Below the pieces are notes generated by a model. The model had not been told where the DNA came from, did no database searches, and saw only the letters and a list, made by a program, of their open reading frames with translations. Below, one piece after another: positions 1 to 64,000 of a stretch of 64,000 bases of DNA. The stretch's first letter is position 1. Each line of letters opens with the position of its first letter. The DNA lies in assembly GCA_021768085.1 (NCBI GenBank), contig JAETOJ010000007.1, forward strand, positions 62,001 to 126,000, read 5' to 3'. The position numbers were made by a program, and so were the translations under genes. The DNA is from Bacillota bacterium. GTDB lineage: Bacteria; Bacillota; Clostridia; Oscillospirales; Oscillospiraceae.

Positions 1-2
1 AA

Positions 3-836
3 GATCAGCAGGCGGATAACCTGGCCGGCCTCTCCGCGCTACTGACGGGAGAAGGCGCGGACGTGTATTTCCTCCAGGAGGTAGACACCAACTCCAGCCG
101 CACCCGCGGCGTGGATCAGAGCGCCGTCTATCGGGACATCCTCAGCTTGGGCGGTGTGGACGGAGCCGGGCCCTACTCCAGCTCCCACGCCCTGAACTAC
201 TCCTGCGACTTCGTGCCCTTCCCCTGGCCCCCCCTGGGCAAGGTGCACAGCGGCTTGCAGACCCTCAGCCGGTTTAAGGTGGACAAGGCGGAACGGGTGG
301 CCCTACCCTGCCCCTTCTCCTGGCCGGTGTCCACCGCCAATTTGAAGCGGTGCCTGCTGGTGAGCTACGTGCCCCTGGAGGGGACGGACAGGGAGCTGGT
401 GCTGGTAAACCTCCACCTGGAGGCCTACGACGACGGCGAGGGCAAGGCCGCCCAGACCAAGGTGCTGCTGGACTTGCTCACCGCCGAGTACGAAAAGGGC
501 AACTACGTCATCGCGGGAGGCGACTTCAACCAGACCTTCCCCGGGGCGCTGGACGCCTTCCCCATGCAGGATCCGGATCTGTGGACGCCGGGGGTGCTGG
601 AGGACAGCATCCTGCCGGAGGGCTGGCAGTTCGCCTGCGACCTGTCCGTGCCCTCCTGCCGCCTGCTGAACCACCCCTATGACCCCGACCCCGCGGGCAA
701 CCAGTTTTACGTCATCGACGGCTTTATCCTGTCCCCCAACGTGGAGCTGGACAGCGTGGAGACGCTGGACGAGCAGTTCCAGTACACCGATCACAACCCG
801 GTATCCCTCCGGGTGACCCTGCGGGACGGGCAGTAA
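3..836 (+). CDS. endonuclease/exonuclease/phosphatase family protein (5' truncated by window edge)
   Basis: Open frame continues upstream of the GTG at 63 to the window start (DQQADNLAGLSALLTGEGADVYFLQEVDTNSSRT); EEP motifs FLQEVD, GGDFNQ and YTDHNPV. Confidence 0.85.
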   Translation, partial: DQQADNLAGLSALLTGEGADVYFLQEVDTNSSRTRGVDQSAVYRDILSLGGVDGAGPYSSSHALNYSCDFVPFPWPPLGKVHSGLQTLSRFKVDKAERVALPCPFSWPVSTANLKRCLLVSYVPLEGTDRELVLVNLHLEAYDDGEGKAAQTKVLLDLLTAEYEKGNYVIAGGDFNQTFPGALDAFPMQDPDLWTPGVLEDSILPEGWQFACDLSVPSCRLLNHPYDPDPAGNQFYVIDGFILSPNVELDSVETLDEQFQYTDHNPVSLRVTLRDGQ

Positions 837-894
837 TCCTGTCCCTGTCCTGCGGGCGCGATCCATCCTAAATCATAGAAAGAGGGAATTTCCC

Positions 895-1905
895 ATGACA
901 CAGGTTACTCTGGGCCGCACCGGGCTCACCGTCAACAAAAACGGCTTCGGCGCCCTGCCCATCCAGCGGATCTCCCGGGAGGAGGCGGCCTATCTGCTCC
1001 GGAAGGCCCTGGACAACGGGATCAACTTCTTCGACACCGCCCGGGCCTACACCGACAGCGAGGAAAAGATCGGCTATGCCCTGTCCGGAGTCCGGGATCG
1101 GTTCGTCCTGGCCACCAAGACAGCGGCGTGCACCGCCGAGGGCTTCTGGGCCGACCTCCACGCCAGCCTGAACAACCTGTGCACCGACCACGTGGATCTG
1201 CTCCAGTTCCACAACCCGGACTTCTGCCCCCGACCTGGGGACGGCACCGGCCTGTACGAGGCCATGGAGCAGGCCCGGGAGCAGGGCAAGATCCGCTTCA
1301 TCGGCCTGACCAACCACCGGCTGGCGGTGGCCCGGGAGGCGCTGGAGTCCGGTCTGTATGACACCCTCCAGTTCCCTTTTAGCTACTTGGCCGCCCCAGA
1401 GGAGATCCGGTTGGCCCAGGACTGCGGCCGGCTGGGGGTGGGCTTCATCTCCATGAAGGCCCTGTCCGGGGGGCTGATCACCAACTCCGCCGCAGCCTAT
1501 GCCTTCCAGGCCCAATTCCCCAACGTGCTGCCCATCTGGGGGATCCAGCGGGAGCGGGAGCTGGACGAGTTTTTATCCTACCAGGACAATCCGCCGGCCC
1601 TGACCGGGGAGCTCCAGGCGGTCATTGACCGGGATCGGGGGGAACTGGCCGGGGACTTCTGCCGGGGGTGCGGCTACTGCCTGCCCTGTCCCGCGGGGAT
1701 CGACATACCCAACTGCGCCCGGATGTCCCTGCTGCTGCGGCGAGCCCCGGCGGAGGGCAGCCTGACCCCGGAGTGGCAGGAGAAAATGGCCCGCATCGAC
1801 CAGTGCGTCCACTGTAACCACTGCGCCAGCCATTGCCCCTACGGGCTGGACACCCCGGAGCTGCTGCGGCGCAACTATGAGGACTACAAGACCTTTTTGA
1901 GCTGA
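895..1905 (+). CDS. aldo/keto reductase with C-terminal 4Fe-4S ferredoxin-like domain
   Basis: AKR motifs (GFGALPIQRIS, FFDTARAYTDSEEKIG, HVDLLQFHNPD) plus CGYCLPCPAGIDIP and CVHCNHCASHCPYG cysteine clusters. Confidence 0.92.
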   Translation: MTQVTLGRTGLTVNKNGFGALPIQRISREEAAYLLRKALDNGINFFDTARAYTDSEEKIGYALSGVRDRFVLATKTAACTAEGFWADLHASLNNLCTDHVDLLQFHNPDFCPRPGDGTGLYEAMEQAREQGKIRFIGLTNHRLAVAREALESGLYDTLQFPFSYLAAPEEIRLAQDCGRLGVGFISMKALSGGLITNSAAAYAFQAQFPNVLPIWGIQRERELDEFLSYQDNPPALTGELQAVIDRDRGELAGDFCRGCGYCLPCPAGIDIPNCARMSLLLRRAPAEGSLTPEWQEKMARIDQCVHCNHCASHCPYGLDTPELLRRNYEDYKTFLS

Positions 1906-1926
1906 TCTTTTTCTCAGCGGCCAGTA

Positions 1927-1955
1927 TTGAATATTCAATTCACCCATGTTATAAT
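1927..1955 (+). promoter_or_regulatory. promoter TTGAAT-17-TATAAT overlapping 14-bp palindrome ATTGAATATTCAAT (1926..1939)
   Basis: Direct reading; lies upstream of the V4R gene at 2026. Confidence 0.6.
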
Positions 1956-2025
1956 ACCAGCACATTCTATCTTTTCCCGTGCTCGGGCCGATGTTGAACA
2001 AATCTCAGCTAAAGGGGACTATTCC

Positions 2026-2571
2026 ATGGGAAACGGTCATATTTTTTCCGATAAGGAGAATTTCAGCCTGTCAGATTACGTAAAACCGCATAAGAGCGGC
2101 CGAGAAAACCTGGGGCCGGAGCTGCCCGTAGCTATTTACCGTCTGTTGGAGTACTCTCTCCGGGAGGAGCTGGCCCAGCGCCTGGGCAAGGAGGAGCAGA
2201 TCGAGATCTTCCGGGGCGCAGGCTTCCGGGCCGGGACATTTTTCGCGGATCACTATCTGGACTTGACCTTGGAGTTCTCCGATTTTATCGCCCAGCTTCA
2301 ACGGAAGTTGGAGGAGATGAAGATCGGCGTGCTCCGTGTGGAGGAGACGGACGAGCGCACTGGGAACATGGTGTTTACCATGTCGGAGGACGCGGACTGC
2401 GCCGGCCTGCCCATGCTGGGGGAGACCGTGTGCAATTACGATGAAGGGTTCCTGGCCGGGCTGCTCACCGCCTACACCAAGCGGCCCTACAGCGCGGTGG
2501 AAGTCAACTGCTGGGCCACCGGCGACCGGGTATGCCGCTTCCAGGCGGCGGTACAGAACAAGGAAGGGTAA
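2026..2571 (+). CDS. V4R (4-vinyl reductase-like) domain protein
   Basis: ORF with ATG at 2026; C-terminal small-molecule-binding signature VCNYDEGFLAGLLTAYTKRPYSAVEVNCWATGDRVCRFQ. Confidence 0.75.
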   Translation: MGNGHIFSDKENFSLSDYVKPHKSGRENLGPELPVAIYRLLEYSLREELAQRLGKEEQIEIFRGAGFRAGTFFADHYLDLTLEFSDFIAQLQRKLEEMKIGVLRVEETDERTGNMVFTMSEDADCAGLPMLGETVCNYDEGFLAGLLTAYTKRPYSAVEVNCWATGDRVCRFQAAVQNKEG

Positions 2572-2580
2572 GGAACCAAA

Positions 2581-3927
2581 ATGGATCTGGAAATGAAGGA
2601 CAACAAGCGGCCGGAGCAGGATCCGGCGGATCAGCCCGGGGCGGGGAGTGCGCAGGGCGGCGGGACGCTAAGCGTGGAGGAGAGCTGCCGGAGGCTGACG
2701 CAATATCTGGAGGATACCCTGACCGACGTGTCCCACGCGCGGCTGGAGACGGCGGGGCTGGCGGAGCCGTGCCGGGAGCTGGGAGAGGCGCTGCGCTCCT
2801 TCCACGCCCTGGCGGAGGAGCTGGTGGACTACTCCACCCAGCTGTCCAAGGGCGGCCTGGATCAGGAATTCCCCACCAGCGACAGCTGCCTGTACGGGGG
2901 TCTGAAAAACCTCCACGCCAACCTGAAGCACCTCACCTGGCAGGCGGGGCAGGTGGCCAAGGGGGACTACTCCCAGCACGTGTCCCACCTGGGATCCTTC
3001 TCCGAGGCGTTCAACGAGATGACCCGCCAGCTGGACGAGCGCCGCACCCAGCTCCAGGAGGAGATCCGCCGCGCCCAGCGCCGGGCGGAGATCATCGACA
3101 GCTATACCGAGATGCTGGTGGATCTGCTGAGCCAGCGGGACGAGTGGCTGCTCATTGTGGACTGGGAGACCAGGGAAGTGGTTCACTGCAACAAGCGGCC
3201 CCAGGACGGCGGGCAGGACAAGTCGTTCTGCGAGAGCTGCAAGCACCGCCTGCCCATCCAGTCCAAGCTGCTGGAGTGGGACAACGCGGAGCGGTACAAG
3301 ATCTGGGAGCTGGAGGAAAAGGCCCGGGGCGCCTGCTACCGGGTGATCTCCTTCCCCATTGAGTGGCGGGAGCGGACGTCCTGCGTCCACATCGTCATGG
3401 ACGTGACCAGCGAGAAGATGAACGCCCGCCACCTCAACGCCCAGATCTATCATGACACGGACACCGGCATCCGCAACGGCAAGTTCCTGGAGGAGTTCAT
3501 GGAGCAGACCCTCCGGGAGAAGCAGGACGTCACCTTGTGCTACCTGGATCTGGAGGGCGTGGATGGGATCAATGAGACCTATGGCCAGAAGGTGGGGGAC
3601 GCCTATATCCAGAACTTTGTGGAGATCGTCCGCAAGAACTTCCGCAGCGGGGACACCTTCGCCCGGCTCAAGGACGACAAATTCTGCCTGGTGCTCACCG
3701 GCAACGTGAAGCACCTCATCGAGCGGAAGATGGCGGAGATTCTCACCATTTTCCAGCGGGACGACGACCGGATCTTCTGCCACCGCTGCAATTTCAAGTA
3801 CGCCATCCTCGAGGTGGTGGGGGAGGAGAACACCAAGACCCTGCAGGAGCTGCTGTCCAGCGCCGAGGCCGTCATTCGGCGGAAGAAGCGCAAGCGCTCC
3901 TCCTCCCTGGATCTGATGGACTGGTGA
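2581..3927 (+). CDS. PAS/HAMP-like sensor with degenerate GGDEF domain
   Basis: YHDTDTGIRNGKFLEEF...VTLCYLDLEGVDGINETYG...FARLKDDKFCLVL follows the GGDEF fold, but the GG[DE]EF motif is replaced by LKDDKF. Confidence 0.8.
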   Translation: MDLEMKDNKRPEQDPADQPGAGSAQGGGTLSVEESCRRLTQYLEDTLTDVSHARLETAGLAEPCRELGEALRSFHALAEELVDYSTQLSKGGLDQEFPTSDSCLYGGLKNLHANLKHLTWQAGQVAKGDYSQHVSHLGSFSEAFNEMTRQLDERRTQLQEEIRRAQRRAEIIDSYTEMLVDLLSQRDEWLLIVDWETREVVHCNKRPQDGGQDKSFCESCKHRLPIQSKLLEWDNAERYKIWELEEKARGACYRVISFPIEWRERTSCVHIVMDVTSEKMNARHLNAQIYHDTDTGIRNGKFLEEFMEQTLREKQDVTLCYLDLEGVDGINETYGQKVGDAYIQNFVEIVRKNFRSGDTFARLKDDKFCLVLTGNVKHLIERKMAEILTIFQRDDDRIFCHRCNFKYAILEVVGEENTKTLQELLSSAEAVIRRKKRKRSSSLDLMDW

Positions 3928-3954
3928 GCCGGCTCGTATCAAAGACAAACGATC

Positions 3955-3993
3955 AAGGCCGCGGAAGAATCTTCCTGATTCTTCCGCGGCCTT
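3955..3993. terminator. bidirectional hairpin between convergent genes
   Basis: 17-bp perfect stem AAGGCCGCGGAAGAATC / GATTCTTCCGCGGCCTT, 5-nt loop. Confidence 0.75.
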
Positions 3994-4014
3994 GCCGTTC
4001 ATTCTGGCGCTGGG

Positions 4015-6762
4015 TTACTCCTCCTGATGGAAGGACGGCCCGTCCTGGGACATGGCGTCCCCCTCAAAGGGCAGCTCGTCGGGGACTGCGGGGGTCATGT
4101 TCTGCCGGTACTGCATCTCCGCCCACTGCTCCTTGGTGATGAGCAACTGCCGGGGCTTGGAGCCCTCGAAGGGCCCCACCACGCCCTTTTCCTCCATCTG
4201 ATCCACCAGCCGGGCGGCCCGGCCGTAGCCCAGCTTGAGCCGCCGCTGGAGCATGGACACGGAAGCCTGCCCCACCTCCAGCACCACGTCGATGGCGGCG
4301 GGGAGCAGCTCGTCGAAGTCCTCCGCGGCCCCGGCGCTGGGGTCGGCGCCGCCCACGCCTTTGGCGGCCTTGTCCTTGTCCTCGGCGTTCTTCTCGATCT
4401 CGTGCATCACCGCCTCGTCATATCGGGCGGAGGCGCCCTCCTTGATAAACTCCACTACGTTGGCCACCTCCTCCTCGGAGATGAAGCAGCCCTGTACGCG
4501 GAGCTTGTCCTGGCCCAGAGGGGCGTACAGCATATCCCCCTTGCCCACCAGCTTTTCCGCGCCAGAGGCGTCCAGGATGATTCGGGAGTTCATGGCCGAG
4601 TCCACCGCAAAGGCGATGCGGCTGGGGATGTTGGCCTTCATCAGGCCGGTGATCACGTCCGCCCGGGGGCTCTGGGTGGCGATGACCAGGTGCATTCCGG
4701 AGGCCCGGCCCATCTGGGCCACCCGGCAGATGGACTCCTCCACCTCCTTAGCGGCCACCAGCATCAGATCGGCCAGCTCGTCGATGACCACCACGATCTG
4801 GGGCAGGGGCTCCAGATCGTCCCGTTGGGCGGCGTGCTTGTTGTAGGAGGCCAGATCCTTGGCCCCCACCTCGGAGAATTTTTGGTAACGCTTCATCATC
4901 TCGCTCACCGCCCACTGGAGGGCGCCGGCGGCCTTTTTGGGGTCGGTGACCACCGGGATGAGCAGGTGAGGGATGCCGTTGTAGACGCTGAGCTCCACCA
5001 TCTTGGGATCCACCATGATCAAGCGGACCTCCTCCGGCGTGGCCTTATACAGCAGGGAGATGATCAGCGAGTTGGTGCACACCGATTTGCCCGAGCCGGT
5101 GGTGCCGGCGATGAGCATATGGGGCATTTTGGCGATATTGCCTACCACGCAGTTGCCGGCGATGTCCTTGCCCACGGCGAAGGACACTTTGGAGACGCTG
5201 TCCGCAAAGGCTCGGGAGCCGATGACATCCCGGATACAGACGGGGGAGACCTGCCGGTTGGGCACTTCGATGCCTACGGTGGAGATCTTGTCCGGGATGG
5301 GGGCCACCCGGACGGCAGAGGATCCCAGGGCCAGGGCGATATCGTTGGACAGGTTGGTGATTTTGTTCAGTTTCACCCCCTGATCCAGCTCCAGCTCGTA
5401 CCGGGTGATGGCGGGACCCCGCACTACATTGACAATGTGGGCGCTTACCCCAAAGGACACCAGCGCATCCTGGAGGCGCTGCTGGTTGGCGTGGAGCTCC
5501 CCGTCCACAGCGGCGGAGCCGCCTCCGCTCCCCTGGTTGAGCAGGGTGACAGGCGGGTAGCGGTAGGCAGGGGGATCCTGCTCCATCCCCGCCTCGATCT
5601 CCCGGGCCACCTCCTCTCGAACCTGCTCCTGCTCCACCTCCTTGGATGGCCTGGGCACCGCCGGCTCCCGGATCACGGGCGGGGGTACCGGGTCGGGTTC
5701 CGGCGGGGGGACGGGCGCGGTGTCGGTTGGGATGGGCGTGGGGGCGGGCGGGGGCACCACGTCGGCCGCTGTCACAGGGGGCGGGGCGGCGGGAGAGGGC
5801 CGGGGGGTGCGGGAGGGCTCCCGCATGGGCCGCAGTTCGGGTACGTCCTCATACTCCGGGGGTTCCTCCTCCAGCGGGGCGGGGCGCTCCTTCTGGCCCT
5901 GGCCGGGTATGACCACCCCTGCCACCTTGTCAAAGAGAGACTTTTTCCGCACCGTCGTCACCGGGGTGGTGGGCTGCTTGACCAGCACCGGGCCGTCGTC
6001 CACCGGGATATCGATGGCGGCAGGCTTCCGTCGGCGGGCAGGCTCCGGCTCCCGGGGGGCGGGCCGCTGAGGCCGCTCTTGTTCCGGGTAGTCCTCGGGA
6101 CGGTATTCCGGGCGGCGCTCCCGCTGCTCCCGCAGGTAGTCCAGGATCTGCCCCGGGGTGAGGCACAGGGCGCACAGCGCCGCTGCCGCGGCCAAGGCAA
6201 GCAAGATCACGATGCCGCCAATCTTGGTGAAAGCAAAGCGGCAGGCCATGGCCAGCAGGCCGCTCAGCACGCCGCCGGAGGCGACAGACTTGCCCGACGC
6301 CCACAGCTGACCCAGCAGCTCCAGCGACCACGGGGCCTCCAGGGGGCTGAGGATCAGGTGGATCACCGCCCCGATGAGCACCGGCAGGATCAGTGCCCCG
6401 GCCAGGCGCAGGCGGACGGGCCGCCCCCGGTGGAGGATAAGAATCCACGCCGCCAGCAGCAGCATGGGCGGGGCGATGTAGAAGCCATAGCCGCACAGGC
6501 CCTTCAGCAGATCGCAGAACAGGGCGATAACCGCCCCCTCGCCGGTCTTGAAGTAGCCAATAGCCCCGAACAGGGCCAATAGTAGGCACACCACGCCGCC
6601 GATCTCCCGGCGATAGGGTTTCTTCTGGGGGGCGGACTTCCGGGTCCCGCTCCGGGAGCCGGATTTGGATTGCGTTCCACCGCTTCGCCTGCCGCCGGAT
6701 TTAGAGGCGGACTGGGAGCGGCTGCCGCCGGAGGCGGCGGGTTTCTTTTGTGTGGACGCCAT
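4015..6762 (-). CDS. ftsK: DNA translocase FtsK/SpoIIIE
   Basis: N-terminal TM segments, Pro-rich linker, GTTGSGKSVCTNSLI Walker A, VVVIDELADLMLVA, C-terminal gamma-like winged helix. Confidence 0.96.
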   Translation of the reverse strand: MASTQKKPAASGGSRSQSASKSGGRRSGGTQSKSGSRSGTRKSAPQKKPYRREIGGVVCLLLALFGAIGYFKTGEGAVIALFCDLLKGLCGYGFYIAPPMLLLAAWILILHRGRPVRLRLAGALILPVLIGAVIHLILSPLEAPWSLELLGQLWASGKSVASGGVLSGLLAMACRFAFTKIGGIVILLALAAAAALCALCLTPGQILDYLREQRERRPEYRPEDYPEQERPQRPAPREPEPARRRKPAAIDIPVDDGPVLVKQPTTPVTTVRKKSLFDKVAGVVIPGQGQKERPAPLEEEPPEYEDVPELRPMREPSRTPRPSPAAPPPVTAADVVPPPAPTPIPTDTAPVPPPEPDPVPPPVIREPAVPRPSKEVEQEQVREEVAREIEAGMEQDPPAYRYPPVTLLNQGSGGGSAAVDGELHANQQRLQDALVSFGVSAHIVNVVRGPAITRYELELDQGVKLNKITNLSNDIALALGSSAVRVAPIPDKISTVGIEVPNRQVSPVCIRDVIGSRAFADSVSKVSFAVGKDIAGNCVVGNIAKMPHMLIAGTTGSGKSVCTNSLIISLLYKATPEEVRLIMVDPKMVELSVYNGIPHLLIPVVTDPKKAAGALQWAVSEMMKRYQKFSEVGAKDLASYNKHAAQRDDLEPLPQIVVVIDELADLMLVAAKEVEESICRVAQMGRASGMHLVIATQSPRADVITGLMKANIPSRIAFAVDSAMNSRIILDASGAEKLVGKGDMLYAPLGQDKLRVQGCFISEEEVANVVEFIKEGASARYDEAVMHEIEKNAEDKDKAAKGVGGADPSAGAAEDFDELLPAAIDVVLEVGQASVSMLQRRLKLGYGRAARLVDQMEEKGVVGPFEGSKPRQLLITKEQWAEMQYRQNMTPAVPDELPFEGDAMSQDGPSFHQEE

Positions 6763-6780
6763 GGGGAACCTCCCATCTCT

Positions 6781-7632
6781 TTATGCCGCAGGGGTGTAGA
6801 GGAAGCTGGCAATGAGGGCGATGACGCCTACGATCCAGCAATAATAGGCGAAGCGGCCAAACTTGCCCTTGTCTGCCAGCAGCTTCACCAGACGGATGGA
6901 GAAATAGCCCACCACCCCGGCGATGACCATGCCGGTGAGGTACATAGGCAACCGCTCAGTGTCGATGCCGCCGTCGCCCACCACCTTGACCACCTTCAGC
7001 AGGGTGGCGCCCAGCACGGCCGGTAGAGACATGAGGAAGGAGAAGCGCACGGCGAAGTTCCGGTCGAAGCCCAGGGCCATGCCGGCGGAGATGGTGGTGC
7101 CCGAGCGGGACAGGCCGGGGATGGTGGCCAGCCCCTGGGCCGCTCCCACCAGCAGCACGTCCTTCACCGTGGCGGTACGCACGTTCTTGCGCCCGCCGCC
7201 GTACCGGTCGGACAGGAACAGGATGCAGCCGGTGACCAGCAGCATCACGGACACAAACACCGGGTTGGCCCCCAGATCTTCCACCAGCCCCTCGATGGGC
7301 AGGATGAGGAACAGGGGTAGGGTGGCCAGGATGATCAGCAGTACCAGCCGCCGCCCCTCGGGGGGGTTGCCCCGGGGCTGCTCCCGGGAGAACAGGGCGG
7401 CAATCCCCCGGAAAAACTCCGTGATCATGTCCAGGATATCCCGCCAGTACACCACGCACACGGCGATCAGTGTGGCAAAGTGGAGCAGGATGTTATACAA
7501 GGCGTCCGGCTCCGGCATACCGAAAAAATGCTGGAGCAGGGACAAGTGCCCAGAGCTGGATATGGGCAGGAATTCGGCCACACCCTGCACCACACCCAGC
7601 ACAATCGCCATCCAAAATTTCAATGCAGTCAC
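6781..7632 (-). CDS. uppP: undecaprenyl-diphosphatase
   Basis: GVVQGVAEFLPISSSGHL and GLSRSGTTISAGMALGF. Confidence 0.95.
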   Translation of the reverse strand: MTALKFWMAIVLGVVQGVAEFLPISSSGHLSLLQHFFGMPEPDALYNILLHFATLIAVCVVYWRDILDMITEFFRGIAALFSREQPRGNPPEGRRLVLLIILATLPLFLILPIEGLVEDLGANPVFVSVMLLVTGCILFLSDRYGGGRKNVRTATVKDVLLVGAAQGLATIPGLSRSGTTISAGMALGFDRNFAVRFSFLMSLPAVLGATLLKVVKVVGDGGIDTERLPMYLTGMVIAGVVGYFSIRLVKLLADKGKFGRFAYYCWIVGVIALIASFLYTPAA

Positions 7633-7960
7633 CTCATTCTTTGAACCTGCCGCGGGGGCGGCGGGCCCTGTCCGCCGAATCGGCGCGGGCCTGAATAATT
7701 ATATTAACACAATTCTCCGGGAAATTCCAGAGGGGATCGAAAAGCTGCGGTTCCTGCCCTGATTTTATCACAGGCTCTATGTCCATTCAATGTGATCTCG
7801 CAAAATGATCCCAAATAATCCAAATTGCAAGGCGGCAGCAGCTTCATGGGACTCTTTTCCAAATCGTCCCAAATTCGAGCTAATTTCTCCGAAACAACAG
7901 CTTGACAAGGGCGGAAACTTCCGCTATTGTATAGCCAAAGTATTGGAGAGGGGTTTTCCA

Positions 7961-9451
7961 ATGGTCGATCTGCGTGCCAAGCCCTACTGCCTGTCCTGCT
8001 GGGACACCGCCTGGGTAAAGGCCGTCATCGCGTCCATGTCTGACGAGGAAAAGGCAGGCCAACTGTTATTCTGTGGCAACGCCGCCGAGGGCGGAACGCC
8101 GCAGGAGCTGGTAGAGCAATATCACATCGGCGGCTGTCACTGTGCTGGGCTCCCCTCCCGGCAGGTGCGGGAGCTCAACCGCGCCCTCCAGACCGCTGCC
8201 GACATCCCTCTGTTCCTGGCCTGTGATACGGAGTGCGGCGGCAGCGGCGCGGCCACTGATGGCGCCTACATCGCCAACGGCTGGAAGATCGCGGCCACCG
8301 GACGGCCGCAGTATGCCCGGGAGCTGGGCTTTCTGGCCAATGAGGAGGCCGCCGCCATGGGCAACAACATGGCCTTTGCCCCCCTGTGCTCCCTCCGCCC
8401 CGGCGGGGGGAGCGTCGAAAGCGTCCGGCGGGCCGCCGAGCTGGGGGCGGCCTATGTGGCGGGCGTCCACGATCTGCCAGGCTTTGCCAGCGTGTGTCGC
8501 TCTTGCCCCGATGACGGAGGCGGGACGGCGGTCTGGGAAGAAGTTTACAGGGCCCTGATCGACGCGGGTGTGGACGGCGTGATGGTGGCGGGGGATGGCT
8601 GCGGACAGGATCCGGATTGGCCCCCTGACGGCCTGCTCCGGGGTGGGCTGGGCTTCCGTGGCGTGGTGATCTGCGATACGGCTCCCATGACGGGCGCGGC
8701 CCGGGGGGAGCTGCTGGCCGCGGCCATCAATGGGGGCTGTGATATGCTGCTGTGCTCTGGCGGTGTGGAGGAGGACTTCCAAAGGGTGCTGGCGGCCTGC
8801 CGAGACGGAGCCATCAGCGAGGCGCGGCTCAGCGACGCCCTCACCCGGATTCTGGGCCTGAAGGCCCGCATGGGGCTGAACAAGCGGGCCAGGGCGGCGT
8901 TGGTGCCCTCTGCCGCAACGCTGACCGCCATTCTGGGGGCGCCCAAGTACAAGGCTGCCGCCGAGATGATCACCCGAGACGCCCTCACCCTGGTGCGCCG
9001 CCGGACGCCGGAGCTGCTGCCCCTGACGCCGGAAAAGTACCGGCGGATCCTGCTGGCGGACGTACCCGATCCGGGCGGCGCCGTCCCTTCGGACAATTCC
9101 CCGGCGGAGCTGCTGTGCCAGCGCCTGCGCGACAAGGGGTTTGACGCGGCTGCGGCCCGGATCCTTGGAGAGGGGGGAGGGGATCCAGTTCAGGGGCGGG
9201 ATCTGGTGCTCCTGGTGTCCAATGCGGAGCGCTTTGAATTTGACGAGGAGGGAGTTTGGCCCGTCCCCGGCGTGCCCGCCATCGGGATCAGCGCCGGAGC
9301 GCCCGCCGCCCCGTCGGACGCCCCCGCCCTGGACGCCCTGATCAACGTCTACGACGCCCAGCCCCTTACGCTGGACGTGCTGGTGGAGAAGCTGCTGGCA
9401 GGGCCGGAGGCCTTCCGGGGGAACTGCTTTACAGGAAGCCGCAGCTGTTAA
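7961..9451 (+). CDS. glycoside hydrolase family 3-like protein (atypical)
   Basis: MSDEEKAGQLLF, LRGGLGFRGVVICDTAPM, LSDALTRILGLKARMGL; the usual KHFPGxG segment is not present. Confidence 0.75.
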   Translation: MVDLRAKPYCLSCWDTAWVKAVIASMSDEEKAGQLLFCGNAAEGGTPQELVEQYHIGGCHCAGLPSRQVRELNRALQTAADIPLFLACDTECGGSGAATDGAYIANGWKIAATGRPQYARELGFLANEEAAAMGNNMAFAPLCSLRPGGGSVESVRRAAELGAAYVAGVHDLPGFASVCRSCPDDGGGTAVWEEVYRALIDAGVDGVMVAGDGCGQDPDWPPDGLLRGGLGFRGVVICDTAPMTGAARGELLAAAINGGCDMLLCSGGVEEDFQRVLAACRDGAISEARLSDALTRILGLKARMGLNKRARAALVPSAATLTAILGAPKYKAAAEMITRDALTLVRRRTPELLPLTPEKYRRILLADVPDPGGAVPSDNSPAELLCQRLRDKGFDAAAARILGEGGGDPVQGRDLVLLVSNAERFEFDEEGVWPVPGVPAIGISAGAPAAPSDAPALDALINVYDAQPLTLDVLVEKLLAGPEAFRGNCFTGSRSC

Positions 9452-9468
9452 TAACAATCGGATCAGGA

Positions 9469-9502
9469 ACAGGGAAGGGCCGCGGCCCTTCCCTGTTTTT
9501 TG
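9469..9502. terminator. Rho-independent terminator
   Basis: ACAGGGAAGGGCCG / CGGCCCTTCCCTGT followed by a T-run. Confidence 0.85.
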
Positions 9503-9516
9503 CTGCTTCACCCAGT

Positions 9517-10896
9517 TCAGCTCCGGGCGGCGATAAAGTCCTCAATGAGCTTGATCTGTTTTTTCACGCTGCTCTCCGACGGCCCGCCGTAGACCTTGCG
9601 CCCGTTGACGCAGGCCCGCAGCCGCAGCGCATCGTACACGTCCCACTCGAACAGGGGGGACACGGCCTGAAACTCCTTCAGCGGCAGGGTGTCCAGCGTC
9701 CTGCCCTTTTCCAGGCACAGGTTTACCAGACGGCCCACAATCATATACGCCTCCCGGAAGGGCATCCCCTTCTTCACCAGGTAGTCGGCGCAGTCGGTGG
9801 CGTTGATGAAGCCCACCGAGGCGGCCCGGGCCATGGCCTTCTTCTTCACGGACAGGGTGTCCAGCATGGCGGTGAACACGGGCACGCACTGCTCCACCGT
9901 GTCAAAGGCGTCGAACACCGGCTCCTTGTCCTCCTGCATATCCTTGTTGTAGGCCAGGGGGAGGCCCTTCATCACCGTCAGCAGGGTGATCAACGAGCCG
10001 TACACCCGCCCCGTCTTGCCCCGCACCAGTTCGGCCACGTCCGGGTTCTTCTTCTGGGGCATGATGGATGAGCCGGTAGAGTAGGCGTCGTCCAGCTCCA
10101 CGAATTTGAACTCCCAGGAGCACCACAGAATGATCTCCTCGGAAAACCGGGACAGGTGCATCATCAGGATGGACAGGGCGGACAGCAGCTCGATGGCGTA
10201 GTCCCGGTCGCCCACCGTGTCCAGGGAGTTGTCGGTGGGCTTGGGGAAGCCCAGGGCCTGGGCGGTCTGGAACCGATCCACCGGGTAGGTGGAGGTGGCC
10301 AGGGCGCCGCAGCCCAGGGGGCACTCGTCCAGCCGGGCGCGGCAGTCCTCCAGCCGGGTCACGTCCCGGCGGAGCATATTGGCGTAGGCCATCATATAGT
10401 GGCCGAAGGTGACGGGCTGGGCCCGCTGGAGATGGGTATAGCCGGGCATGACGGTGGACAGGTGGGCCTTGGCCTTTTTCACCAGTACCCGCTCCAGCTC
10501 CAGCACCAGGCCGATGACCTGGGGGATCTCCTCCTTCACATACAGCCGGAAATCGGTGGCCACCTGATCGTTGCGGGAGCGGGCGGTGTGCAGCCGCTTG
10601 CCCGTTTTGCCGATCCGCTGGGTGAGCAGGGCCTCGATGTTCATGTGGATGTCCTCGTTGTCCAGGGAGAACTCCACCTGATCCGCCTCGATGTCCGTCA
10701 GAATGGCCTCCAGGCCAGCCACGATCTTTTCCGCCTCGTCCAGTTGAATGATCCCTGTTTTGCCTAGCATGGTGGCGTGGGCAATGGAGCCCCGGATGTC
10801 CTGGCCGTAGAGCCGCGCGTCAAAGCGGATGGAGGAATTGAAGCCGTTGACCAGGGTGTCGGTCTCCTTCTGGAACCGGCCCGCCCAGAGTTTCAT
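9517..10896 (-). CDS. argH: argininosuccinate lyase
   Basis: MKLWAGRFQKETD, TGSSIMPQKKNPD signature. Confidence 0.97.
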   Translation of the reverse strand: MKLWAGRFQKETDTLVNGFNSSIRFDARLYGQDIRGSIAHATMLGKTGIIQLDEAEKIVAGLEAILTDIEADQVEFSLDNEDIHMNIEALLTQRIGKTGKRLHTARSRNDQVATDFRLYVKEEIPQVIGLVLELERVLVKKAKAHLSTVMPGYTHLQRAQPVTFGHYMMAYANMLRRDVTRLEDCRARLDECPLGCGALATSTYPVDRFQTAQALGFPKPTDNSLDTVGDRDYAIELLSALSILMMHLSRFSEEIILWCSWEFKFVELDDAYSTGSSIMPQKKNPDVAELVRGKTGRVYGSLITLLTVMKGLPLAYNKDMQEDKEPVFDAFDTVEQCVPVFTAMLDTLSVKKKAMARAASVGFINATDCADYLVKKGMPFREAYMIVGRLVNLCLEKGRTLDTLPLKEFQAVSPLFEWDVYDALRLRACVNGRKVYGGPSESSVKKQIKLIEDFIAARS

Positions 10897-10935
10897 AAGT
10901 GATCGCTCCTTCTGTCTGCTTGTATGGGGCAGGGA

Positions 10936-10965
10936 AAGGGCTGGACGCCTCCGCGTCCGGCCCTT
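10936..10965. terminator. hairpin between the DUF4358-like lipoprotein gene and argH
   Basis: AAGGGCTGGACGC / GCGTCCGGCCCTT stem; no clear T-tract. Confidence 0.45.
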
Positions 10966-11013
10966 CCCGGGGCGGAGCGCCGGGAGGCGTCCCGCCCATG
11001 TACTGAAATTGTC

Positions 11014-11532
11014 TTACTTGTCCTGGAAGCTGTCCCGGAAGGCGTTTTGCACCAGCCCGTTCTTCTGACAGATGATGAGGGCCACGTACCGCCCCTCCCG
11101 GAGGATCACCGCCTGCTCCGTCAGGGGTACCTGGCTGGGGTCATACTCCCGGAAGGTGCCCTGCCGCTGCTCCACGTGCTTGTGGAGGGAGTCCATCAGG
11201 GTAGCGGCGCTGCCCGCGTCCTTCAGCTTGACCACCGCGATCTCCTCCGCGGAGCCCGACTTGGCGCAGGCGTAAAAGTATTCGTCCACCAGCTGATAGT
11301 CCAGATCGGACAGGTAGGTAAAGTCCGTCTCCGCCAGCGCCCCGCCGCCATGGCTTGTCACAATCGTCAGCTCCGGCAGGGTGGGATCCGCCGCGATCAG
11401 TTCGTCCAGCAGGGCGCTCATGTCCACGTCCTTGCCGGGATCCACCTGCTCCTTGGGGCCGCAGCCCCAGGCGCAGACCAGCAGCAGCGCCGCCAGGGCG
11501 GCGCAGGCAATCCGCTTCACACTGTTTCTCAT
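11014..11532 (-). CDS. DUF4358-like lipoprotein
   Basis: Signal peptide with lipobox-like LLLVCAWGC; SGSAEEIAVVKLKD...VEQRQGTFREYDP...REGRYVALIICQ. Confidence 0.75.
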   Translation of the reverse strand: MRNSVKRIACAALAALLLVCAWGCGPKEQVDPGKDVDMSALLDELIAADPTLPELTIVTSHGGGALAETDFTYLSDLDYQLVDEYFYACAKSGSAEEIAVVKLKDAGSAATLMDSLHKHVEQRQGTFREYDPSQVPLTEQAVILREGRYVALIICQKNGLVQNAFRDSFQDK

Positions 11533-11543
11533 GCCGCGCCCCC

Positions 11544-12770
11544 TCAGTCGATGACCACGCTGCCGCCGTTTTTCGTCCCGGGCAGGGGCTCAGCGACGGG
11601 GGGCTCCTCGGGGTCATCCCCCGTGTCGCCCAGCTCCGCCGGATCCAGCCCGAAGGCTTCCGCGATGGCCCGGATGACGGCCTTGGCCTCGGGGGAGGTT
11701 GAGTCAAAGCTGGGCTCCGGCTCGTCGTCGTCATACCGCTCCACCAGCAGGCCCAGGATGTCGTTTCCATCCTCCCCGGGGTACCACATGGCCTGGAAGT
11801 ATGCGTCCTCTATGGTGGCCCTCATGGCGTTCTCCAGCAGTGCCGCCAGGAAATTCGCCTTGGGCTGCTCCTCCTCGGTCAGCGGGGTCTTGAAGCGGTA
11901 GTACACCGCGCCCTGCTTCTCGTCCAGGGCCTTTTTGAACTGAGCGGGCACGTCCAGCAGACTGTCCACCTCCACGCTGTTCTGCACGGCGGGGGAGTAC
12001 TTCACGCTGTCCGCCACCGGCAGGGCGGAGCCGTCCCAGCTGTGGCCCATGTCGCAGATAGTGTCGGTCATGTTGAAGTTGGCGAACTCCGCCCCGTGGG
12101 CGTCGCTGTATACGTCCACATGATACCACTGATCCGGCTCCAGCTCCACCAGATCCCAGGAGTGGTAGTCGTTGTGGACGATGTGGCAGTCCATGCCCAG
12201 CATATTCATGAACAGGCGGAAGGTGGTGGCGTAGCCCACGCACACTGCGTTTTTGCTTTTCAGCACGTCGTGGGGGGTGAAGGGGCTGCCGCCGCTGCCG
12301 GGGCGGATGATCACGCCGTCGGAGCCGTTGTTGCCAATGTTGGCCACCATCCACCGGTAGACGGCCAGCTCCTTCTCATAGTTGTCCATGCCGTCCGAGA
12401 GCACCTCGTCCAGCACGTCCTTGGCCATCTTCAGAGTGTCCTTGTCCTCGGCGCTAAGCTGGCTGTCGTCCCCGCTCTTGTAGGCGTCGGAGATGTGGGT
12501 GGTGGAGCGGATCTCATACTCACCGGCCACCTTGAAGCCGTCCTCCTGGTAGGTGTTCTCCTGCTCCTCCTCTTTAGCCCAGCGATCCTTCTGCTCGGCA
12601 ATGAAGGCGCCCATTTGGTTGGCGTAGTTCTGCTGGGCCTGGGCCTGGTACACATTCAGTCCCAAGCTTCCCACAAGGCACAGAGCCAGCAGCCCCGCGC
12701 CCGCGGCCTTGGCGGCTTTGAGCCCCTTGCCCTGGGTCTTGCCCCCTGTTGTCTCGGTTTCAGTACTCAT
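11544..12770 (-). CDS. membrane-anchored transglutaminase-like domain protein
   Basis: N-terminal TM; NAVCVGYATTFRLFMNMLG (Cys), YHSWDLVEL (His), HVDVYSD (Asp). Confidence 0.85.
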   Translation of the reverse strand: MSTETETTGGKTQGKGLKAAKAAGAGLLALCLVGSLGLNVYQAQAQQNYANQMGAFIAEQKDRWAKEEEQENTYQEDGFKVAGEYEIRSTTHISDAYKSGDDSQLSAEDKDTLKMAKDVLDEVLSDGMDNYEKELAVYRWMVANIGNNGSDGVIIRPGSGGSPFTPHDVLKSKNAVCVGYATTFRLFMNMLGMDCHIVHNDYHSWDLVELEPDQWYHVDVYSDAHGAEFANFNMTDTICDMGHSWDGSALPVADSVKYSPAVQNSVEVDSLLDVPAQFKKALDEKQGAVYYRFKTPLTEEEQPKANFLAALLENAMRATIEDAYFQAMWYPGEDGNDILGLLVERYDDDEPEPSFDSTSPEAKAVIRAIAEAFGLDPAELGDTGDDPEEPPVAEPLPGTKNGGSVVID

Positions 12771-12960
12771 GGTGTTCCTCCTTAAACATGGCGCTTGAGG
12801 AATCCAACCGATTCCTCCGCCCTCCCTGGGAGGGCATGGAACCAGTATACTACAAAACGGGGGCGGTTTGTATTAAACTATGCTTAAGATGCGGTAACAC
12901 CCCGGTAACAGGGCTGTTACGAAACCGCAATCCTTGTATCCAAGCTGTAACGGCGGCGCT

Positions 12961-14175
12961 TTACAGGCGGCCCTGCTCCCGCAGAGCCTGCACCTTGTCC
13001 GGCAGGCCCCAGAGGTTGATGAAGCCGGTGGCGTCGGCCTGGTTGTAGTCGCTCTCCTCGAAGGTCACCAGATCCTCGGAGTACAGCGTCTCCGGAGAGG
13101 TGACGGAGGAGGTGATGAGGTTGCCCTTGTAAAGCTTCAGAGTCACCGTGCCGGTGACGTGCTTCTGGCTGTCCACGGCGAAGGCCTGGAGGGCCTCCCG
13201 CAAGGGGGTGAACCACTTGCCGTTGTAGAGCAGGTCGGCGAAGTCCACCGCCAGCTTCTGCTTCATGTGCTTGGTGTCCTTGTCCAGGGTGATCATCTCC
13301 AGCACCTCGTGGGCCCGGTAGAGGATGGTGCCGCCAGGAGTCTCATATAGACCCCGATCCTTCATGCCTACCAGCCGGTTCTCCACGATGTCCAGCAGGC
13401 CGATGCCATTGGCGCCGCCCAGCTCGTTCAACCGCCGGATGATGTCGGAAGGCTTCAGCTTCTCGCCGTTGATGGCCACGGGCCGCCCCTGCTCAAAGTC
13501 CAGGGTCACCGTGGTGGGGGCGTCGGGGGCCTGCATGGGGGACACACCCAGCTCCAGGAACCCGGGCTGGTCATACTTGGGCTCGTTGGCGGGATCCTCC
13601 AGATCCAGCCCCTCGTGGCTCAGATGCCACAGGTTCTTGTCTTTGGAGTAGCTGGTCTCCCGGGAGATGCGCAGAGGGACATTGTGGGCTTCGGCGTAGT
13701 CGATCTCCTCCTCCCGGCTGCGGATAGTCCACTCCCGCCAGGGGGCGATGATCTTCATATCCGGGGCAAAGCGGCGGATGGCCAGCTCAAAGCGCACCTG
13801 ATCGTTGCCCTTGCCGGTGCAGCCGTGGCAGATGGCGTCAGCCCCCTCCTCTCGGGCGATCTCCACCAGCCGGCGGGCGATCACCGGCCGGGCGAAGGCG
13901 GTGCCCAGCAGATAGTCCTCATACTTGGCCCCCATCATCATGGAGGGCAGGATCACCTCGTCCACCATGGCGTCGGTGAGATCCTCCACCCGGATCTTGG
14001 CCGCGCCGGTCTCCAGGGCCTTTTCCTCAATGCCGTCCAGCTCGTCCCCCTGGCCCACATCCGCGGCCACGGCGATGATCTCCGGGTTGTTGTAGTTCTC
14101 CTTGAGCCACGGGATGATGATGGACGTGTCCAGCCCGCCGGAATAGGCGAGTACAACCTTCTTGATCTCAGTCAT
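12961..14175 (-). CDS. argG: argininosuccinate synthase
   Basis: [36 protein letters not shown]. Confidence 0.97.
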
Positions 14176-14233
14176 TGTGGTTTCCTCCGTTTCCCTCTTG
14201 CCAAACAGCCCTGATGGGATGTTTTATCTGTAG

Positions 14234-14262
14234 AGTATACCCCACCGCCTCCCACATTTCAA
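14234..14262 (-). promoter_or_regulatory. argG promoter TTGAAA-17-TATACT
   Basis: Direct reading of minus strand upstream of 14175. Confidence 0.65.
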
Positions 14263-14480
14263 TACGCTAAAGTGCATAATTATCCCAAAGTATTCCGGCC
14301 TGAATGGGCGATATTCACAATCTCCCCGGAATTTCCCGGGATTCTCCCCTGCACATATGCATATATATTCCATTTTGAGGGGGGGAAGGGGGGCCGTACG
14401 GGCTGACGTTGAGAACAGTCAGGCGGCGGGGGCTATGCCCTCGCCGCCTAAACACTGTGTATGGATTTGCCGGGCGTCCG

Positions 14481-16223
14481 TCACACCGCCGCGCGCTGAG
14501 CGCGGCTCCGAACCAGGAACAGGAAGGCCAGCATCAGCACCACACCGACGGGCAGGGCGATGAGCCCCGGCGCACCCATAAAGGCCAGCACCCCCGCGAG
14601 AAGATAGGAGATCCCCGCGATCACCGCGCAGGAGATAGCGTAGGGCAGTTGGGTGGACACATGGTTCACGTGATCGCACTGGGCGCCGGCGGAGGCCATG
14701 ATGGTGGTGTCCGAGATGGGGGAGCAGTGATCGCCGCACACCGCCCCCGCCATGCAGGCGGAGATGCAGATGATGGCCAGGGGGTTGTCCATGGAGAACA
14801 CGTTTTGCACGATGGGAATGAGGATGCCGAAGGTGCCCCAGGAGGTGCCGGTGGCAAAGGCCAGCAGGCAGCCCACTGCAAAGACAAGGACGGGCAGCAG
14901 CATCTGGATGCCGGAGGCGGAGCGCACAAAGTCGCGCACAAAGAACTTGGCGCCCAGGGAGCCGGTCATGTTGTTCAGCGACCAGGCGAAGGTGAGGATC
15001 AGGATGGCGGGTACCATGGCCTTGAAGCCCTCGGGGAAGCAGTCCATCATCGTCTTGAAGGACATGGCGCGGCGAATGGCGTAGTAAACCAGCGTAAACG
15101 CCAGCCCAATGGCGGAGCCCAACATCAGGCCCAGAGGCGAGTCGCAGTCGGAGAACGCGGTGATGAAGTCAACGCCGGAGAAGAAGCCGCCGGTGTAGAT
15201 CATGCCGATGATGCAGCTCACCACCAGCACCACGATGGGCAGCACCAGATCCAGCACGGAGCCCTTGGACTCGTCCATCTCCTCGTCCATCATGGCGTAG
15301 GGGTTGGAGCCGGAGAACAGATCGCCATTTTCCACGGCGTTGCGCTCATACTTGGCCATGGGGCCGAAGTCGGCCTTGAGCAGCACAAGCCCCACCATCA
15401 TCACGATGGTAAACAGAGCGTAGAAGTTATAGGGAATGGCCCGGATGAACAGGGCCAGGCCCTGGCCGTCCTCCGCGAAGCCGGCCACGGCGGCGGCCCA
15501 AGAGGAGATGGGGGCGATGATGCAGATGGGGGCGGCGGTGGCGTCGATAAGGTAGGCCAGCTTGACCCGGGACACCTTGTGCTTGTCGGTAACGGGCCGC
15601 ATGACGCTGCCCACGGTGAGGCAGTTGAAGTAGTCGTCAATGAAAATCAGGCAGCCCAGCAGGACGGTGGCCAGCTGAGCCCCCGCCCGGGACTTGATGT
15701 TTTTCTGGGCCCAGCGGCCGAAGGCGGCGGAGCCTCCGGCCTTGTTCATCAGGCACACCATGATGCCCAAAATGACCAGGAACACCAGAATGCCCACGTT
15801 GCCGGCGATGGAGTCGGCGATACCGTCGTTGAACACATGGAGGAGGGTGCCCTCAAAATTAAAGTTGGAGTAGAGCAGCCCGCCCACCAGAATGCCAATA
15901 AACAGGGAGGAATACACCTCCTTGGTGATCAGCGCCAGGGCGATGGCGATGATGGGGGGCAGCAGCGACCAGATGGTGTTGAAAAAGCGGCTGGGGGACT
16001 GGATGTAGCCCACGTACCCGCTGTCCGCGCAGGTCTCGCAGGGGACGGCCTGGCCGTCCTCGGACAGCACCACCCCCAGGGTGCCGCAGTCGGGACACTC
16101 CACGTACTTGGTGCCGGTCAGCTCGGTGGGATCCTCCGGAGCGGCAAAGGCGGTGGTAGTCAGGGCGAGGATCAGCAGGACGATCAGCGCCAGCAGGCCC
16201 AGACGGTTTCTTCTCGTTCTCAT
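14481..16223 (-). CDS. NhaC-family (Na+/H+ antiporter superfamily) transporter, predicted lysine transporter
   Basis: TGTSWGTFGILIPI, CGDHCSPISDTTIMAS, multiple TM; start ATG at 16223 gives signal peptide MRTRRNRLGLLALIVLLILALTTTAFA. Confidence 0.88.
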   Translation of the reverse strand: MRTRRNRLGLLALIVLLILALTTTAFAAPEDPTELTGTKYVECPDCGTLGVVLSEDGQAVPCETCADSGYVGYIQSPSRFFNTIWSLLPPIIAIALALITKEVYSSLFIGILVGGLLYSNFNFEGTLLHVFNDGIADSIAGNVGILVFLVILGIMVCLMNKAGGSAAFGRWAQKNIKSRAGAQLATVLLGCLIFIDDYFNCLTVGSVMRPVTDKHKVSRVKLAYLIDATAAPICIIAPISSWAAAVAGFAEDGQGLALFIRAIPYNFYALFTIVMMVGLVLLKADFGPMAKYERNAVENGDLFSGSNPYAMMDEEMDESKGSVLDLVLPIVVLVVSCIIGMIYTGGFFSGVDFITAFSDCDSPLGLMLGSAIGLAFTLVYYAIRRAMSFKTMMDCFPEGFKAMVPAILILTFAWSLNNMTGSLGAKFFVRDFVRSASGIQMLLPVLVFAVGCLLAFATGTSWGTFGILIPIVQNVFSMDNPLAIICISACMAGAVCGDHCSPISDTTIMASAGAQCDHVNHVSTQLPYAISCAVIAGISYLLAGVLAFMGAPGLIALPVGVVLMLAFLFLVRSRAQRAAV

Positions 16224-16266
16224 GTTCTCATTTCCCTTCTGCAAGTATACCGTATGACCACAAAAA

Positions 16267-16294
16267 GGGGCGCTTCCGTAGGAGGAAGCGCCCC
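16267..16294 (-). terminator. intrinsic terminator in the leader of the NhaC-family gene
   Basis: minus strand GGGGCGCTTCC-TCCTAC-GGAAGCGCCCC-TTTTT about 40 nt before the start codon. Confidence 0.9.
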
Positions 16295-16327
16295 AAAGCA
16301 GATGTAATACATTCCGCAAGGCAAAGA

Positions 16328-16496
16328 ACCGGATAGCGCTCCACATTTCGTGACAGTCCGGGGGATGTTTTCCCACGGCCCAGGCTGGGGGCTTGGCCGG
16401 CCCCGCGCCTTCGGCGGGCGTCCCTCTCCCGCGAAGCCGGCCTGCCGGGCCGTTGGCTCCGCGGTACGCATGGCGTCCGCGCCTCTATCAGACGGT
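16328..16496 (-). promoter_or_regulatory. lysine riboswitch (L box) aptamer
   Basis: minus strand ACCGTCTGATAGAGGCGCGGACG...GAGAGGGACGCCCGCCGAAGGCG...CCGTGGGAAAAC...GGACTGTCACGAAATGTGGAGCGCTATCCGGT; conserved GATAGAGG.GCG, GCCGAAG, CTGTCA and closing GG..GCTATC; P1 pairs ACCG/GATAG with CTATC/CGGT. Confidence 0.9.
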
Positions 16497-16517
16497 ATTT
16501 ACTTGAAATATACAAGG

Positions 16518-16546
16518 ATAATACTACTTGTTTACCAGCTTGTCAA
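16518..16546 (-). promoter_or_regulatory. promoter TTGACA-17-TATTAT for the lysine riboswitch transcript
   Basis: minus strand TTGACAAGCTGGTAAACAAGTAGTATTAT. Confidence 0.85.
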
Positions 16547-17210
16547 GAGGGAGGCCGCATTTCCTTGGGTTTTCCCCCGGCGCATCCCGGAGAAAACAGG
16601 GCGCAATCACATCCCAGATCCGTTCCGCCACCTCGTCCGGCGTGCCGGATCCGTCCACCACCGCCACGCGCTCCACGTCCTCCAGCCGCCGGAAGGCCTC
16701 AAAGTACAGCTCCCGGGTGCGGCGCAGCCGCTCCTCTCCGTCGAAGATCTCCTCCACCGTGCGGTTTTGATGGATCCGCGCCAGGGCGGTCTCCACCGGC
16801 ACGTCCAGAAACACCGTGAGGGTGGGCCGCAGCAGCCCCGCGCTCAGGGCGTTGGCCTGGATCACCCAGTCCATGTCCACATCCACGCTGTGGTAGGCGT
16901 AGGAGGAGAAGTAGTAGCGGTCACTGACTACGGTGATCCCCTTGTCGAGGACGGCGCACAGGCCGTCCACCTCGTTCACCAGGTGATCGATGCGGTCGGC
17001 GGCGTACAGCGCGGCGATCACCCGGGGATCCGCTGTCACCCGGCCGGTGAAGATCTGCCGGATCAGCGAGCCCACAGGGCCGCTGGTGGGCTCCCGGGTG
17101 GCCAGGCAGCGCACCCCTATGCCCTCCAGACGGGCCGTCAGCCGCCCGATCTGGCTACTTTTGCCTGAGCCGTCGATGCCCTCCAGGGCAATAAATTTTC
17201 CATGTTCCAC
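16524..17210 (-). CDS. tmk: thymidylate kinase
   Basis: GKFIALEGIDGSGKSSQIGRL P-loop, DRYYFSSYAYHSVDVDMDWV; GTG start at 17210. Confidence 0.93.
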   Translation of the reverse strand: MEHGKFIALEGIDGSGKSSQIGRLTARLEGIGVRCLATREPTSGPVGSLIRQIFTGRVTADPRVIAALYAADRIDHLVNEVDGLCAVLDKGITVVSDRYYFSSYAYHSVDVDMDWVIQANALSAGLLRPTLTVFLDVPVETALARIHQNRTVEEIFDGEERLRRTRELYFEAFRRLEDVERVAVVDGSGTPDEVAERIWDVIAPCFLRDAPGENPRKCGLPLDKLVNK

Positions 17211-17212
17211 GA

Positions 17213-17812
17213 TCAGTATTCCAGCGCCCTGCCGCCGTTGCTCAGGAAGATCAGGTACAGCACATAGCCCACAATGGTGATGACGCCGCCCACGATGCCG
17301 GCCAGCCCTGCCAGGATGTTGATGACGGGGATGGCGCCCACCAGGGCGCACACCACGGTGATCACGGTGCAGATGAGGTAGAGCTTGGACACGGTGTTCC
17401 CTTTCTCTGCCAGATCGTCCTTGCCCATGGAGTGGAGCAGGTTGCCGGTGGTCTGGCACACGGCGTTCACCACCAGGAAGGTGAGGATGCTGTCCACGAT
17501 GGACAGCAGGGTGTAAAAGATGCTGCTCTGATCCACCCAGCCCATGATGACGCCCACCACCACGGCGATGAGGGCGAAGATCAGCGCCCCGCGGTAGCCC
17601 TGGTCATCCGCGCCGGCCTTATACAGGCCCACGATGTCCAGAATGCCCGCCGCCAGCACCAGCAGCGAGCCCAGCAGCATCACGATGGACAGGATGCCCG
17701 CCGTCACCACGGCCAGCATCGCGCCCACCACCGTGACAACTGCCCCCACAATGGTGAGGATCTGGGCCAGAAACATCATTTTTAGGCCGCTGGCCGCATT
17801 TGGATAGTTCAT
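17213..17812 (-). CDS. multi-TM membrane protein, unknown function
   Basis: Hydrophobic segments throughout; lies immediately upstream of tmk. Confidence 0.7.
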   Translation of the reverse strand: MNYPNAASGLKMMFLAQILTIVGAVVTVVGAMLAVVTAGILSIVMLLGSLLVLAAGILDIVGLYKAGADDQGYRGALIFALIAVVVGVIMGWVDQSSIFYTLLSIVDSILTFLVVNAVCQTTGNLLHSMGKDDLAEKGNTVSKLYLICTVITVVCALVGAIPVINILAGLAGIVGGVITIVGYVLYLIFLSNGGRALEY

Positions 17813-17887
17813 TGCAATTCCTCCTTATTCTCTGTTTGGACGGGAGTCCCGCCCGTATCCTTTCGCCTGCAGGCGCCTGGATCAAGC

Positions 17888-18736
17888 TTATGCCCCGTCC
17901 TTCATGTGTATGTTCAGGTGGGGGTAGGTCATCTCCACGCCTGCTTTGTCAAAGGCTGGCTTGAAGCCGTCCAGCAAGTCGTAGTACACCGACCAATAGT
18001 CGGCGTTGGCGCACCACACCCGCAGGACGTAGTTGATGGCGCTGTCGCCGTACCCGTCCACGTGAGCGGCGGGCGCCGGGTCATCCAGCACCAAGGGGTG
18101 CTCTGCCGCCAGCCGGGTCAGCAGGGCAATGACCTGTTCCGGGGCGGCGTCGTAGGAGGCGGACACGGTCAGATCCACCCGCCGGGTGGGCTGGTGGGAG
18201 AAGTTGGTGATGTTGGCGGCAACGATGGTGCTGTTGGGTAGTTGCACCAGCTTGTTGTCCGGGGTGGTGAGCTTTGTGTAAAACAGGCCCATCTCCTCCA
18301 CCGTGCCGGAGCAGCCCCCTGCCTCCACAAAGTCCCCCACGGAAAAGGGGTGGGAGGCCAGCAGCTGCATCCCCCCCGCCGCGTTGGACAGGAAATTTTG
18401 CAGCGCCAGCGAAAAGGCCAGCCCCACCACCGACAGCACCGCCACCAGGGAGGTGACCTCAATATTCAGACAGCCCAGCACGATGATGGCGGTGACGAAC
18501 CACAGTCCCGCCTTGAGGATGCCCCGCAGCAGCTTTTGCAGGGAGGGATCCAGCCTGGAGCGGCCCAGGGTCCGATCCAGCACCTTGAGCAGCACCTTCA
18601 TGACCACCAGGCAGGCCGCCGCCACCAGCACGGCGGTGAAAATATTGCTGGCGGTGATGTGCCGGATGCTGTTCCACAGACCCTCCGCGGTCTCCTCGGG
18701 CACGATCCCGGTGAGCACAATGGCCATGGGCCCCAC
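17888..18736 (-). CDS. MscS-family mechanosensitive channel
   Basis: VAVLSVVGLAFSLALQNFLSNAAGGMQLLASHPFSVGDFVEAGGCSGTVEEMGLFYTKLTTPDNKLVQLPNSTIVAANITNFS. Confidence 0.94.
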   Translation of the reverse strand: MGPMAIVLTGIVPEETAEGLWNSIRHITASNIFTAVLVAAACLVVMKVLLKVLDRTLGRSRLDPSLQKLLRGILKAGLWFVTAIIVLGCLNIEVTSLVAVLSVVGLAFSLALQNFLSNAAGGMQLLASHPFSVGDFVEAGGCSGTVEEMGLFYTKLTTPDNKLVQLPNSTIVAANITNFSHQPTRRVDLTVSASYDAAPEQVIALLTRLAAEHPLVLDDPAPAAHVDGYGDSAINYVLRVWCANADYWSVYYDLLDGFKPAFDKAGVEMTYPHLNIHMKDGA

Positions 18737-18769
18737 CTTCTTTCTCTCTGGGTGATTTGTAGTATTATA

Positions 18770-20068
18770 TCACGGTTTTACCTCTGACGCAAGCCGGCCC
18801 AGAAGGGCGGAGCCCTCTACCCCGGTGATCTCCACCTGCCGGAGCTGGTTGTGGAGGTTGTCCGTGTTTCGGACGCCCACTCGGCAATAGCGGGTGGTGT
18901 GGCCCCACCACAGGCCGTCCTTCTCCTCCTCGAATAGCACCTCCACCTGCTTCCACTGCTCCAGATAGCGTCCCTCCATCCCGGCGGCGAGGGCCATCGC
19001 CTCCTTTGTCCGGGCCTCCTTGACGGCGTTGGGTACCTGATCCGGCATGGACGCCGCCGGGGTGCCGGGGCGACGGGAGTAGGGGAAAATGTGCATGGCG
19101 GAAAAGGCGCACCGCTGGAGGAAGGCCAGGGTCTGGGCAAACTCCGCCTCCGATTCCCCGGGGAAGCCCACGATGAGGTCGGTGGTAATGGCGGGTCGGT
19201 CGAAGTGCCCGCGCAGCAGCTCCACGCTCTCCAAAAAGCGGGCGGTATCGTACTTCCGGTTCATCCGCTTCAGGGTGGCGTCGCAGCCGGACTGGAGGGA
19301 GAGGTGGAAGTGGGGGCACAGGTTGGGAAGCCTGGCCACCCGAGCGCAGAAGTCCTCCGTGATGGTGCGGGGTTCCAGAGAGCCCAGTCGGATCCGGCAA
19401 CCGGGGGAGGCGGCGCACACCGCCTCCATGAGGTCGATGGGAGTCTCCCCGGTCCGCAGATCTCGGCCCCAGGAGGAGATCTCGATGCCGGTGAGGACGA
19501 TCTCCCGGTAGCCCTCCAAGCCCAGCCGTTTTGACTCCCCCACCGCCTCGTCCAACGGTAGGGAGCGTACCGGCCCCCGGGCATAGGGGATGATGCAATA
19601 GGAACAGAAGTTAGCGCAGCCGTCCTCCACCTTTAGCATGGCCCGGGTGCGGCCGGACGCCCCCCCGGCGGGCAGGCGCTCAAACTGCCGACGCTTCAGG
19701 GCCTCGTCCACTGCCACCACCTGGCCTGTCCGCTGCCGGAGCAGTTCCTCCAGCCGATTTAGGAAGTCCATCCGCCCCGCCGAGCCGGACACCAGATCCA
19801 CCCCCAGGGCGGATACTGCCGCCGGGTCGGTCTGGGCGTAGCAGCCGCACACCGCCACCACTGCCTCCCCATTTTTTCGGGCGCGACGGATCAGATTGCG
19901 GCACTTTTTGTCGCTGACGGCGGTGACGGTGCAGGTGTTCACGATGTAGGCGTCGGCGGGGCCGTCGAAGTCCGCTAAGGTGTGGCCCCGGCGGAGCAGT
20001 TCCCGCTCCATGGCCTGGGTCTCCACCTGGTTTACCTTGCAACCCAAGGTGTAGATGGCGATCCGCAT
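18770..20068 (-). CDS. mtaB: tRNA (t6A37) methylthiotransferase MtaB
   Basis: TLGCKVNQVETQ, VEDGCANFCSYCIIPYARGPVRS radical SAM, C-terminal TRAM. Confidence 0.93.
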   Translation of the reverse strand: MRIAIYTLGCKVNQVETQAMERELLRRGHTLADFDGPADAYIVNTCTVTAVSDKKCRNLIRRARKNGEAVVAVCGCYAQTDPAAVSALGVDLVSGSAGRMDFLNRLEELLRQRTGQVVAVDEALKRRQFERLPAGGASGRTRAMLKVEDGCANFCSYCIIPYARGPVRSLPLDEAVGESKRLGLEGYREIVLTGIEISSWGRDLRTGETPIDLMEAVCAASPGCRIRLGSLEPRTITEDFCARVARLPNLCPHFHLSLQSGCDATLKRMNRKYDTARFLESVELLRGHFDRPAITTDLIVGFPGESEAEFAQTLAFLQRCAFSAMHIFPYSRRPGTPAASMPDQVPNAVKEARTKEAMALAAGMEGRYLEQWKQVEVLFEEEKDGLWWGHTTRYCRVGVRNTDNLHNQLRQVEITGVEGSALLGRLASEVKP

Positions 20069-20091
20069 GGGCGATTTCCCCTTTCAAAAAA

Positions 20092-20124
20092 TGAGCGGCC
20101 GCCCGCGTTCCGGGCGGCCGCTCA
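20092..20124 (-). terminator. intrinsic terminator directly upstream of mtaB
   Basis: 14-bp stem TGAGCGGCCGCCCG / CGGGCGGCCGCTCA followed on minus strand by TTTTTT. Confidence 0.85.
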
Positions 20125-20168
20125 GGCATACCTGACAGCGTTACTAAAATATCCTCCCTGTCAGACTG

Positions 20169-20483
20169 TTACTTCTTGCTTTTATAGTTTTTCGTGATTA
20201 GCTTCTCCCGCTTCTCTATGCCCTTTTTCCTTTTTTCCAGATTCTCCATATATTTTTCATATTCTTCATCGCTATCAATCAAAAAATATCCCCCTTGATC
20301 CGCTGCCAAGGGCAACTCATACTTTTCCGCGCATTGAAAAAGCAACGCCCGCGTTTGAGCTTTTGTGTCATCCTCAAAAATACCGAGTTTCTCCGCAATC
20401 TTCTTTGACTTAATTTGGTTCTTCTTCCCTTGATGTTTTAGCAAAATATCCCTTGCTTTTTTCAGTTGATGCTCCTTATTCAT
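20169..20483 (-). CDS. small Lys/Glu-rich protein, possibly winged-helix, unknown function
   Basis: 104-aa ORF, AT-rich compared with neighbours; KIAEKLGIFEDDTKAQTRALLFQCAEKYELPL. Confidence 0.7.
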   Translation of the reverse strand: MNKEHQLKKARDILLKHQGKKNQIKSKKIAEKLGIFEDDTKAQTRALLFQCAEKYELPLAADQGGYFLIDSDEEYEKYMENLEKRKKGIEKREKLITKNYKSKK

Positions 20484-21744
20484 CCTTATTCTCCTTTCCT
20501 GTATCGTCCGGCAGAACCTCCACCCGGATCTCCAATACCCGGTGGTGCTCCGCCCGGGTGACGGTTACGTCCAGGTTCTCCCAGGTGAAGCGATCCCCCG
20601 GCTCGGGCACCCGGCCCAGCTGCTCCAGCACCCAGCCGGACACGGTGGCGGCGTCGCACTCGCCAGTGACCTGAAACAGGTCGTACAGATCGTCCAGATC
20701 GGCGGAGCAGGCGATGAGGTAGCTGCCGTCGGGCTGCTTGCGGAATTCCTCCACCACCTCGTCATGCTCGTCCCAGATCTCGCCCACCAGCTCCTCCACA
20801 ATGTCTTCCATGGTGAGGATGCCCTCGGTGCCGCCGTACTCGTCCACCACCACCGCCATCTGGGTCTTGGTGCGCTGGAACTGGCGCATCAAATCGTCGA
20901 TCTTGGTGCCGGAGGTGATGTGCAGCACCGGGCGCACCAGGGGCTCCAGCTGGGTGCGGCCGTGGAACCGGGCGGAGAACAGATCCTTCTGGTGGAGCAC
21001 CCCAACCACATCGTCGATGCTCTCGTGGTAGACGGGCAGGCGGGAGTAGCCCTCGGCGGCGAACACTGACGCAACTTCCTCCAGGGTGGAGGTATCTTCC
21101 ACCGCCACCACGTCCACCCGTGGGGTGAGAATGTCCCCCGCCTCCAGGTTGTCGAAGCGGATGGCGGAGCGGATGAGTTGGCTCTCCTCCTTGTCCAGGC
21201 CGCCCTGATCCTCTGCCTCAACCACCATGGTGACCAGTTCCTCGTCGGTGATGCCCTCCTCCTGCTCCCTGTGAAACAGCAGGGTGAGCAGCTTCTTCCA
21301 CAGGCCGAACAGGAAGTTTAGCGGGGTGAGCACCGCCATGAACAGCCGCAGCAGCGGCGCGGAGAACATGGCGAAGGCCTCCGGGGACTCCTTAGCCAGG
21401 CTCTTGGGGGAGACCTCGCCGAAGATGAGCACCACCACGGTGAGTACAATGGTGGACACCGCCGGGCCGTTCACCTCGTCGATGAGCTTGATGAACAGCA
21501 GGGTGGACAGGGTGGCGGCCACGTTGTTGACGATGTTGTTGCCAATGAGAATGGTGGACAGCAGCTTGTCGTAGTCCTCCGCCAAGGCCAGGGTCTTTTC
21601 CGCCTTTTTGTCGCCGTTCTCGGCGCGGCTTTTCAGGCGGATGCGGTTGAGGGAGGTAAACGCTGTTTCGGTGGCGGAGAAATACCCCGACATCACCACC
21701 ATCAGCACCAGTACGGCCAGCAGCAGCATACTATCTGGGTCCAT
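20476..21744 (-). CDS. CNNM/CorC (hemolysin-like) protein with CBS domains
   Basis: [65 protein letters not shown]. Confidence 0.94.
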
Positions 21745-21928
21745 GTGGACAGATCAACTCCTATTTTATCTATGTAAGAATTTACCCCCGCACAGTGGGA
21801 GGTATTGGAAAGATTTATACCATACTTCCCGCTAAAAAGCAAGGGGGCAGGGGGGGCGCCGGGAAAAAATTTGCCAGCGGCGGGAGTTTTTGGTATAATA
21901 GGCAAGATTTTTAAAGGGGGGATCTCCC

Positions 21929-22870
21929 ATGACCGCCGCGGCTCTGTCCGTCCAGCTCATCCTCATGGTGGCCGTCGGCCTATTCGCCTGGCGCGCCCAC
22001 ATCGTCTCCGGAGACTTTGACAAGCAGCTCACCGCCCTGCTGATGAAGATCGCCTTACCCTGCATGATCGTCCGCTCCATGTCCGGCGCCTTCTCCTGGG
22101 AGGAGCTGAAAAACTGCGGACAGTTGGTGGTGATAGCCCTCGCCCTCTGGACCGTCACCTTCGCCCTGGGGCAGATCGCCTTCCGGCTGCTGGGTGGGGG
22201 AGCTTCCGCCCGGATCGCCCGCTTCAGTATGCTATACACCAACTTCACCTTTGTGGGCATCCCGGTGGTGGAGGCGCTGTACGGCGATCTGGGGGTGTTC
22301 TACTTCGTGGTGTTCCTGGTGCCCTACCGGATGATCTACTACAGCTCCGCCGAGCCCCTGCTCTCCCCGCCGGGGCTGGAGCACAGGGAGCGCACCTTAA
22401 CGGAAAAGTTGAAGGGGTGGTTCTCTCCGCCGGTGGCGGCGGTATTTGTGGGGCTGCTGCTCTACATTACCCAGTGGAAGTTGCCCACCCCAGTGGCGGG
22501 GGTGGTGAATGCCCTGGGCTCCTGCGCCTCGCCGCTGGGTATGGTGCTGTGTGGCATCTCTCTGGGCAAATATGACTTCCGCACCCTCTTGCGACCCCGA
22601 TATCTGTGGACGCCCCTGATCCGCACCCTGGCCCTGCCCGCCCTCACCCTGGGCCTGTGCCTACTGACGGGGCTGGAGGGGGAGTTGGCCCGGGTGGTGG
22701 TGATTTTCACCGCCCTGCCTGTGGCCTCCCTGCTGGCGGCCTTCACCATCCAGTATGACCCCGCCCAGGACAGCCAGTTCGAGGCCGCCGCTACAGTGCT
22801 GCTGTCCACCCTGCTGTCCGCCTTTACCATCCCGGTGTGGGCGGAGGTGCTGACGGTGTGCTATCCCTGA
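21929..22870 (+). CDS. AEC (auxin efflux carrier) family transporter
   Basis: Ten-TM-like pattern; MLYTNFTFVGIPVVEALYG. Confidence 0.85.
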   Translation: MTAAALSVQLILMVAVGLFAWRAHIVSGDFDKQLTALLMKIALPCMIVRSMSGAFSWEELKNCGQLVVIALALWTVTFALGQIAFRLLGGGASARIARFSMLYTNFTFVGIPVVEALYGDLGVFYFVVFLVPYRMIYYSSAEPLLSPPGLEHRERTLTEKLKGWFSPPVAAVFVGLLLYITQWKLPTPVAGVVNALGSCASPLGMVLCGISLGKYDFRTLLRPRYLWTPLIRTLALPALTLGLCLLTGLEGELARVVVIFTALPVASLLAAFTIQYDPAQDSQFEAAATVLLSTLLSAFTIPVWAEVLTVCYP

Positions 22871-22990
22871 TCCGCCTGCCGGGATGCGCTTGACTGACGC
22901 CGGGCAGAGGGGTATAATGATCACCACCGCCTTGATGGGCGTGGGGCGAGGAGAAACAAAGTTCCCGGCAGAGGGGAGGAGGAACCTGTG

Positions 22991-24175
22991 ATGTCCAAAC
23001 TTAAAGAGCTGTTTTCCACCCCCAGGCGGGCGGCGGTGGCTATGGCCTGCCTGGGCGTGATCCTGGTGACTGTCGGGATCTGTGTGGTGATGATCGCCTC
23101 CGGGGCACCGGGGCCGGAGCCCGCCTCCGCCATTGGCGGAGAGGCGGCCCAGAATTACGCCTTTGCCGACGCGGGAGTCGATCCCGCCTCTGCCCAGGTG
23201 CTCCAGGTGAAGTATGAGCGGTTCCAGGGGGAATTTGTGTATGAGGTGGAGTTCCTGGCAGGAGAGACGGAGTATGAGTACAAGATCAACGCCGCCGACG
23301 GCTCGGTGGTGAAGAAGGAGCAGAAAACGGTAAAGGGGCCAGGAAACAGTGTTCCAGCGGCAGGCACAATCACCCTGGAGGAGGCCCGGAACATTGCGCT
23401 GGCGGATGCGGGGGTAACCCTGGAACAGGCCATTTTTGCCGAGGCGGAGCAGGACACAGAGCAGGGGATCCCCGTCTACCAGTTCAAGTTCTACAGCGGC
23501 AACGTGGAGTATGAGTACGAGATCAATGGCCAGACTGGGGCAATCTACAGCAAAAAGACCACCACCTATGTGAGCCAGGGCACAGGAGAGACGCCGCCTG
23601 TTCAGACCGGTGCTCCGGCCACCCAGCCACCGGCCACGGCGAAGCCCACCCCCGCCCCCACGCCGGCTCCCACCCAGCCCCCCGCCACCCAGGGGCCCAG
23701 GCCCACTCAGCCGTCGGGGATGTATATCGGCGCAGACGCCGCAAAAAATGCGGCGTTGGCCGACGCAGGTGTGCCTGCCGGGGACGCCAGGTTCACCAAG
23801 GTGCGGATGGACTATGAGGACGGCGTACCGGTGTACGAGTTGGAGTTCTACACCGCTACCCACGAGTATGAGTATGAGATCCACGCCCAGACCGGGGCGG
23901 TGTTCAGCAAGCATGTGGAGGCGCACCGCAATTCTGGAGACCACCACGGAGGCACGGTCGGTCAGACCGGGGCGGATATCGGTGCGGAGGCGGCAAAGAA
24001 CGCGGCTTTGAACCATGTCGGCTGCGCCGCCGGGGATGTGGTGTTCACCAAGGTGGAGCAGGATTACGACGACGGCAGATTGGTATACGAGATTGAGTTT
24101 TACAAGGACGGCCTGGAGTACGAGTTTGAGATTGACGGGGCGTCCGGTGCGGTGCTGAGCTTCGAGCGGGACTGA
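22991..24175 (+). CDS. membrane-anchored protein with four PepSY-like repeats
   Basis: Four repeats of AxxxALxDAGV...VYEVEFY...YEYEINAQTGAV with a Pro/Thr-rich linker. Confidence 0.88.
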   Translation: MSKLKELFSTPRRAAVAMACLGVILVTVGICVVMIASGAPGPEPASAIGGEAAQNYAFADAGVDPASAQVLQVKYERFQGEFVYEVEFLAGETEYEYKINAADGSVVKKEQKTVKGPGNSVPAAGTITLEEARNIALADAGVTLEQAIFAEAEQDTEQGIPVYQFKFYSGNVEYEYEINGQTGAIYSKKTTTYVSQGTGETPPVQTGAPATQPPATAKPTPAPTPAPTQPPATQGPRPTQPSGMYIGADAAKNAALADAGVPAGDARFTKVRMDYEDGVPVYELEFYTATHEYEYEIHAQTGAVFSKHVEAHRNSGDHHGGTVGQTGADIGAEAAKNAALNHVGCAAGDVVFTKVEQDYDDGRLVYEIEFYKDGLEYEFEIDGASGAVLSFERD

Positions 24176-24192
24176 GCGAAAAACGACAAAAT

Positions 24193-24221
24193 GGGAGGCA
24201 TGGCCGCAGGCCATGCCTCCC
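24193..24221 (+). terminator. Rho-independent terminator
   Basis: GGGAGGCATGGCC-GCA-GGCCATGCCTCCC-GTTT. Confidence 0.8.
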
Positions 24222-24244
24222 GTTTGCTTGCTTTGGGTGGGGAA

Positions 24245-25462
24245 TTACTTCTTCCCCATGGACTCGATGATGGCGTCGGCCAGGGCGTCCAGCTCCAGCT
24301 CCTTGTCGGGGTGGAGGGCAGAGGCCAGGGTGAGCCGGTCGTTGAGCACGGTCATATTCTTCATCTCGTCCTCCAGGAACTTCTGCATCAGGTCGCCGGA
24401 CTTGACGGCCCAGGAGCCGTTCTCGATGATGGCACAGGTGCGGTTCTGGAAGTTGAGGGCCTTCAGATGCATCAGGTAGTCGTGCATTACCGGGTAGATT
24501 CCCAGGTTATAGGTGACAGAGGCGAACACCAGGTGGCTGAGCCGGAAGGACTCGCTGACCAGCTGGGACACATGGGTGTTGGACACATCGTACACCCACA
24601 CGTTGGTGCAGCCCTTCTCACACAGCTTGGAGGCCAGGGCCTGAGCGGCGGACTCGGTGTTGCCATACATGGAGGCGTAGGCGATGAGCACGCCGTCCTC
24701 CTCGGGCTGATACTTGCTCCACTTGTCGTACTTGTCGATGAAGTACATCAGATCCTTGCGCCACACTGGCCCGTGGAGCGGGCAGATGAACTTGATCTTG
24801 TCCAGGATGCCGCCCGCCTTCTTCAGCAGGAGCTGGACATGGGGGCCGTACTTGCCCACGATGTTGGTGAGGTAGCGCCGGGCGTCATCGATCCAGTCCC
24901 GGTCGAAGTTCACCTCGTCGGCGAACAGTTTACCGTCCAGAGCGCCGAAGGAGCCGAAGGCGTCGGCGGCGAACAGCACGCCGTTGGTGAGATCGAAGGT
25001 GACCATGGCCTCGGGCCAGTGTACCATGGGGGCCTCCACGAAGGTGACGGTGTGATCGCCGAAGGAGAAGGTGTCGCCTTCCTTGACTTGAATCAGCTCA
25101 TGACCGTCGATGTGGAAGCCGAACTGCCTCATGAGCATGAACGCCTTCTCGGTGGAGATAACCTTCACACCGGGCCAACGGATGAGGATCTCCTCGATAG
25201 AGGCGCCGTGATCGGGCTCCATATGGTTGATCAGCAGGTAGTCCAGGGGCCGGTCACCCAGCAGGTGATCCAGGTTCTCCAGCAACTGGCGGCAGGCGGA
25301 CCAGTCCACGGTGTCGAACAGAACGGTGGACTTGTCCAGCAGCAGATAGGCGTTGTAGCTCACGCCCCGGGGAATGGGATGGATGTTCTCAAACAGGTGC
25401 AGGCGGTGATCGTTGGCGCCCACCCAGTACAGGTTGTCAGTGACACTGCGCACGCAGTACAT
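24245..25462 (-). CDS. FprA-family A-type flavoprotein (flavodiiron protein)
   Basis: MYCVRSVTDNLYWVGANDHR, INHMEPDHGASIEEI di-iron ligands, YASMYGNTESAAQAL flavodoxin domain. Confidence 0.95.
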   Translation of the reverse strand: MYCVRSVTDNLYWVGANDHRLHLFENIHPIPRGVSYNAYLLLDKSTVLFDTVDWSACRQLLENLDHLLGDRPLDYLLINHMEPDHGASIEEILIRWPGVKVISTEKAFMLMRQFGFHIDGHELIQVKEGDTFSFGDHTVTFVEAPMVHWPEAMVTFDLTNGVLFAADAFGSFGALDGKLFADEVNFDRDWIDDARRYLTNIVGKYGPHVQLLLKKAGGILDKIKFICPLHGPVWRKDLMYFIDKYDKWSKYQPEEDGVLIAYASMYGNTESAAQALASKLCEKGCTNVWVYDVSNTHVSQLVSESFRLSHLVFASVTYNLGIYPVMHDYLMHLKALNFQNRTCAIIENGSWAVKSGDLMQKFLEDEMKNMTVLNDRLTLASALHPDKELELDALADAIIESMGKK

Positions 25463-25579
25463 ATTGTAATTCCTCCTTTTTGGTAGCGTGTTCTCGTTGT
25501 AGGGAAGGGACAAGCCCCTCCCCTACGCCCATAGACGGACGTTTAGCGGAGAATGGTTTGCAACAGAGGCAGGGAACGC

Positions 25580-27493
25580 TCACGCTTCGATAAACATATC
25601 CTTGCTCTCAGCGCACTCCGGGCAGACCCAGCCTTCGGGCAGATCCTTGAACAGGGTGCCGGGGGCCACTTCGGCGTCGGGGTCGCCCAGCTCGGGGACG
25701 TACTCGTAGCCGCAGCCGCCGCACACATACCGCGGGCCAATGGGCTCGGGCTTGGGGGGCTGGGGCCGCTTCATCTTCACCATGGGGGGCGCGGGCTGCT
25801 TCTCCTCCATGCCCAGGGCCTGGGCCAGCAGGGGCAGGATCTCGTTCACGTCGCCCACGATGCCGTAGTCGCAGTTTTTGAAGATGGGGGCGTTGGAGCT
25901 CTTGTTGATAGCCACGATGGTGGAGGCATCCTTAATGCCCTTCAGATGCTGGATGGCGCCGGAGATGCCGCAGGCGATGTAAAGGTTGCCCTTGAACTTC
26001 TGGCCGGACATACCCACATAGCGGTTCAGAGGCACGTACTTGTGGGTCTCCGCCACGGGGCGGCTGGAGCCGATGGCCGCGCCGGCGGCCTTGGCCAGAT
26101 CCTCAATCAGCTTCATGTTCTCCTTGGCGCCGATGCCCTGACCGGCGGACACCACCCGCTCTGCCTGGGCGATGGGGGTGTCCATGGGGATGCCAACGGA
26201 GAAGTCGTAACCGTCCTTCTTCAGGGCAGCCACCAGGGCGTCCACCCGCTCCTTGGCGTCGCCCTCCTTCAGGATCAGGCCCTTGCGCACGCCGGTGACG
26301 GGGGCGGGCTTCTTGGCCACGCTGGAGGAGCCGCCGCCCGCGCTCTTGGGGGGCTTGCCCATGATGGCCGCGCCGATGACCATCCGCTGCACCTCGTTGG
26401 TGCCCTCGTAGATGGTGGTGATCTTGGCGTCCCGGTACATCCGCTCCACGTCCATGCCCTTCAGGAAGCCGGTGCCGCCGAAGATCTGCACCGCGTCGTT
26501 GGTGACCTCCAGGGCGATGTCGGAGGCGTACATCTTGGCCATGGCGGCGTCCACGCCATAGGGCTCATGGGCCTCCTTCTTCTCGGCGGCGGAGTACACC
26601 AGCATCCGGGCGCACTTCAGCTTGGTGGCCATGTCGGCCAGCTTGAAGGTGATGGCCTGGTTGAAGCCGATGGGCTTGCCGAACTGGACGCGCTCCTTGG
26701 CGTACTCCACGGCGGCCTCATAGGCCCCCTGGGCGATGCCCAGCGCCTGGGAGGCGATGCCGATGCGGCCGCCGTCCAGGGTGGCCATGGCGATCTTGAA
26801 GCCCTGGCCCTCCTTGCCCAGCAGGTTCTCCTTGGGCACCTTCACGTCGTCGAAGTTGAGCTGGCAGGTCTCGGAGGAGCGGATGCCCATCTTGTCGTAG
26901 TGGGGCTCGAAGGTGAAGCCCTTCCAGCCTTTCTCCACGATGAAGGCGGAGATGCCCCGGGTGCCGATGTCGGGGGTGGTGACGGCGAAGATCACGTAGG
27001 TATCCGCCACGCCGCCGTTGGTGATGAAGATCTTCTGGCCGTTGAGCAGCCAGTAGTCGCCCTTGTCAATGGCGGTGGTTTCGGTGCCGCCCGCGTCGGA
27101 GCCGGCGTTGGGCTCGGTGAGGCCGAAGGCGCCGATCTTTTCGCCCTTGGCCAGGGGAACCAGGTACTTCTTCTTCTGCGCCTCGGTGCCGAAGGCGAAG
27201 ATGGGCCAGGTGCCCAGGGATACGTGGGCGGAGAGGATGACACCCGTGCCGCCGTCCACCCGGGACAGCTCCTCCACGGCGATGGCGTAGCTCATAACAT
27301 CGAGTCCGGCGCCGCCGTACTCCTTGGGATAGGGGATGCCCATCAGCCCCATCTCGGCCAGCTTTTTCACGGCCTCGGCGGGGAAGCGGCTCTCCTGATC
27401 CATGAGGATGGCGTTGGGCTTCACCTCCGTCTCCGCGAAGGCGCGGATCTTGGCGCGCAGCTCCTCATGGGCCTGCGTGGTCTGGAACAACAT
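25580..27493 (-). CDS. acyl-CoA dehydrogenase / EtfA C-terminal FAD domain / rubredoxin fusion
   Basis: ACAD motifs ([36 protein letters not shown]), then EtfA domain II ([37 protein letters not shown]...[16 protein letters not shown]), then rubredoxin ([46 protein letters not shown]). Confidence 0.95.
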
Positions 27494-27706
27494 ACGGAAA
27501 CCTCCTTTGAGTGATATTGGAACTGGTTGGAACAGCAAATCTGCTATCTTAAAAATTACCACTATTGGCGGAATTTGTCAATCTAAATCTATGCGTTTTG
27601 CCTAAAAAAGATTGGGACGGAGTTTTGCGGGAAAGGCGAAGTGCCTAAAAAAGGCGCAGACAGAACAACGCGCCCATGGAAGTTCCCCCTGGGCGCGTTT
27701 TCAGCC

Positions 27707-29413
27707 TCAACAGCGGTTAAAACAGGCGAAAATCTCCTGAATCCGGGGCAGGGCCAGTCCCGCAGGGATCAGCTCCCCGCCGCACACCGCTCCCAGCCCG
27801 TTCTCCTCCAGAAGCCGGGCCAGGGCCTGGGCGATGTCCGCCACCCCCAGGCCGGACAGGTTTTCCCGGGCGTAGCGCACCATGCAGGCCAGGGCCTGGG
27901 TCTGGCCCCCGTCCACCAGTTGCTCCACGCAGCGCAGATCCAGCTGCTGCTCCCCTACTGTGAAGGCGGTCTTGCCCTGCCGGCGGATCTTCAGCCGCTC
28001 CTGCCGGAAGCCGTCCCCCCGGTAGTTCTTCCGGGTTTGGCTGCCGCCCGGAAGGGGGAGGGGGCCCCGCTTGGCGGGGAGATGGAAGCCGGGGGCGGAC
28101 AGGGCGGGGGCGGGCCGCCCCTCCAGCGCCGCCTTGGCCTGATCGGTGATGTCTCGGGCGTGGTAGGCGTCCATCTGGATCACCCGGTGGGCGATGTGAA
28201 AGTAGGCCCCGCAGCTGCCCACCACCAGGATCAGGGACACCCCTGCCTGCTCATAGAGATCCGCCGCCCGCTCCAGGAACGGGGTGATGGGCTCCTGCTC
28301 CCGGGCGATGACCTGCTGCATCAGCTCGTCCCGCACCATGAAGTTGGTGGCGGAGGTGTCCTCGTCCATGAGCAGCAGCCGGCTACCTGCCTCCAGCGCC
28401 TCCGCGATGTTGGCCGCCTGGGAGGTGCTGCCGCTGGCGTCCAGGGTGGAGAACCGGGTGGTGTCCCGCCCGCTGGGCAGGTGATTGATGAACAGGGAGA
28501 TGTCCGTGCCGGTGACCTTGCGGCCGTCCTCCGCCCGGATCTTGACGGCGCTGTCGTCGGTGATCACGTATTCCCGGCCGTCTCCGGCGATGTGGTTGTA
28601 GACGCCCCGCTCCAGCGCCTTCAGCAGGGTGGATTTGCCGTGGTAGCCCCCGCCGGCGATGAGGGTGATCCCCCGAGCCACGCCCATGCCCCGGAGGGGC
28701 CCCCGGTGGGGCAGCGTCAAGGTCACCGCCAGGGACTCCGGGGACTGGAAGGGCACCGCGTCCTTCATGGGCCGGTCGGACACGCCGCTCTCCCGGGGGA
28801 GGACGGCCCCGTCCGCCACGAAGGCGGCCAGGCCCAGCCGCTCCAGCTCCTGGCGGATGAAGTGCTGATCCTCCGCCAGGGCGGTGATCCGCTCCACCTC
28901 GCCCTTGGGGGTGCTGGCGTACCGCAGGCCCCGATCCACGCAGACGGGCAGGAAGTCAAAGAGGATCTTTTCCAGCTCGGGGGCGTTGATGGTGCGGCCG
29001 TTGGCGGGGAAGCCCACCTCGAAGCGCAGGGTCACCGCCCCCCGGCGCACCTGGCAGTCCGTCCGCTCCAGCACCTCCTGGCCGGGGGCGGTGACGGACA
29101 GCAGGCCGCTCTTGCCGGAGCCCTTAGCCTGGTGGGAGAACCGGGCCGCCTGGCCGGCGAAGCGCCGGAGCAGGTAGTCCTCCAGGGCGATCCGGTTCCA
29201 TGGGGCCTCCCAGCAGTGGCTGGGGAAGCCGGCGGTTTTGCCGTCCACCGCCACGCTGAGCTGGGAGGGGGCGGCGAAGGGATCCCCCTGGACGTGCTCG
29301 ATGTTCAGAATATAGCTGCCAAAGGCCCAGCTGCCTTTCAGGGACTTGTAGGCGGGGTAGCTCCGGTGGTCGATGGCGCGCAGGGCGGTGCGCAGATCCT
29401 GGGATGTTTTCAT
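27707..29413 (-). CDS. ABC-class predicted P-loop ATPase
   Basis: ITLIAGGGYHGKSTLLKALERGVYNHIAGDGRE, GSRLLLMDEDTSATNFMVRDELMQ. Confidence 0.9.
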   Translation of the reverse strand: MKTSQDLRTALRAIDHRSYPAYKSLKGSWAFGSYILNIEHVQGDPFAAPSQLSVAVDGKTAGFPSHCWEAPWNRIALEDYLLRRFAGQAARFSHQAKGSGKSGLLSVTAPGQEVLERTDCQVRRGAVTLRFEVGFPANGRTINAPELEKILFDFLPVCVDRGLRYASTPKGEVERITALAEDQHFIRQELERLGLAAFVADGAVLPRESGVSDRPMKDAVPFQSPESLAVTLTLPHRGPLRGMGVARGITLIAGGGYHGKSTLLKALERGVYNHIAGDGREYVITDDSAVKIRAEDGRKVTGTDISLFINHLPSGRDTTRFSTLDASGSTSQAANIAEALEAGSRLLLMDEDTSATNFMVRDELMQQVIAREQEPITPFLERAADLYEQAGVSLILVVGSCGAYFHIAHRVIQMDAYHARDITDQAKAALEGRPAPALSAPGFHLPAKRGPLPLPGGSQTRKNYRGDGFRQERLKIRRQGKTAFTVGEQQLDLRCVEQLVDGGQTQALACMVRYARENLSGLGVADIAQALARLLEENGLGAVCGGELIPAGLALPRIQEIFACFNRC

Positions 29414-29590
29414 AGGGAACCTCCAAAGAATGACGTTGATAAGGCTATGATACCGCGTTTTTCCCCAGGTGCACAGAGGGAAATGGGGGCCTTTCAGAAA
29501 AAAACGGAAAACCCTGTTGACGGCGGGGGGAGCCATCAGATATAATCATTTGGTAAGGGAACCACCCGTGGACAAAAAGGAGTTAAGAAA

Positions 29591-30172
29591 ATGAATCGGA
29601 ACAAACGCACCGACTATGTGAAAAATCTGGTGCTGGCGGCCATGTTTATGGCGCTGGGGCTGGTGCTGCCCTTCCTCACAGGACAGATCCCCCAAGTGGG
29701 AGCTATGATGCTGCCCATGCACCTGCCGGTGCTGCTGTGCGGGCTCATCTGCGGCTGGCAGTACGGCGGGCTGGTGGGCTTTGTCCTGCCCCTGCTGCGG
29801 CACGCCCTGTTTCTCGCGCCCCCCATGCCGGGGGCCATCCCCATGGCCTTTGAGCTGGCCGCCTACGGCCTTGTGGCGGGCGCTCTGTACGCCCACTCCA
29901 GGTGGCAGTGCTTGCGGGCGCTGTACCGCTGCCTCATCACCGCCATGATCGCCGGGCGGCTGGTGTGGGGGGCGGCCTGCCTGGTGCTGATGGGGCTGGG
30001 CCGGATGCAGTTCTCCTGGCCCATCTTCATGTCCGGGGCGGTGCTGGGCGCCATTCCCGGCATTATCCTCCAGCTGCTGGTGATCCCGGCGGTGATGCTG
30101 GCCATGGATCGCACCGGGCTGGTGCCCTTCCGGAAGCGGGCCGGGGAAACCGCTGAGGAGCCGCGCTGCTGA
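29591..30172 (+). CDS. ECF transporter S component (substrate unknown)
   Basis: Six-TM small protein; LVLAAMFMALGLVLPFLTGQ...MMLPMHLPVLLCGLICGWQYG. Confidence 0.82.
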   Translation: MNRNKRTDYVKNLVLAAMFMALGLVLPFLTGQIPQVGAMMLPMHLPVLLCGLICGWQYGGLVGFVLPLLRHALFLAPPMPGAIPMAFELAAYGLVAGALYAHSRWQCLRALYRCLITAMIAGRLVWGAACLVLMGLGRMQFSWPIFMSGAVLGAIPGIILQLLVIPAVMLAMDRTGLVPFRKRAGETAEEPRC

Positions 30173-30192
30173 TTAGACAAATGGAACAGGAG

Positions 30193-30220
30193 ACGCCCCG
30201 TCCCGGCAGGGATGGGGCGT
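30193..30220 (+). terminator. Rho-independent terminator
   Basis: ACGCCCCGTCCC...GGGATGGGGCGT-TTT. Confidence 0.7.
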
Positions 30221-30243
30221 TTTGTATGTCGGGGGCCGGCCCC

Positions 30244-31518
30244 TCAGTCCCCCACCATCATGGACAGGATCTCCTTGTCGGTCTGGCGCATCCCGTCGCT
30301 GCCCAGGCGGCCCACGTTGGCCAGGGTGTACTCCACCCCCTTGCGCACGATGCCGTCGCCGCCCACGAACTCATGGCCCGCCTGGTACATCTCATAGCCC
30401 ATGAGCCCCGCCTCCAGGGCCAGGGAGATCTTGGCGGCGCAGGAGGCCTTGGCCCCGTCGCACACCATTCCGGACACGATGGCCAGGGAGTTCACCAGGG
30501 TGTGGGCCACCCCGTCCATCCCCGCCCCATCCAGGTAGGCGATGGCGGCAATGGCGGCGCTGGCGGCGTTGACGGCCCCGCAGAAGGCGGACAGCCGCCC
30601 GATCCGGGTTTTCTGGTGGACGGTGAGCAGGTTGGACACGGCCAGGGCCCGGTACAGCCTGTCCTCCCCAATGTCCTTGGCCCGGGCGTACTCCACCACC
30701 GGGACGCAGGCGGTGATCCCCTGGTTGCCGCTGCCGGATACGATGACCACCGGCAGCTCGCAGCCGCTCATGCGGGCGTCGGAGCCGGCGGCGGCCAGCG
30801 CCCGAAGGCGGGCCCGGAGCCCGTCCCCCAGCAAGGACAGGCTATCCCGGCCGATCATGGCGCCGTACCGCCCCCGAAGCCCCTCCTCCGCGATGGCGGT
30901 GTTTAGGGCGATCTGCTGCGCGATGGGCTGGCGGATGGCGTCCAGCTCCACGCTGTCGGCGTAGTCCAGGATGCCCTCCACCGTCAGCAGCCGCTCATAC
31001 GGGCTGTCCGCTGCCGACGCGGGGACGGCCTGCTCCGTTAGCACCGCCCCGTTCCGGCTGACGTGCACCACGTTGGTGTGCTGATCCACGATCCGTACCC
31101 GGGCGCTGTCCCCGCCGGAAAAGACCTCCGCCAGGATCTCAAAGGCCCGATCCGTGTCCAGCGGCCGCACCCTCACGCAGTTCCGGGCCAGATAGGCCCC
31201 GATGGCCTCCCCGTCCGACCGGGTGAGCCGGGACAGGCACTCCAGCTGGGCGTCCGGGTCAGCGGCGATGACGCCGGCGGCGGCCGCTGCCTCCAGCCCC
31301 CGCCTGCCGCCGGTGTTGGGCACCACCACACTTTTCACATTCTTGATGATGTTACCGCTGACGGATAGCTCCACCCGCTCCGGCAGAGTCCCCAGGGTTT
31401 TCCGGGCCAGGGCGCAGGCGTAGGCCACGGCGATGGGCTCGGTACAGCCCAGGGCGGTTTTGAGTTCGTCGTGGAGTATGCGGGTATAGGCGGCGTATCT
31501 GGGATCCGTGGAATTCAT
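30244..31518 (-). CDS. L-cysteine desulfidase / UPF0597-type serine dehydratase alpha family protein
   Basis: ELKTALGCTEPIAVAYACALA, SGNIIKNVKSVVVPNTGG, GSGNQGITACVPV. Confidence 0.9.
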   Translation of the reverse strand: MNSTDPRYAAYTRILHDELKTALGCTEPIAVAYACALARKTLGTLPERVELSVSGNIIKNVKSVVVPNTGGRRGLEAAAAAGVIAADPDAQLECLSRLTRSDGEAIGAYLARNCVRVRPLDTDRAFEILAEVFSGGDSARVRIVDQHTNVVHVSRNGAVLTEQAVPASAADSPYERLLTVEGILDYADSVELDAIRQPIAQQIALNTAIAEEGLRGRYGAMIGRDSLSLLGDGLRARLRALAAAGSDARMSGCELPVVIVSGSGNQGITACVPVVEYARAKDIGEDRLYRALAVSNLLTVHQKTRIGRLSAFCGAVNAASAAIAAIAYLDGAGMDGVAHTLVNSLAIVSGMVCDGAKASCAAKISLALEAGLMGYEMYQAGHEFVGGDGIVRKGVEYTLANVGRLGSDGMRQTDKEILSMMVGD

Positions 31519-31803
31519 GGGGCACCCCTTCCGGCGCGGGACGCGCCTGTTCAAATTGTGCGGTTCCTGAGGACGATTATACCCGAAAAATGGGGCGGGC
31601 GCAAGATGGCTGAGGCCTGCCGGGAGAAAGGATGCGGAAAAAGGGCTTCCATCCCCCGCCGGACTGTGGTATACTGGGGTTCCAAACCTTGGAAGGGGGA
31701 GGGGCCGGGCGGGCTGACCTGCGCCCGCCGCTCCCAAAACGGTGCGCTCCCGCCGAAAACGGGACATACTGAGCTCAGACTATGACAGAGGAGGCGCGAA
31801 AAG

Positions 31804-32772
31804 ATGCCTGTGATTCTCGAAAACGGGCCGGACGGCCAGGCCGCCGACCCCCAGGGGCACATCTACGACATGATCATTGTGGGCGGCGGCCCGGGGGGAT
31901 ACACCGCCGCGCTGTACGCCGCCCGGGCCGGGCTGGACGCGGTGGTGCTGGAGCGGATGGCGGCGGGGGGCCAGATGGCCCTCACCGAGCAGGTGGACAA
32001 CTACCCCGGCTTCGACGAGGGGGTGGACGGCTTCACCCTGGGGGAGAAGATGCGCCGGGGCGCGGAGCGGTTCGGCGTCTCCACCCGGATGGTGGAGGTG
32101 GAGGGCCTGGAGCTGTCCGGCGGGGTAAAGCGGGTGGACACTGCCGAGGGGCCCCTGCTGGGCCGGACGGTGGTGCTGTCCACCGGCGCGGCCCCCCGGA
32201 AGCTGGAGCTGCCCGGGGAGGAGGAACTGGCGGGGCAGGGGGTGCATTACTGCGCTGCCTGCGACGGGATGTTCTACCGGGGCAAGACCGTGGCGGTAGT
32301 GGGCGGCGGAAACAGTGCCGCGGCGGACGCCCTGCTGCTGTCCCGGGTGTGCGGCAAGGTGTACCTGATCCACCGGCGGGACAGCCTTCGGGCGGAGAAG
32401 GTCTACCACGCCCCCCTGATGGAGGCGGACAACGTGGAGTTCTGCTGGAACAGCGTGGTGACCGAGCTGATCCGGGGGGAGGGCTTCCAGGGCCTACGCC
32501 TGCGGGACGTGGGCACCGGGGCGGAGCGGACGGTGGAGTGCGCCGGGGTGTTCGTCAGCATCGGCAGAAAGCCCGCCTCCGGCCTGGCGGAGGGCCAGCT
32601 TCCCCTGGATCCGGGGGGCTATATCCTGGCGGACGAGACCACCCGAACCAAGCTGCCCGGGGTGTACGCCGTGGGGGATGTGCGCACCAAGGCCCTGCGG
32701 CAGATCGTCACCGCCGCGGCGGACGGCGCGGTGGCAGTCCACTTTGCGGAGGAATATCTGGCGGGCGGTTGA
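31804..32772 (+). CDS. trxB: thioredoxin reductase-like flavoprotein
   Basis: MIIVGGGPGGYTAALYAARAGL, VHYCAACDGMFYRGKTVAVVGGGNSA. Confidence 0.92.
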   Translation: MPVILENGPDGQAADPQGHIYDMIIVGGGPGGYTAALYAARAGLDAVVLERMAAGGQMALTEQVDNYPGFDEGVDGFTLGEKMRRGAERFGVSTRMVEVEGLELSGGVKRVDTAEGPLLGRTVVLSTGAAPRKLELPGEEELAGQGVHYCAACDGMFYRGKTVAVVGGGNSAAADALLLSRVCGKVYLIHRRDSLRAEKVYHAPLMEADNVEFCWNSVVTELIRGEGFQGLRLRDVGTGAERTVECAGVFVSIGRKPASGLAEGQLPLDPGGYILADETTRTKLPGVYAVGDVRTKALRQIVTAAADGAVAVHFAEEYLAGG

Positions 32773-32802
32773 TAGACCGCCCCCGGGGAGGAATGACAGG
32801 AA

Positions 32803-33465
32803 ATGCAGTACGCAATCGCCTTTTTAGAGGGGATCATCACCTTTATCTCCCCCTGTCTGCTGCCCATGCTGCCCATCTATGTCTCCTACTTCGCCGGGGG
32901 CGGGGAGCGCAGCACCGGGAAAACCCTGAAGATCGCCGCCGGGTTCGTGCTGGGCTTCACCCTGGTATTCACCGCCATGGGCGCCCTGGCGGGGACGGCG
33001 GGGGGTTTCCTCCGGCAGTACCGGACGGCGGTGAACCTGATCTCGGGGCTGGTGGTGATCCTGTTCGGGCTGAACTATCTGGGGGTGCTCCGGTTCCACC
33101 TGTTCCGGGGGAGCGGCGCATCCATGGAGACCCGGGAGCTGGGGTTTTTGTCCGCCGTTCTGTTCGGGATGATCTTCTCCCTGGGATGGACGCCCTGCGT
33201 GGGGGCCTTCCTGGGCTCGGCGCTGATGCTGGCCTCCCAGCAGGGCAGCGCCCTGACGGGCACGCTGATGCTGCTGATCTACTCGCTGGGGCTGGGGGTG
33301 CCCTTCCTCCTCAGCGCGGTGCTCATCGACAAGCTGAAGGCCGCCTTTGACTGGGTGAAGCGCAATTACCGGGTGATCAACGCCGTGTGCGGCGCGTTCC
33401 TGGTGGCGGTGGGGGTGCTGATGGCCACCGGGCTGCTGGAGCGGCTGCTGGGCCTGCTGAGTTAG
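32803..33465 (+). CDS. ccdA: CcdA-family thiol-disulfide membrane transporter
   Basis: FLEGIITFISPCLLPMLPIYVSYF, GMIFSLGWTPCVGAFLGSAL. Confidence 0.93.
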   Translation: MQYAIAFLEGIITFISPCLLPMLPIYVSYFAGGGERSTGKTLKIAAGFVLGFTLVFTAMGALAGTAGGFLRQYRTAVNLISGLVVILFGLNYLGVLRFHLFRGSGASMETRELGFLSAVLFGMIFSLGWTPCVGAFLGSALMLASQQGSALTGTLMLLIYSLGLGVPFLLSAVLIDKLKAAFDWVKRNYRVINAVCGAFLVAVGVLMATGLLERLLGLLS

Positions 33466-33474
33466 GAGGACATC

Positions 33475-34071
33475 ATGAATCAGAAAAAATCGCTGTTGAT
33501 CCTGGCGCTGGCCCTGGTGGTACTGGTGGGCGGGGGCTGGCTGCTCTATGGGCGGCTGGCCCAGGGGATGCCCCACGATCAGCTGGCCGTACAGGACACC
33601 GCGCCGCCGGAGAGCGGCCAGCCCGCCGAGACGGGCACCCAGCCTCCCCAGCCGGTGGTGGCCCCGGACTTTACGGTGTACGACGGGGCGGGCAATGCGG
33701 TGAAGCTGTCCGACTTCCGGGGCAAGCCGGTGGTGATCAACTTCTGGGCCAGTTGGTGCGGCCCCTGCCGCAGCGAGCTGCCGGATTTTGACGCGGCCTG
33801 CCGGGAGCTGAGTGGAGAGGTGCAGTTCCTCATGGTGAACATGACCGGCGGCCGGGAGACCCGGGAGAGCGCCGACGCGCTGATCCAGGCGGAGGGCTAT
33901 TCCTTCCCGGTGTACTACGACCTGGATCAGGACGCGGCCATCACCTATGGGGTATACTCCCTGCCCATCACCCTGTTCCTTGACAAGGAGGGGCGGGGGA
34001 TCGCCCAGGCCACCAGCGCCATCGACCGGGCCACCCTCCAGCGGGGGATCGATATGATTCTGCCCGGGTAA
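33475..34071 (+). CDS. membrane-anchored TlpA/ResA-like thioredoxin
   Basis: N-terminal TM, PVVINFWASWCGPCRSELPDF, LPITLFLDKEG. Confidence 0.93.
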   Translation: MNQKKSLLILALALVVLVGGGWLLYGRLAQGMPHDQLAVQDTAPPESGQPAETGTQPPQPVVAPDFTVYDGAGNAVKLSDFRGKPVVINFWASWCGPCRSELPDFDAACRELSGEVQFLMVNMTGGRETRESADALIQAEGYSFPVYYDLDQDAAITYGVYSLPITLFLDKEGRGIAQATSAIDRATLQRGIDMILPG

Positions 34072-34161
34072 TCGGGGGCAATCAATGCAGACAGCGGCGG
34101 GACGTTCCAGTGGGACGCCCCGCCGTTTTGATCCTGGCCTGTCTGACGCCGCTCGCCGGCC

Positions 34162-35613
34162 TCAGAATTCGTAGACGCACAGATAGTATTCCGGGGTGCG
34201 CTCGGCGTCGAACCCATCCTTGCTGTGGAGATCGTCGATGATGATCACTCGATTGTCCCCCAGCCAGTACACCCATTCGCCCCGCAGCTCCTCCTGGCGC
34301 ACCCGGTCAAAGGCAGTAAATTCGCCCGTCTCCAGGTCGATCACCCCCAGGCGGTTGATGGTGGTTCTGGGGTGGTACTCGTCCGATCCGATCCATTCCG
34401 CCCACAGCAGCTTTGTGTCGGTGCTGTTCGCCTTGCAGACAAACTCCCCATTGCCAGATACGCCCTCCAGCTTCACCCGGCCCCCGGTGGCCAGATCCAC
34501 AATGGATACGCCGCCCGCCTCGTCCACCGACAGGGCCAGCATACTGCGATAGGAGTCGATGAGGCGCAGACCCGTGGTATCCTCCACGGTGCACACCAGC
34601 GCGCCGGTGGGGATGTGATACGTCCACGCGGAATGTCCGGCCACGGTGGTCAGCAGGATGGTGTCGCTGTCGCAGAACCCGGCGCGATAGCCGCCGTCCT
34701 CCGCGAGCTGGAACTGCCACTCCTTGATCTCTACCCCGAACAGCTCGCTCAGCGGCGTGAGGGTTTTCTGCTCCAAGTCCACCAGATAGGGCGTGCCCTC
34801 CCAGGTGTCCCCGGCCTGGACGATGGCGTGCTTCAGATCCTCCGCCAGCGTCACCGCGTGAAGGCGGCCGAGCCGCTCCACGCCGCAGCCCTCCAGCACA
34901 TCGATCACCTCGCCGCTCTCCAGGTCATAAACCCAGCTGTAGATGCCCTCGTAGAACTCGTCCGAGCCCGCGAACTGGGTGGTGAGCTGTATCACATCGG
35001 TGCGTCCCCCGATCCGTTCGGGGGGTAAAGTAAAGCTGGCCATACCGTTAAACAGGGTTCCGGACAGATCGTCGGTATACAGCGCCCCATCGTACACAAA
35101 ATAGCGGAACAGGGCGTAGTATTCCCTGCCGTCCCAGCGAATCTGGGCGGAGGCGGTGGGGGCGTCCGCGCCGACCTGCGTCAGCGTCTCACCATTTAGC
35201 TCGTAGAATCTGCTTCCCTTGGCGGCCCAGGCGCCATTGCGGAGCAGCGCCCCGTTTGCCTCCGTGATCCAGTCCCAGGTTCCCTCCACCTTCACATACT
35301 GCGCCGTCACGGTATCCCCGATGGTGATCTGCCGCACCTCGTTCACCCCGGCGGGGATGCCGGGCACCTGCTCCGCCTCACCCAGCTGGAACAGGGAGAT
35401 CACCGCGGCCCGGAAGGGGGGACTCACCGCCATGGCCGCGGCGATGGTGCACAGCAGGGCCAGTGCCGCCGCCAGGGCCACGGTGAAGATCCGCTTGATA
35501 GATCGCGCCCCGTGCTTATTCTGCGTCGATGCGGCACCCAGCCGGCGCTGGGCGCTGATCAGATACTGATCCTGAATTGCCTCCATCGCGTCCAAAAAAT
35601 TGCCGCTGTTCAC
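34162..35613 (-). CDS. putative anti-sigma factor / membrane sensor with beta-rich C-terminal domain
   Basis: GTG start overlapping the sigma-factor stop by 4 nt; short cytoplasmic N-terminus, one TM, long beta-rich extracytoplasmic part. Confidence 0.75.
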   Translation of the reverse strand: MNSGNFLDAMEAIQDQYLISAQRRLGAASTQNKHGARSIKRIFTVALAAALALLCTIAAAMAVSPPFRAAVISLFQLGEAEQVPGIPAGVNEVRQITIGDTVTAQYVKVEGTWDWITEANGALLRNGAWAAKGSRFYELNGETLTQVGADAPTASAQIRWDGREYYALFRYFVYDGALYTDDLSGTLFNGMASFTLPPERIGGRTDVIQLTTQFAGSDEFYEGIYSWVYDLESGEVIDVLEGCGVERLGRLHAVTLAEDLKHAIVQAGDTWEGTPYLVDLEQKTLTPLSELFGVEIKEWQFQLAEDGGYRAGFCDSDTILLTTVAGHSAWTYHIPTGALVCTVEDTTGLRLIDSYRSMLALSVDEAGGVSIVDLATGGRVKLEGVSGNGEFVCKANSTDTKLLWAEWIGSDEYHPRTTINRLGVIDLETGEFTAFDRVRQEELRGEWVYWLGDNRVIIIDDLHSKDGFDAERTPEYYLCVYEF

Positions 35614-36167
35614 AGAAATCCCTCCTGTTCTAAATGGGCCTTCAGCTTGTTCCGAGTGCGGAACAGCTTGGATTTTATCTTGCCGGCGCCGGCGCCGAAG
35701 GCCGCCCCGAGCTCCGCAATGGACGCGAAGTACCAGTAGCGGCAGACAAACAGATCCCGCTCCTCCTCCGGCAGGGAGGCCAGAAACCGATCGATGGACG
35801 CCGTCAGCTCCCGGGCCTCCACCAGCTGCTCCGGCGTGTCCGGCGCGGGGAGCGCCTCCGCCAGCTCCTCCATGGCCACGGGGAGCTGGCCGCCGCCCCG
35901 CTTGTCCGCCCTGCGCGCCCTCCAGCGGTTGATGGAAATGCGCCGGGTGAGCTTGCCCAAAAAGGTGGACAGCACGGACGGGCGGTGGGGCGGCATACTG
36001 TTCCACGCCCCCATATAGGTATCGTTGACGGCCTCCTCCGCGTCCCGATCGTCGCCGAGGATGCGGTATGCGATGGAATAGCAGTATTTGCCGTATTTTT
36101 TCGCGGTTTCGGCCACGGCGTCCTCTCCGCGGCTCCAATAGAGCTCCACAATTTGGCTGTCTTCCAT
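35610..36167 (-). CDS. ECF-type RNA polymerase sigma factor
   Basis: YGKYCYSIAYRILGDDRDAEEAVNDTYMGAWNSMPPHRPSVLSTFLGKLTRRISINRWRARRADKRGGG; sigma-4 region LPEEERDLFVCRYWYF. Confidence 0.93.
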   Translation of the reverse strand: MEDSQIVELYWSRGEDAVAETAKKYGKYCYSIAYRILGDDRDAEEAVNDTYMGAWNSMPPHRPSVLSTFLGKLTRRISINRWRARRADKRGGGQLPVAMEELAEALPAPDTPEQLVEARELTASIDRFLASLPEEERDLFVCRYWYFASIAELGAAFGAGAGKIKSKLFRTRNKLKAHLEQEGFL

Positions 36168-36371
36168 CTGAACACCTCCTGACCTTTGATTGGGCCCTTC
36201 ACTTATCTACTCAGAAAAAAGCGGCTGTGGTTGCGCCGGAGGAAAGAAAATTTTGCGGCGCTGTCATGATAGCATATCCGGAGGAAAAAGTCGCGGCTCC
36301 TTTGGCCTTGCGCCGGAGGGCTCCGTGATGTATAATATGATGTTGGTATCAACATAAAGGAGGATGGAGCT

Positions 36372-37352
36372 ATGGAAACGACCATGCGTCCCGCGGATAT
36401 GAAGCGGATCAATACCCCCGAGCTGGCGGAGGCCTTTATCGCAGAGCAGATCAAGGAAGTGCGCGCCCAGGTGGGGGACAAAAAGGTATTGCTGGCCCTC
36501 AGCGGCGGGGTGGATTCGTCGGTGGTGGCGGCGCTGCTCATCAAGGCCATTGGGAAACAGCTGGTGTGCGTCCACGTGAACCACGGTCTGATGCGCAAGG
36601 GGGAGAGCGAGCAGGTCATTGAGGTGTTCCAGCACCAGATGGACGCCAACCTGATCTATGTGGACGCCACCGACCGCTTTTTGGATCTGCTGGCCGGGGT
36701 GAGCGAGCCGGAGCGCAAGCGGAAGATCATCGGCGGTGAATTCATCAAGGTGTTTGAGGAGGAGGCCCGGAAGCTAAAGGGCATCGACTTCCTGGCCCAG
36801 GGGACGATCTACCCCGACATTCTGGAGAGCGACGGGGTGAAGGCCCACCACAACGTGGGCGGTCTGCCTGACGACTTCGACTTTGAGCTGGTGGAGCCGG
36901 TGCGGCTGCTGTTCAAGGACGAGGTGCGCTGCGTGGGCCACGCCCTGGGCCTGCCCGCCTCTATGGTGGAGCGGCAGCCCTTCCCCGGCCCCGGGCTGGG
37001 GGTGCGGTGCTTGGGGGCCATCACCCGGGATCGGCTGGCCGCCCTGCGGGAGTCGGACGCCATCCTGCGGGAGGAGTTTGCCGCGGCAGGCTTGGCGGAC
37101 AAGGTGTGGCAGTTCTTCACGGTGGTGCCGGACTTCCGCTCCACCGGCGTGCGGGACGGCAAGCGGGCCTTTGACTGGCCGGTGATTATCCGGGCGGTGA
37201 ACACGGTGGACGCCATGACCGCCACGGTGCCGGAGATCGACTGGGCGGTACTGAAGAAGATCACCGGTCGGATTCTGGCGGAGGTGCCGGGGGTCTGCCG
37301 GGTGTTGTATGATCTGACGCCCAAGCCGGTGGGGACGATCGAGTGGGAATGA
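36372..37352 (+). CDS. guaA: GMP synthase ATP-pyrophosphatase subunit (no glutamine amidotransferase domain)
   Basis: LLALSGGVDSSVVAALL, VNHGLMRKGESEQV, QPFPGPGLGVRCLG, C-terminal GTIEWE. Confidence 0.95.
   Translation: METTMRPADMKRINTPELAEAFIAEQIKEVRAQVGDKKVLLALSGGVDSSVVAALLIKAIGKQLVCVHVNHGLMRKGESEQVIEVFQHQMDANLIYVDATDRFLDLLAGVSEPERKRKIIGGEFIKVFEEEARKLKGIDFLAQGTIYPDILESDGVKAHHNVGGLPDDFDFELVEPVRLLFKDEVRCVGHALGLPASMVERQPFPGPGLGVRCLGAITRDRLAALRESDAILREEFAAAGLADKVWQFFTVVPDFRSTGVRDGKRAFDWPVIIRAVNTVDAMTATVPEIDWAVLKKITGRILAEVPGVCRVLYDLTPKPVGTIEWE
37340..37352 (+). repeat. att core direct repeat, left copy (= guaA stop region)
   Basis: CGAGTGGGAATGA identical to 44517..44529. Confidence 0.92.
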
Positions 37353-37411
37353 GTTTCAGAAGTCTCAAACCCCTTGCGGCGCAACGCTTTCCCGGTTTTA
37401 TGCCCCTCTTT

Positions 37412-37430
37412 TGATAACGATTTGATAACG
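37412..37430 (+). repeat. putative integrase arm-type site, left
   Basis: TGATAACGATTTGATAACG; matches right-end copy at 17/19 positions, same orientation. Confidence 0.75.
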
Positions 37431-37478
37431 CTCCCCATAGGCCGTATCATTCTGTAGGTAAGGGCTTTTTGCTGTCTG

Positions 37479-38009
37479 TCAGTCTTTGCCCAGCCTGTTC
37501 TTAAAAGCTGCTGTCAGGGCGTCGCTCAATTCCTTGGACGGGACTTTGACCCATCTGCGGGTGGTGTCATACTGGGGATAGTTGTACCGCCAGCGGTCAT
37601 AGTCCTCCCTGGTGATTTCCCCGGCCTCCAGCTTCTTGGCCTGCTCTCCCCAGGCGGACAGCATTTCAAGCATGGAGTGATAGGTCTTGCCCCTGGACTT
37701 GTCCAGCCGCAGGCAGATTTCACCGTCAATCTCCCCGATGGTCAGTCCCCGTATGTCCTCCAAGGCAAAGAGGGTGTGCATAAGGCCAATGTCGCTGTCT
37801 ATGTCGGGGACGGTCAGGGCATCGGTGGAGACTTCAAAGAAGCCTGCCAGCGCCCTGGTCAGGTCGGCCTTGGGGGTACGGCTCCCGGTTTCGTACTGAG
37901 CCATACGCACGTCGGCGGAGCGTTCGGGAAAGCCCACCACCTGACCGAGATATTTCTGCGTGACACCTTTCTTATTGCGGAAAAAGCGAATACGTTCACC
38001 GATTGCCAT
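37479..38009 (-). CDS. XRE-family transcriptional regulator
   Basis: MAIGERIRFFRNKKGVTQKYLGQVVGFPERSADVRMAQYETGSRTPKADL HTH. Confidence 0.9.
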   Translation of the reverse strand: MAIGERIRFFRNKKGVTQKYLGQVVGFPERSADVRMAQYETGSRTPKADLTRALAGFFEVSTDALTVPDIDSDIGLMHTLFALEDIRGLTIGEIDGEICLRLDKSRGKTYHSMLEMLSAWGEQAKKLEAGEITREDYDRWRYNYPQYDTTRRWVKVPSKELSDALTAAFKNRLGKD

Positions 38010-38046
38010 AACTGCCAACTCCAATCTATGTAATGGGGACACTTGA

Positions 38047-38075
38047 AGTATAACAGATATGTTTAGAACCGTCAA
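38047..38075 (-). promoter_or_regulatory. promoter TTGACG-17-TATACT for the XRE gene
   Basis: minus strand TTGACGGTTCTAAACATATCTGTTATACT. Confidence 0.75.
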
Positions 38076-38120
38076 GATAAAATCTTAAATAATTTTATTT
38101 AGTTTTTTCTTTGAAAGCCC

Positions 38121-38149
38121 TTGACATAACGGAATATAGTTAGTATAAT
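38121..38149 (+). promoter_or_regulatory. consensus promoter TTGACA-17-TATAAT for xis/int operon
   Basis: TTGACATAACGGAATATAGTTAGTATAAT. Confidence 0.85.
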
Positions 38150-38198
38150 AAAGCAGCACTAAATAAATAGCGTTAATTTATTGAAAGGAGGAACCAGC

Positions 38199-38402
38199 AT
38201 GGAGAACAGATTTATCCGGGTGGACGAGGTTGCGGACGAGCTGGGCGTGTCGAGGCCCTACGCCTACAAGCTCATCCGACAGCTCAACGAGGAACTGAAA
38301 GGAAAGGGCTACATCACCATTGCGGGGCGGGTCAACCGCCAGTATTTCAATGAGCGGCTTTACGGGGCCGGAAAGGAAGTGAACGAAAATGCCGGTATTT
38401 AA
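38199..38402 (+). CDS. excisionase-like small HTH protein
   Basis: MENRFIRVDEVADELGVSRPYAYKLIRQLNEELKGKGY; RBS GAAAGGAGG; overlaps int start. Confidence 0.75.
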   Translation: MENRFIRVDEVADELGVSRPYAYKLIRQLNEELKGKGYITIAGRVNRQYFNERLYGAGKEVNENAGI

Positions 38403-39465
38403 GGACGAAAAGCGGGGCACATGGTACGTCATGGCGTGGTATCGGGACTGGACGGGGGAGCGCAAGCAGAAGTGCAAGCGGGGCTTTCCCACCAAGCGGG
38501 AAGCCCAGGAGTGGGAACGCAGCTTTCAGATGCAGACCAGCGCCGACATGGATATGACCTTTGAAGCCTTTGTGGAGCTTTACACCAAGGATGTGCGGCC
38601 CCGGCTGAAGGAGAACACCTGGCTGACAAAGGAGAACATCATCCAGAAGAAGATTCTGCCCTACTTCGGAAAGCGGAAAATCAGCGAGATCACCACCAAA
38701 GACGTAATTGCGTGGCAAAATGAATTGCTGGCCTACCGGGACGAACAGCGCAAACCCTACTCCCAGACCTACCTTAAAACCCTGCACAACCAACTCAGCG
38801 CCATTTTCAACCACGCTGTCCGCTTCTACGAGCTACGTTCCAATCCCGCCGCCAAAGCCGGGAATATGGGGACAGAGGAACGAAAGGAAATGCTGTTCTG
38901 GACGAAAGCGGAGTATCAGCGGTTTGCCGAGGCCATGATGGACAAGCCCCTCTCCTACTACGCCTTTGAGATGCTCTACTGGTGCGGTATCCGGGAGGGG
39001 GAGCTGCTGGCTCTCACCCCGGCGGACTTCGACTTTGGGGCTGGGACGGTGAAGATCAGCAAGTCCTATCAGCGGCTTCACGGCGAGGATGTGGTTACCA
39101 CCCCGAAAACCAAGAAAAGCAATCGTACCATCAAAATGCCCAATTTCCTCTGTGACGAAATGCGGGACTACCTGGGGATGCTCTACGGGGTCAAGAAGAA
39201 AGACCGCATTTTCACGGTTACAAAGAGCTACCTCCATCATGAGATGGACAGGGGAGCGAAAGAGGCCGGGGTCAAGCGGATCAGGATTCACGATTTGAGA
39301 CACAGCCACATTTCCCTGCTGATTGATATGGGCTTTTCCGCTGTGGCGATTGCCGACCGGGTAGGCCATGAGAGTATCGAAATCACCTATCGCTATGCCC
39401 ACCTGTTTCCGTCCAAGCAGACGGAGATGGCGGACAAGCTGGACTTTGAAAGGACGGGAGCATAA
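38389..39465 (+). CDS. int: tyrosine recombinase / integrase
   Basis: N-terminal arm-binding domain, core-binding domain, catalytic RIHDLRHSHISLLIDMG...RVGHESIEITYRYAHLF. Confidence 0.97.
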   Translation: MPVFKDEKRGTWYVMAWYRDWTGERKQKCKRGFPTKREAQEWERSFQMQTSADMDMTFEAFVELYTKDVRPRLKENTWLTKENIIQKKILPYFGKRKISEITTKDVIAWQNELLAYRDEQRKPYSQTYLKTLHNQLSAIFNHAVRFYELRSNPAAKAGNMGTEERKEMLFWTKAEYQRFAEAMMDKPLSYYAFEMLYWCGIREGELLALTPADFDFGAGTVKISKSYQRLHGEDVVTTPKTKKSNRTIKMPNFLCDEMRDYLGMLYGVKKKDRIFTVTKSYLHHEMDRGAKEAGVKRIRIHDLRHSHISLLIDMGFSAVAIADRVGHESIEITYRYAHLFPSKQTEMADKLDFERTGA

Positions 39466-39797
39466 TGTCAGCCAAGAATTTGGATAATCACAACCGTTGG
39501 AGAAATCGTCAGGTAGCGTTCAGACTGTCGCCGGAGGAGGCCGATTTGTTGGACACCTATGTGCGCCTGTCCGGGCTGACCAAGCAGGACTACATCACCC
39601 GGCGGCTGCTCAACCGGGACATTGTAGTGCAGGGCAATCCCAGGGTCTACAAGGCCCTGCGTGACCAGCTCGCCGCCGTCCTGGAGGAGCTACGGCGGGT
39701 CAGGGATGGGGCTGGCATGGACAGCGAATTGCTGGACACCATCAACCTGATCGCAAAAATCATGGAAGGAATGAAGGAGGACACGAATGGCAGATGA
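39465..39797 (+). CDS. MobC-like relaxosome accessory protein
   Basis: RNRQVAFRLSPEEADLLDTYVRLSGLTKQDYITRRLLNRDIVVQGNPRVYKALRDQL. Confidence 0.8.
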   Translation: MSAKNLDNHNRWRNRQVAFRLSPEEADLLDTYVRLSGLTKQDYITRRLLNRDIVVQGNPRVYKALRDQLAAVLEELRRVRDGAGMDSELLDTINLIAKIMEGMKEDTNGR

Positions 39798-40775
39798 AAA
39801 AGAAAAGACTGTCCTGAACCCGTCTGTTGGCGCAGACGGAGGACAGCCAATCCTATGTACCGATACCAGTATAACAGACCATCCGCAGGATTGCAACGAC
39901 GAATTTTCCCCGGAGCACATTGAAAAACTGTTGCGGGAAATGAAGCAGGCAAACGATCCGGCGAATTTACCCACCGTCACCATGCGGGAGCTTTACGAAA
40001 CTGTCTACCAGAGCAGACCGCCCGTCATTGACGGTCTGCTCTGCTCCGGCACCTACCTCTTTGCCGGAGCGCCCAAGGTGGGCAAGTCGTTCCTGGTGGC
40101 CCAGCTCGCCTACCACGTCAGCTGGATGAACAGCTTGACAAATTTGTGCGGGAGCATCCCGACACCCGGCTTATCATCATCGACACCTTGCAGAAGGTTC
40201 GAGAGATGGGCAGTGAGGCGTACAGCTACGCCGACGATTATCAGATCGTCGGCAAGCTGAAGCAGTTTGCCGACAGGAATGGGCTTTGTCTGCTGGTTGT
40301 CCACCACACAAGGAAACAACCCTCCGGGGATAAGTTTGAGATGATTTCCGGCACAACGGGTCTGCTGGGCTGTGCGGATGGGGCGTTTATCCTCCAAAAA
40401 GAGAAGCGCACCGACAGCGCCGCCACGCTGGACGTAGTAGGCCGTGACCAGCCCGACCAGCGGATACACCTGGTACGGGATGAAGTGCGGCTCACCTGGG
40501 ATTTCGACCATGCAGAACGAGAGCTGTGGAAGGAACCGCCTGACCTCCTGCTGGTAAAGCTGGCAGAGCTGGTGACGGTTGAACGGCCCGTATGGAGCGG
40601 AACGGCAACGGAGCTGGTAACCGTTCTTAACTGTGACCTGACCGCTATTGCGCTGGCGATGCGGCTGAACATCCGGGCAAGTAAACTGCTGAACGAGTAC
40701 GGCATCCGCTATGAAAGCAACCGCACCCACGCCGGGCGGACGATTACGCTCACACTGATGAACCAAGAAGCGTGA
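39787..40775 (+). pseudogene. AAA (RepA/DnaB-like) ATPase disrupted by internal deletion with frameshift
   Basis: Walker A part (FAGAPKVGKSFLVAQLAYHVS) in one frame; LDEQLDKFVREHPDTRLIIIDTLQKVREM...VVHHTRK resumes in another frame at about 40125 with no intervening Walker A-to-B segment. Confidence 0.82.
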
Positions 40776-40853
40776 CGACTGTGACAACCGTGACGACTAA
40801 AAACGGAGAGGGGGTGTCCCTCTCAGGTCGTCACAGTCGTCACGGTTGTCACG
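40771..40853. repeat. iteron-like inverted repeat of 9-bp GTGACnACn units with central hairpin
   Basis: CGTGACGACTGTGACAACCGTGACGAC ... GTCGTCACAGTCGTCACGGTTGTCACG; centre GAGAGGGggtgtCCCTCTC. Confidence 0.85.
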
Positions 40854-40965
40854 GGCAAAGTTTAGGCGGGGTGCAGGGTGCCCTTTTCAAAGGGCGGCCC
40901 TGCTGGGGGAGGCAACCGCAGTTGCCGGGGGCAAAGCCCCCTGTCCCCCTCGGGAGAGCCCACGG

Positions 40966-41025
40966 CACTTTCGCACCAACGGGGCGAAAGTGTCATAGTG
41001 GGTTATTACACTTCCGCAGAAGTGT
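40966..41025 (+). promoter_or_regulatory. oriT: putative oriT of the MobV relaxase
   Basis: Hairpin CACTTTCGC...GCGAAAGTG, then TAGTGGGTTATTACACTT (similar to the pMV158-type nic region TAGTGTGTTATACTTT), then hairpin ACACTTC-CGCA-GAAGTGT; about 55 nt upstream of the relaxase. Confidence 0.7.
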
Positions 41026-41079
41026 CTCCCTCGACGATGCCCCGTACCACATCAATCTACAATCAGGAGGAACGTGCTT

Positions 41080-42423
41080 ATGGCAAGAGGCGACGGTATC
41101 GACCGTACCAACGCAAGAAATATGAGGCTGACGGCTACCAAAATTGGCAACACCCAGCAGCACAACGAACGTGAAAAGGATTCCTACGTCAATCAGGATA
41201 TTGTGCCGGAGCGGACACCGCTCAACATCCATTTCAAAACTCCTTCCGCCGGGTATCAGGAGATGTTCGCACAGATGGAGGCCGATGGCGTGATCTCCAC
41301 CCGTGGCATTAAGGCGGATGCCTTTCGGTATGGAGAGCTGGTCTTTGATGTCAACTCCGCCTACTTCTACAATCATGGCGGCTACGACTTCGCAAAACAA
41401 TTTTACACCGATGCTTACAAATCCGCAATAGAAATCGTAGGAGGAGAGCAATATATTTTGTCGGCGGTCATGCACGCCGACGAGCGCAACCGGGCCATGT
41501 CCGAGGCGTTGGGGGAGGATGTGTATCACTATCACCTCCATGTGGTCTATGTCCCGGTTGTACAGAAGGAAGTCCGATGGACAAAGCGGTGCAAGGACAA
41601 GTCCCTGGTGGGCAAGGTCAAGGAAACCATTATGCAGGTGAGCATGAGTAAGAAGTGGGCTTCAAAGCCCGCCGTTGATGATGTGACCGGCGAACCGCTT
41701 CTGACAGCCAAGGGAAAGCCTGTCCTCAGAAAGTCGTACAGTGTTTTGCAGGACGATTTTTTCCGGGCCATGCGGAACGCCGGGTATGATGACCTGGAAC
41801 GAGGGGAACGGGGCAGTTCCGAGGAACATTTGACGGTCACGCAGTTTAAGGTGGAGCGTGAGAGAGAGCGGCTTGCCCAGCTTCAAGCGGCAACTGTGCT
41901 GGCCCAGGCCGAGGCCGAGAAAAGGAAAAAGGAGGCAGACGCCGCCGAAAAGAAAGCGGCCCAGGCAAAGGCCAAGCTGGACGATGTGGCCCCGTTGCTG
42001 AAGGGTATGGAAAAGCTGGCGGCGGACTACTCTGACGACCCGGAGCGGACTTTGCCGGAGGCGGGGCCGCTGGAATCGGCCAGGGCCTACCGGGAGAAGA
42101 AGGCCAAGCCCCTTTGGGAGAAGATTGTCAAGGTGCTGCGCTCGGTCTATCGGGCCTATTTCGACCTCAAGAGCAGTTTTGAACAGTTGCAGAGGGCCTA
42201 TGACCGGGAGGTCAGCAAGAACAGTTCTCTTTCAGCCAGGATTTATGAGGTCTGTGCTGAGAGAGACAGTCTGAAGGGGCAGGTCAGGGACTATGAGCGG
42301 GTCAGGAGGGCCATTGGCCCGGAACAGGCAGACAGGATATTGGAAGTTGCTCATCAGCAGGAACAGGCTGAAAAGGAACGGAGGCGAGGGACAAGGCAAA
42401 AAGCGAGGTCAGGCGCACGATAA
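41080..42423 (+). CDS. MobV (Mob/Pre) family relaxase
   Basis: RTNARNMRLTATKIGNTQQHNEREKDSYVNQDI; ILSAVMHADERNRAMSEALGEDVYHYHLHVVYVP; coiled-coil C-terminus. Confidence 0.93.
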   Translation: MARGDGIDRTNARNMRLTATKIGNTQQHNEREKDSYVNQDIVPERTPLNIHFKTPSAGYQEMFAQMEADGVISTRGIKADAFRYGELVFDVNSAYFYNHGGYDFAKQFYTDAYKSAIEIVGGEQYILSAVMHADERNRAMSEALGEDVYHYHLHVVYVPVVQKEVRWTKRCKDKSLVGKVKETIMQVSMSKKWASKPAVDDVTGEPLLTAKGKPVLRKSYSVLQDDFFRAMRNAGYDDLERGERGSSEEHLTVTQFKVERERERLAQLQAATVLAQAEAEKRKKEADAAEKKAAQAKAKLDDVAPLLKGMEKLAADYSDDPERTLPEAGPLESARAYREKKAKPLWEKIVKVLRSVYRAYFDLKSSFEQLQRAYDREVSKNSSLSARIYEVCAERDSLKGQVRDYERVRRAIGPEQADRILEVAHQQEQAEKERRRGTRQKARSGAR

Positions 42424-42435
42424 TCACTAAAAATC

Positions 42436-42458
42436 GGAGGGCGCAGTGAGCGCCCTCC
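42436..42458 (+). terminator. terminator after relaxase gene
   Basis: GGAGGGCGC...GCGCCCTCC-TGTTTTG. Confidence 0.75.
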
Positions 42459-42468
42459 TGTTTTGTAC

Positions 42469-42497
42469 TTGTCAACAGGTATTCTTGGTGTTATAAT
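42469..42497 (+). promoter_or_regulatory. promoter TTGTCA-17-TATAAT for the IME cargo gene
   Basis: TTGTCAACAGGTATTCTTGGTGTTATAAT. Confidence 0.75.
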
Positions 42498-42600
42498 GAG
42501 GAGGGTAAATTGGAAATGGAATTTTAAGGTGCGGTTTGACTAACATTTATGATATTAGCTTTAGGTTTTCTCGGATTTACATTAGGAGGTATATTCAAAG

Positions 42601-44268
42601 ATGAAAAGAGCCCTTTCCCTGCTACTATGTGTTGCTCTGTTGCTGACGTTGTTAAGTGCATGTCAGGAACCTGCGTCAGAATCCACCGCAACCGTTTCTC
42701 CAACTGTTGCGGAAATAGAGTGGACTGTTGGTGAACTGGTCAATTTGGCCTTTGAACACTCTGGATGTGAGGATATAGATGGTTTGGAAGCTATCTCTGC
42801 TGACCTTGACCGAGAGACGCTGATAGTCTATATTGAAAATGTCTATGGTATCCAAGAATCTTGGGAAGATGCGGCATTGGTTCGGGCCACTGGAATGTCT
42901 GCATTTGAAATTGCTGTGCTGCGCATGGAGGACAGCACAGCTGCCGCTCAGGCGGTTACTGCATTGGAAGATTACATTGCCAACAGACAGGGGGATTTTG
43001 TGGGCTATGCTCCTGCGGAGGCGGACATGGTAGCAAACGGCAGCATTATTCAGGATGGGCCGTTTGTAGCATTGTTCATTTGCCTGGATGTTGATTATGC
43101 CTCTGAGGTAGTGACCCAGGCTCTCAAAGGTGAAATACTGCCTGAGCCAGAACCGACCATACCCGCAGATGCTATCACCGATGTGAAGGAGTTGCGAGAT
43201 TGGTTGGTGTCCTACTGCGGGATGGAGGAAACAGAGCTGGAGTTACTGGATGACAGCGATTCGGACGCTTTGAACGCCTATATTGAGGACAGTTATGGTT
43301 TGAATCGGAACCAGTGGATGGAATGTGCCATCGCACGGGGGACAGGGGACTCTGCTTTTGAGGTAGCGGTGATGACTGGCGCTAATGATTGGGCACTGTC
43401 CTCCGATATTAAGAAATCTTTGGATTGGTACTTAAATAGCAAACAAATTGCATTTCAGGATAATGCTGAGGAGAAATCTATGCTAAGTCAGGCCGTGTCT
43501 GCCGGCGGTGTTGCTCGTTCGGAAGAATATGTGTATATTGTCCTGCTGGCCTGTAAAGAAGCGAAACAGACCGCAAATGCTTTTGCGGAAACGGCAGCAA
43601 CCTATGGGGTTACATTTTCAACGCGAAATGGAATATTTCAGGAGGACCCGAATTACTCAGGCCGTATACTATTTGTTCAGCCGAATAAGATTGACATGTC
43701 CTTTTATGATACAACCGCCATCTGCACCGCTTGGAATACGGGAGATGTTTCTGGGCTGTCCAGCTATGACAGGGATATATATGATGCAGCCAAAGTGGTG
43801 CTGAATGAAGTCTTGAAAGAGGATATGAACGATTTGGAGAAAGAAATTGCCATTTACGACTGGCTGGTCAGCAACGTGAATTATGACGGAGCGTACCAGG
43901 ACGTAATGAAAGAAACCTCCGGCGAATCTGCCACTCCCTACGGGGGACTTGTAAACCGCACAGCAATATGTTTGGGATATGTTACGACCTTCCAACTGCT
44001 TATGGATTTGGCCGAAGTAGAGTGCATTACTGTTGCTGGCTCAACCTTCGCCAGTCAGGAGGATCATGGCTGGAACTTGGTTCGGATAGATGGGAATTGG
44101 TATTGCACAGATGTGACTTGGGATGCTAACCGTCAGGCGTGGGGAGGCGGAGGAGAAAAGGATTGGAAGTTCTTCAATATCACCAGCGATGACATGGCCG
44201 CAACTGACCATCAATGGGATTACGCCAACACGCCCGAAGCTATCACTACGGGGAGCGGTCGGGGCTGA
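42601..44268 (+). CDS. lipoprotein with two DUF4358-like repeats fused to a transglutaminase-like domain (IME cargo)
   Basis: Lipobox LLSAC; repeats YIENVYGIQESWEDAALVRATGMSAFEIAVL and YIEDSYGLNRNQWMECAIARGTGDSAFEVAVM; TGase triad TAICLGYVTTFQLL / DHGWNLVRI / CTDVTWDA. Confidence 0.88.
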   Translation: MKRALSLLLCVALLLTLLSACQEPASESTATVSPTVAEIEWTVGELVNLAFEHSGCEDIDGLEAISADLDRETLIVYIENVYGIQESWEDAALVRATGMSAFEIAVLRMEDSTAAAQAVTALEDYIANRQGDFVGYAPAEADMVANGSIIQDGPFVALFICLDVDYASEVVTQALKGEILPEPEPTIPADAITDVKELRDWLVSYCGMEETELELLDDSDSDALNAYIEDSYGLNRNQWMECAIARGTGDSAFEVAVMTGANDWALSSDIKKSLDWYLNSKQIAFQDNAEEKSMLSQAVSAGGVARSEEYVYIVLLACKEAKQTANAFAETAATYGVTFSTRNGIFQEDPNYSGRILFVQPNKIDMSFYDTTAICTAWNTGDVSGLSSYDRDIYDAAKVVLNEVLKEDMNDLEKEIAIYDWLVSNVNYDGAYQDVMKETSGESATPYGGLVNRTAICLGYVTTFQLLMDLAEVECITVAGSTFASQEDHGWNLVRIDGNWYCTDVTWDANRQAWGGGGEKDWKFFNITSDDMAATDHQWDYANTPEAITTGSGRG

Positions 44269-44397
44269 GCCAATATTCCAGTTTATGAGGATGGAGCAAT
44301 AGACTGGAAACAGTTGCGTTTCCTCTCCTCTTGTGCTATAATGATAGTCGCAAACCAGCAAAACAAATAGTAAGTCCTCTACTCCCGTTATCACTGC

Positions 44398-44416
44398 TGA
44401 TAACAATTTGATAACA
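44398..44416 (+). repeat. putative integrase arm-type site, right
   Basis: TGATAACAATTTGATAACA; see left copy. Confidence 0.75.
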
Positions 44417-44516
44417 GCCCATCGTATAGGCTGGATAATATGGATATATCAAATAATCAAAAGAAAAGGGTATCATATTTCCAAAGCAAAATCTGTTAGA
44501 ATACGATACCCAGCAA

Positions 44517-44529
44517 CGAGTGGGAATGA
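44517..44529 (+). repeat. att core direct repeat, right copy
   Basis: CGAGTGGGAATGA identical to 37340..37352. Confidence 0.92.
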
Positions 44530-44552
44530 CCGTCAAAGAGAATGATTGCAAA

Positions 44553-44608
44553 GGGCAAGCGAACCGCCCTGTTGAACGACAAGTTCAGCAGGGCGTTTTT
44601 GCTTGCCC
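44553..44608. terminator. nested hairpin, probable original guaA terminator displaced by the element
   Basis: GGGCAAGC..GCCCTG..GAAC..GTTC..CAGGGC..GCTTGCCC then TTTTTC. Confidence 0.75.
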
Positions 44609-44613
44609 TTTTT

Positions 44614-45021
44614 CTATATTTTGGCTTGGCACTCACTGCACTCCGCATCGTGAATTGAGACAATACCGCCGCAACCTGGACAGGTGTACTTTTCAAGTTG
44701 TTGTTCCATAAAAATGGTGAGGCCATGCTCTTTCACAAAAAGACTATTTTCCACAAGGCTTGCGCCATAACGCTGTTTATAACTCTTGTCCAAGTTTTTA
44801 ATCAATTTACAAGGAAAAGAATCACACATAAAACAATAGGTTAGGTTCTTTTCTGCAATACAATCTTTAATCTTACACTTACGGCAATGCTCTGGTTTGC
44901 CATCATCACCTGGAAGGCAACCGGCACAAGGCTTTTTCACATAGCAATGCTTATAGCAAACTATGCAGTTCATCCCGCAGGGAGCAAAGAAAGCAGCGTC
45001 AATTGCTGGCGGCATCTTCAT
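44614..45021 (-). CDS. cysteine-rich DUF3795-like protein with C-terminal zinc-ribbon motif
   Basis: CGMNCIVCYKHCYVKKPCAGCLPGDDGKPEHCRKCKIKDC; YTCPGCGGIVSIHDAECSEC. Confidence 0.8.
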   Translation of the reverse strand: MKMPPAIDAAFFAPCGMNCIVCYKHCYVKKPCAGCLPGDDGKPEHCRKCKIKDCIAEKNLTYCFMCDSFPCKLIKNLDKSYKQRYGASLVENSLFVKEHGLTIFMEQQLEKYTCPGCGGIVSIHDAECSECQAKI

Positions 45022-45039
45022 GGCACTGTTCTCCTTTCG

Positions 45040-45226
45040 CCACTGAACATAGACCTTGTCCTTACGATTCTTTTCATCATCGCAGGTACTCGGCCAGTTG
45101 ATTTGACAGAGGAGGCCGCCTCTTTCGACTTCCGGGAGGCGTCCCCCATGGCTACCGGGTAGCCCACCGCCCGGAGCATGGCCAGATGTTGTCACTGTCC
45201 CTATCCAGCGCAATCATACGAATCAT
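45040..45226 (-). pseudogene. remnant of HAD-superfamily (Cof-type) hydrolase
   Basis: minus strand MIRMIALDRDSDN joined directly to a frameshifted MLRAVGYPVAMGDASRKSKEAA; the two ends of a HAD protein with the middle missing. Confidence 0.7.
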
Positions 45227-45349
45227 CGGTATTCCCCCCCGCTTTGGCGGATTGGCTCCGCCTGTCCCATTCAGTATAGCCCATGTTCCGCCGCTTGGCA
45301 AGGGGAGCGGGGCGGTTTCCGGCGCCTGGGAAAAATGCCGTGGGGGGTC

Positions 45350-45366
45350 TTGACCGATTTGGTCAA
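45350..45366. promoter_or_regulatory. palindromic operator TTGACC-GATTT-GGTCAA overlapping the -35 of the TetR-ABC operon
   Basis: Perfect dyad; TTGACC also forms the -35 of TTGACC-17-TATGGT. Confidence 0.7.
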
Positions 45367-45401
45367 CGGCGGTATGGTAGGGGAGGAGAGGAGGACGGGC
45401 T

Positions 45402-46031
45402 ATGAATCAGAAGTTTTTCAAGCTCCCCCAGGAGCGGCAGGATCTCATCCGGAACAGCGCCATGGTGGAGTTCGGCGGGGGCAGCTTCAAAAAGACGTCG
45501 GCGGACTCCATCGCAAAACGGGCGGGGGTGTCCAAGGGCCTGCTGTTCCACTACTTCAAGGATAAGCGGGAGATGTACCTTTACCTGTTCCAGTATGCCA
45601 TCGACGAGTGCGTGGAGATTTTCAACCGGCACATTTTGAAGAACACCTATTTTAAGGAGACGGATTTTTTTCTGATTCTGGAAAAGGGTCAGAAGGTGAA
45701 GATGGACATGGTACGCCGCCACCCGGGGCTGTTCCGCTTCGTCATGCGGGCCTACTACGAGCGGGACAGCGTGCTCACCCCCAAGCTGCGGAAAAAGCTG
45801 GACGATGTGCTGGCTCAGACCACCGACAGCTTTCTTGCCCGGGCGGATCTTTACAAGTTCAAGGACGGGGTGGATCCCCGCGCGGTGGTGCGGCTGCTCA
45901 CCCTGTCCGCCGAGGGGATGCTGGCGGAGACGGGGGCCTACACGGCGGAGGAAATCGAGACGCTGTTTTTGGAGTACCAGAAGTACGCGCAGATGCTGAG
46001 GCAGAATCTCTATAAGGAGGAATACCTATGA
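45402..46031 (+). CDS. TetR/AcrR-family regulator
   Basis: SFKKTSADSIAKRAGVSKGLLFHYFKDKREMYLYL HTH. Confidence 0.93.
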   Translation: MNQKFFKLPQERQDLIRNSAMVEFGGGSFKKTSADSIAKRAGVSKGLLFHYFKDKREMYLYLFQYAIDECVEIFNRHILKNTYFKETDFFLILEKGQKVKMDMVRRHPGLFRFVMRAYYERDSVLTPKLRKKLDDVLAQTTDSFLARADLYKFKDGVDPRAVVRLLTLSAEGMLAETGAYTAEEIETLFLEYQKYAQMLRQNLYKEEYL

Positions 46032-46720
46032 TCCAAATTGACCGTCTCACCAAGAGCTACGGCAGGGCCCGGGGGGTGACGGAGCTGACCCTCCATGTTC
46101 CGGAGGGGAGCTGCTTCGGCTTCATTGGCCCCAACGGGGCGGGCAAGTCCACCACCATCCGCACCCTGTTGGGGCTGCTGGCCCCCACCGCCGGCTCGGC
46201 CAGGGTGCTGGGGCTGGACTGCGTTCGGGAACGGGAAAAAATTCTGGCCCAGGTGGGCTATATGCCCTCCGAGGCCATGTTTTACCCGGATATGCGGGTC
46301 AGCGAGGTGATCCGCCTGTCCGCCGCCCTGCGCGGGCTGGACTGCCAGGCGCAGGCCGCCGCCCTGTGCGAGGCGCTGGAGCTGGACGCCCGCAAACGTA
46401 TCCGGGAGCTGAGCCTGGGCAACCGCAAGAAGGTGTCCATCGTATGCGCCATGCAGCACCGGCCCCGGCTGTATGTCCTGGACGAGCCCACCAGCGGGCT
46501 GGATCCCCTGGTGCAGCGGGCCTTTTGGGGGGAGCTGGAGGAGCGGCGGAAGGGGGGAGCCACGGTGTTCCTGTCCTCCCATGTGCTCTATGAGGTGCAG
46601 CGGTACTGCGACCGGGCCGCCATCCTCCGGGAGGGCCAGCTGGTGGTAGAGGGAACCACGGCGGAGCTGGACATCGAAAACAGGTTCTTCGACTACTACG
46701 AAGGGAGGACAGGGGCGTGA
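46028..46720 (+). CDS. ABC transporter ATP-binding protein
   Basis: FIGPNGAGKSTTIRTLLG, ELSLGNRKKVSIVCAMQHRPRLYVLDEPTSGLDP. Confidence 0.96.
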   Translation: MIQIDRLTKSYGRARGVTELTLHVPEGSCFGFIGPNGAGKSTTIRTLLGLLAPTAGSARVLGLDCVREREKILAQVGYMPSEAMFYPDMRVSEVIRLSAALRGLDCQAQAAALCEALELDARKRIRELSLGNRKKVSIVCAMQHRPRLYVLDEPTSGLDPLVQRAFWGELEERRKGGATVFLSSHVLYEVQRYCDRAAILREGQLVVEGTTAELDIENRFFDYYEGRTGA

Positions 46721-47499
46721 TCATCTTCAAAAAGGAGCTGCGCACGGGCCTGGTGGGCTTTTTGGTGTGGTGTGCCGTCATAGGCGGCCTGATGGCGGTA
46801 TGCGTGGGGCTGTATCCGTCCATAGCCGGATCCATGGAGGATGTGTCCGCCCTGTTCGCCGGGATGGGGGACTTCTCCGCCGCTTTTGGGCTGGATAAGC
46901 TACAATTTGGATCGATCATGGGGTTTTACGGCACGGAGTGCGGGAATATCCTGGGGCTGGGCGGGGCGTTCTACGCCGCCCTCACCGCCATGGGGCTGCT
47001 GGCGGGAGAGGAGGGCGGCCATACGGCGGAATTCCTGCTCACCCACCCGGTCAGCCGCCTGCGGGTCTGCCTGGAAAAGCTGGCGGCGCTGGCGGTACTG
47101 ATAGTCGGCCTGAATGTGCTGTGCTTTGGCTGCGGCGCGGGGGGCATCCTGATCATCGGCGAGGAGGCGGACTGGGGCGGCCTGCTGCGCTATCACGGGG
47201 CCCTTCTGCTGATGCAGCTGGAGATCGGCGCGCTGTGTTTCGGCCTGTCCGCCTTTTTGCGCCGGGGCGGGCTGGGGCTGGCCATGGGGCTGGCAGCGCT
47301 GCTCTACTTTACAGGCATCCTCATCAACCTGGACGGCGGCCTGGACTGGCTGCGCTTCGTCACGCCCTACTACTACGCCGACGCCGGACGGGTGCTGGAC
47401 GGCGAAGCCCTGGCGGGCCCCATGCTGGCGGGGTGCGCCCTGGGGGCGTTGGGCGCAGGGGCGGGCCTGTGGTGGTACGGAAGGAAGGACATTGCGTAA
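46717..47499 (+). CDS. ABC-2-type permease
   Basis: Multi-TM protein, overlaps the ATPase stop by 4 nt. Confidence 0.9.
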   Translation: MIIFKKELRTGLVGFLVWCAVIGGLMAVCVGLYPSIAGSMEDVSALFAGMGDFSAAFGLDKLQFGSIMGFYGTECGNILGLGGAFYAALTAMGLLAGEEGGHTAEFLLTHPVSRLRVCLEKLAALAVLIVGLNVLCFGCGAGGILIIGEEADWGGLLRYHGALLLMQLEIGALCFGLSAFLRRGGLGLAMGLAALLYFTGILINLDGGLDWLRFVTPYYYADAGRVLDGEALAGPMLAGCALGALGAGAGLWWYGRKDIA

Positions 47500-47589
47500 C
47501 CATCCGCTGGATTTGCGCATCTTGCCACAGGCCGGGGAAAAGTGGGATCTGCCTGGGTCCTTGGGCCGCATAAAGGAATATTGCACAGC

Positions 47590-47622
47590 GCCCGCGGCGT
47601 CGGAGCAGTTGACGCCGCGGGC
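47590..47622. terminator. hairpin between convergent genes
   Basis: GCCCGCGGCGTC / GACGCCGCGGGC; weak T-tract. Confidence 0.5.
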
Positions 47623-47634
47623 TGCTGCTTGCTG

Positions 47635-48330
47635 CTATTTGTCCAGAATTCTGCCGTCCGTGGAAATCGTCACCACATTCCACGGGATAAACTTTCCGCT
47701 GGCCTGTAGGGCCCGCTTCACCGCGTTTTCGATCCCGCCGCAGCAGGGAACCTCCATGCGTATTACGGTCACACTCTTGATGTCGTTGCCGGCCAGGATC
47801 TGCGTCAGCTTCTCGGCGTAGTCTCCCTCGTCCAGCTTGGGGCAGCCGATGAGGGTCACATGGCCGCGGATGAACTCATTATGAAAATTGCCGTAGGCAT
47901 AGGCGGTGCAGTCGGCGGCCACCAGCAGTTTTGCCCCATCCAGATAGGGGGTTTTTACCGGCATCAGCTTGATCTGCACCGGCCACTGGGACAGCTGGCT
48001 GGGGGCGGACGCCTGGGCGGCGGGGGCGGCGCAGGGCTCCCGATGGAGGGCCTTGGCCTGGCTTCCCGGGCAGCCGCAGGGCAGGGGTGCCTGCTCCTGC
48101 TTGGCCGCCAGCACCGCCGCCTCGTCGTAGGCCGGGGCCTCCCGCTCCTCGAAGGTGATGGCCCCCGTGGGGCAGGCGGGCAGACAGTCGCCCAGTCCGT
48201 CGCAGTAGTCCTCCCGGGTGAGCTTGGCCTTGCCGTCCACCATCTCAATGGCGCCCTCGTGGCAGGCTGCAACGCAGGCCCCGCAGCCGTTGCATGTTTC
48301 GCGGTCAATCTGGATGATTTTGCGGATCAT
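47635..48330 (-). CDS. two-[4Fe-4S] ferredoxin domain protein with C-terminal iron-sulfur-like domain
   Basis: ETCNGCGACVAACHEGAIEM, DYCDGLGDCLPACPTGAITF; C-terminal VPCCGGIENAVKRAL. Confidence 0.9.
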   Translation of the reverse strand: MIRKIIQIDRETCNGCGACVAACHEGAIEMVDGKAKLTREDYCDGLGDCLPACPTGAITFEEREAPAYDEAAVLAAKQEQAPLPCGCPGSQAKALHREPCAAPAAQASAPSQLSQWPVQIKLMPVKTPYLDGAKLLVAADCTAYAYGNFHNEFIRGHVTLIGCPKLDEGDYAEKLTQILAGNDIKSVTVIRMEVPCCGGIENAVKRALQASGKFIPWNVVTISTDGRILDK

Positions 48331-48419
48331 AGTAATACGCTTCCTTTCTCCGGTCAACCTTGTTGGGAAGTCCCTGTTGACTTTCTTGCGTCAGTATAGT
48401 ACGATGTGCAGGGTTTGTA

Positions 48420-48435
48420 TGTTGAAATTTCAACA
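48420..48435. promoter_or_regulatory. 16-bp perfect palindrome TGTTGAAATTTCAACA, candidate Crp/Fnr-family site
   Basis: Between divergent ferredoxin and crp/fnr genes; centre 41.5 nt from the +1 inferred from TATACT (minus, 48398..48393). Confidence 0.75.
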
Positions 48436-48448
48436 AAGGAGTTCGGCG

Positions 48449-49123
48449 ATGAGAGAATATTTTGACATTCTATCCGCCTGCCCCTTGTTCCAGGGCATTG
48501 ATCGGCAGAAGCTTGGGACCGCCCTGGACTGCCTGCGGGCCAGGGTTTTCTCCCTGACCAGGGGCGAAGCGGTGCTCAGCGAGGGGGATCCGGCAAATTT
48601 CGTGGGAATTGTCCTGACCGGCAGACTTCAAATCCTACGGACGGATTTTTTTGGGAACCGGAGCATTCTGGCCCATCTTGTCCCGGGGGAGCTGTTCGGG
48701 GAATCCTTCGCCTGCGCGGGGGTGAAAGAGGCTCCAGTGACGGTGGCAGCGGCAGAGGCCGCCCGGGTGATGCTCATTGACTGCCAGCAGATCACCGAGC
48801 CGAGCGGCAGCCAGTGCCAGTTTCACCAGCAGATGATATGGAATCTGCTTCGGATTGTCGCAGCCAAGAATCTGGTGTTTCACCAGAAAATTGAGGTCAC
48901 CTCCAAGCGCACCACCCGGGAGAAACTGATGACCTATCTGATGCTCCAGGCCAAGCGGCAGGGCAGCTTGGAGTTCGAGATCCCCTACGACCGCCAGGAG
49001 CTGGCCGATTATCTGGAGGTGGATCGGAGCGGTCTATCGGTGGAGATCGGAAAGCTGCGCAGGCAGGGGGTGATTGAGGCGAATCGGAGCAGGTTCAGGC
49101 TTTGCAAGCCCATTGAGATCTGA
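48449..49123 (+). CDS. Crp/Fnr-family transcriptional regulator
   Basis: cNMP-binding-like N-terminus (PLFQGIDRQKLG...GEAVLSEGDPANFVGIVLTGRLQI), HTH_Crp YDRQELADYLEVDRSGLSVEIGKLRRQGVI. Confidence 0.93.
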   Translation: MREYFDILSACPLFQGIDRQKLGTALDCLRARVFSLTRGEAVLSEGDPANFVGIVLTGRLQILRTDFFGNRSILAHLVPGELFGESFACAGVKEAPVTVAAAEAARVMLIDCQQITEPSGSQCQFHQQMIWNLLRIVAAKNLVFHQKIEVTSKRTTREKLMTYLMLQAKRQGSLEFEIPYDRQELADYLEVDRSGLSVEIGKLRRQGVIEANRSRFRLCKPIEI

Positions 49124-49465
49124 GGGGTGTAGGTGCCGCTGCGTTTTGCTGCCCACCCTGCTACTCAGGTGGTTTTCCCGCTTTTCGTGGAAAAGGTATT
49201 GTCAGGCACCCTGATTTTTGATAGGAAAATTGTGGACGTTCTGGCGCAAGCTGCCCCCGTGTTCAGGCTGAGGCGGGGGCTGGAAGGCACTGTGGCCGAC
49301 CAAGGTGGCAAATAACTGTGCCACCCAACGGGACGGTCCCTTGCGACGGAGCAAAGTAAATCCCGATGGGAACCTGCTCTGACAGGCGGCCGTTCGGCCG
49401 TCGGGGCAGGCTTTGTTTTGAGAAATCGCGTATTTTGTGAACAAACATCGGTTCCTTTGTAAACA

Positions 49466-49492
49466 TTAGCACTCTCCGCTTGACAGTGCTAA
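49466..49492. promoter_or_regulatory. CIRCE element (HrcA operator)
   Basis: TTAGCACTC-N9-CAGTGCTAA, one mismatch to TTAGCACTC-N9-GAGTGCTAA; overlaps -35 of TTGACA-17-TATGCT. Confidence 0.92.
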
Positions 49493-49575
49493 TTTTGTGG
49501 TGTATGCTACAGTCATAAGACAGAGGAGGGGCCGTAAGGCGCCGCTCCTGCCACAATTTGATTGGAGGAATTGAT

Positions 49576-50028
49576 ATGTTGCCCAGTATTTTTGGTGAAA
49601 ATCTGTTTGACGAGTTCTTTTCCGACCCGTTCGACCTGATGCGGATGCCCGCGCTCCACAATGGCCAAGATCAGCTGTATGGTAAGCACGCCCGGAACAT
49701 CATGAAGACGGACGTCCGGGAGGTGGGGGATAACTACGAGGTGGATATTGACCTGCCCGGCTTTAAAAAGGACGAGATCCAGGTGGAGCTGAAGGATGGT
49801 AACCTCACCATCACTGCGTCCAAGGGGCTGGATAAGGACGAGCAGGATCAGCAGGGCCGCTACATCCGCCGGGAGCGGTACGCGGGTACCTGTAGCCGCA
49901 GCTTCTATGTGGGCGATCTGCGGCAGGAGGACATTTCCGCCAAGTTTGAGGATGGTATCCTGAGGCTGACCATGCCCAAGGCAAAGCAGAAGGAACTGCC
50001 TCAGAGCAATTTCATCGCCATTGAATAA
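49576..50028 (+). CDS. Hsp20/alpha-crystallin family chaperone
   Basis: DNYEVDIDLPGFKKDEIQVELKDGNLTITASK...SRSFYVGDLRQEDISAKFEDGILRLTMPK. Confidence 0.96.
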   Translation: MLPSIFGENLFDEFFSDPFDLMRMPALHNGQDQLYGKHARNIMKTDVREVGDNYEVDIDLPGFKKDEIQVELKDGNLTITASKGLDKDEQDQQGRYIRRERYAGTCSRSFYVGDLRQEDISAKFEDGILRLTMPKAKQKELPQSNFIAIE

Positions 50029-50046
50029 CGGCTCTGTTTTCACAAA

Positions 50047-50079
50047 AGCCCCCGCCGGCATCTGATGCCGGCGGGGGCT
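50047..50079 (+). terminator. Rho-independent terminator
   Basis: AGCCCCCGCCGGCAT-CTG-ATGCCGGCGGGGGCT-TTT. Confidence 0.88.
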
Positions 50080-50142
50080 TTTCAACATGGAGCTGGCGCT
50101 GTGCGCAACGCCCTGCGGTGTGCTGGTTCAAGTACCTTTTCA

Positions 50143-51330
50143 TCAGTCCGCCCCGCCGTTGTTGGCCAGGTACGGCAGCGCCTCATAGTCCCGGATACAC
50201 ACCACGATGTCGGGCTGCACCGTCCGGATATAGTCCCGGAGGCTCATCTCCTTGTAGTAGCGCAGATCCAGGGAGTGCATCTCGTTGAAGCTGAGGTAGG
50301 TCACGCACTCCATGGCGTTGGTGAAGCTGTCCCCGTAGATCAGGATGCTGGGCAGCTCGTCCCGGTGGGTGTCGATGACGGTGCGGGGCCAGTCTCCCCC
50401 CATATACAGGTTGTAGGTCACCAAATCGTCCTCCGAGGCGGGCAACTGGTAGATCTCCGCTGGGGAGGGGTTGCCGTTGTCCGTCCGGGTGAAGGGCACC
50501 TCCTCCACCGGGCGCAGAATGGACAGGGACTCCTCCTTTGTCACCAGATTCAGCAGCTTGCGCTCCCGGGAGCCCATATATTCGTTGGGCAGGGTCTGGA
50601 AGGTCACGTCTGACCGGCTGAGTATGGGAAAGGCAAAGCCGGACTCCGCTGCCACCTTCTCCATCACCAGGCGGTAGGTCTCAAAGGCCCCTTCCATGGT
50701 GTAGTGGTTGTCCACCCTGGAGCCGAAGCCGTCCGGATGGCCCATGGCGTCGAATTCCGCCCGGATATCCAGGAAAGGGACGTCCCGCTCCGCCAGGGCC
50801 TGTCCCATACTGGTTACCATGTCCTGGCTGTAGTCCCCTCGGTTGTAGAGATACCAGGGGTAGTCATCCTCAAAGTAGGCGTACTGGCAGGGGACTGCCA
50901 CATAGCAGAAATAGCCGCCATACTCTGCCGCCGTGTCCTGGATGCCCTTCAAGTTCTCCGCCATATTGGCCGACCACCGTTTTACAGTGGCTGAATCCAC
51001 AATCTCCCGGCCCACGGGCAGATAGGGCAGCAGGCGATCCTCGGTGAGTACGATATCGTTCACCACCGGGCGGTGGAGCAGCAGGTCGGCCTGGGTCTTG
51101 ACCTTTAGCAGGGTGTTGCGCAGGGCGGCGTGATCGTCCAGATACCGTTCCAGCTGTGTGGTGTAGCTGCCGTCCCCCGCCGACTCCCGGGTGAGTGCGG
51201 GAAAGGCTGCCAGGGTTCGGTTCTCAAAGAAGGAAACCTTTTCTGGCTCCCGGCCCACAGTAAACAACAGTGCCGCCGCCAGAAAGCCCAGGAAGCAGAC
51301 GGTCATAAAAAGCTCGGAGATCCGTTTCAT
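50143..51330 (-). CDS. DHHW-family protein (AlgJ/AlgX-like)
   Basis: ENRTLAAFPALT, DSYTTQLERYLDDHAALRN-like, SRVDNHYTMEGAFETYR, ILIYGDSFTNAM. Confidence 0.85.
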   Translation of the reverse strand: MKRISELFMTVCFLGFLAAALLFTVGREPEKVSFFENRTLAAFPALTRESAGDGSYTTQLERYLDDHAALRNTLLKVKTQADLLLHRPVVNDIVLTEDRLLPYLPVGREIVDSATVKRWSANMAENLKGIQDTAAEYGGYFCYVAVPCQYAYFEDDYPWYLYNRGDYSQDMVTSMGQALAERDVPFLDIRAEFDAMGHPDGFGSRVDNHYTMEGAFETYRLVMEKVAAESGFAFPILSRSDVTFQTLPNEYMGSRERKLLNLVTKEESLSILRPVEEVPFTRTDNGNPSPAEIYQLPASEDDLVTYNLYMGGDWPRTVIDTHRDELPSILIYGDSFTNAMECVTYLSFNEMHSLDLRYYKEMSLRDYIRTVQPDIVVCIRDYEALPYLANNGGAD

Positions 51331-51345
51331 ACTGTCCCGCCTTTC

Positions 51346-52770
51346 TCAGAATTGGAAGTAGATGAAGGGGTTGAAGCTGCCGGTGGCCAGCTTCAGGTAG
51401 GACAGCCCCAGCAGGGCCAGCGCCGCCAGCTTGGGGGCCCATTCCCGGGCCAGGGCGGCGGGGAGGGCCTCCCGCCCCGCCAGCCTGTCCTGGAGCCAGC
51501 CCTTCACCGGCATGGCCGCCAGGACACAGGCGATCCACTCCGGCCAGTATTCCAGCAGCAGGTAGACTGCCTGACCGTCCCTCGCCCCGGCGCCCAGGCC
51601 GAACATGGCGGCGAGGTAGCTAAAGGCGGCGGGCAGGTCGGGGGCGCGGAACAGCACCCAGCTGAGGATCACTGCCAGCATCGTGTAGATGTGGCGGAGG
51701 GGGACGGGGAGGCGATCCAGGGCTTTGCCCCACAGGAATTTCTCTCCCAGAAGCAGCAGCAGGAACCACCCACCCCAGAGCACAAACGTCCAGCTGGCCC
51801 CGTGCCAGAACCCGGTGAGCAGCCACACCACCGCCAGGTTGAAGATGTTCCGCCCCCGGGAGCAGCGGCTGCCCCCCAGGGGGATATAGACGTAGTCCCG
51901 GAACCAGGTGGACAGGGAGATGTGCCACCGCCGCCAGAACTCGCCCACCGACTTGGAGATATAGGGGTAGTTGAAATTCTCCTCAAAATGGAAACCGAAC
52001 ATCCGCCCCAGGCCGATGGCCATGTCCGAGTAGGCGGAAAAGTCGAAATAGATCTGGAAGGTATAGGCGACGGCCCCCACCCAGGCGTGGGAGGCGGAGA
52101 GCCAGATTGGGGGCGTGGTGAACGCGGCGTCCGCGATCTCCCCCATGACGTTGGCCAGCAGCATCTTCTTGCCCAGGCCGAACAGGAAGCGCACCACGCC
52201 CTGAGAGAACTCGGACAGATTCTCGCTTCGGAGGGTGATCTCCCGCTCCACGGTGGAGTAGCGCACGATGGGCCCCGCCACCAACTGGGGGAACAGGGCC
52301 ACGTACAGCGCCACATAGAGGGGGTTGCGCTGGCAAGCGGCGTTTCCCCGGTACACGTCGATGACGTAGCTCAGCCCCTGGAAGGTGAAAAAGGAGATGC
52401 CGATGGGCAGCACAATCTGGGGGACGGGGAGCTGAGCCCCCAGAGCGTTGAGGTTTTCCGCGAAAAAGCCGGCGTACTTGAACCAGGCCAGCATCCCCAG
52501 CCCGAAGGCGCAGGCGCTCCACAGCCCTATCCGACGGATAGCCCTGGGCCGCCCCTGAGCCGCCAGCAGGCCGCACAGGTAGTTGACCGCGATGGAGGAG
52601 AGGAGCACGGGCATATAATTGACCCCGCCGCACAGGTAGAAGAACAGGCTGAAGGCCAGCAGGACGAAATTCCGCGCCGCCCGGAACCGCTTGGGGACGC
52701 AGAAATAGAGCAGAAGCAGGGCGGGGAGGAAAAAGAGCAGGAACAGGATGCTGCTGAATACCATAAACAC
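51346..52770 (-). CDS. MBOAT-family O-acyltransferase (AlgI/DltB-like)
   Basis: YVIDVYRGNAACQRN, FWRRWHISLSTWFRDYVYIPLGGSR, LLTGFWHGASWTFVLWG. Confidence 0.95.
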   Translation of the reverse strand: MFMVFSSILFLLFFLPALLLLYFCVPKRFRAARNFVLLAFSLFFYLCGGVNYMPVLLSSIAVNYLCGLLAAQGRPRAIRRIGLWSACAFGLGMLAWFKYAGFFAENLNALGAQLPVPQIVLPIGISFFTFQGLSYVIDVYRGNAACQRNPLYVALYVALFPQLVAGPIVRYSTVEREITLRSENLSEFSQGVVRFLFGLGKKMLLANVMGEIADAAFTTPPIWLSASHAWVGAVAYTFQIYFDFSAYSDMAIGLGRMFGFHFEENFNYPYISKSVGEFWRRWHISLSTWFRDYVYIPLGGSRCSRGRNIFNLAVVWLLTGFWHGASWTFVLWGGWFLLLLLGEKFLWGKALDRLPVPLRHIYTMLAVILSWVLFRAPDLPAAFSYLAAMFGLGAGARDGQAVYLLLEYWPEWIACVLAAMPVKGWLQDRLAGREALPAALAREWAPKLAALALLGLSYLKLATGSFNPFIYFQF

Positions 52771-52882
52771 GCACCTCTTGGGGTATCAGATTTGCCGTCG
52801 GCCTTTGGGCAGGCCGTGCGCGGACGGATTCCGGAATGACAGGGGCCGCTCCCAAGAAGCGGCCCCTCAACAGCTGAACGGG

Positions 52883-53578
52883 CTATTTAAACTGGACAAT
52901 AACACGATAGCGGCGGTCGATGGTTTTGACAACCGGCTCATAGACCTCCTTTACCATCCTGAGAGCCAGCTCGTCCGCGGCCTGTCCGTTGGCCGCGGTG
53001 TCAAACTGCTCCTCCAGCCGGGCGCGCAGATCCCGCTCAATGGCGCTGTAGTCGGCCACGGTCAGCCTGATATCTCCCCACGCCAGCAGGCTCTCCTTGA
53101 CCTCGTCGATGATGATGTTGTTTGGATCAATCTCGATCGCCTGCAAATAGGCGTGGCCGATTTGGAGCGTAACCGTTTTCTTGTCCCTGTCCTGTACCAC
53201 GTCGGACGGGGACAGCTTGTCCAGATCCACGACAAAATAGCCCGTTCCGGTGTAGGACACATCCTGCGTCTTTTTCAGGAAGTCAAAGTCGAGCTGCTGG
53301 ATGAGGCGGTCGGTCAGCCTGGTGGTGACCGTGCCGCTTTGCGTGCTGACGATCAGCTTTCTGGTCTCGTTTTGGCCGGAGAGGATGACGTCGGAGAAAT
53401 TGACCTCCACACCGCTGGACGGAAGATAGATGGTGTCCAGATCGATCTGCTCAATGCCGTCCGAAACCGGCGCGTGGGAGGGGCCGCCGCCATGGACGCA
53501 GCCCCAGACGATGACGGCGATGAGCAGCACGAAAAGCACCACGGCGGCAATGTTCAAAACTTCCTGTCTGTGTTTCAT
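52883..53578 (-). CDS. DUF4230-like membrane-anchored protein
   Basis: N-terminal TM; LIVSTQSGTVTTRLTDR...YTGTGYFVVDLDKLSPSDVVQDRDKKTVTLQIGHAYLQAIEID. Confidence 0.65.
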   Translation of the reverse strand: MKHRQEVLNIAAVVLFVLLIAVIVWGCVHGGGPSHAPVSDGIEQIDLDTIYLPSSGVEVNFSDVILSGQNETRKLIVSTQSGTVTTRLTDRLIQQLDFDFLKKTQDVSYTGTGYFVVDLDKLSPSDVVQDRDKKTVTLQIGHAYLQAIEIDPNNIIIDEVKESLLAWGDIRLTVADYSAIERDLRARLEEQFDTAANGQAADELALRMVKEVYEPVVKTIDRRYRVIVQFK

Positions 53579-54459
53579 GGCCGTTTCTCCCCCATAGAGA
53601 CGAGCTCGGAGTCGGATTTGGACTGGGAGTCCGGCTCGGCGCCGCGGCGCCGTTTCCCGGGCCGGATGGGCGGCAGGGGGATCGCGATCTGGAACAGCTC
53701 TCCCAGCATCCATTTGAGGATGAAAAACGTGAGCAACGGCATGAGGCAGTTGGTCAAGATCAGGATGGCAATTGAATTCATGCACCTGCGAATGGTGTTC
53801 TGGAAATGGAGCAGCAGATCGGCGATGCCGTTGATGGCAGTCTGAAACAGGTCGGACAGCTTTTCAAATATGGTTTTGTCCTCCGCGCCGCCGTCCATGG
53901 CTTCATTCAGCTTGTCTGAACCATCCTCCGTCTCCTCAATCGTATCATTGACATATGCCGTGAGGTCGGAGGCGACGATGTCGGTCAGGTGGGTGCTGCA
54001 CGGAACCACAAAAGCCACCGCCAGGCCGAGAATGCACAGCCGGATGGCCAGACTTTTCAGAATGTCCCTTTTGGTGGCGACGAACAGGATTCCGACAGAG
54101 CAGGCCAAGGGGATGAGGATCATAAACGCCGCCTTGATTCCATACCGGATCAGGATCTTCTCCAGAAACAGAACCACGAGGATGGCCACAAAATAGGTGT
54201 TCATATCCGCCAGGTTGTCCGCCAAAGGCGTTGCGAAGTCATCCGGCAGCGCGGAAATTGCCAGGGAGGTGGAGAGGGTAGCCGCCGAGAATTTCATCAC
54301 GGTATTGCTGCTGTCCTCCACAGACGCAAGCGACTCCTTGACAAATCTGGACTCCGGAAGCTTTGCTGAAACGACGAAGAATGAAAGGGCGGCCGCGAGG
54401 AGCAGCAGCAGGATCTTGACGGCCAGGGAAGCGTGCCTGGCAGAAAGCATCAATGGCAT
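53575..54459 (-). CDS. multi-TM membrane protein, unknown function
   Basis: ATG after GGAGGGAACCCGCT; several TM; 4-nt overlap with downstream gene. Confidence 0.7.
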   Translation of the reverse strand: MPLMLSARHASLAVKILLLLLAAALSFFVVSAKLPESRFVKESLASVEDSSNTVMKFSAATLSTSLAISALPDDFATPLADNLADMNTYFVAILVVLFLEKILIRYGIKAAFMILIPLACSVGILFVATKRDILKSLAIRLCILGLAVAFVVPCSTHLTDIVASDLTAYVNDTIEETEDGSDKLNEAMDGGAEDKTIFEKLSDLFQTAINGIADLLLHFQNTIRRCMNSIAILILTNCLMPLLTFFILKWMLGELFQIAIPLPPIRPGKRRRGAEPDSQSKSDSELVSMGEKRP

Positions 54460-54577
54460 AGCGGGTTCCCTCCTTGTGTCGATGGGCTTATGAACGGCGA
54501 CGCTCAATCTATGATATCATATCACAGGAGCGGAGAAAGTACAATATTCGGCAAACAGCGGCAAACGAGGACGCAAG

Positions 54578-55480
54578 TCATAACCGCCCTGTTGGTGGGG
54601 GTGCATCATGATGAAACCGGATAAACGGCGGCTCGACTTTTTCATCAAGCAAAAGCCCATATTTTTGAGGCCGCCGGAATGCATTACCGTGAACCTCGCT
54701 TTCGCGATAACGCCGTAGCCGCTCCAAATCCAGCTCCGCGAGGTAGATCCCCTCCGCCTCCTCCGCCTGCAAAATGCAGGTGTCCCGGGAACCCTCCAGC
54801 TCCGGGAGATAGGCCACGCCGTCAAAGACGCTGGAGCCGCCGTTGCAGTCCGGTACCGAGCCGGGATAATTACAGGTGGCGACGGCCAGCATATTCTCGT
54901 AGGCCCTGGCCCGCAGCTGGGAGAGGCGGTTGATCTCCATGGGGCAGGCGTTGGGGACGAGGATCAGCTCCGCGCCCTTGAGCATCAGGATTCTGGCGCT
55001 TTCGGGGAACTCCCGGTCGTAGCAGATCATGGCCCCGACCTTGACCTCGCCGCAGGCGGTGTCCAGGGCGGCGACATAGAACTCCTCGCCCGGCGTCAGG
55101 TTCCGCTCCACATCAAAGTCACAGGTGTGAACCTTGGCATAGGTGATTTTTCGTTCCCCAAATCGATCAAATAGAACCATAGAATTCCGAGGCCCACCCT
55201 TATACTGTTCCAAAAAGGTAACGCCGATGGCCATGTGGAGCTCCCTGGCAAGGACTCCGAAGGCGCTGACAAATTCGCCGTGGGCAGGGATCGCCTCCGC
55301 TTTCCACTGCTCCACGGGGCGGCCATAAATGCGGTAGCCGTTGCTCCACATCTCGGGGAACAGCGCGATATCGGCGCCCAGCCCGCCTGCCCTTCGGCAG
55401 GAGGCGATACCCTTTTCGAGATTCCCTTCCAGGGTGCCGCAGGGCGCAATTTGGAGCAGGGCGATTTTCAAGGTTTTCAT
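54578..55480 (-). CDS. carbon-nitrogen hydrolase (nitrilase superfamily)
   Basis: DIALFPEMWSNGY (Glu), ITYAKVHTCDF (Lys), VGAMICYDREFPESARILMLKGAELILVPNACP (Cys). Confidence 0.93.
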   Translation of the reverse strand: MKTLKIALLQIAPCGTLEGNLEKGIASCRRAGGLGADIALFPEMWSNGYRIYGRPVEQWKAEAIPAHGEFVSAFGVLARELHMAIGVTFLEQYKGGPRNSMVLFDRFGERKITYAKVHTCDFDVERNLTPGEEFYVAALDTACGEVKVGAMICYDREFPESARILMLKGAELILVPNACPMEINRLSQLRARAYENMLAVATCNYPGSVPDCNGGSSVFDGVAYLPELEGSRDTCILQAEEAEGIYLAELDLERLRRYRESEVHGNAFRRPQKYGLLLDEKVEPPFIRFHHDAPPPTGRL

Positions 55481-55709
55481 ATCCCGAAGTCCTTTCTGGC
55501 GGTATTATGCCGTGTTGCTTCAAGCTATCCAATGGGGCAGGGCATCCTTTAGGCTCCGCCATGCTTGTCAGCCCCGTCAAATCGAACTGCAAAGCTGCTT
55601 TAGAGCGACATTTTTTCTATCATACCACATCCTTTTCCCGTTGGGAAGATGTGCGAGCAATGCAAAATACGATGGCAGCGCGATGGGCGAGCGGTGACCT
55701 TGAAAAAGC

Positions 55710-55737
55710 CGCCGCAAGCGATGGGACGCTTGCGGCG
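55710..55737 (-). terminator. terminator of the MCP gene
   Basis: CGCCGCAAGCG / CGCTTGCGGCG followed on minus strand by T-run. Confidence 0.82.
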
Positions 55738-55773
55738 ACGTGCCTTGTGCGCTATTTAAAGATGACGCTCTGA

Positions 55774-57746
55774 TCAATCAGCAGCCAGAGTAAACCCATC
55801 CACTAACTGCTTCAAGGTGTTTGCCTCGGCGGACAGCTCCTCGCTGGCGGCGGCGCTCTCCTGGGCGGTGGCGCTGTTGGTCTGCACGACGGAGGAGATC
55901 TGCTCAATGCCTTCGGTGACCTGGGCCAGCGCGGTAGTCTGGTTCTCCACGGCCTCCACCACCACATGCATTTGAACAGATACATTGCCCGCCAGCTCAT
56001 TGGTTTGTTCCAGAGATTCGGTGACCCGATCCACCGCCTGGCTGCCCTCCGAGACGGACATGATGGAGCTCTCGATCAGATCCTTGGTGGCCTTGGCGGC
56101 CTCGTCGGACTTGGAGGCCAGGTTGCGAACCTCGTCGGCCACCACCGCAAAGCCTTTTCCGGCGGAACCTGCGCGTGCGGCCTCCACGGCTGCATTCAGC
56201 GCCAGGATATTGGTCTGGAACGCGATATTCTCAATGGCCGCGATGATTTTGGAGATCTCCTCCGAGGAGCTGGAGATGCGCTCCATGGCGGCGTTCAGCT
56301 CCTTCACGTGCTCCACGCTGGTGCCAAGCTGAGCGCCGGCCAGACCTACGAACCGGCCCGCCTCCTCCGCGGCTGCGGAGGTCTTTTTGGCGCTGGCGGA
56401 GATGTCGTTGATGGTGGCTGCCAGCTCCTCTACGGCGCTGGCCTGCTCCATGGAGCCCTGGCTCAGCGTCTGAGCGCCGGTGGACACCTGGCCGCTGGCC
56501 GAGGAAACCTGGCCGGCGGAGGAATCGATCTTCCGCATGGTGCCGCTCAGCTCCAGCTTCAGAGTGCGCATGGACATTAGGATGCTCTGGAACCCGCCCA
56601 CATAGGCGTCCCGGTGGGGAGACTGGATGTCAAAATTTTTGTTGGCCATTTCGCTGAGCAGATAGCCAATGTCGTCAATGATGGTGTTCAAACCCGCCAC
56701 CATAGCCGCGGTGGCGCGGGTCAGCTCCGCGGTTTCGTCTTGTCCGGTGGCCTGGGGAACGGGGGACTTCAGGTCACCCTCCACCAGCAGCTTCATCCGC
56801 TCGGCGCAGGCCCGCATGGGCACGCTGATGTTGCCGGATAGCTTTAGGGCCACCACGATGGACGCGATGATGGAGACCACAACCACCAGCACGCTGATGA
56901 AGATGCCGAAGTATGTATTCGCCAGATAGTTGGCCTTGGGCGCGGCCACAGCCAGGCTCCAGCCGTCGGTTCCGCCCACGGGGGCGTAGGCCAGATAGCG
57001 GGGCCCGTCCTCCGCCTTGATGGAGCCGAAGCCGGTTTTGCCCTGGCGCATGGCCGCGTGGAGCTCGGCCCGGCTTTTCAGGGAGGGGTCGCTCTGAGCT
57101 TCCCGCTCAATGTTCTGGGTGGTGATGGTGTCCAGCGTGATATCGGCAATGGTGTCGCCGGACTTGTTGATCATGTAGGCCCGGCAGTTGTCCCCGATCT
57201 GGATGGAGGAGACAATATCGTTTAGGAAGGTCTCCGGGGGCACAAAGTAGACCACGCCCACGATACCGGCCCCGCGGCTCCCGTTCGCATAGAGGGGCGC
57301 GGCCACCATGATGGACAGCGCCCCGGTGATCTTACTGACCAGCGGCTCGGAGACATAGACATTGCCCTGCATGGCCTGCTTCACGTATTCCCGATCCGAG
57401 TAGTCATTGCCGTCGAAAATGCTGATGCCGTCGGCGCCGATGATGTTGCCGCGCTGGAAGCCGTGCATGGACACGCGCTCGTCGATGATGGCGCGCTTTT
57501 CCTCCAAGGGTGTTTCATCGTCTGACAGCTGCGGAATGCAGCCGGTGTCCATGGCCACATTCTTATAGGCGGTCAGCTCCTGCTCAATGCGCTGCGCCGC
57601 TAACACCGCCGTCTCACTCATCATCTGGTCTACGGTGGCGACTGTGTTCCGGTAGCTCAGGGCGCTGCTGGCCGCTCCCACTGCGATCAATGCAGTCAGA
57701 ACGGTTGCCATCAAGCATACTGTAATTTTTTACGAATGCTTTTCAT
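55774..57746 (-). CDS. methyl-accepting chemotaxis protein; 1-nt frameshift near the start
   Basis: dCache-like sensor, HAMP, MCP signal tip [43 protein letters not shown]; natural start ATGAAAAGCATTCGTAAAAAA (57746) is out of frame with the rest of the ORF. Confidence 0.85.
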
Positions 57747-58013
57747 CTCTTTTCACCTCAACATAATTGTGCCGAAGCCGTTTTTCTCCTCATGGGAGCT
57801 TATATCCATTATAGGATCTGAAAGGTTGGCCTGTCAATAGCTTTTCGCTATGGGCATAACCAATTCTATTGCACTCAAAAAAATATTATGGCAGGGAAGT
57901 TCTCAGTGCCCGGAGAATTGCTCAATTGCTATCTTGAACGCGCCCTTCTGGACGCAGGGCAGGCATTACAGCTCAGACAGCCCTTCACCTTGTTTTGAGG
58001 CGGGAGACTGTTT

Positions 58014-58250
58014 CTACCATAGGGATATCGTTTTGAAGCCGGTGGCAGTCCCCAGCCCCAGCAGCAGAAGGACCAGAGCCACAAAATATTGCCCATAGAT
58101 GCCGTCAAACCAGGGATATACGCTGAAGGTCCAGTCGAACAGGGAGCATTGCGCCAGTGCCAGCGGCCCCTGTAGAGGGGCCACCACTTCAACCCGCCGC
58201 ACACGCTGATGGTTGTGAGCCGCCTGCTGACTGAGGGACACAGTCAGCAT
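58014..58250 (-). CDS. small one-TM protein, possibly a truncated membrane-protein remnant
   Basis: 78-aa ORF overlapping the MerR gene stop; C-terminal TM YFVALVLLLLGLGTATGF. Confidence 0.4.
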   Translation of the reverse strand: MLTVSLSQQAAHNHQRVRRVEVVAPLQGPLALAQCSLFDWTFSVYPWFDGIYGQYFVALVLLLLGLGTATGFKTISLW

Positions 58251-59071
58251 CCCGGCAATTCGAGTATATTCCGCTCCCCGGTGACAGGCAGGCTTTTGAC
58301 AGGCACAGCGACCTGCGTAATGTAATCCGCGCTGTTTTCGCCGCGGTTGGGCGGCCCCTCCAGATAGATGGATCGGAACGGCCCTGTGACCTGGATATTG
58401 TGTTCCCGGATATGCTTTGCCAGCGCACATACGGCTGTTCCGGTTCCCTCGTAGGGCCCCCGGTAATAGACACACAAGGCAGCGGTTTCCGCGAACTCCA
58501 TCCGTTCAGGACCGTCAAAGCTGCACTCCATGGGGATGCAGCACATGAGATCCAGTATGCCAGGGTCCTGCGCCATACGCAAGGTAAACATTCTTCCCGT
58601 CATGGACATCTTCTCTGTGCGGGCGGCGGCGATGTAGGTGTCGCGCAAACGGATGGCCGCTTCAGCGGTGTCCGCGCACTGATATTGCCGGCAAAAGCAT
58701 ACTTGTCCGGGGAGGACCGTACTGTGTACGGTCAGATCGCCTCGCTTTGCCGAGCGCACCTGAAGCATCTGAATATTTCTGTCCAAAGCGTTTCGGAGCG
58801 TCAAAAGCCGCTGTAAATGATGATCGATATTTTCAGTGTCGTAGTAATACTCTGCCACCTCTTTTAGTGACAGGCCGAGGGATTGCAAGGAGCGTATCGA
58901 ACAGATTTGCGTCATATTGTCCGCGGTATAATATCGAAAACCACTCTCTTTGTCCTTTACTGCGGGGGTCAGAAGTCCCATTTTCTCGTAGACCAGAATG
59001 GCTTTCCGGGTGACGCCGAGGATTTTTGAGACCTCCCCGATTTTGAATAGATTCTCATCCTGCTTTTTCAT
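58244..59071 (-). CDS. MerR-family regulator with GyrI-like effector-binding domain
   Basis: FKIGEVSKILGVTRKAILVYEKMGLLTPAVKDKESGFRYYTADNMTQICSIRSLQSLGLSLKEV. Confidence 0.93.
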   Translation of the reverse strand: MKKQDENLFKIGEVSKILGVTRKAILVYEKMGLLTPAVKDKESGFRYYTADNMTQICSIRSLQSLGLSLKEVAEYYYDTENIDHHLQRLLTLRNALDRNIQMLQVRSAKRGDLTVHSTVLPGQVCFCRQYQCADTAEAAIRLRDTYIAAARTEKMSMTGRMFTLRMAQDPGILDLMCCIPMECSFDGPERMEFAETAALCVYYRGPYEGTGTAVCALAKHIREHNIQVTGPFRSIYLEGPPNRGENSADYITQVAVPVKSLPVTGERNILELPGC

Positions 59072-59207
59072 GATATCCCACCAATCTCCTAACTGTTCCC
59101 TGTTTGCATTTCAGGGCAAAAAATGCGCATTTCATGTCGCCACCGTAGCGTGGTTCCCAATCTGCGGTATGATGAAAAAAATTTTAGGCGTTTATGCTCC
59201 AAAGAGC

Positions 59208-59238
59208 TTGACTCGTCCCCCTGGGTACGATTTATAAT
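59208..59238 (+). promoter_or_regulatory. MerR-type promoter TTGACT-19-TATAAT
   Basis: TTGACTCGTCCCCCTGGGTACGATTTATAAT; near-palindromic spacer TCGTCCCCCTGGGTACGA. Confidence 0.7.
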
Positions 59239-59321
59239 GATAGTGTATCAGAATCAAAAGCAGTTTGTAAAGAGATATCGGTAAAATTTGTGCCGGAGCA
59301 TTGCTGCAAGGGGGGAGTGCC

Positions 59322-60059
59322 GTGATAAAAGCAGCGTTTTGCGACGACGATATCAATGCGTTGGGTGAAATGCAGGTATTCTTTGACCAGTACCGCAGGG
59401 AGCGGAACCGGGAGATCCTCTATACGGCCTTTCATAGCCCGATAGAGCTGATGGCCGAAATTGAGCGGGGCACCCGGTTTGATGTTCTGTTTCTGGATAT
59501 CCTGATGCCCGGAGAGAATGGGATTGAAACCGCAGCAGAGATTCGCGCGTATGACCGCAATGTAAAGATCATTTTTTTAACCTCCTCCACTGAGTTTGCC
59601 GTGCAGTCCTACACGGTGGAGGCATATTTCTATCAGCTCAAGCCGCTGCGGTGGGAAAGCTTTTCCCGTGTGATGGACTCTGCGTTGGAAAAGTGTGAGC
59701 AGGAGCAAGAAACCAGTCTGATCCTGCACTGCAAAAGTGGGATCACCCGCCTTGACCTGGGGCGTCTAGAATTCTGCGAGGTGATTCACCGGACGCTGCT
59801 GTTCCATCTGTCCTCCGGGAAGGTGCTGGAAAGTACCGGCAGTTTGGACGAGCTAAGCCGCCGTCTGGCTCCTCTGGGCTGTTTCCTGCGTCCCCACCGC
59901 TCCTATCTGATCCATCTGGGCTATGTGCAGAGTATTTCCTACCGGACCGTCACCATGTCCAGCCTGACGAAGATTCCCATTCCCAGAGGAAAATACAATG
60001 AGATTAAGGACGCGTTTTTGGCGTATGCGTTCCGGAACGGGCAGGTGAACTTATATTGA
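59322..60059 (+). CDS. LytTR-family response regulator (AgrA-like)
   Basis: Receiver domain (AAFCDDDINALGEMQVFFDQY, DVLFLDILMPGENGIE), LytTR domain FLRPHRSYLIHLGYVQSI. Confidence 0.92.
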   Translation: MIKAAFCDDDINALGEMQVFFDQYRRERNREILYTAFHSPIELMAEIERGTRFDVLFLDILMPGENGIETAAEIRAYDRNVKIIFLTSSTEFAVQSYTVEAYFYQLKPLRWESFSRVMDSALEKCEQEQETSLILHCKSGITRLDLGRLEFCEVIHRTLLFHLSSGKVLESTGSLDELSRRLAPLGCFLRPHRSYLIHLGYVQSISYRTVTMSSLTKIPIPRGKYNEIKDAFLAYAFRNGQVNLY

Positions 60060-61348
60060 GAGCGCCAACCCTGATCTCTGTGTTGAATGACGCGGCGGTG
60101 AGCATATTTGGTGGCTTGCTGTCCGCTTCCTTCTGTGGTGCCCTGGCCGTCCGACGCAGCCGCGGGATATTCTGGTTGGGCATGGCGCTGATGCTGTTTT
60201 CCCAAGGCGCGGTATATCTGATTTGGGACGCGGAATTCCGGCGGCAGGTCTATCCCCTCGTCGTACATCTGCCGCTGCTGATGCTGCTCCGTGTCCTGAC
60301 CGGAAAATGGTTGTGGTCGGCAGTCTCCATTCTGTCCGCCTATCTGTTCTGCCAGATGCGGCGATGGCTGGCGCTTTTTGTGGCGGCGGCGCTGCCAGAG
60401 ATGGAGATGATACAGCAGCTTGCCGAGCTGGCGTTCACGGTGCCGCTGCTGTTGATTTTTCTGCGCTTTGCTGCCCCCGCTGTCCGGCAACTGATGGAAT
60501 ATCCGGTAAAAACCCAGTGCCAGTTTGGCTTGATCCCAGCCCTGTACTATGCCTTCGATTACCTGACCCGAATTTATACAGACCTTTTGTCCAGAGGCTC
60601 TCCGGTGGTGGTGGAGTTCATGCCCACTGTCTGCTGCGGGGCCTATCTGGTCTTTTTGCTGCATAATTCCGCGCAGGAGCACAAGCGCAGCCTACTCCGG
60701 CAGACGCGGGATAATCTGAATCTTCAGGTAGCCCAGGCTGCTCGGGAAATCAGTGCCCTGCGGGAGTCTCAAGCCCTGGCTGCCTGGCACCGACACGATT
60801 TGCGCCATCATCTGCAATATCTGCTGTCCTGCATCGAAAACGAACAGACAGAGCGGGCAAAGAACTATATTTCCAGGATTTGTGCGGAGATTGAATCCCA
60901 GCGGATACAGCGCTATTGTGAAAACGAGGCCGTCAATCTGATCCTCTCCTCTTTTGCCAAGCGGGCAGAGAGAATAGGGGTTGATCTGGATATTCGGGGG
61001 ACGCTCCCCGACGTGATCTCCGTTTCAGACAACGATCTGTGTGTGCTCCTCTCCAATGCGCTGGAAAACGCCCTCCACGCCTGCTTGCCTCTCGCTGAGG
61101 CGGGAACTGCCTGCACCATCAGCGTAGAGTTCCTGTATCATGAGCTTCTCGGTCAGAATGGCAGGCTGTTCCTACAGATCATCAACCCTTGTCAGGGGGA
61201 AGTGCTGTTTGAAAAGGGAATTCCGGTGTCCAGTCAGCCGGGACATGGGCTCGGGACTCAGAGCATCTGCACCGTTGTGGAGCGGTACGGCGGCGGATGT
61301 TCCTTTTTCACGCAGAACGGCCAGTTTATCCTGCGGCTATTTCTCTAA
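60056..61348 (+). CDS. GHKL-type sensor histidine kinase (AgrC-like)
   Basis: Multi-TM N-terminus, HRHDLRHHLQYLLSCIE, LCVLLSNALENALHACLP, GHGLGTQSICTVVERYGG; TTG start overlapping the RR stop. Confidence 0.92.
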   Translation: MRAPTLISVLNDAAVSIFGGLLSASFCGALAVRRSRGIFWLGMALMLFSQGAVYLIWDAEFRRQVYPLVVHLPLLMLLRVLTGKWLWSAVSILSAYLFCQMRRWLALFVAAALPEMEMIQQLAELAFTVPLLLIFLRFAAPAVRQLMEYPVKTQCQFGLIPALYYAFDYLTRIYTDLLSRGSPVVVEFMPTVCCGAYLVFLLHNSAQEHKRSLLRQTRDNLNLQVAQAAREISALRESQALAAWHRHDLRHHLQYLLSCIENEQTERAKNYISRICAEIESQRIQRYCENEAVNLILSSFAKRAERIGVDLDIRGTLPDVISVSDNDLCVLLSNALENALHACLPLAEAGTACTISVEFLYHELLGQNGRLFLQIINPCQGEVLFEKGIPVSSQPGHGLGTQSICTVVERYGGGCSFFTQNGQFILRLFL

Positions 61349-61475
61349 GGCCACTGTCGATTCAGTACAATTTCGGTGCGATTGATGCGCCACCCCTCCT
61401 TTTTGAGCGGGCGTCGCTCATAATGATGACGCGGGCTGGCAGTCCGCATACATAAATCAGGAGGATTGATTTAAA

Positions 61476-61874
61476 ATGAAAAAACTGGTGTCCCTTTTGC
61501 TGGCGCTGATGATGTGCGCCTCCCTGGCCGCCTGCGGTGGCGACGAAACCCCCGAGCCCACCGATAACGGCGGCGGTACAGGCGTTGTCACTGACGAGGC
61601 CCTGAAGCCCCTGGCCGAGGCCTACAACAAGCTTGCCCCGCTGTATAACGAGGCGTATGAGAACGCCGAAGCCAACGGCTGGATGGAGGACGAGCAGACC
61701 GCCGCTGAAATCCAGGCGCTGGGTGCCACGCTGGGCCCCATTGGCACCAGCCTGACCGGGGAATCCGATGCGCTGGAGGGCGCTGACATCGAGGGCATGA
61801 CCGCCACGCTGGAGGGGCTGCTTCCCACCGTCGAGGAGCTGGTTGAGCGGGTTTCCGTTCCCTACGAGGGTTGA
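61476..61874 (+). CDS. small lipoprotein
   Basis: MKKLVSLLLALMMCASLAACGGDE lipobox. Confidence 0.8.
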   Translation: MKKLVSLLLALMMCASLAACGGDETPEPTDNGGGTGVVTDEALKPLAEAYNKLAPLYNEAYENAEANGWMEDEQTAAEIQALGATLGPIGTSLTGESDALEGADIEGMTATLEGLLPTVEELVERVSVPYEG

Positions 61875-61897
61875 GAGAAGTTCCATTGATACGGCTG

Positions 61898-61927
61898 CGG
61901 CGGATGCGGGCAAATCCGCATCCGCCG
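61898..61927 (+). terminator. Rho-independent terminator
   Basis: CGGCGGATGCGG-GCAAAT-CCGCATCCGCCG-TTTT. Confidence 0.82.
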
Positions 61928-61964
61928 TTTTCCGCTTTCTTATACGAAGAAAGGAACATGAATT

Positions 61965-62513
61965 ATGGGAATTGTTATTGCCGTTGCGGTCATCGTACTC
62001 CTGGTGCTGTGGGCTGTCTCCTGCCAGCGGAAGCTGGCAGTGATGGACGAGAACATCAACAACGCCATGGCCCAGATCGGCGTTCAGCTCTCCTCCCGCT
62101 TTGACGCACTCACTGCCCTGTTAGATTTGACTAAGGGCTACGCCGACCACGAGTCCCAGACACTCATCGAAACTGTTAAGTCCCGGCGGAGCGTCATCAC
62201 GGCCACCTCCACGCCGGACGACGTGCTGAAGCAGGAGGGCGTGATCTCCGAGGCTCTGGGCCGCATCTCCATGGTAGCGGAGCGGTATCCCGAACTGAAA
62301 GCCAATGAGAACTACGCCAAGTGCATGAATGCCGTGGACAGCTATGAAAAAATGGTGCGCACCAGCCGCCTGATCTACAACGATTCCGTCACCAAACTCA
62401 ACCGCGCCATCCGTATGCTTCCCACCTGTCTGATTGCGGGAATGCTGGGCTTCCGGCAGCGGGACTACCTGGAGGCGGCAGAGGATAAGGCGGATATGCC
62501 CAACATGAAGTGA
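61965..62513 (+). CDS. LemA-family protein
   Basis: MGIVIAVAVIVLLVLWAVSCQRKLAVMDENINNAMAQIGVQLSSRFDALTALLDLTKGYADHE. Confidence 0.9.
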   Translation: MGIVIAVAVIVLLVLWAVSCQRKLAVMDENINNAMAQIGVQLSSRFDALTALLDLTKGYADHESQTLIETVKSRRSVITATSTPDDVLKQEGVISEALGRISMVAERYPELKANENYAKCMNAVDSYEKMVRTSRLIYNDSVTKLNRAIRMLPTCLIAGMLGFRQRDYLEAAEDKADMPNMK

Positions 62514-62517
62514 GCTC

Positions 62518-64000
62518 ATGAGAAAAAAGCTCACAGCCGTTTTCCTCGCGTGTTTTTGTGCCCTGCTGTGCACCCCGGCGGCACTGGCGTCTAACCGGGT
62601 GCCAGAGCTGGAGATTTCTGTGGCGCTGCGTCCCGATGGATCCGCCACCGTCACCCAGGTCTGGACAGCGGAAACCGATGAGGGAACAGAATTCTATCTT
62701 GCCTGCAAGGACAGCGGCTATCTGACCATCACGGATTTTTCCGTCTCTGATTCAGACGGGGCCTACGCCTTTGTGGAGGACTGGGATGTGAACGCCTCCT
62801 TTGAGGAAAAGGCGAATCGGTGCGGCATTGTGGAGACAAACGACGGTGTGGAGTTGTGCTGGGGGATCAGTGAATACGGTCCCCGCCGGTATACCATTAC
62901 CTATGTTCTCCACGGTCTGGTAGGCGCCTATTCCACTGCTGACGGCTTCAACCACCGATTTGTGGACGAGATGAGCACCTTTCCCACAACTGTGTCATTG
63001 ACTGTTTCCAGTGAGGATGGCACGCCTCTGACCGAAGAAAACTGCGGGATCTGGGCTTTCGGATATGACGGATCCATCTGGTTTGAAAGCGGTGTGATCC
63101 GAGCCAAAAGTGAAAGTCCGTTGGAAAGCGGCCAGCACATGACGGTTATGGTGTCGCTGGAGAAGGGGATCCTCACCCCCCTGCGCCAGGTGGACGGCAG
63201 CTTTGATGTGGTGAAGGAGCAGGCCTTTGAGGGTAGCGACTATGAGGAGGATGCCGGCCCCGCCGAAATCCTCATGGTGCTGGGCATTCTGGCCGCCATT
63301 GTCGGGATCATTGTCCTGGGCGCCACAGCCGCCGCCCGGATGCGGAAGGCCAAGCTGAACCGGCGGACAAAACAGGTGGAATACTTTCGGGACGCACCCA
63401 ACAACGGCAATTTGAATGTGACTTATCGGCTGGGAACCGCCTGTGAGCTGTGCAGGGAGGATTCCCTACTTGGGGCCTATCTGCTGCGGTTGATCGGCGA
63501 CGGTGCTTTGGAACCGGAGGAGACCGGGGCGAATTCCCCCCAGGTGGATCTGAGGCTGATCCACCCACCCAGAAACGGCAATTCCTATGACGATGCCTTC
63601 TACACCATTTTGGAGGCAGCGGCGGGGGTCGACGGAGTGCTACAGGCCAAAGAGCTGGAGCAGCTCTGCGATCGAAACGCCAAACCCCTGGCCGGCTTCG
63701 CGAACTCTTGCCGGCAGGACGCCGACCGGACGCTGATCCGCGCCGGCTGCTATCGGGGCGCGGTCTGCGAGGGTGTAAAAAGCCTGACGGAACAGGGGCA
63801 GCGGCAGCTGGATGAAATCCTGGGGCTGAAGCGGTTCCTGCTGGACTTCTCCCTGATCCATGAGCGGGGCGTGGGGGAGACGGTTATCTGGCAGGACTAT
63901 CTGATCTACGCCCATCTGCTTGGCATAGCGGATCAAGTGGCGCCCCAGATCCGCAGGCTCTATCCAGAGGCGTTGCCCCAGGTGGAGCGTTTTGAGCGGT
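62518..64000 (+). CDS. DUF2207-like membrane protein (3' truncated by window edge)
   Basis: Open frame from ATG 62518 to window end (not in the supplied ORF track because it lacks a stop); signal peptide, beta-rich ectodomain, TM at ILMVLGILAAIVGIIVLGA; follows lemA. Confidence 0.8.
   Translation, partial: MRKKLTAVFLACFCALLCTPAALASNRVPELEISVALRPDGSATVTQVWTAETDEGTEFYLACKDSGYLTITDFSVSDSDGAYAFVEDWDVNASFEEKANRCGIVETNDGVELCWGISEYGPRRYTITYVLHGLVGAYSTADGFNHRFVDEMSTFPTTVSLTVSSEDGTPLTEENCGIWAFGYDGSIWFESGVIRAKSESPLESGQHMTVMVSLEKGILTPLRQVDGSFDVVKEQAFEGSDYEEDAGPAEILMVLGILAAIVGIIVLGATAAARMRKAKLNRRTKQVEYFRDAPNNGNLNVTYRLGTACELCREDSLLGAYLLRLIGDGALEPEETGANSPQVDLRLIHPPRNGNSYDDAFYTILEAAAGVDGVLQAKELEQLCDRNAKPLAGFANSCRQDADRTLIRAGCYRGAVCEGVKSLTEQGQRQLDEILGLKRFLLDFSLIHERGVGETVIWQDYLIYAHLLGIADQVAPQIRRLYPEALPQVERFER

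Follow-up and report, generated by a model that had tools for sequence, protein, structure and literature searches.

A mobilizable element at guaA in an Oscillospiraceae bacterium carries a candidate envelope enzyme that joins DUF4358 repeats to a transglutaminase fold

Introduction

What does a small integrative and mobilizable element (IME) carry when its last gene encodes a lipoprotein built from DUF4358 and transglutaminase-like domains, and where does such a gene come from when the chromosome around it holds the same parts as two adjacent genes? The initial annotation of this locus, made from the letters of the DNA, read the cargo as the two genes of the host locus in fused form and proposed that the two domains act together at the cell surface. 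We examined these claims in the window (the whole stretch of 64,000 nucleotides analysed here, from an Oscillospiraceae bacterium) and in related loci of other genomes.

The cargo gene belongs to a mobilizable element inserted at the guaA 3' end

The cargo is the last gene of a 7.2-kb IME integrated at the 3' end of guaA (Table 1). Its assignment to such an element in the initial annotation was borne out: genes for an integrase, a NikA-like mobilization protein, an AAA_25 helicase and a Mob_Pre relaxase lie between att cores, and the ORF list of the 7.2-kb element holds no large conjugation pore genes. In an alignment with the element of Pseudoflavonifractor sp. 60 (L074), the match starts at 37335 and identity stops at 44530. 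Compared with that copy, the element of the window has two gaps. One, of 166 bp, causes a frameshift in the helicase gene that leaves two overlapping ORFs matching the two halves of PF13481 (the helicase of L074 is intact, at 384 aa); the other, of 88 bp near the left end (37456), includes half a terminator hairpin. The window's copy may be incapable of replication or transfer, or these gaps may be a fault of assembly.

The promoter of its own that had been proposed for the cargo was also found, as a promoter-like site that is kept in two relatives of 91% identity (L075 and L076) despite diverged flanking bases.

Table 1. Features of the IME and of the host two-gene locus in the window
Feature	Position	Strand	Evidence or remark
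Host protein with one DUF4358 domain and a lipobox-like AWGC	11014..11532	-	PF14270 3.3e-17, 63.1 bits
Host transglutaminase-fold protein with membrane anchor, encoded directly upstream of the DUF4358 gene	11544..12770	-	PF01841 1.3e-8
attL core CGAGTGGGAATGA, spanning the guaA stop codon (I-E-W-E-stop)	37340..37352		repeated at right end
IME HTH regulator	37479..38075	-	weak HTH Pfam matches below cut-offs; same place in related guaA IMEs
Tyrosine integrase	38389..39465	+	PF00589 2.5e-19, PF14659 6.4e-22
NikA-like mobilization protein	39465..39797	+	PF21983 1.1e-11
AAA_25 helicase gene, broken by 166-bp deletion at ~40122	39787..40775	+	
Mob_Pre relaxase	41081..42423	+	PF01076 2e-31
Cargo promoter TTGTCA-17-TATAAT	42469..42497	+	11/12 consensus matches
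Cargo lipoprotein gene	42601..44268	+	555-aa ORF
Cargo lipobox LSAC	Cys21		
Cargo DUF4358 repeat 1	aa 43-175		
Cargo DUF4358 repeat 2, degenerate	aa 195-331		
Cargo transglutaminase-fold domain	aa 371-540		C457, H489, D504
attR core CGAGTGGGAATGA	44517..44529		identical to attL core

Two DUF4358 repeats precede a transglutaminase fold with an intact triad

Pfam, hhalign and AlphaFold together confirm the two DUF4358 repeats and the transglutaminase domain first read from the sequence, and the lipobox is present too. The cargo matches DUF4358 (PF14270; E 5.9e-19, 68.7 bits, residues 78-161), well above the curated cut-off of 25 bits, as does the host protein (63.1 bits), so that the profile places both in one family. 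It also matches Transglut_core (PF01841; 2e-7, 31.7 bits, residues 402-504, for a cut-off of 23 bits). Pfam detects two DUF4358 stretches in the cargo. The second (227-312) scores weakly by sequence, at 38 bits, and profile-profile comparison with hhalign aligns the two repeats at 99.5% probability (E 4e-22). The AlphaFold model of the cargo (mean pLDDT 89) has the order H-E-H-E-E-H-H-E-E-H in both repeats, and the model of the host DUF4358 protein (pLDDT 84.5) has the same order. The R..DF.GYAP signature is gone from repeat 2; elsewhere its R, F, Y and P show no variation. In the cargo, DUF4358 is duplicated, fused to a transglutaminase domain and located on a mobile element.

The Cys-His-Asp triad of the transglutaminase-fold domain is invariant across 56 aligned homologues. 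The best match of this domain in the PDB is TglA of S. pyogenes (9CRN, E 2e-5), and other matches are TGase, cysteine-protease and LapG-type structures. TglA shares the fold of the cargo at ~20% identity; the match is confined to the transglutaminase part, and no DUF4358 match is reported for TglA. The literature searched yielded no paper on TglA, and none on IME cargo of a transglutaminase-like kind. The MAG6410-family proteins of NCBIfam (NF045980) are likewise lipoproteins whose transglutaminase domain is related (E 8.7e-29), but membership of the cargo was rejected, since its score of 100.4 bits falls far short of the 450 required and the match covers just 142 residues. A plasmid or phage origin was rejected as well, a full-length match being present in neither collection.

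The cargo gene is under purifying selection, with a dN/dS of ~0.19 between copies. Its silent-site divergence from L075 and L076 is uneven: dS is 0.70 in the first DUF4358 domain (42601-43140) as opposed to 0.08 in mid-gene (0.08-0.25 over the remaining gene), which suggests recombination between alleles or domain exchange.

DUF4358 genes travel with extracytoplasmic acyl enzymes

No function of DUF4358 was described in the literature searched, where a single paper out of 5.39 million mentions the domain, and its predicted model had no significant match among the solved folds of the PDB; a binding role for this domain is therefore a guess. DUF4358 was present in 96 of 388 Clostridia genomes, about a quarter of those sampled; all 14 control genomes lacked it. 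From 99 stretches fetched we read 101 DUF4358 genes, leaving out some 20 of the weakest matches and the window's own, and classified their neighbourhoods by profiles built from Pfam-positive seeds, so that a change of thresholds may shift the counts by a few.

A stronger association of DUF4358, missed by the initial annotation, is with genes of predicted extracytoplasmic SGNH acyl enzymes. Operons with an MBOAT O-acyltransferase, a DHHW (SGNH) protein or both hold 64 of the 101 DUF4358 genes. The DUF4358 gene usually stands directly upstream of that for the MBOAT protein (median gap 21 bp), and some DUF4358 domains are fused to DHHW. Another 22 genes directly adjoin a Lipase_GDSL_2 (SGNH) gene, seven examples of which were scanned and confirmed by Pfam and the others assigned by similarity to those. 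Three adjoin a transglutaminase gene, including one that is part of an MBOAT/DHHW operon as well, and 13 have none of these neighbours. By comparison, MBOAT or DHHW turned up at just two sites in 349 kb of control stretches taken from similar genomes, each time next to a transglutaminase gene; one of these sites is a two-gene transglutaminase-DUF4358 locus. At the level of genomes, DHHW occurs in 89 of the 96 with DUF4358 as against 102 of the 292 without it (Fisher p 3e-25, kinship between genomes being ignored).

In Bacillus cereus, DHHW proteins paired with MBOAT O-acetylate the secondary polymers of the cell wall (PMC9487903), and for clostridia a role of such pairs in the acetylation of cellulose has been put forward (PMC9487903, PMC7710045). 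Operons of the PatA/PatB1 type, which encode an MBOAT plus DHHW O-acetyltransferase, are those that hold DUF4358 genes and some of the fused DUF4358-transglutaminase genes; the cargo has no MBOAT and no DHHW of its own. The proximity to O-acyltransferase and SGNH esterase genes is a first functional clue for DUF4358, and points to envelope modification in gut bacteria.

The host two-gene arrangement fits the same association, because the order transglutaminase, DUF4358, MBOAT recurs in three other genomes (G095, G555 and G488), followed in G095 by DHHW. MBOAT and DHHW genes are absent from the host two-gene locus itself and from the IME. Among 76 fused DUF4358-transglutaminase genes, 12 lie in or near MBOAT/DHHW operons and 58 have no MBOAT or DHHW nearby.

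Several single loci deserve mention. The genome G095 has a four-gene operon transglutaminase-DUF4358-MBOAT-DHHW (L217, 2138-6402), and the window's own genome has a further operon DUF4358-DUF4358-MBOAT-DHHW on contig C103 (L216, 3543-7713). The window contains a DHHW/AlgX-like and MBOAT pair at 50143-52770, beside which no DUF4358 gene was detected in the window. In five DUF4358-SGNH loci (L285, L295, L301, L308 and L309), an apparent gene for a C-terminal processing protease, recognised by eye, lies ~1 kb upstream.

A candidate membrane-tethered acyl-enzyme of the cell envelope

The best explanation of these data, to which we give a probability of about one half, is that the cargo acts on the cell envelope as a cysteine acyl-enzyme, tethered to the membrane and spread horizontally, with DUF4358 linking it to the target or complex of the O-acylation machinery. 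Its signal peptide and lipobox would anchor the protein outside the cell, where the C-terminal domain, with its triad intact, would act as a transferase, amidase or protease. The cargo would be catalytically active, by acyl transfer or by hydrolysis, and its probable target is a polymer of the envelope or wall, or a protein carried on such a polymer. DUF4358 would be the docking module that directs the enzyme to a target or complex of the machinery formed by MBOAT and SGNH/DHHW proteins. Because neither MBOAT nor DHHW genes are found in the IME or near 58 of the 76 fused genes, any cooperation of the cargo with O-acylation would have to occur in trans. The same scarcity of MBOAT and DHHW around most fused genes counts against the proposed mechanism, as does the loss of the R..DF.GYAP motif from repeat 2.

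A wider reading, which we put forward tentatively and hold to be somewhat unlikely, makes DUF4358 a general adaptor or substrate-docking domain for extracellular enzymes of Clostridia that attach acyl groups or take them off. It would cover MBOAT/DHHW systems, SGNH esterases and transglutaminase-fold enzymes, with IMEs spreading a self-contained version that rewrites the envelope. If true, these elements would change the envelope chemistry of their carrier.

The element has moved between species and its cargo slot is variable

The element of Pseudoflavonifractor sp. 60 is 99.9% identical to that of the window, with a few bases different over the aligned 7.2 kb. Recent movement between distant hosts follows from this near-identity, since the GuaA proteins of the two bacteria are only 55% identical; whatever the state of the window's copy, such a pair of sequences implies past transfer of the IME. 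The cargo gene also occurs in L075 and L076 (89-90% protein identity), whose backbones encode another relaxase. A small mobilizable element would thus pass a putative envelope enzyme between species, and not only drug resistance. L075 (1-10240) has tandem guaA IMEs, one of which carries the DUF4358-transglutaminase cargo; the cargo of the other consists of ArsR, a SaoE-like efflux protein and a third small protein.

Known IMEs of the guaA 3' end, such as ATE-1 (tet(W)), share the tyrosine integrase and the integration site, and hold a tet gene in the slot where the window's IME has a putative envelope enzyme. Sister elements have in this slot genes for TetM/TetW-type ribosome protection (L199, 8159-10078; also L198, L201 and L208), an Lsa-like ABC-F protein (L205, 4869-6407), cytosine methylases with Vsr, or ArsR with SaoE-like efflux.

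The occupation of one slot by resistance and DNA-methylase genes suggests the main rival explanation, namely that the cargo confers a selectable resistance or immunity, as a lipoprotein that shields its carrier from a surface-acting antimicrobial, a bacteriocin or a phage. We consider it unlikely, though it deserves attention: the cargo had no match in PADLOC, which covers known anti-phage defence genes, or in PHROGs, so that its identity with a known defence or phage gene was rejected, and many chromosomal copies of the gene lack any mobile context.

Location on a mobilizable element could also suit a lipoprotein of entry or surface exclusion that keeps rival conjugative elements out, and there is precedent in small lipoproteins such as TrbK, which act in this way as cited in PMC5704250. 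Exclusion would not call for an enzyme of 555 aa whose triad is conserved, and the guaA IMEs of L075 sit side by side with one of them carrying the cargo gene; the chances of this explanation are slim. We give similarly poor odds to a protease or cross-linker secreted to the surface, with proteins of the host, the diet or neighbouring cells as substrates. The fold relatives of the C-terminal domain, cysteine proteases and LapG-type enzymes, speak for such a role, but it leaves the link of DUF4358 to MBOAT and SGNH genes unexplained.

The cargo probably descends from a chromosomal family of fused genes

The acyl-enzyme reading has the IME acquiring a member of a chromosomal fused family. The initial annotation was right that the host has the same parts as separate adjacent genes, both of which Pfam places with the cargo in PF14270 and PF01841. 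Pairwise BLAST aligns the cargo with the host DUF4358 protein at 36% over 66 aa (8e-13) and with the host transglutaminase at 37% over 179 aa (3e-29). The nearest relatives of the cargo are other fused genes, and one of them is found elsewhere in the same genome: contig C20 encodes a fused paralogue of the same length, 54% identical from end to end, and the DNA around it resembles that of the host at 62% GC.

Fused and adjacent arrangements of the two domains do recur in other genomes, which supports the proposal that they act together, in a pattern broader than the one first described. A scan of one genome per species gave 80 relatives, from which 76 fused DUF4358-transglutaminase genes were read, chiefly in Oscillospiraceae and Lachnospiraceae and also in Treponema. 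As the scan was seeded with fused proteins, fused matches were favoured, so that the scan shows fusion to be common but gives no precise proportion.

In a tree of 140 transglutaminase domains, all those linked to DUF4358 form one supported clade (100/96). Within this clade the host two-gene transglutaminase groups with four other two-gene loci (100/100), and most loci of that group lie in MBOAT/DHHW operons; the two-gene form belongs to the lineage of transglutaminase-DUF4358-MBOAT-DHHW operons. The IME copies form a 100/100 group within the fused proteins that have two DUF4358 copies. Since the tree separates the two-gene and fused groups, the cargo would not be a fusion of the neighbouring host locus. 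That the IME gene arose by fusion of the host genes, or that the host locus is its split form, is thus very improbable despite the shared domains and significant similarity: descent from the two-gene locus was rejected on the tree, where the cargo lies deep within the fused clade, and on the closer paralogue of C20, and base composition differs too (GC3 0.49 in the cargo, 0.88 in the host two-gene locus). The IME would instead have taken up its cargo from the chromosomal fused family.

Other combinations of the two domains exist: in L110 (6801-9728) and L111 (6939-9629), single ORFs of 975 and 896 aa join one DUF4358 to two transglutaminase domains.
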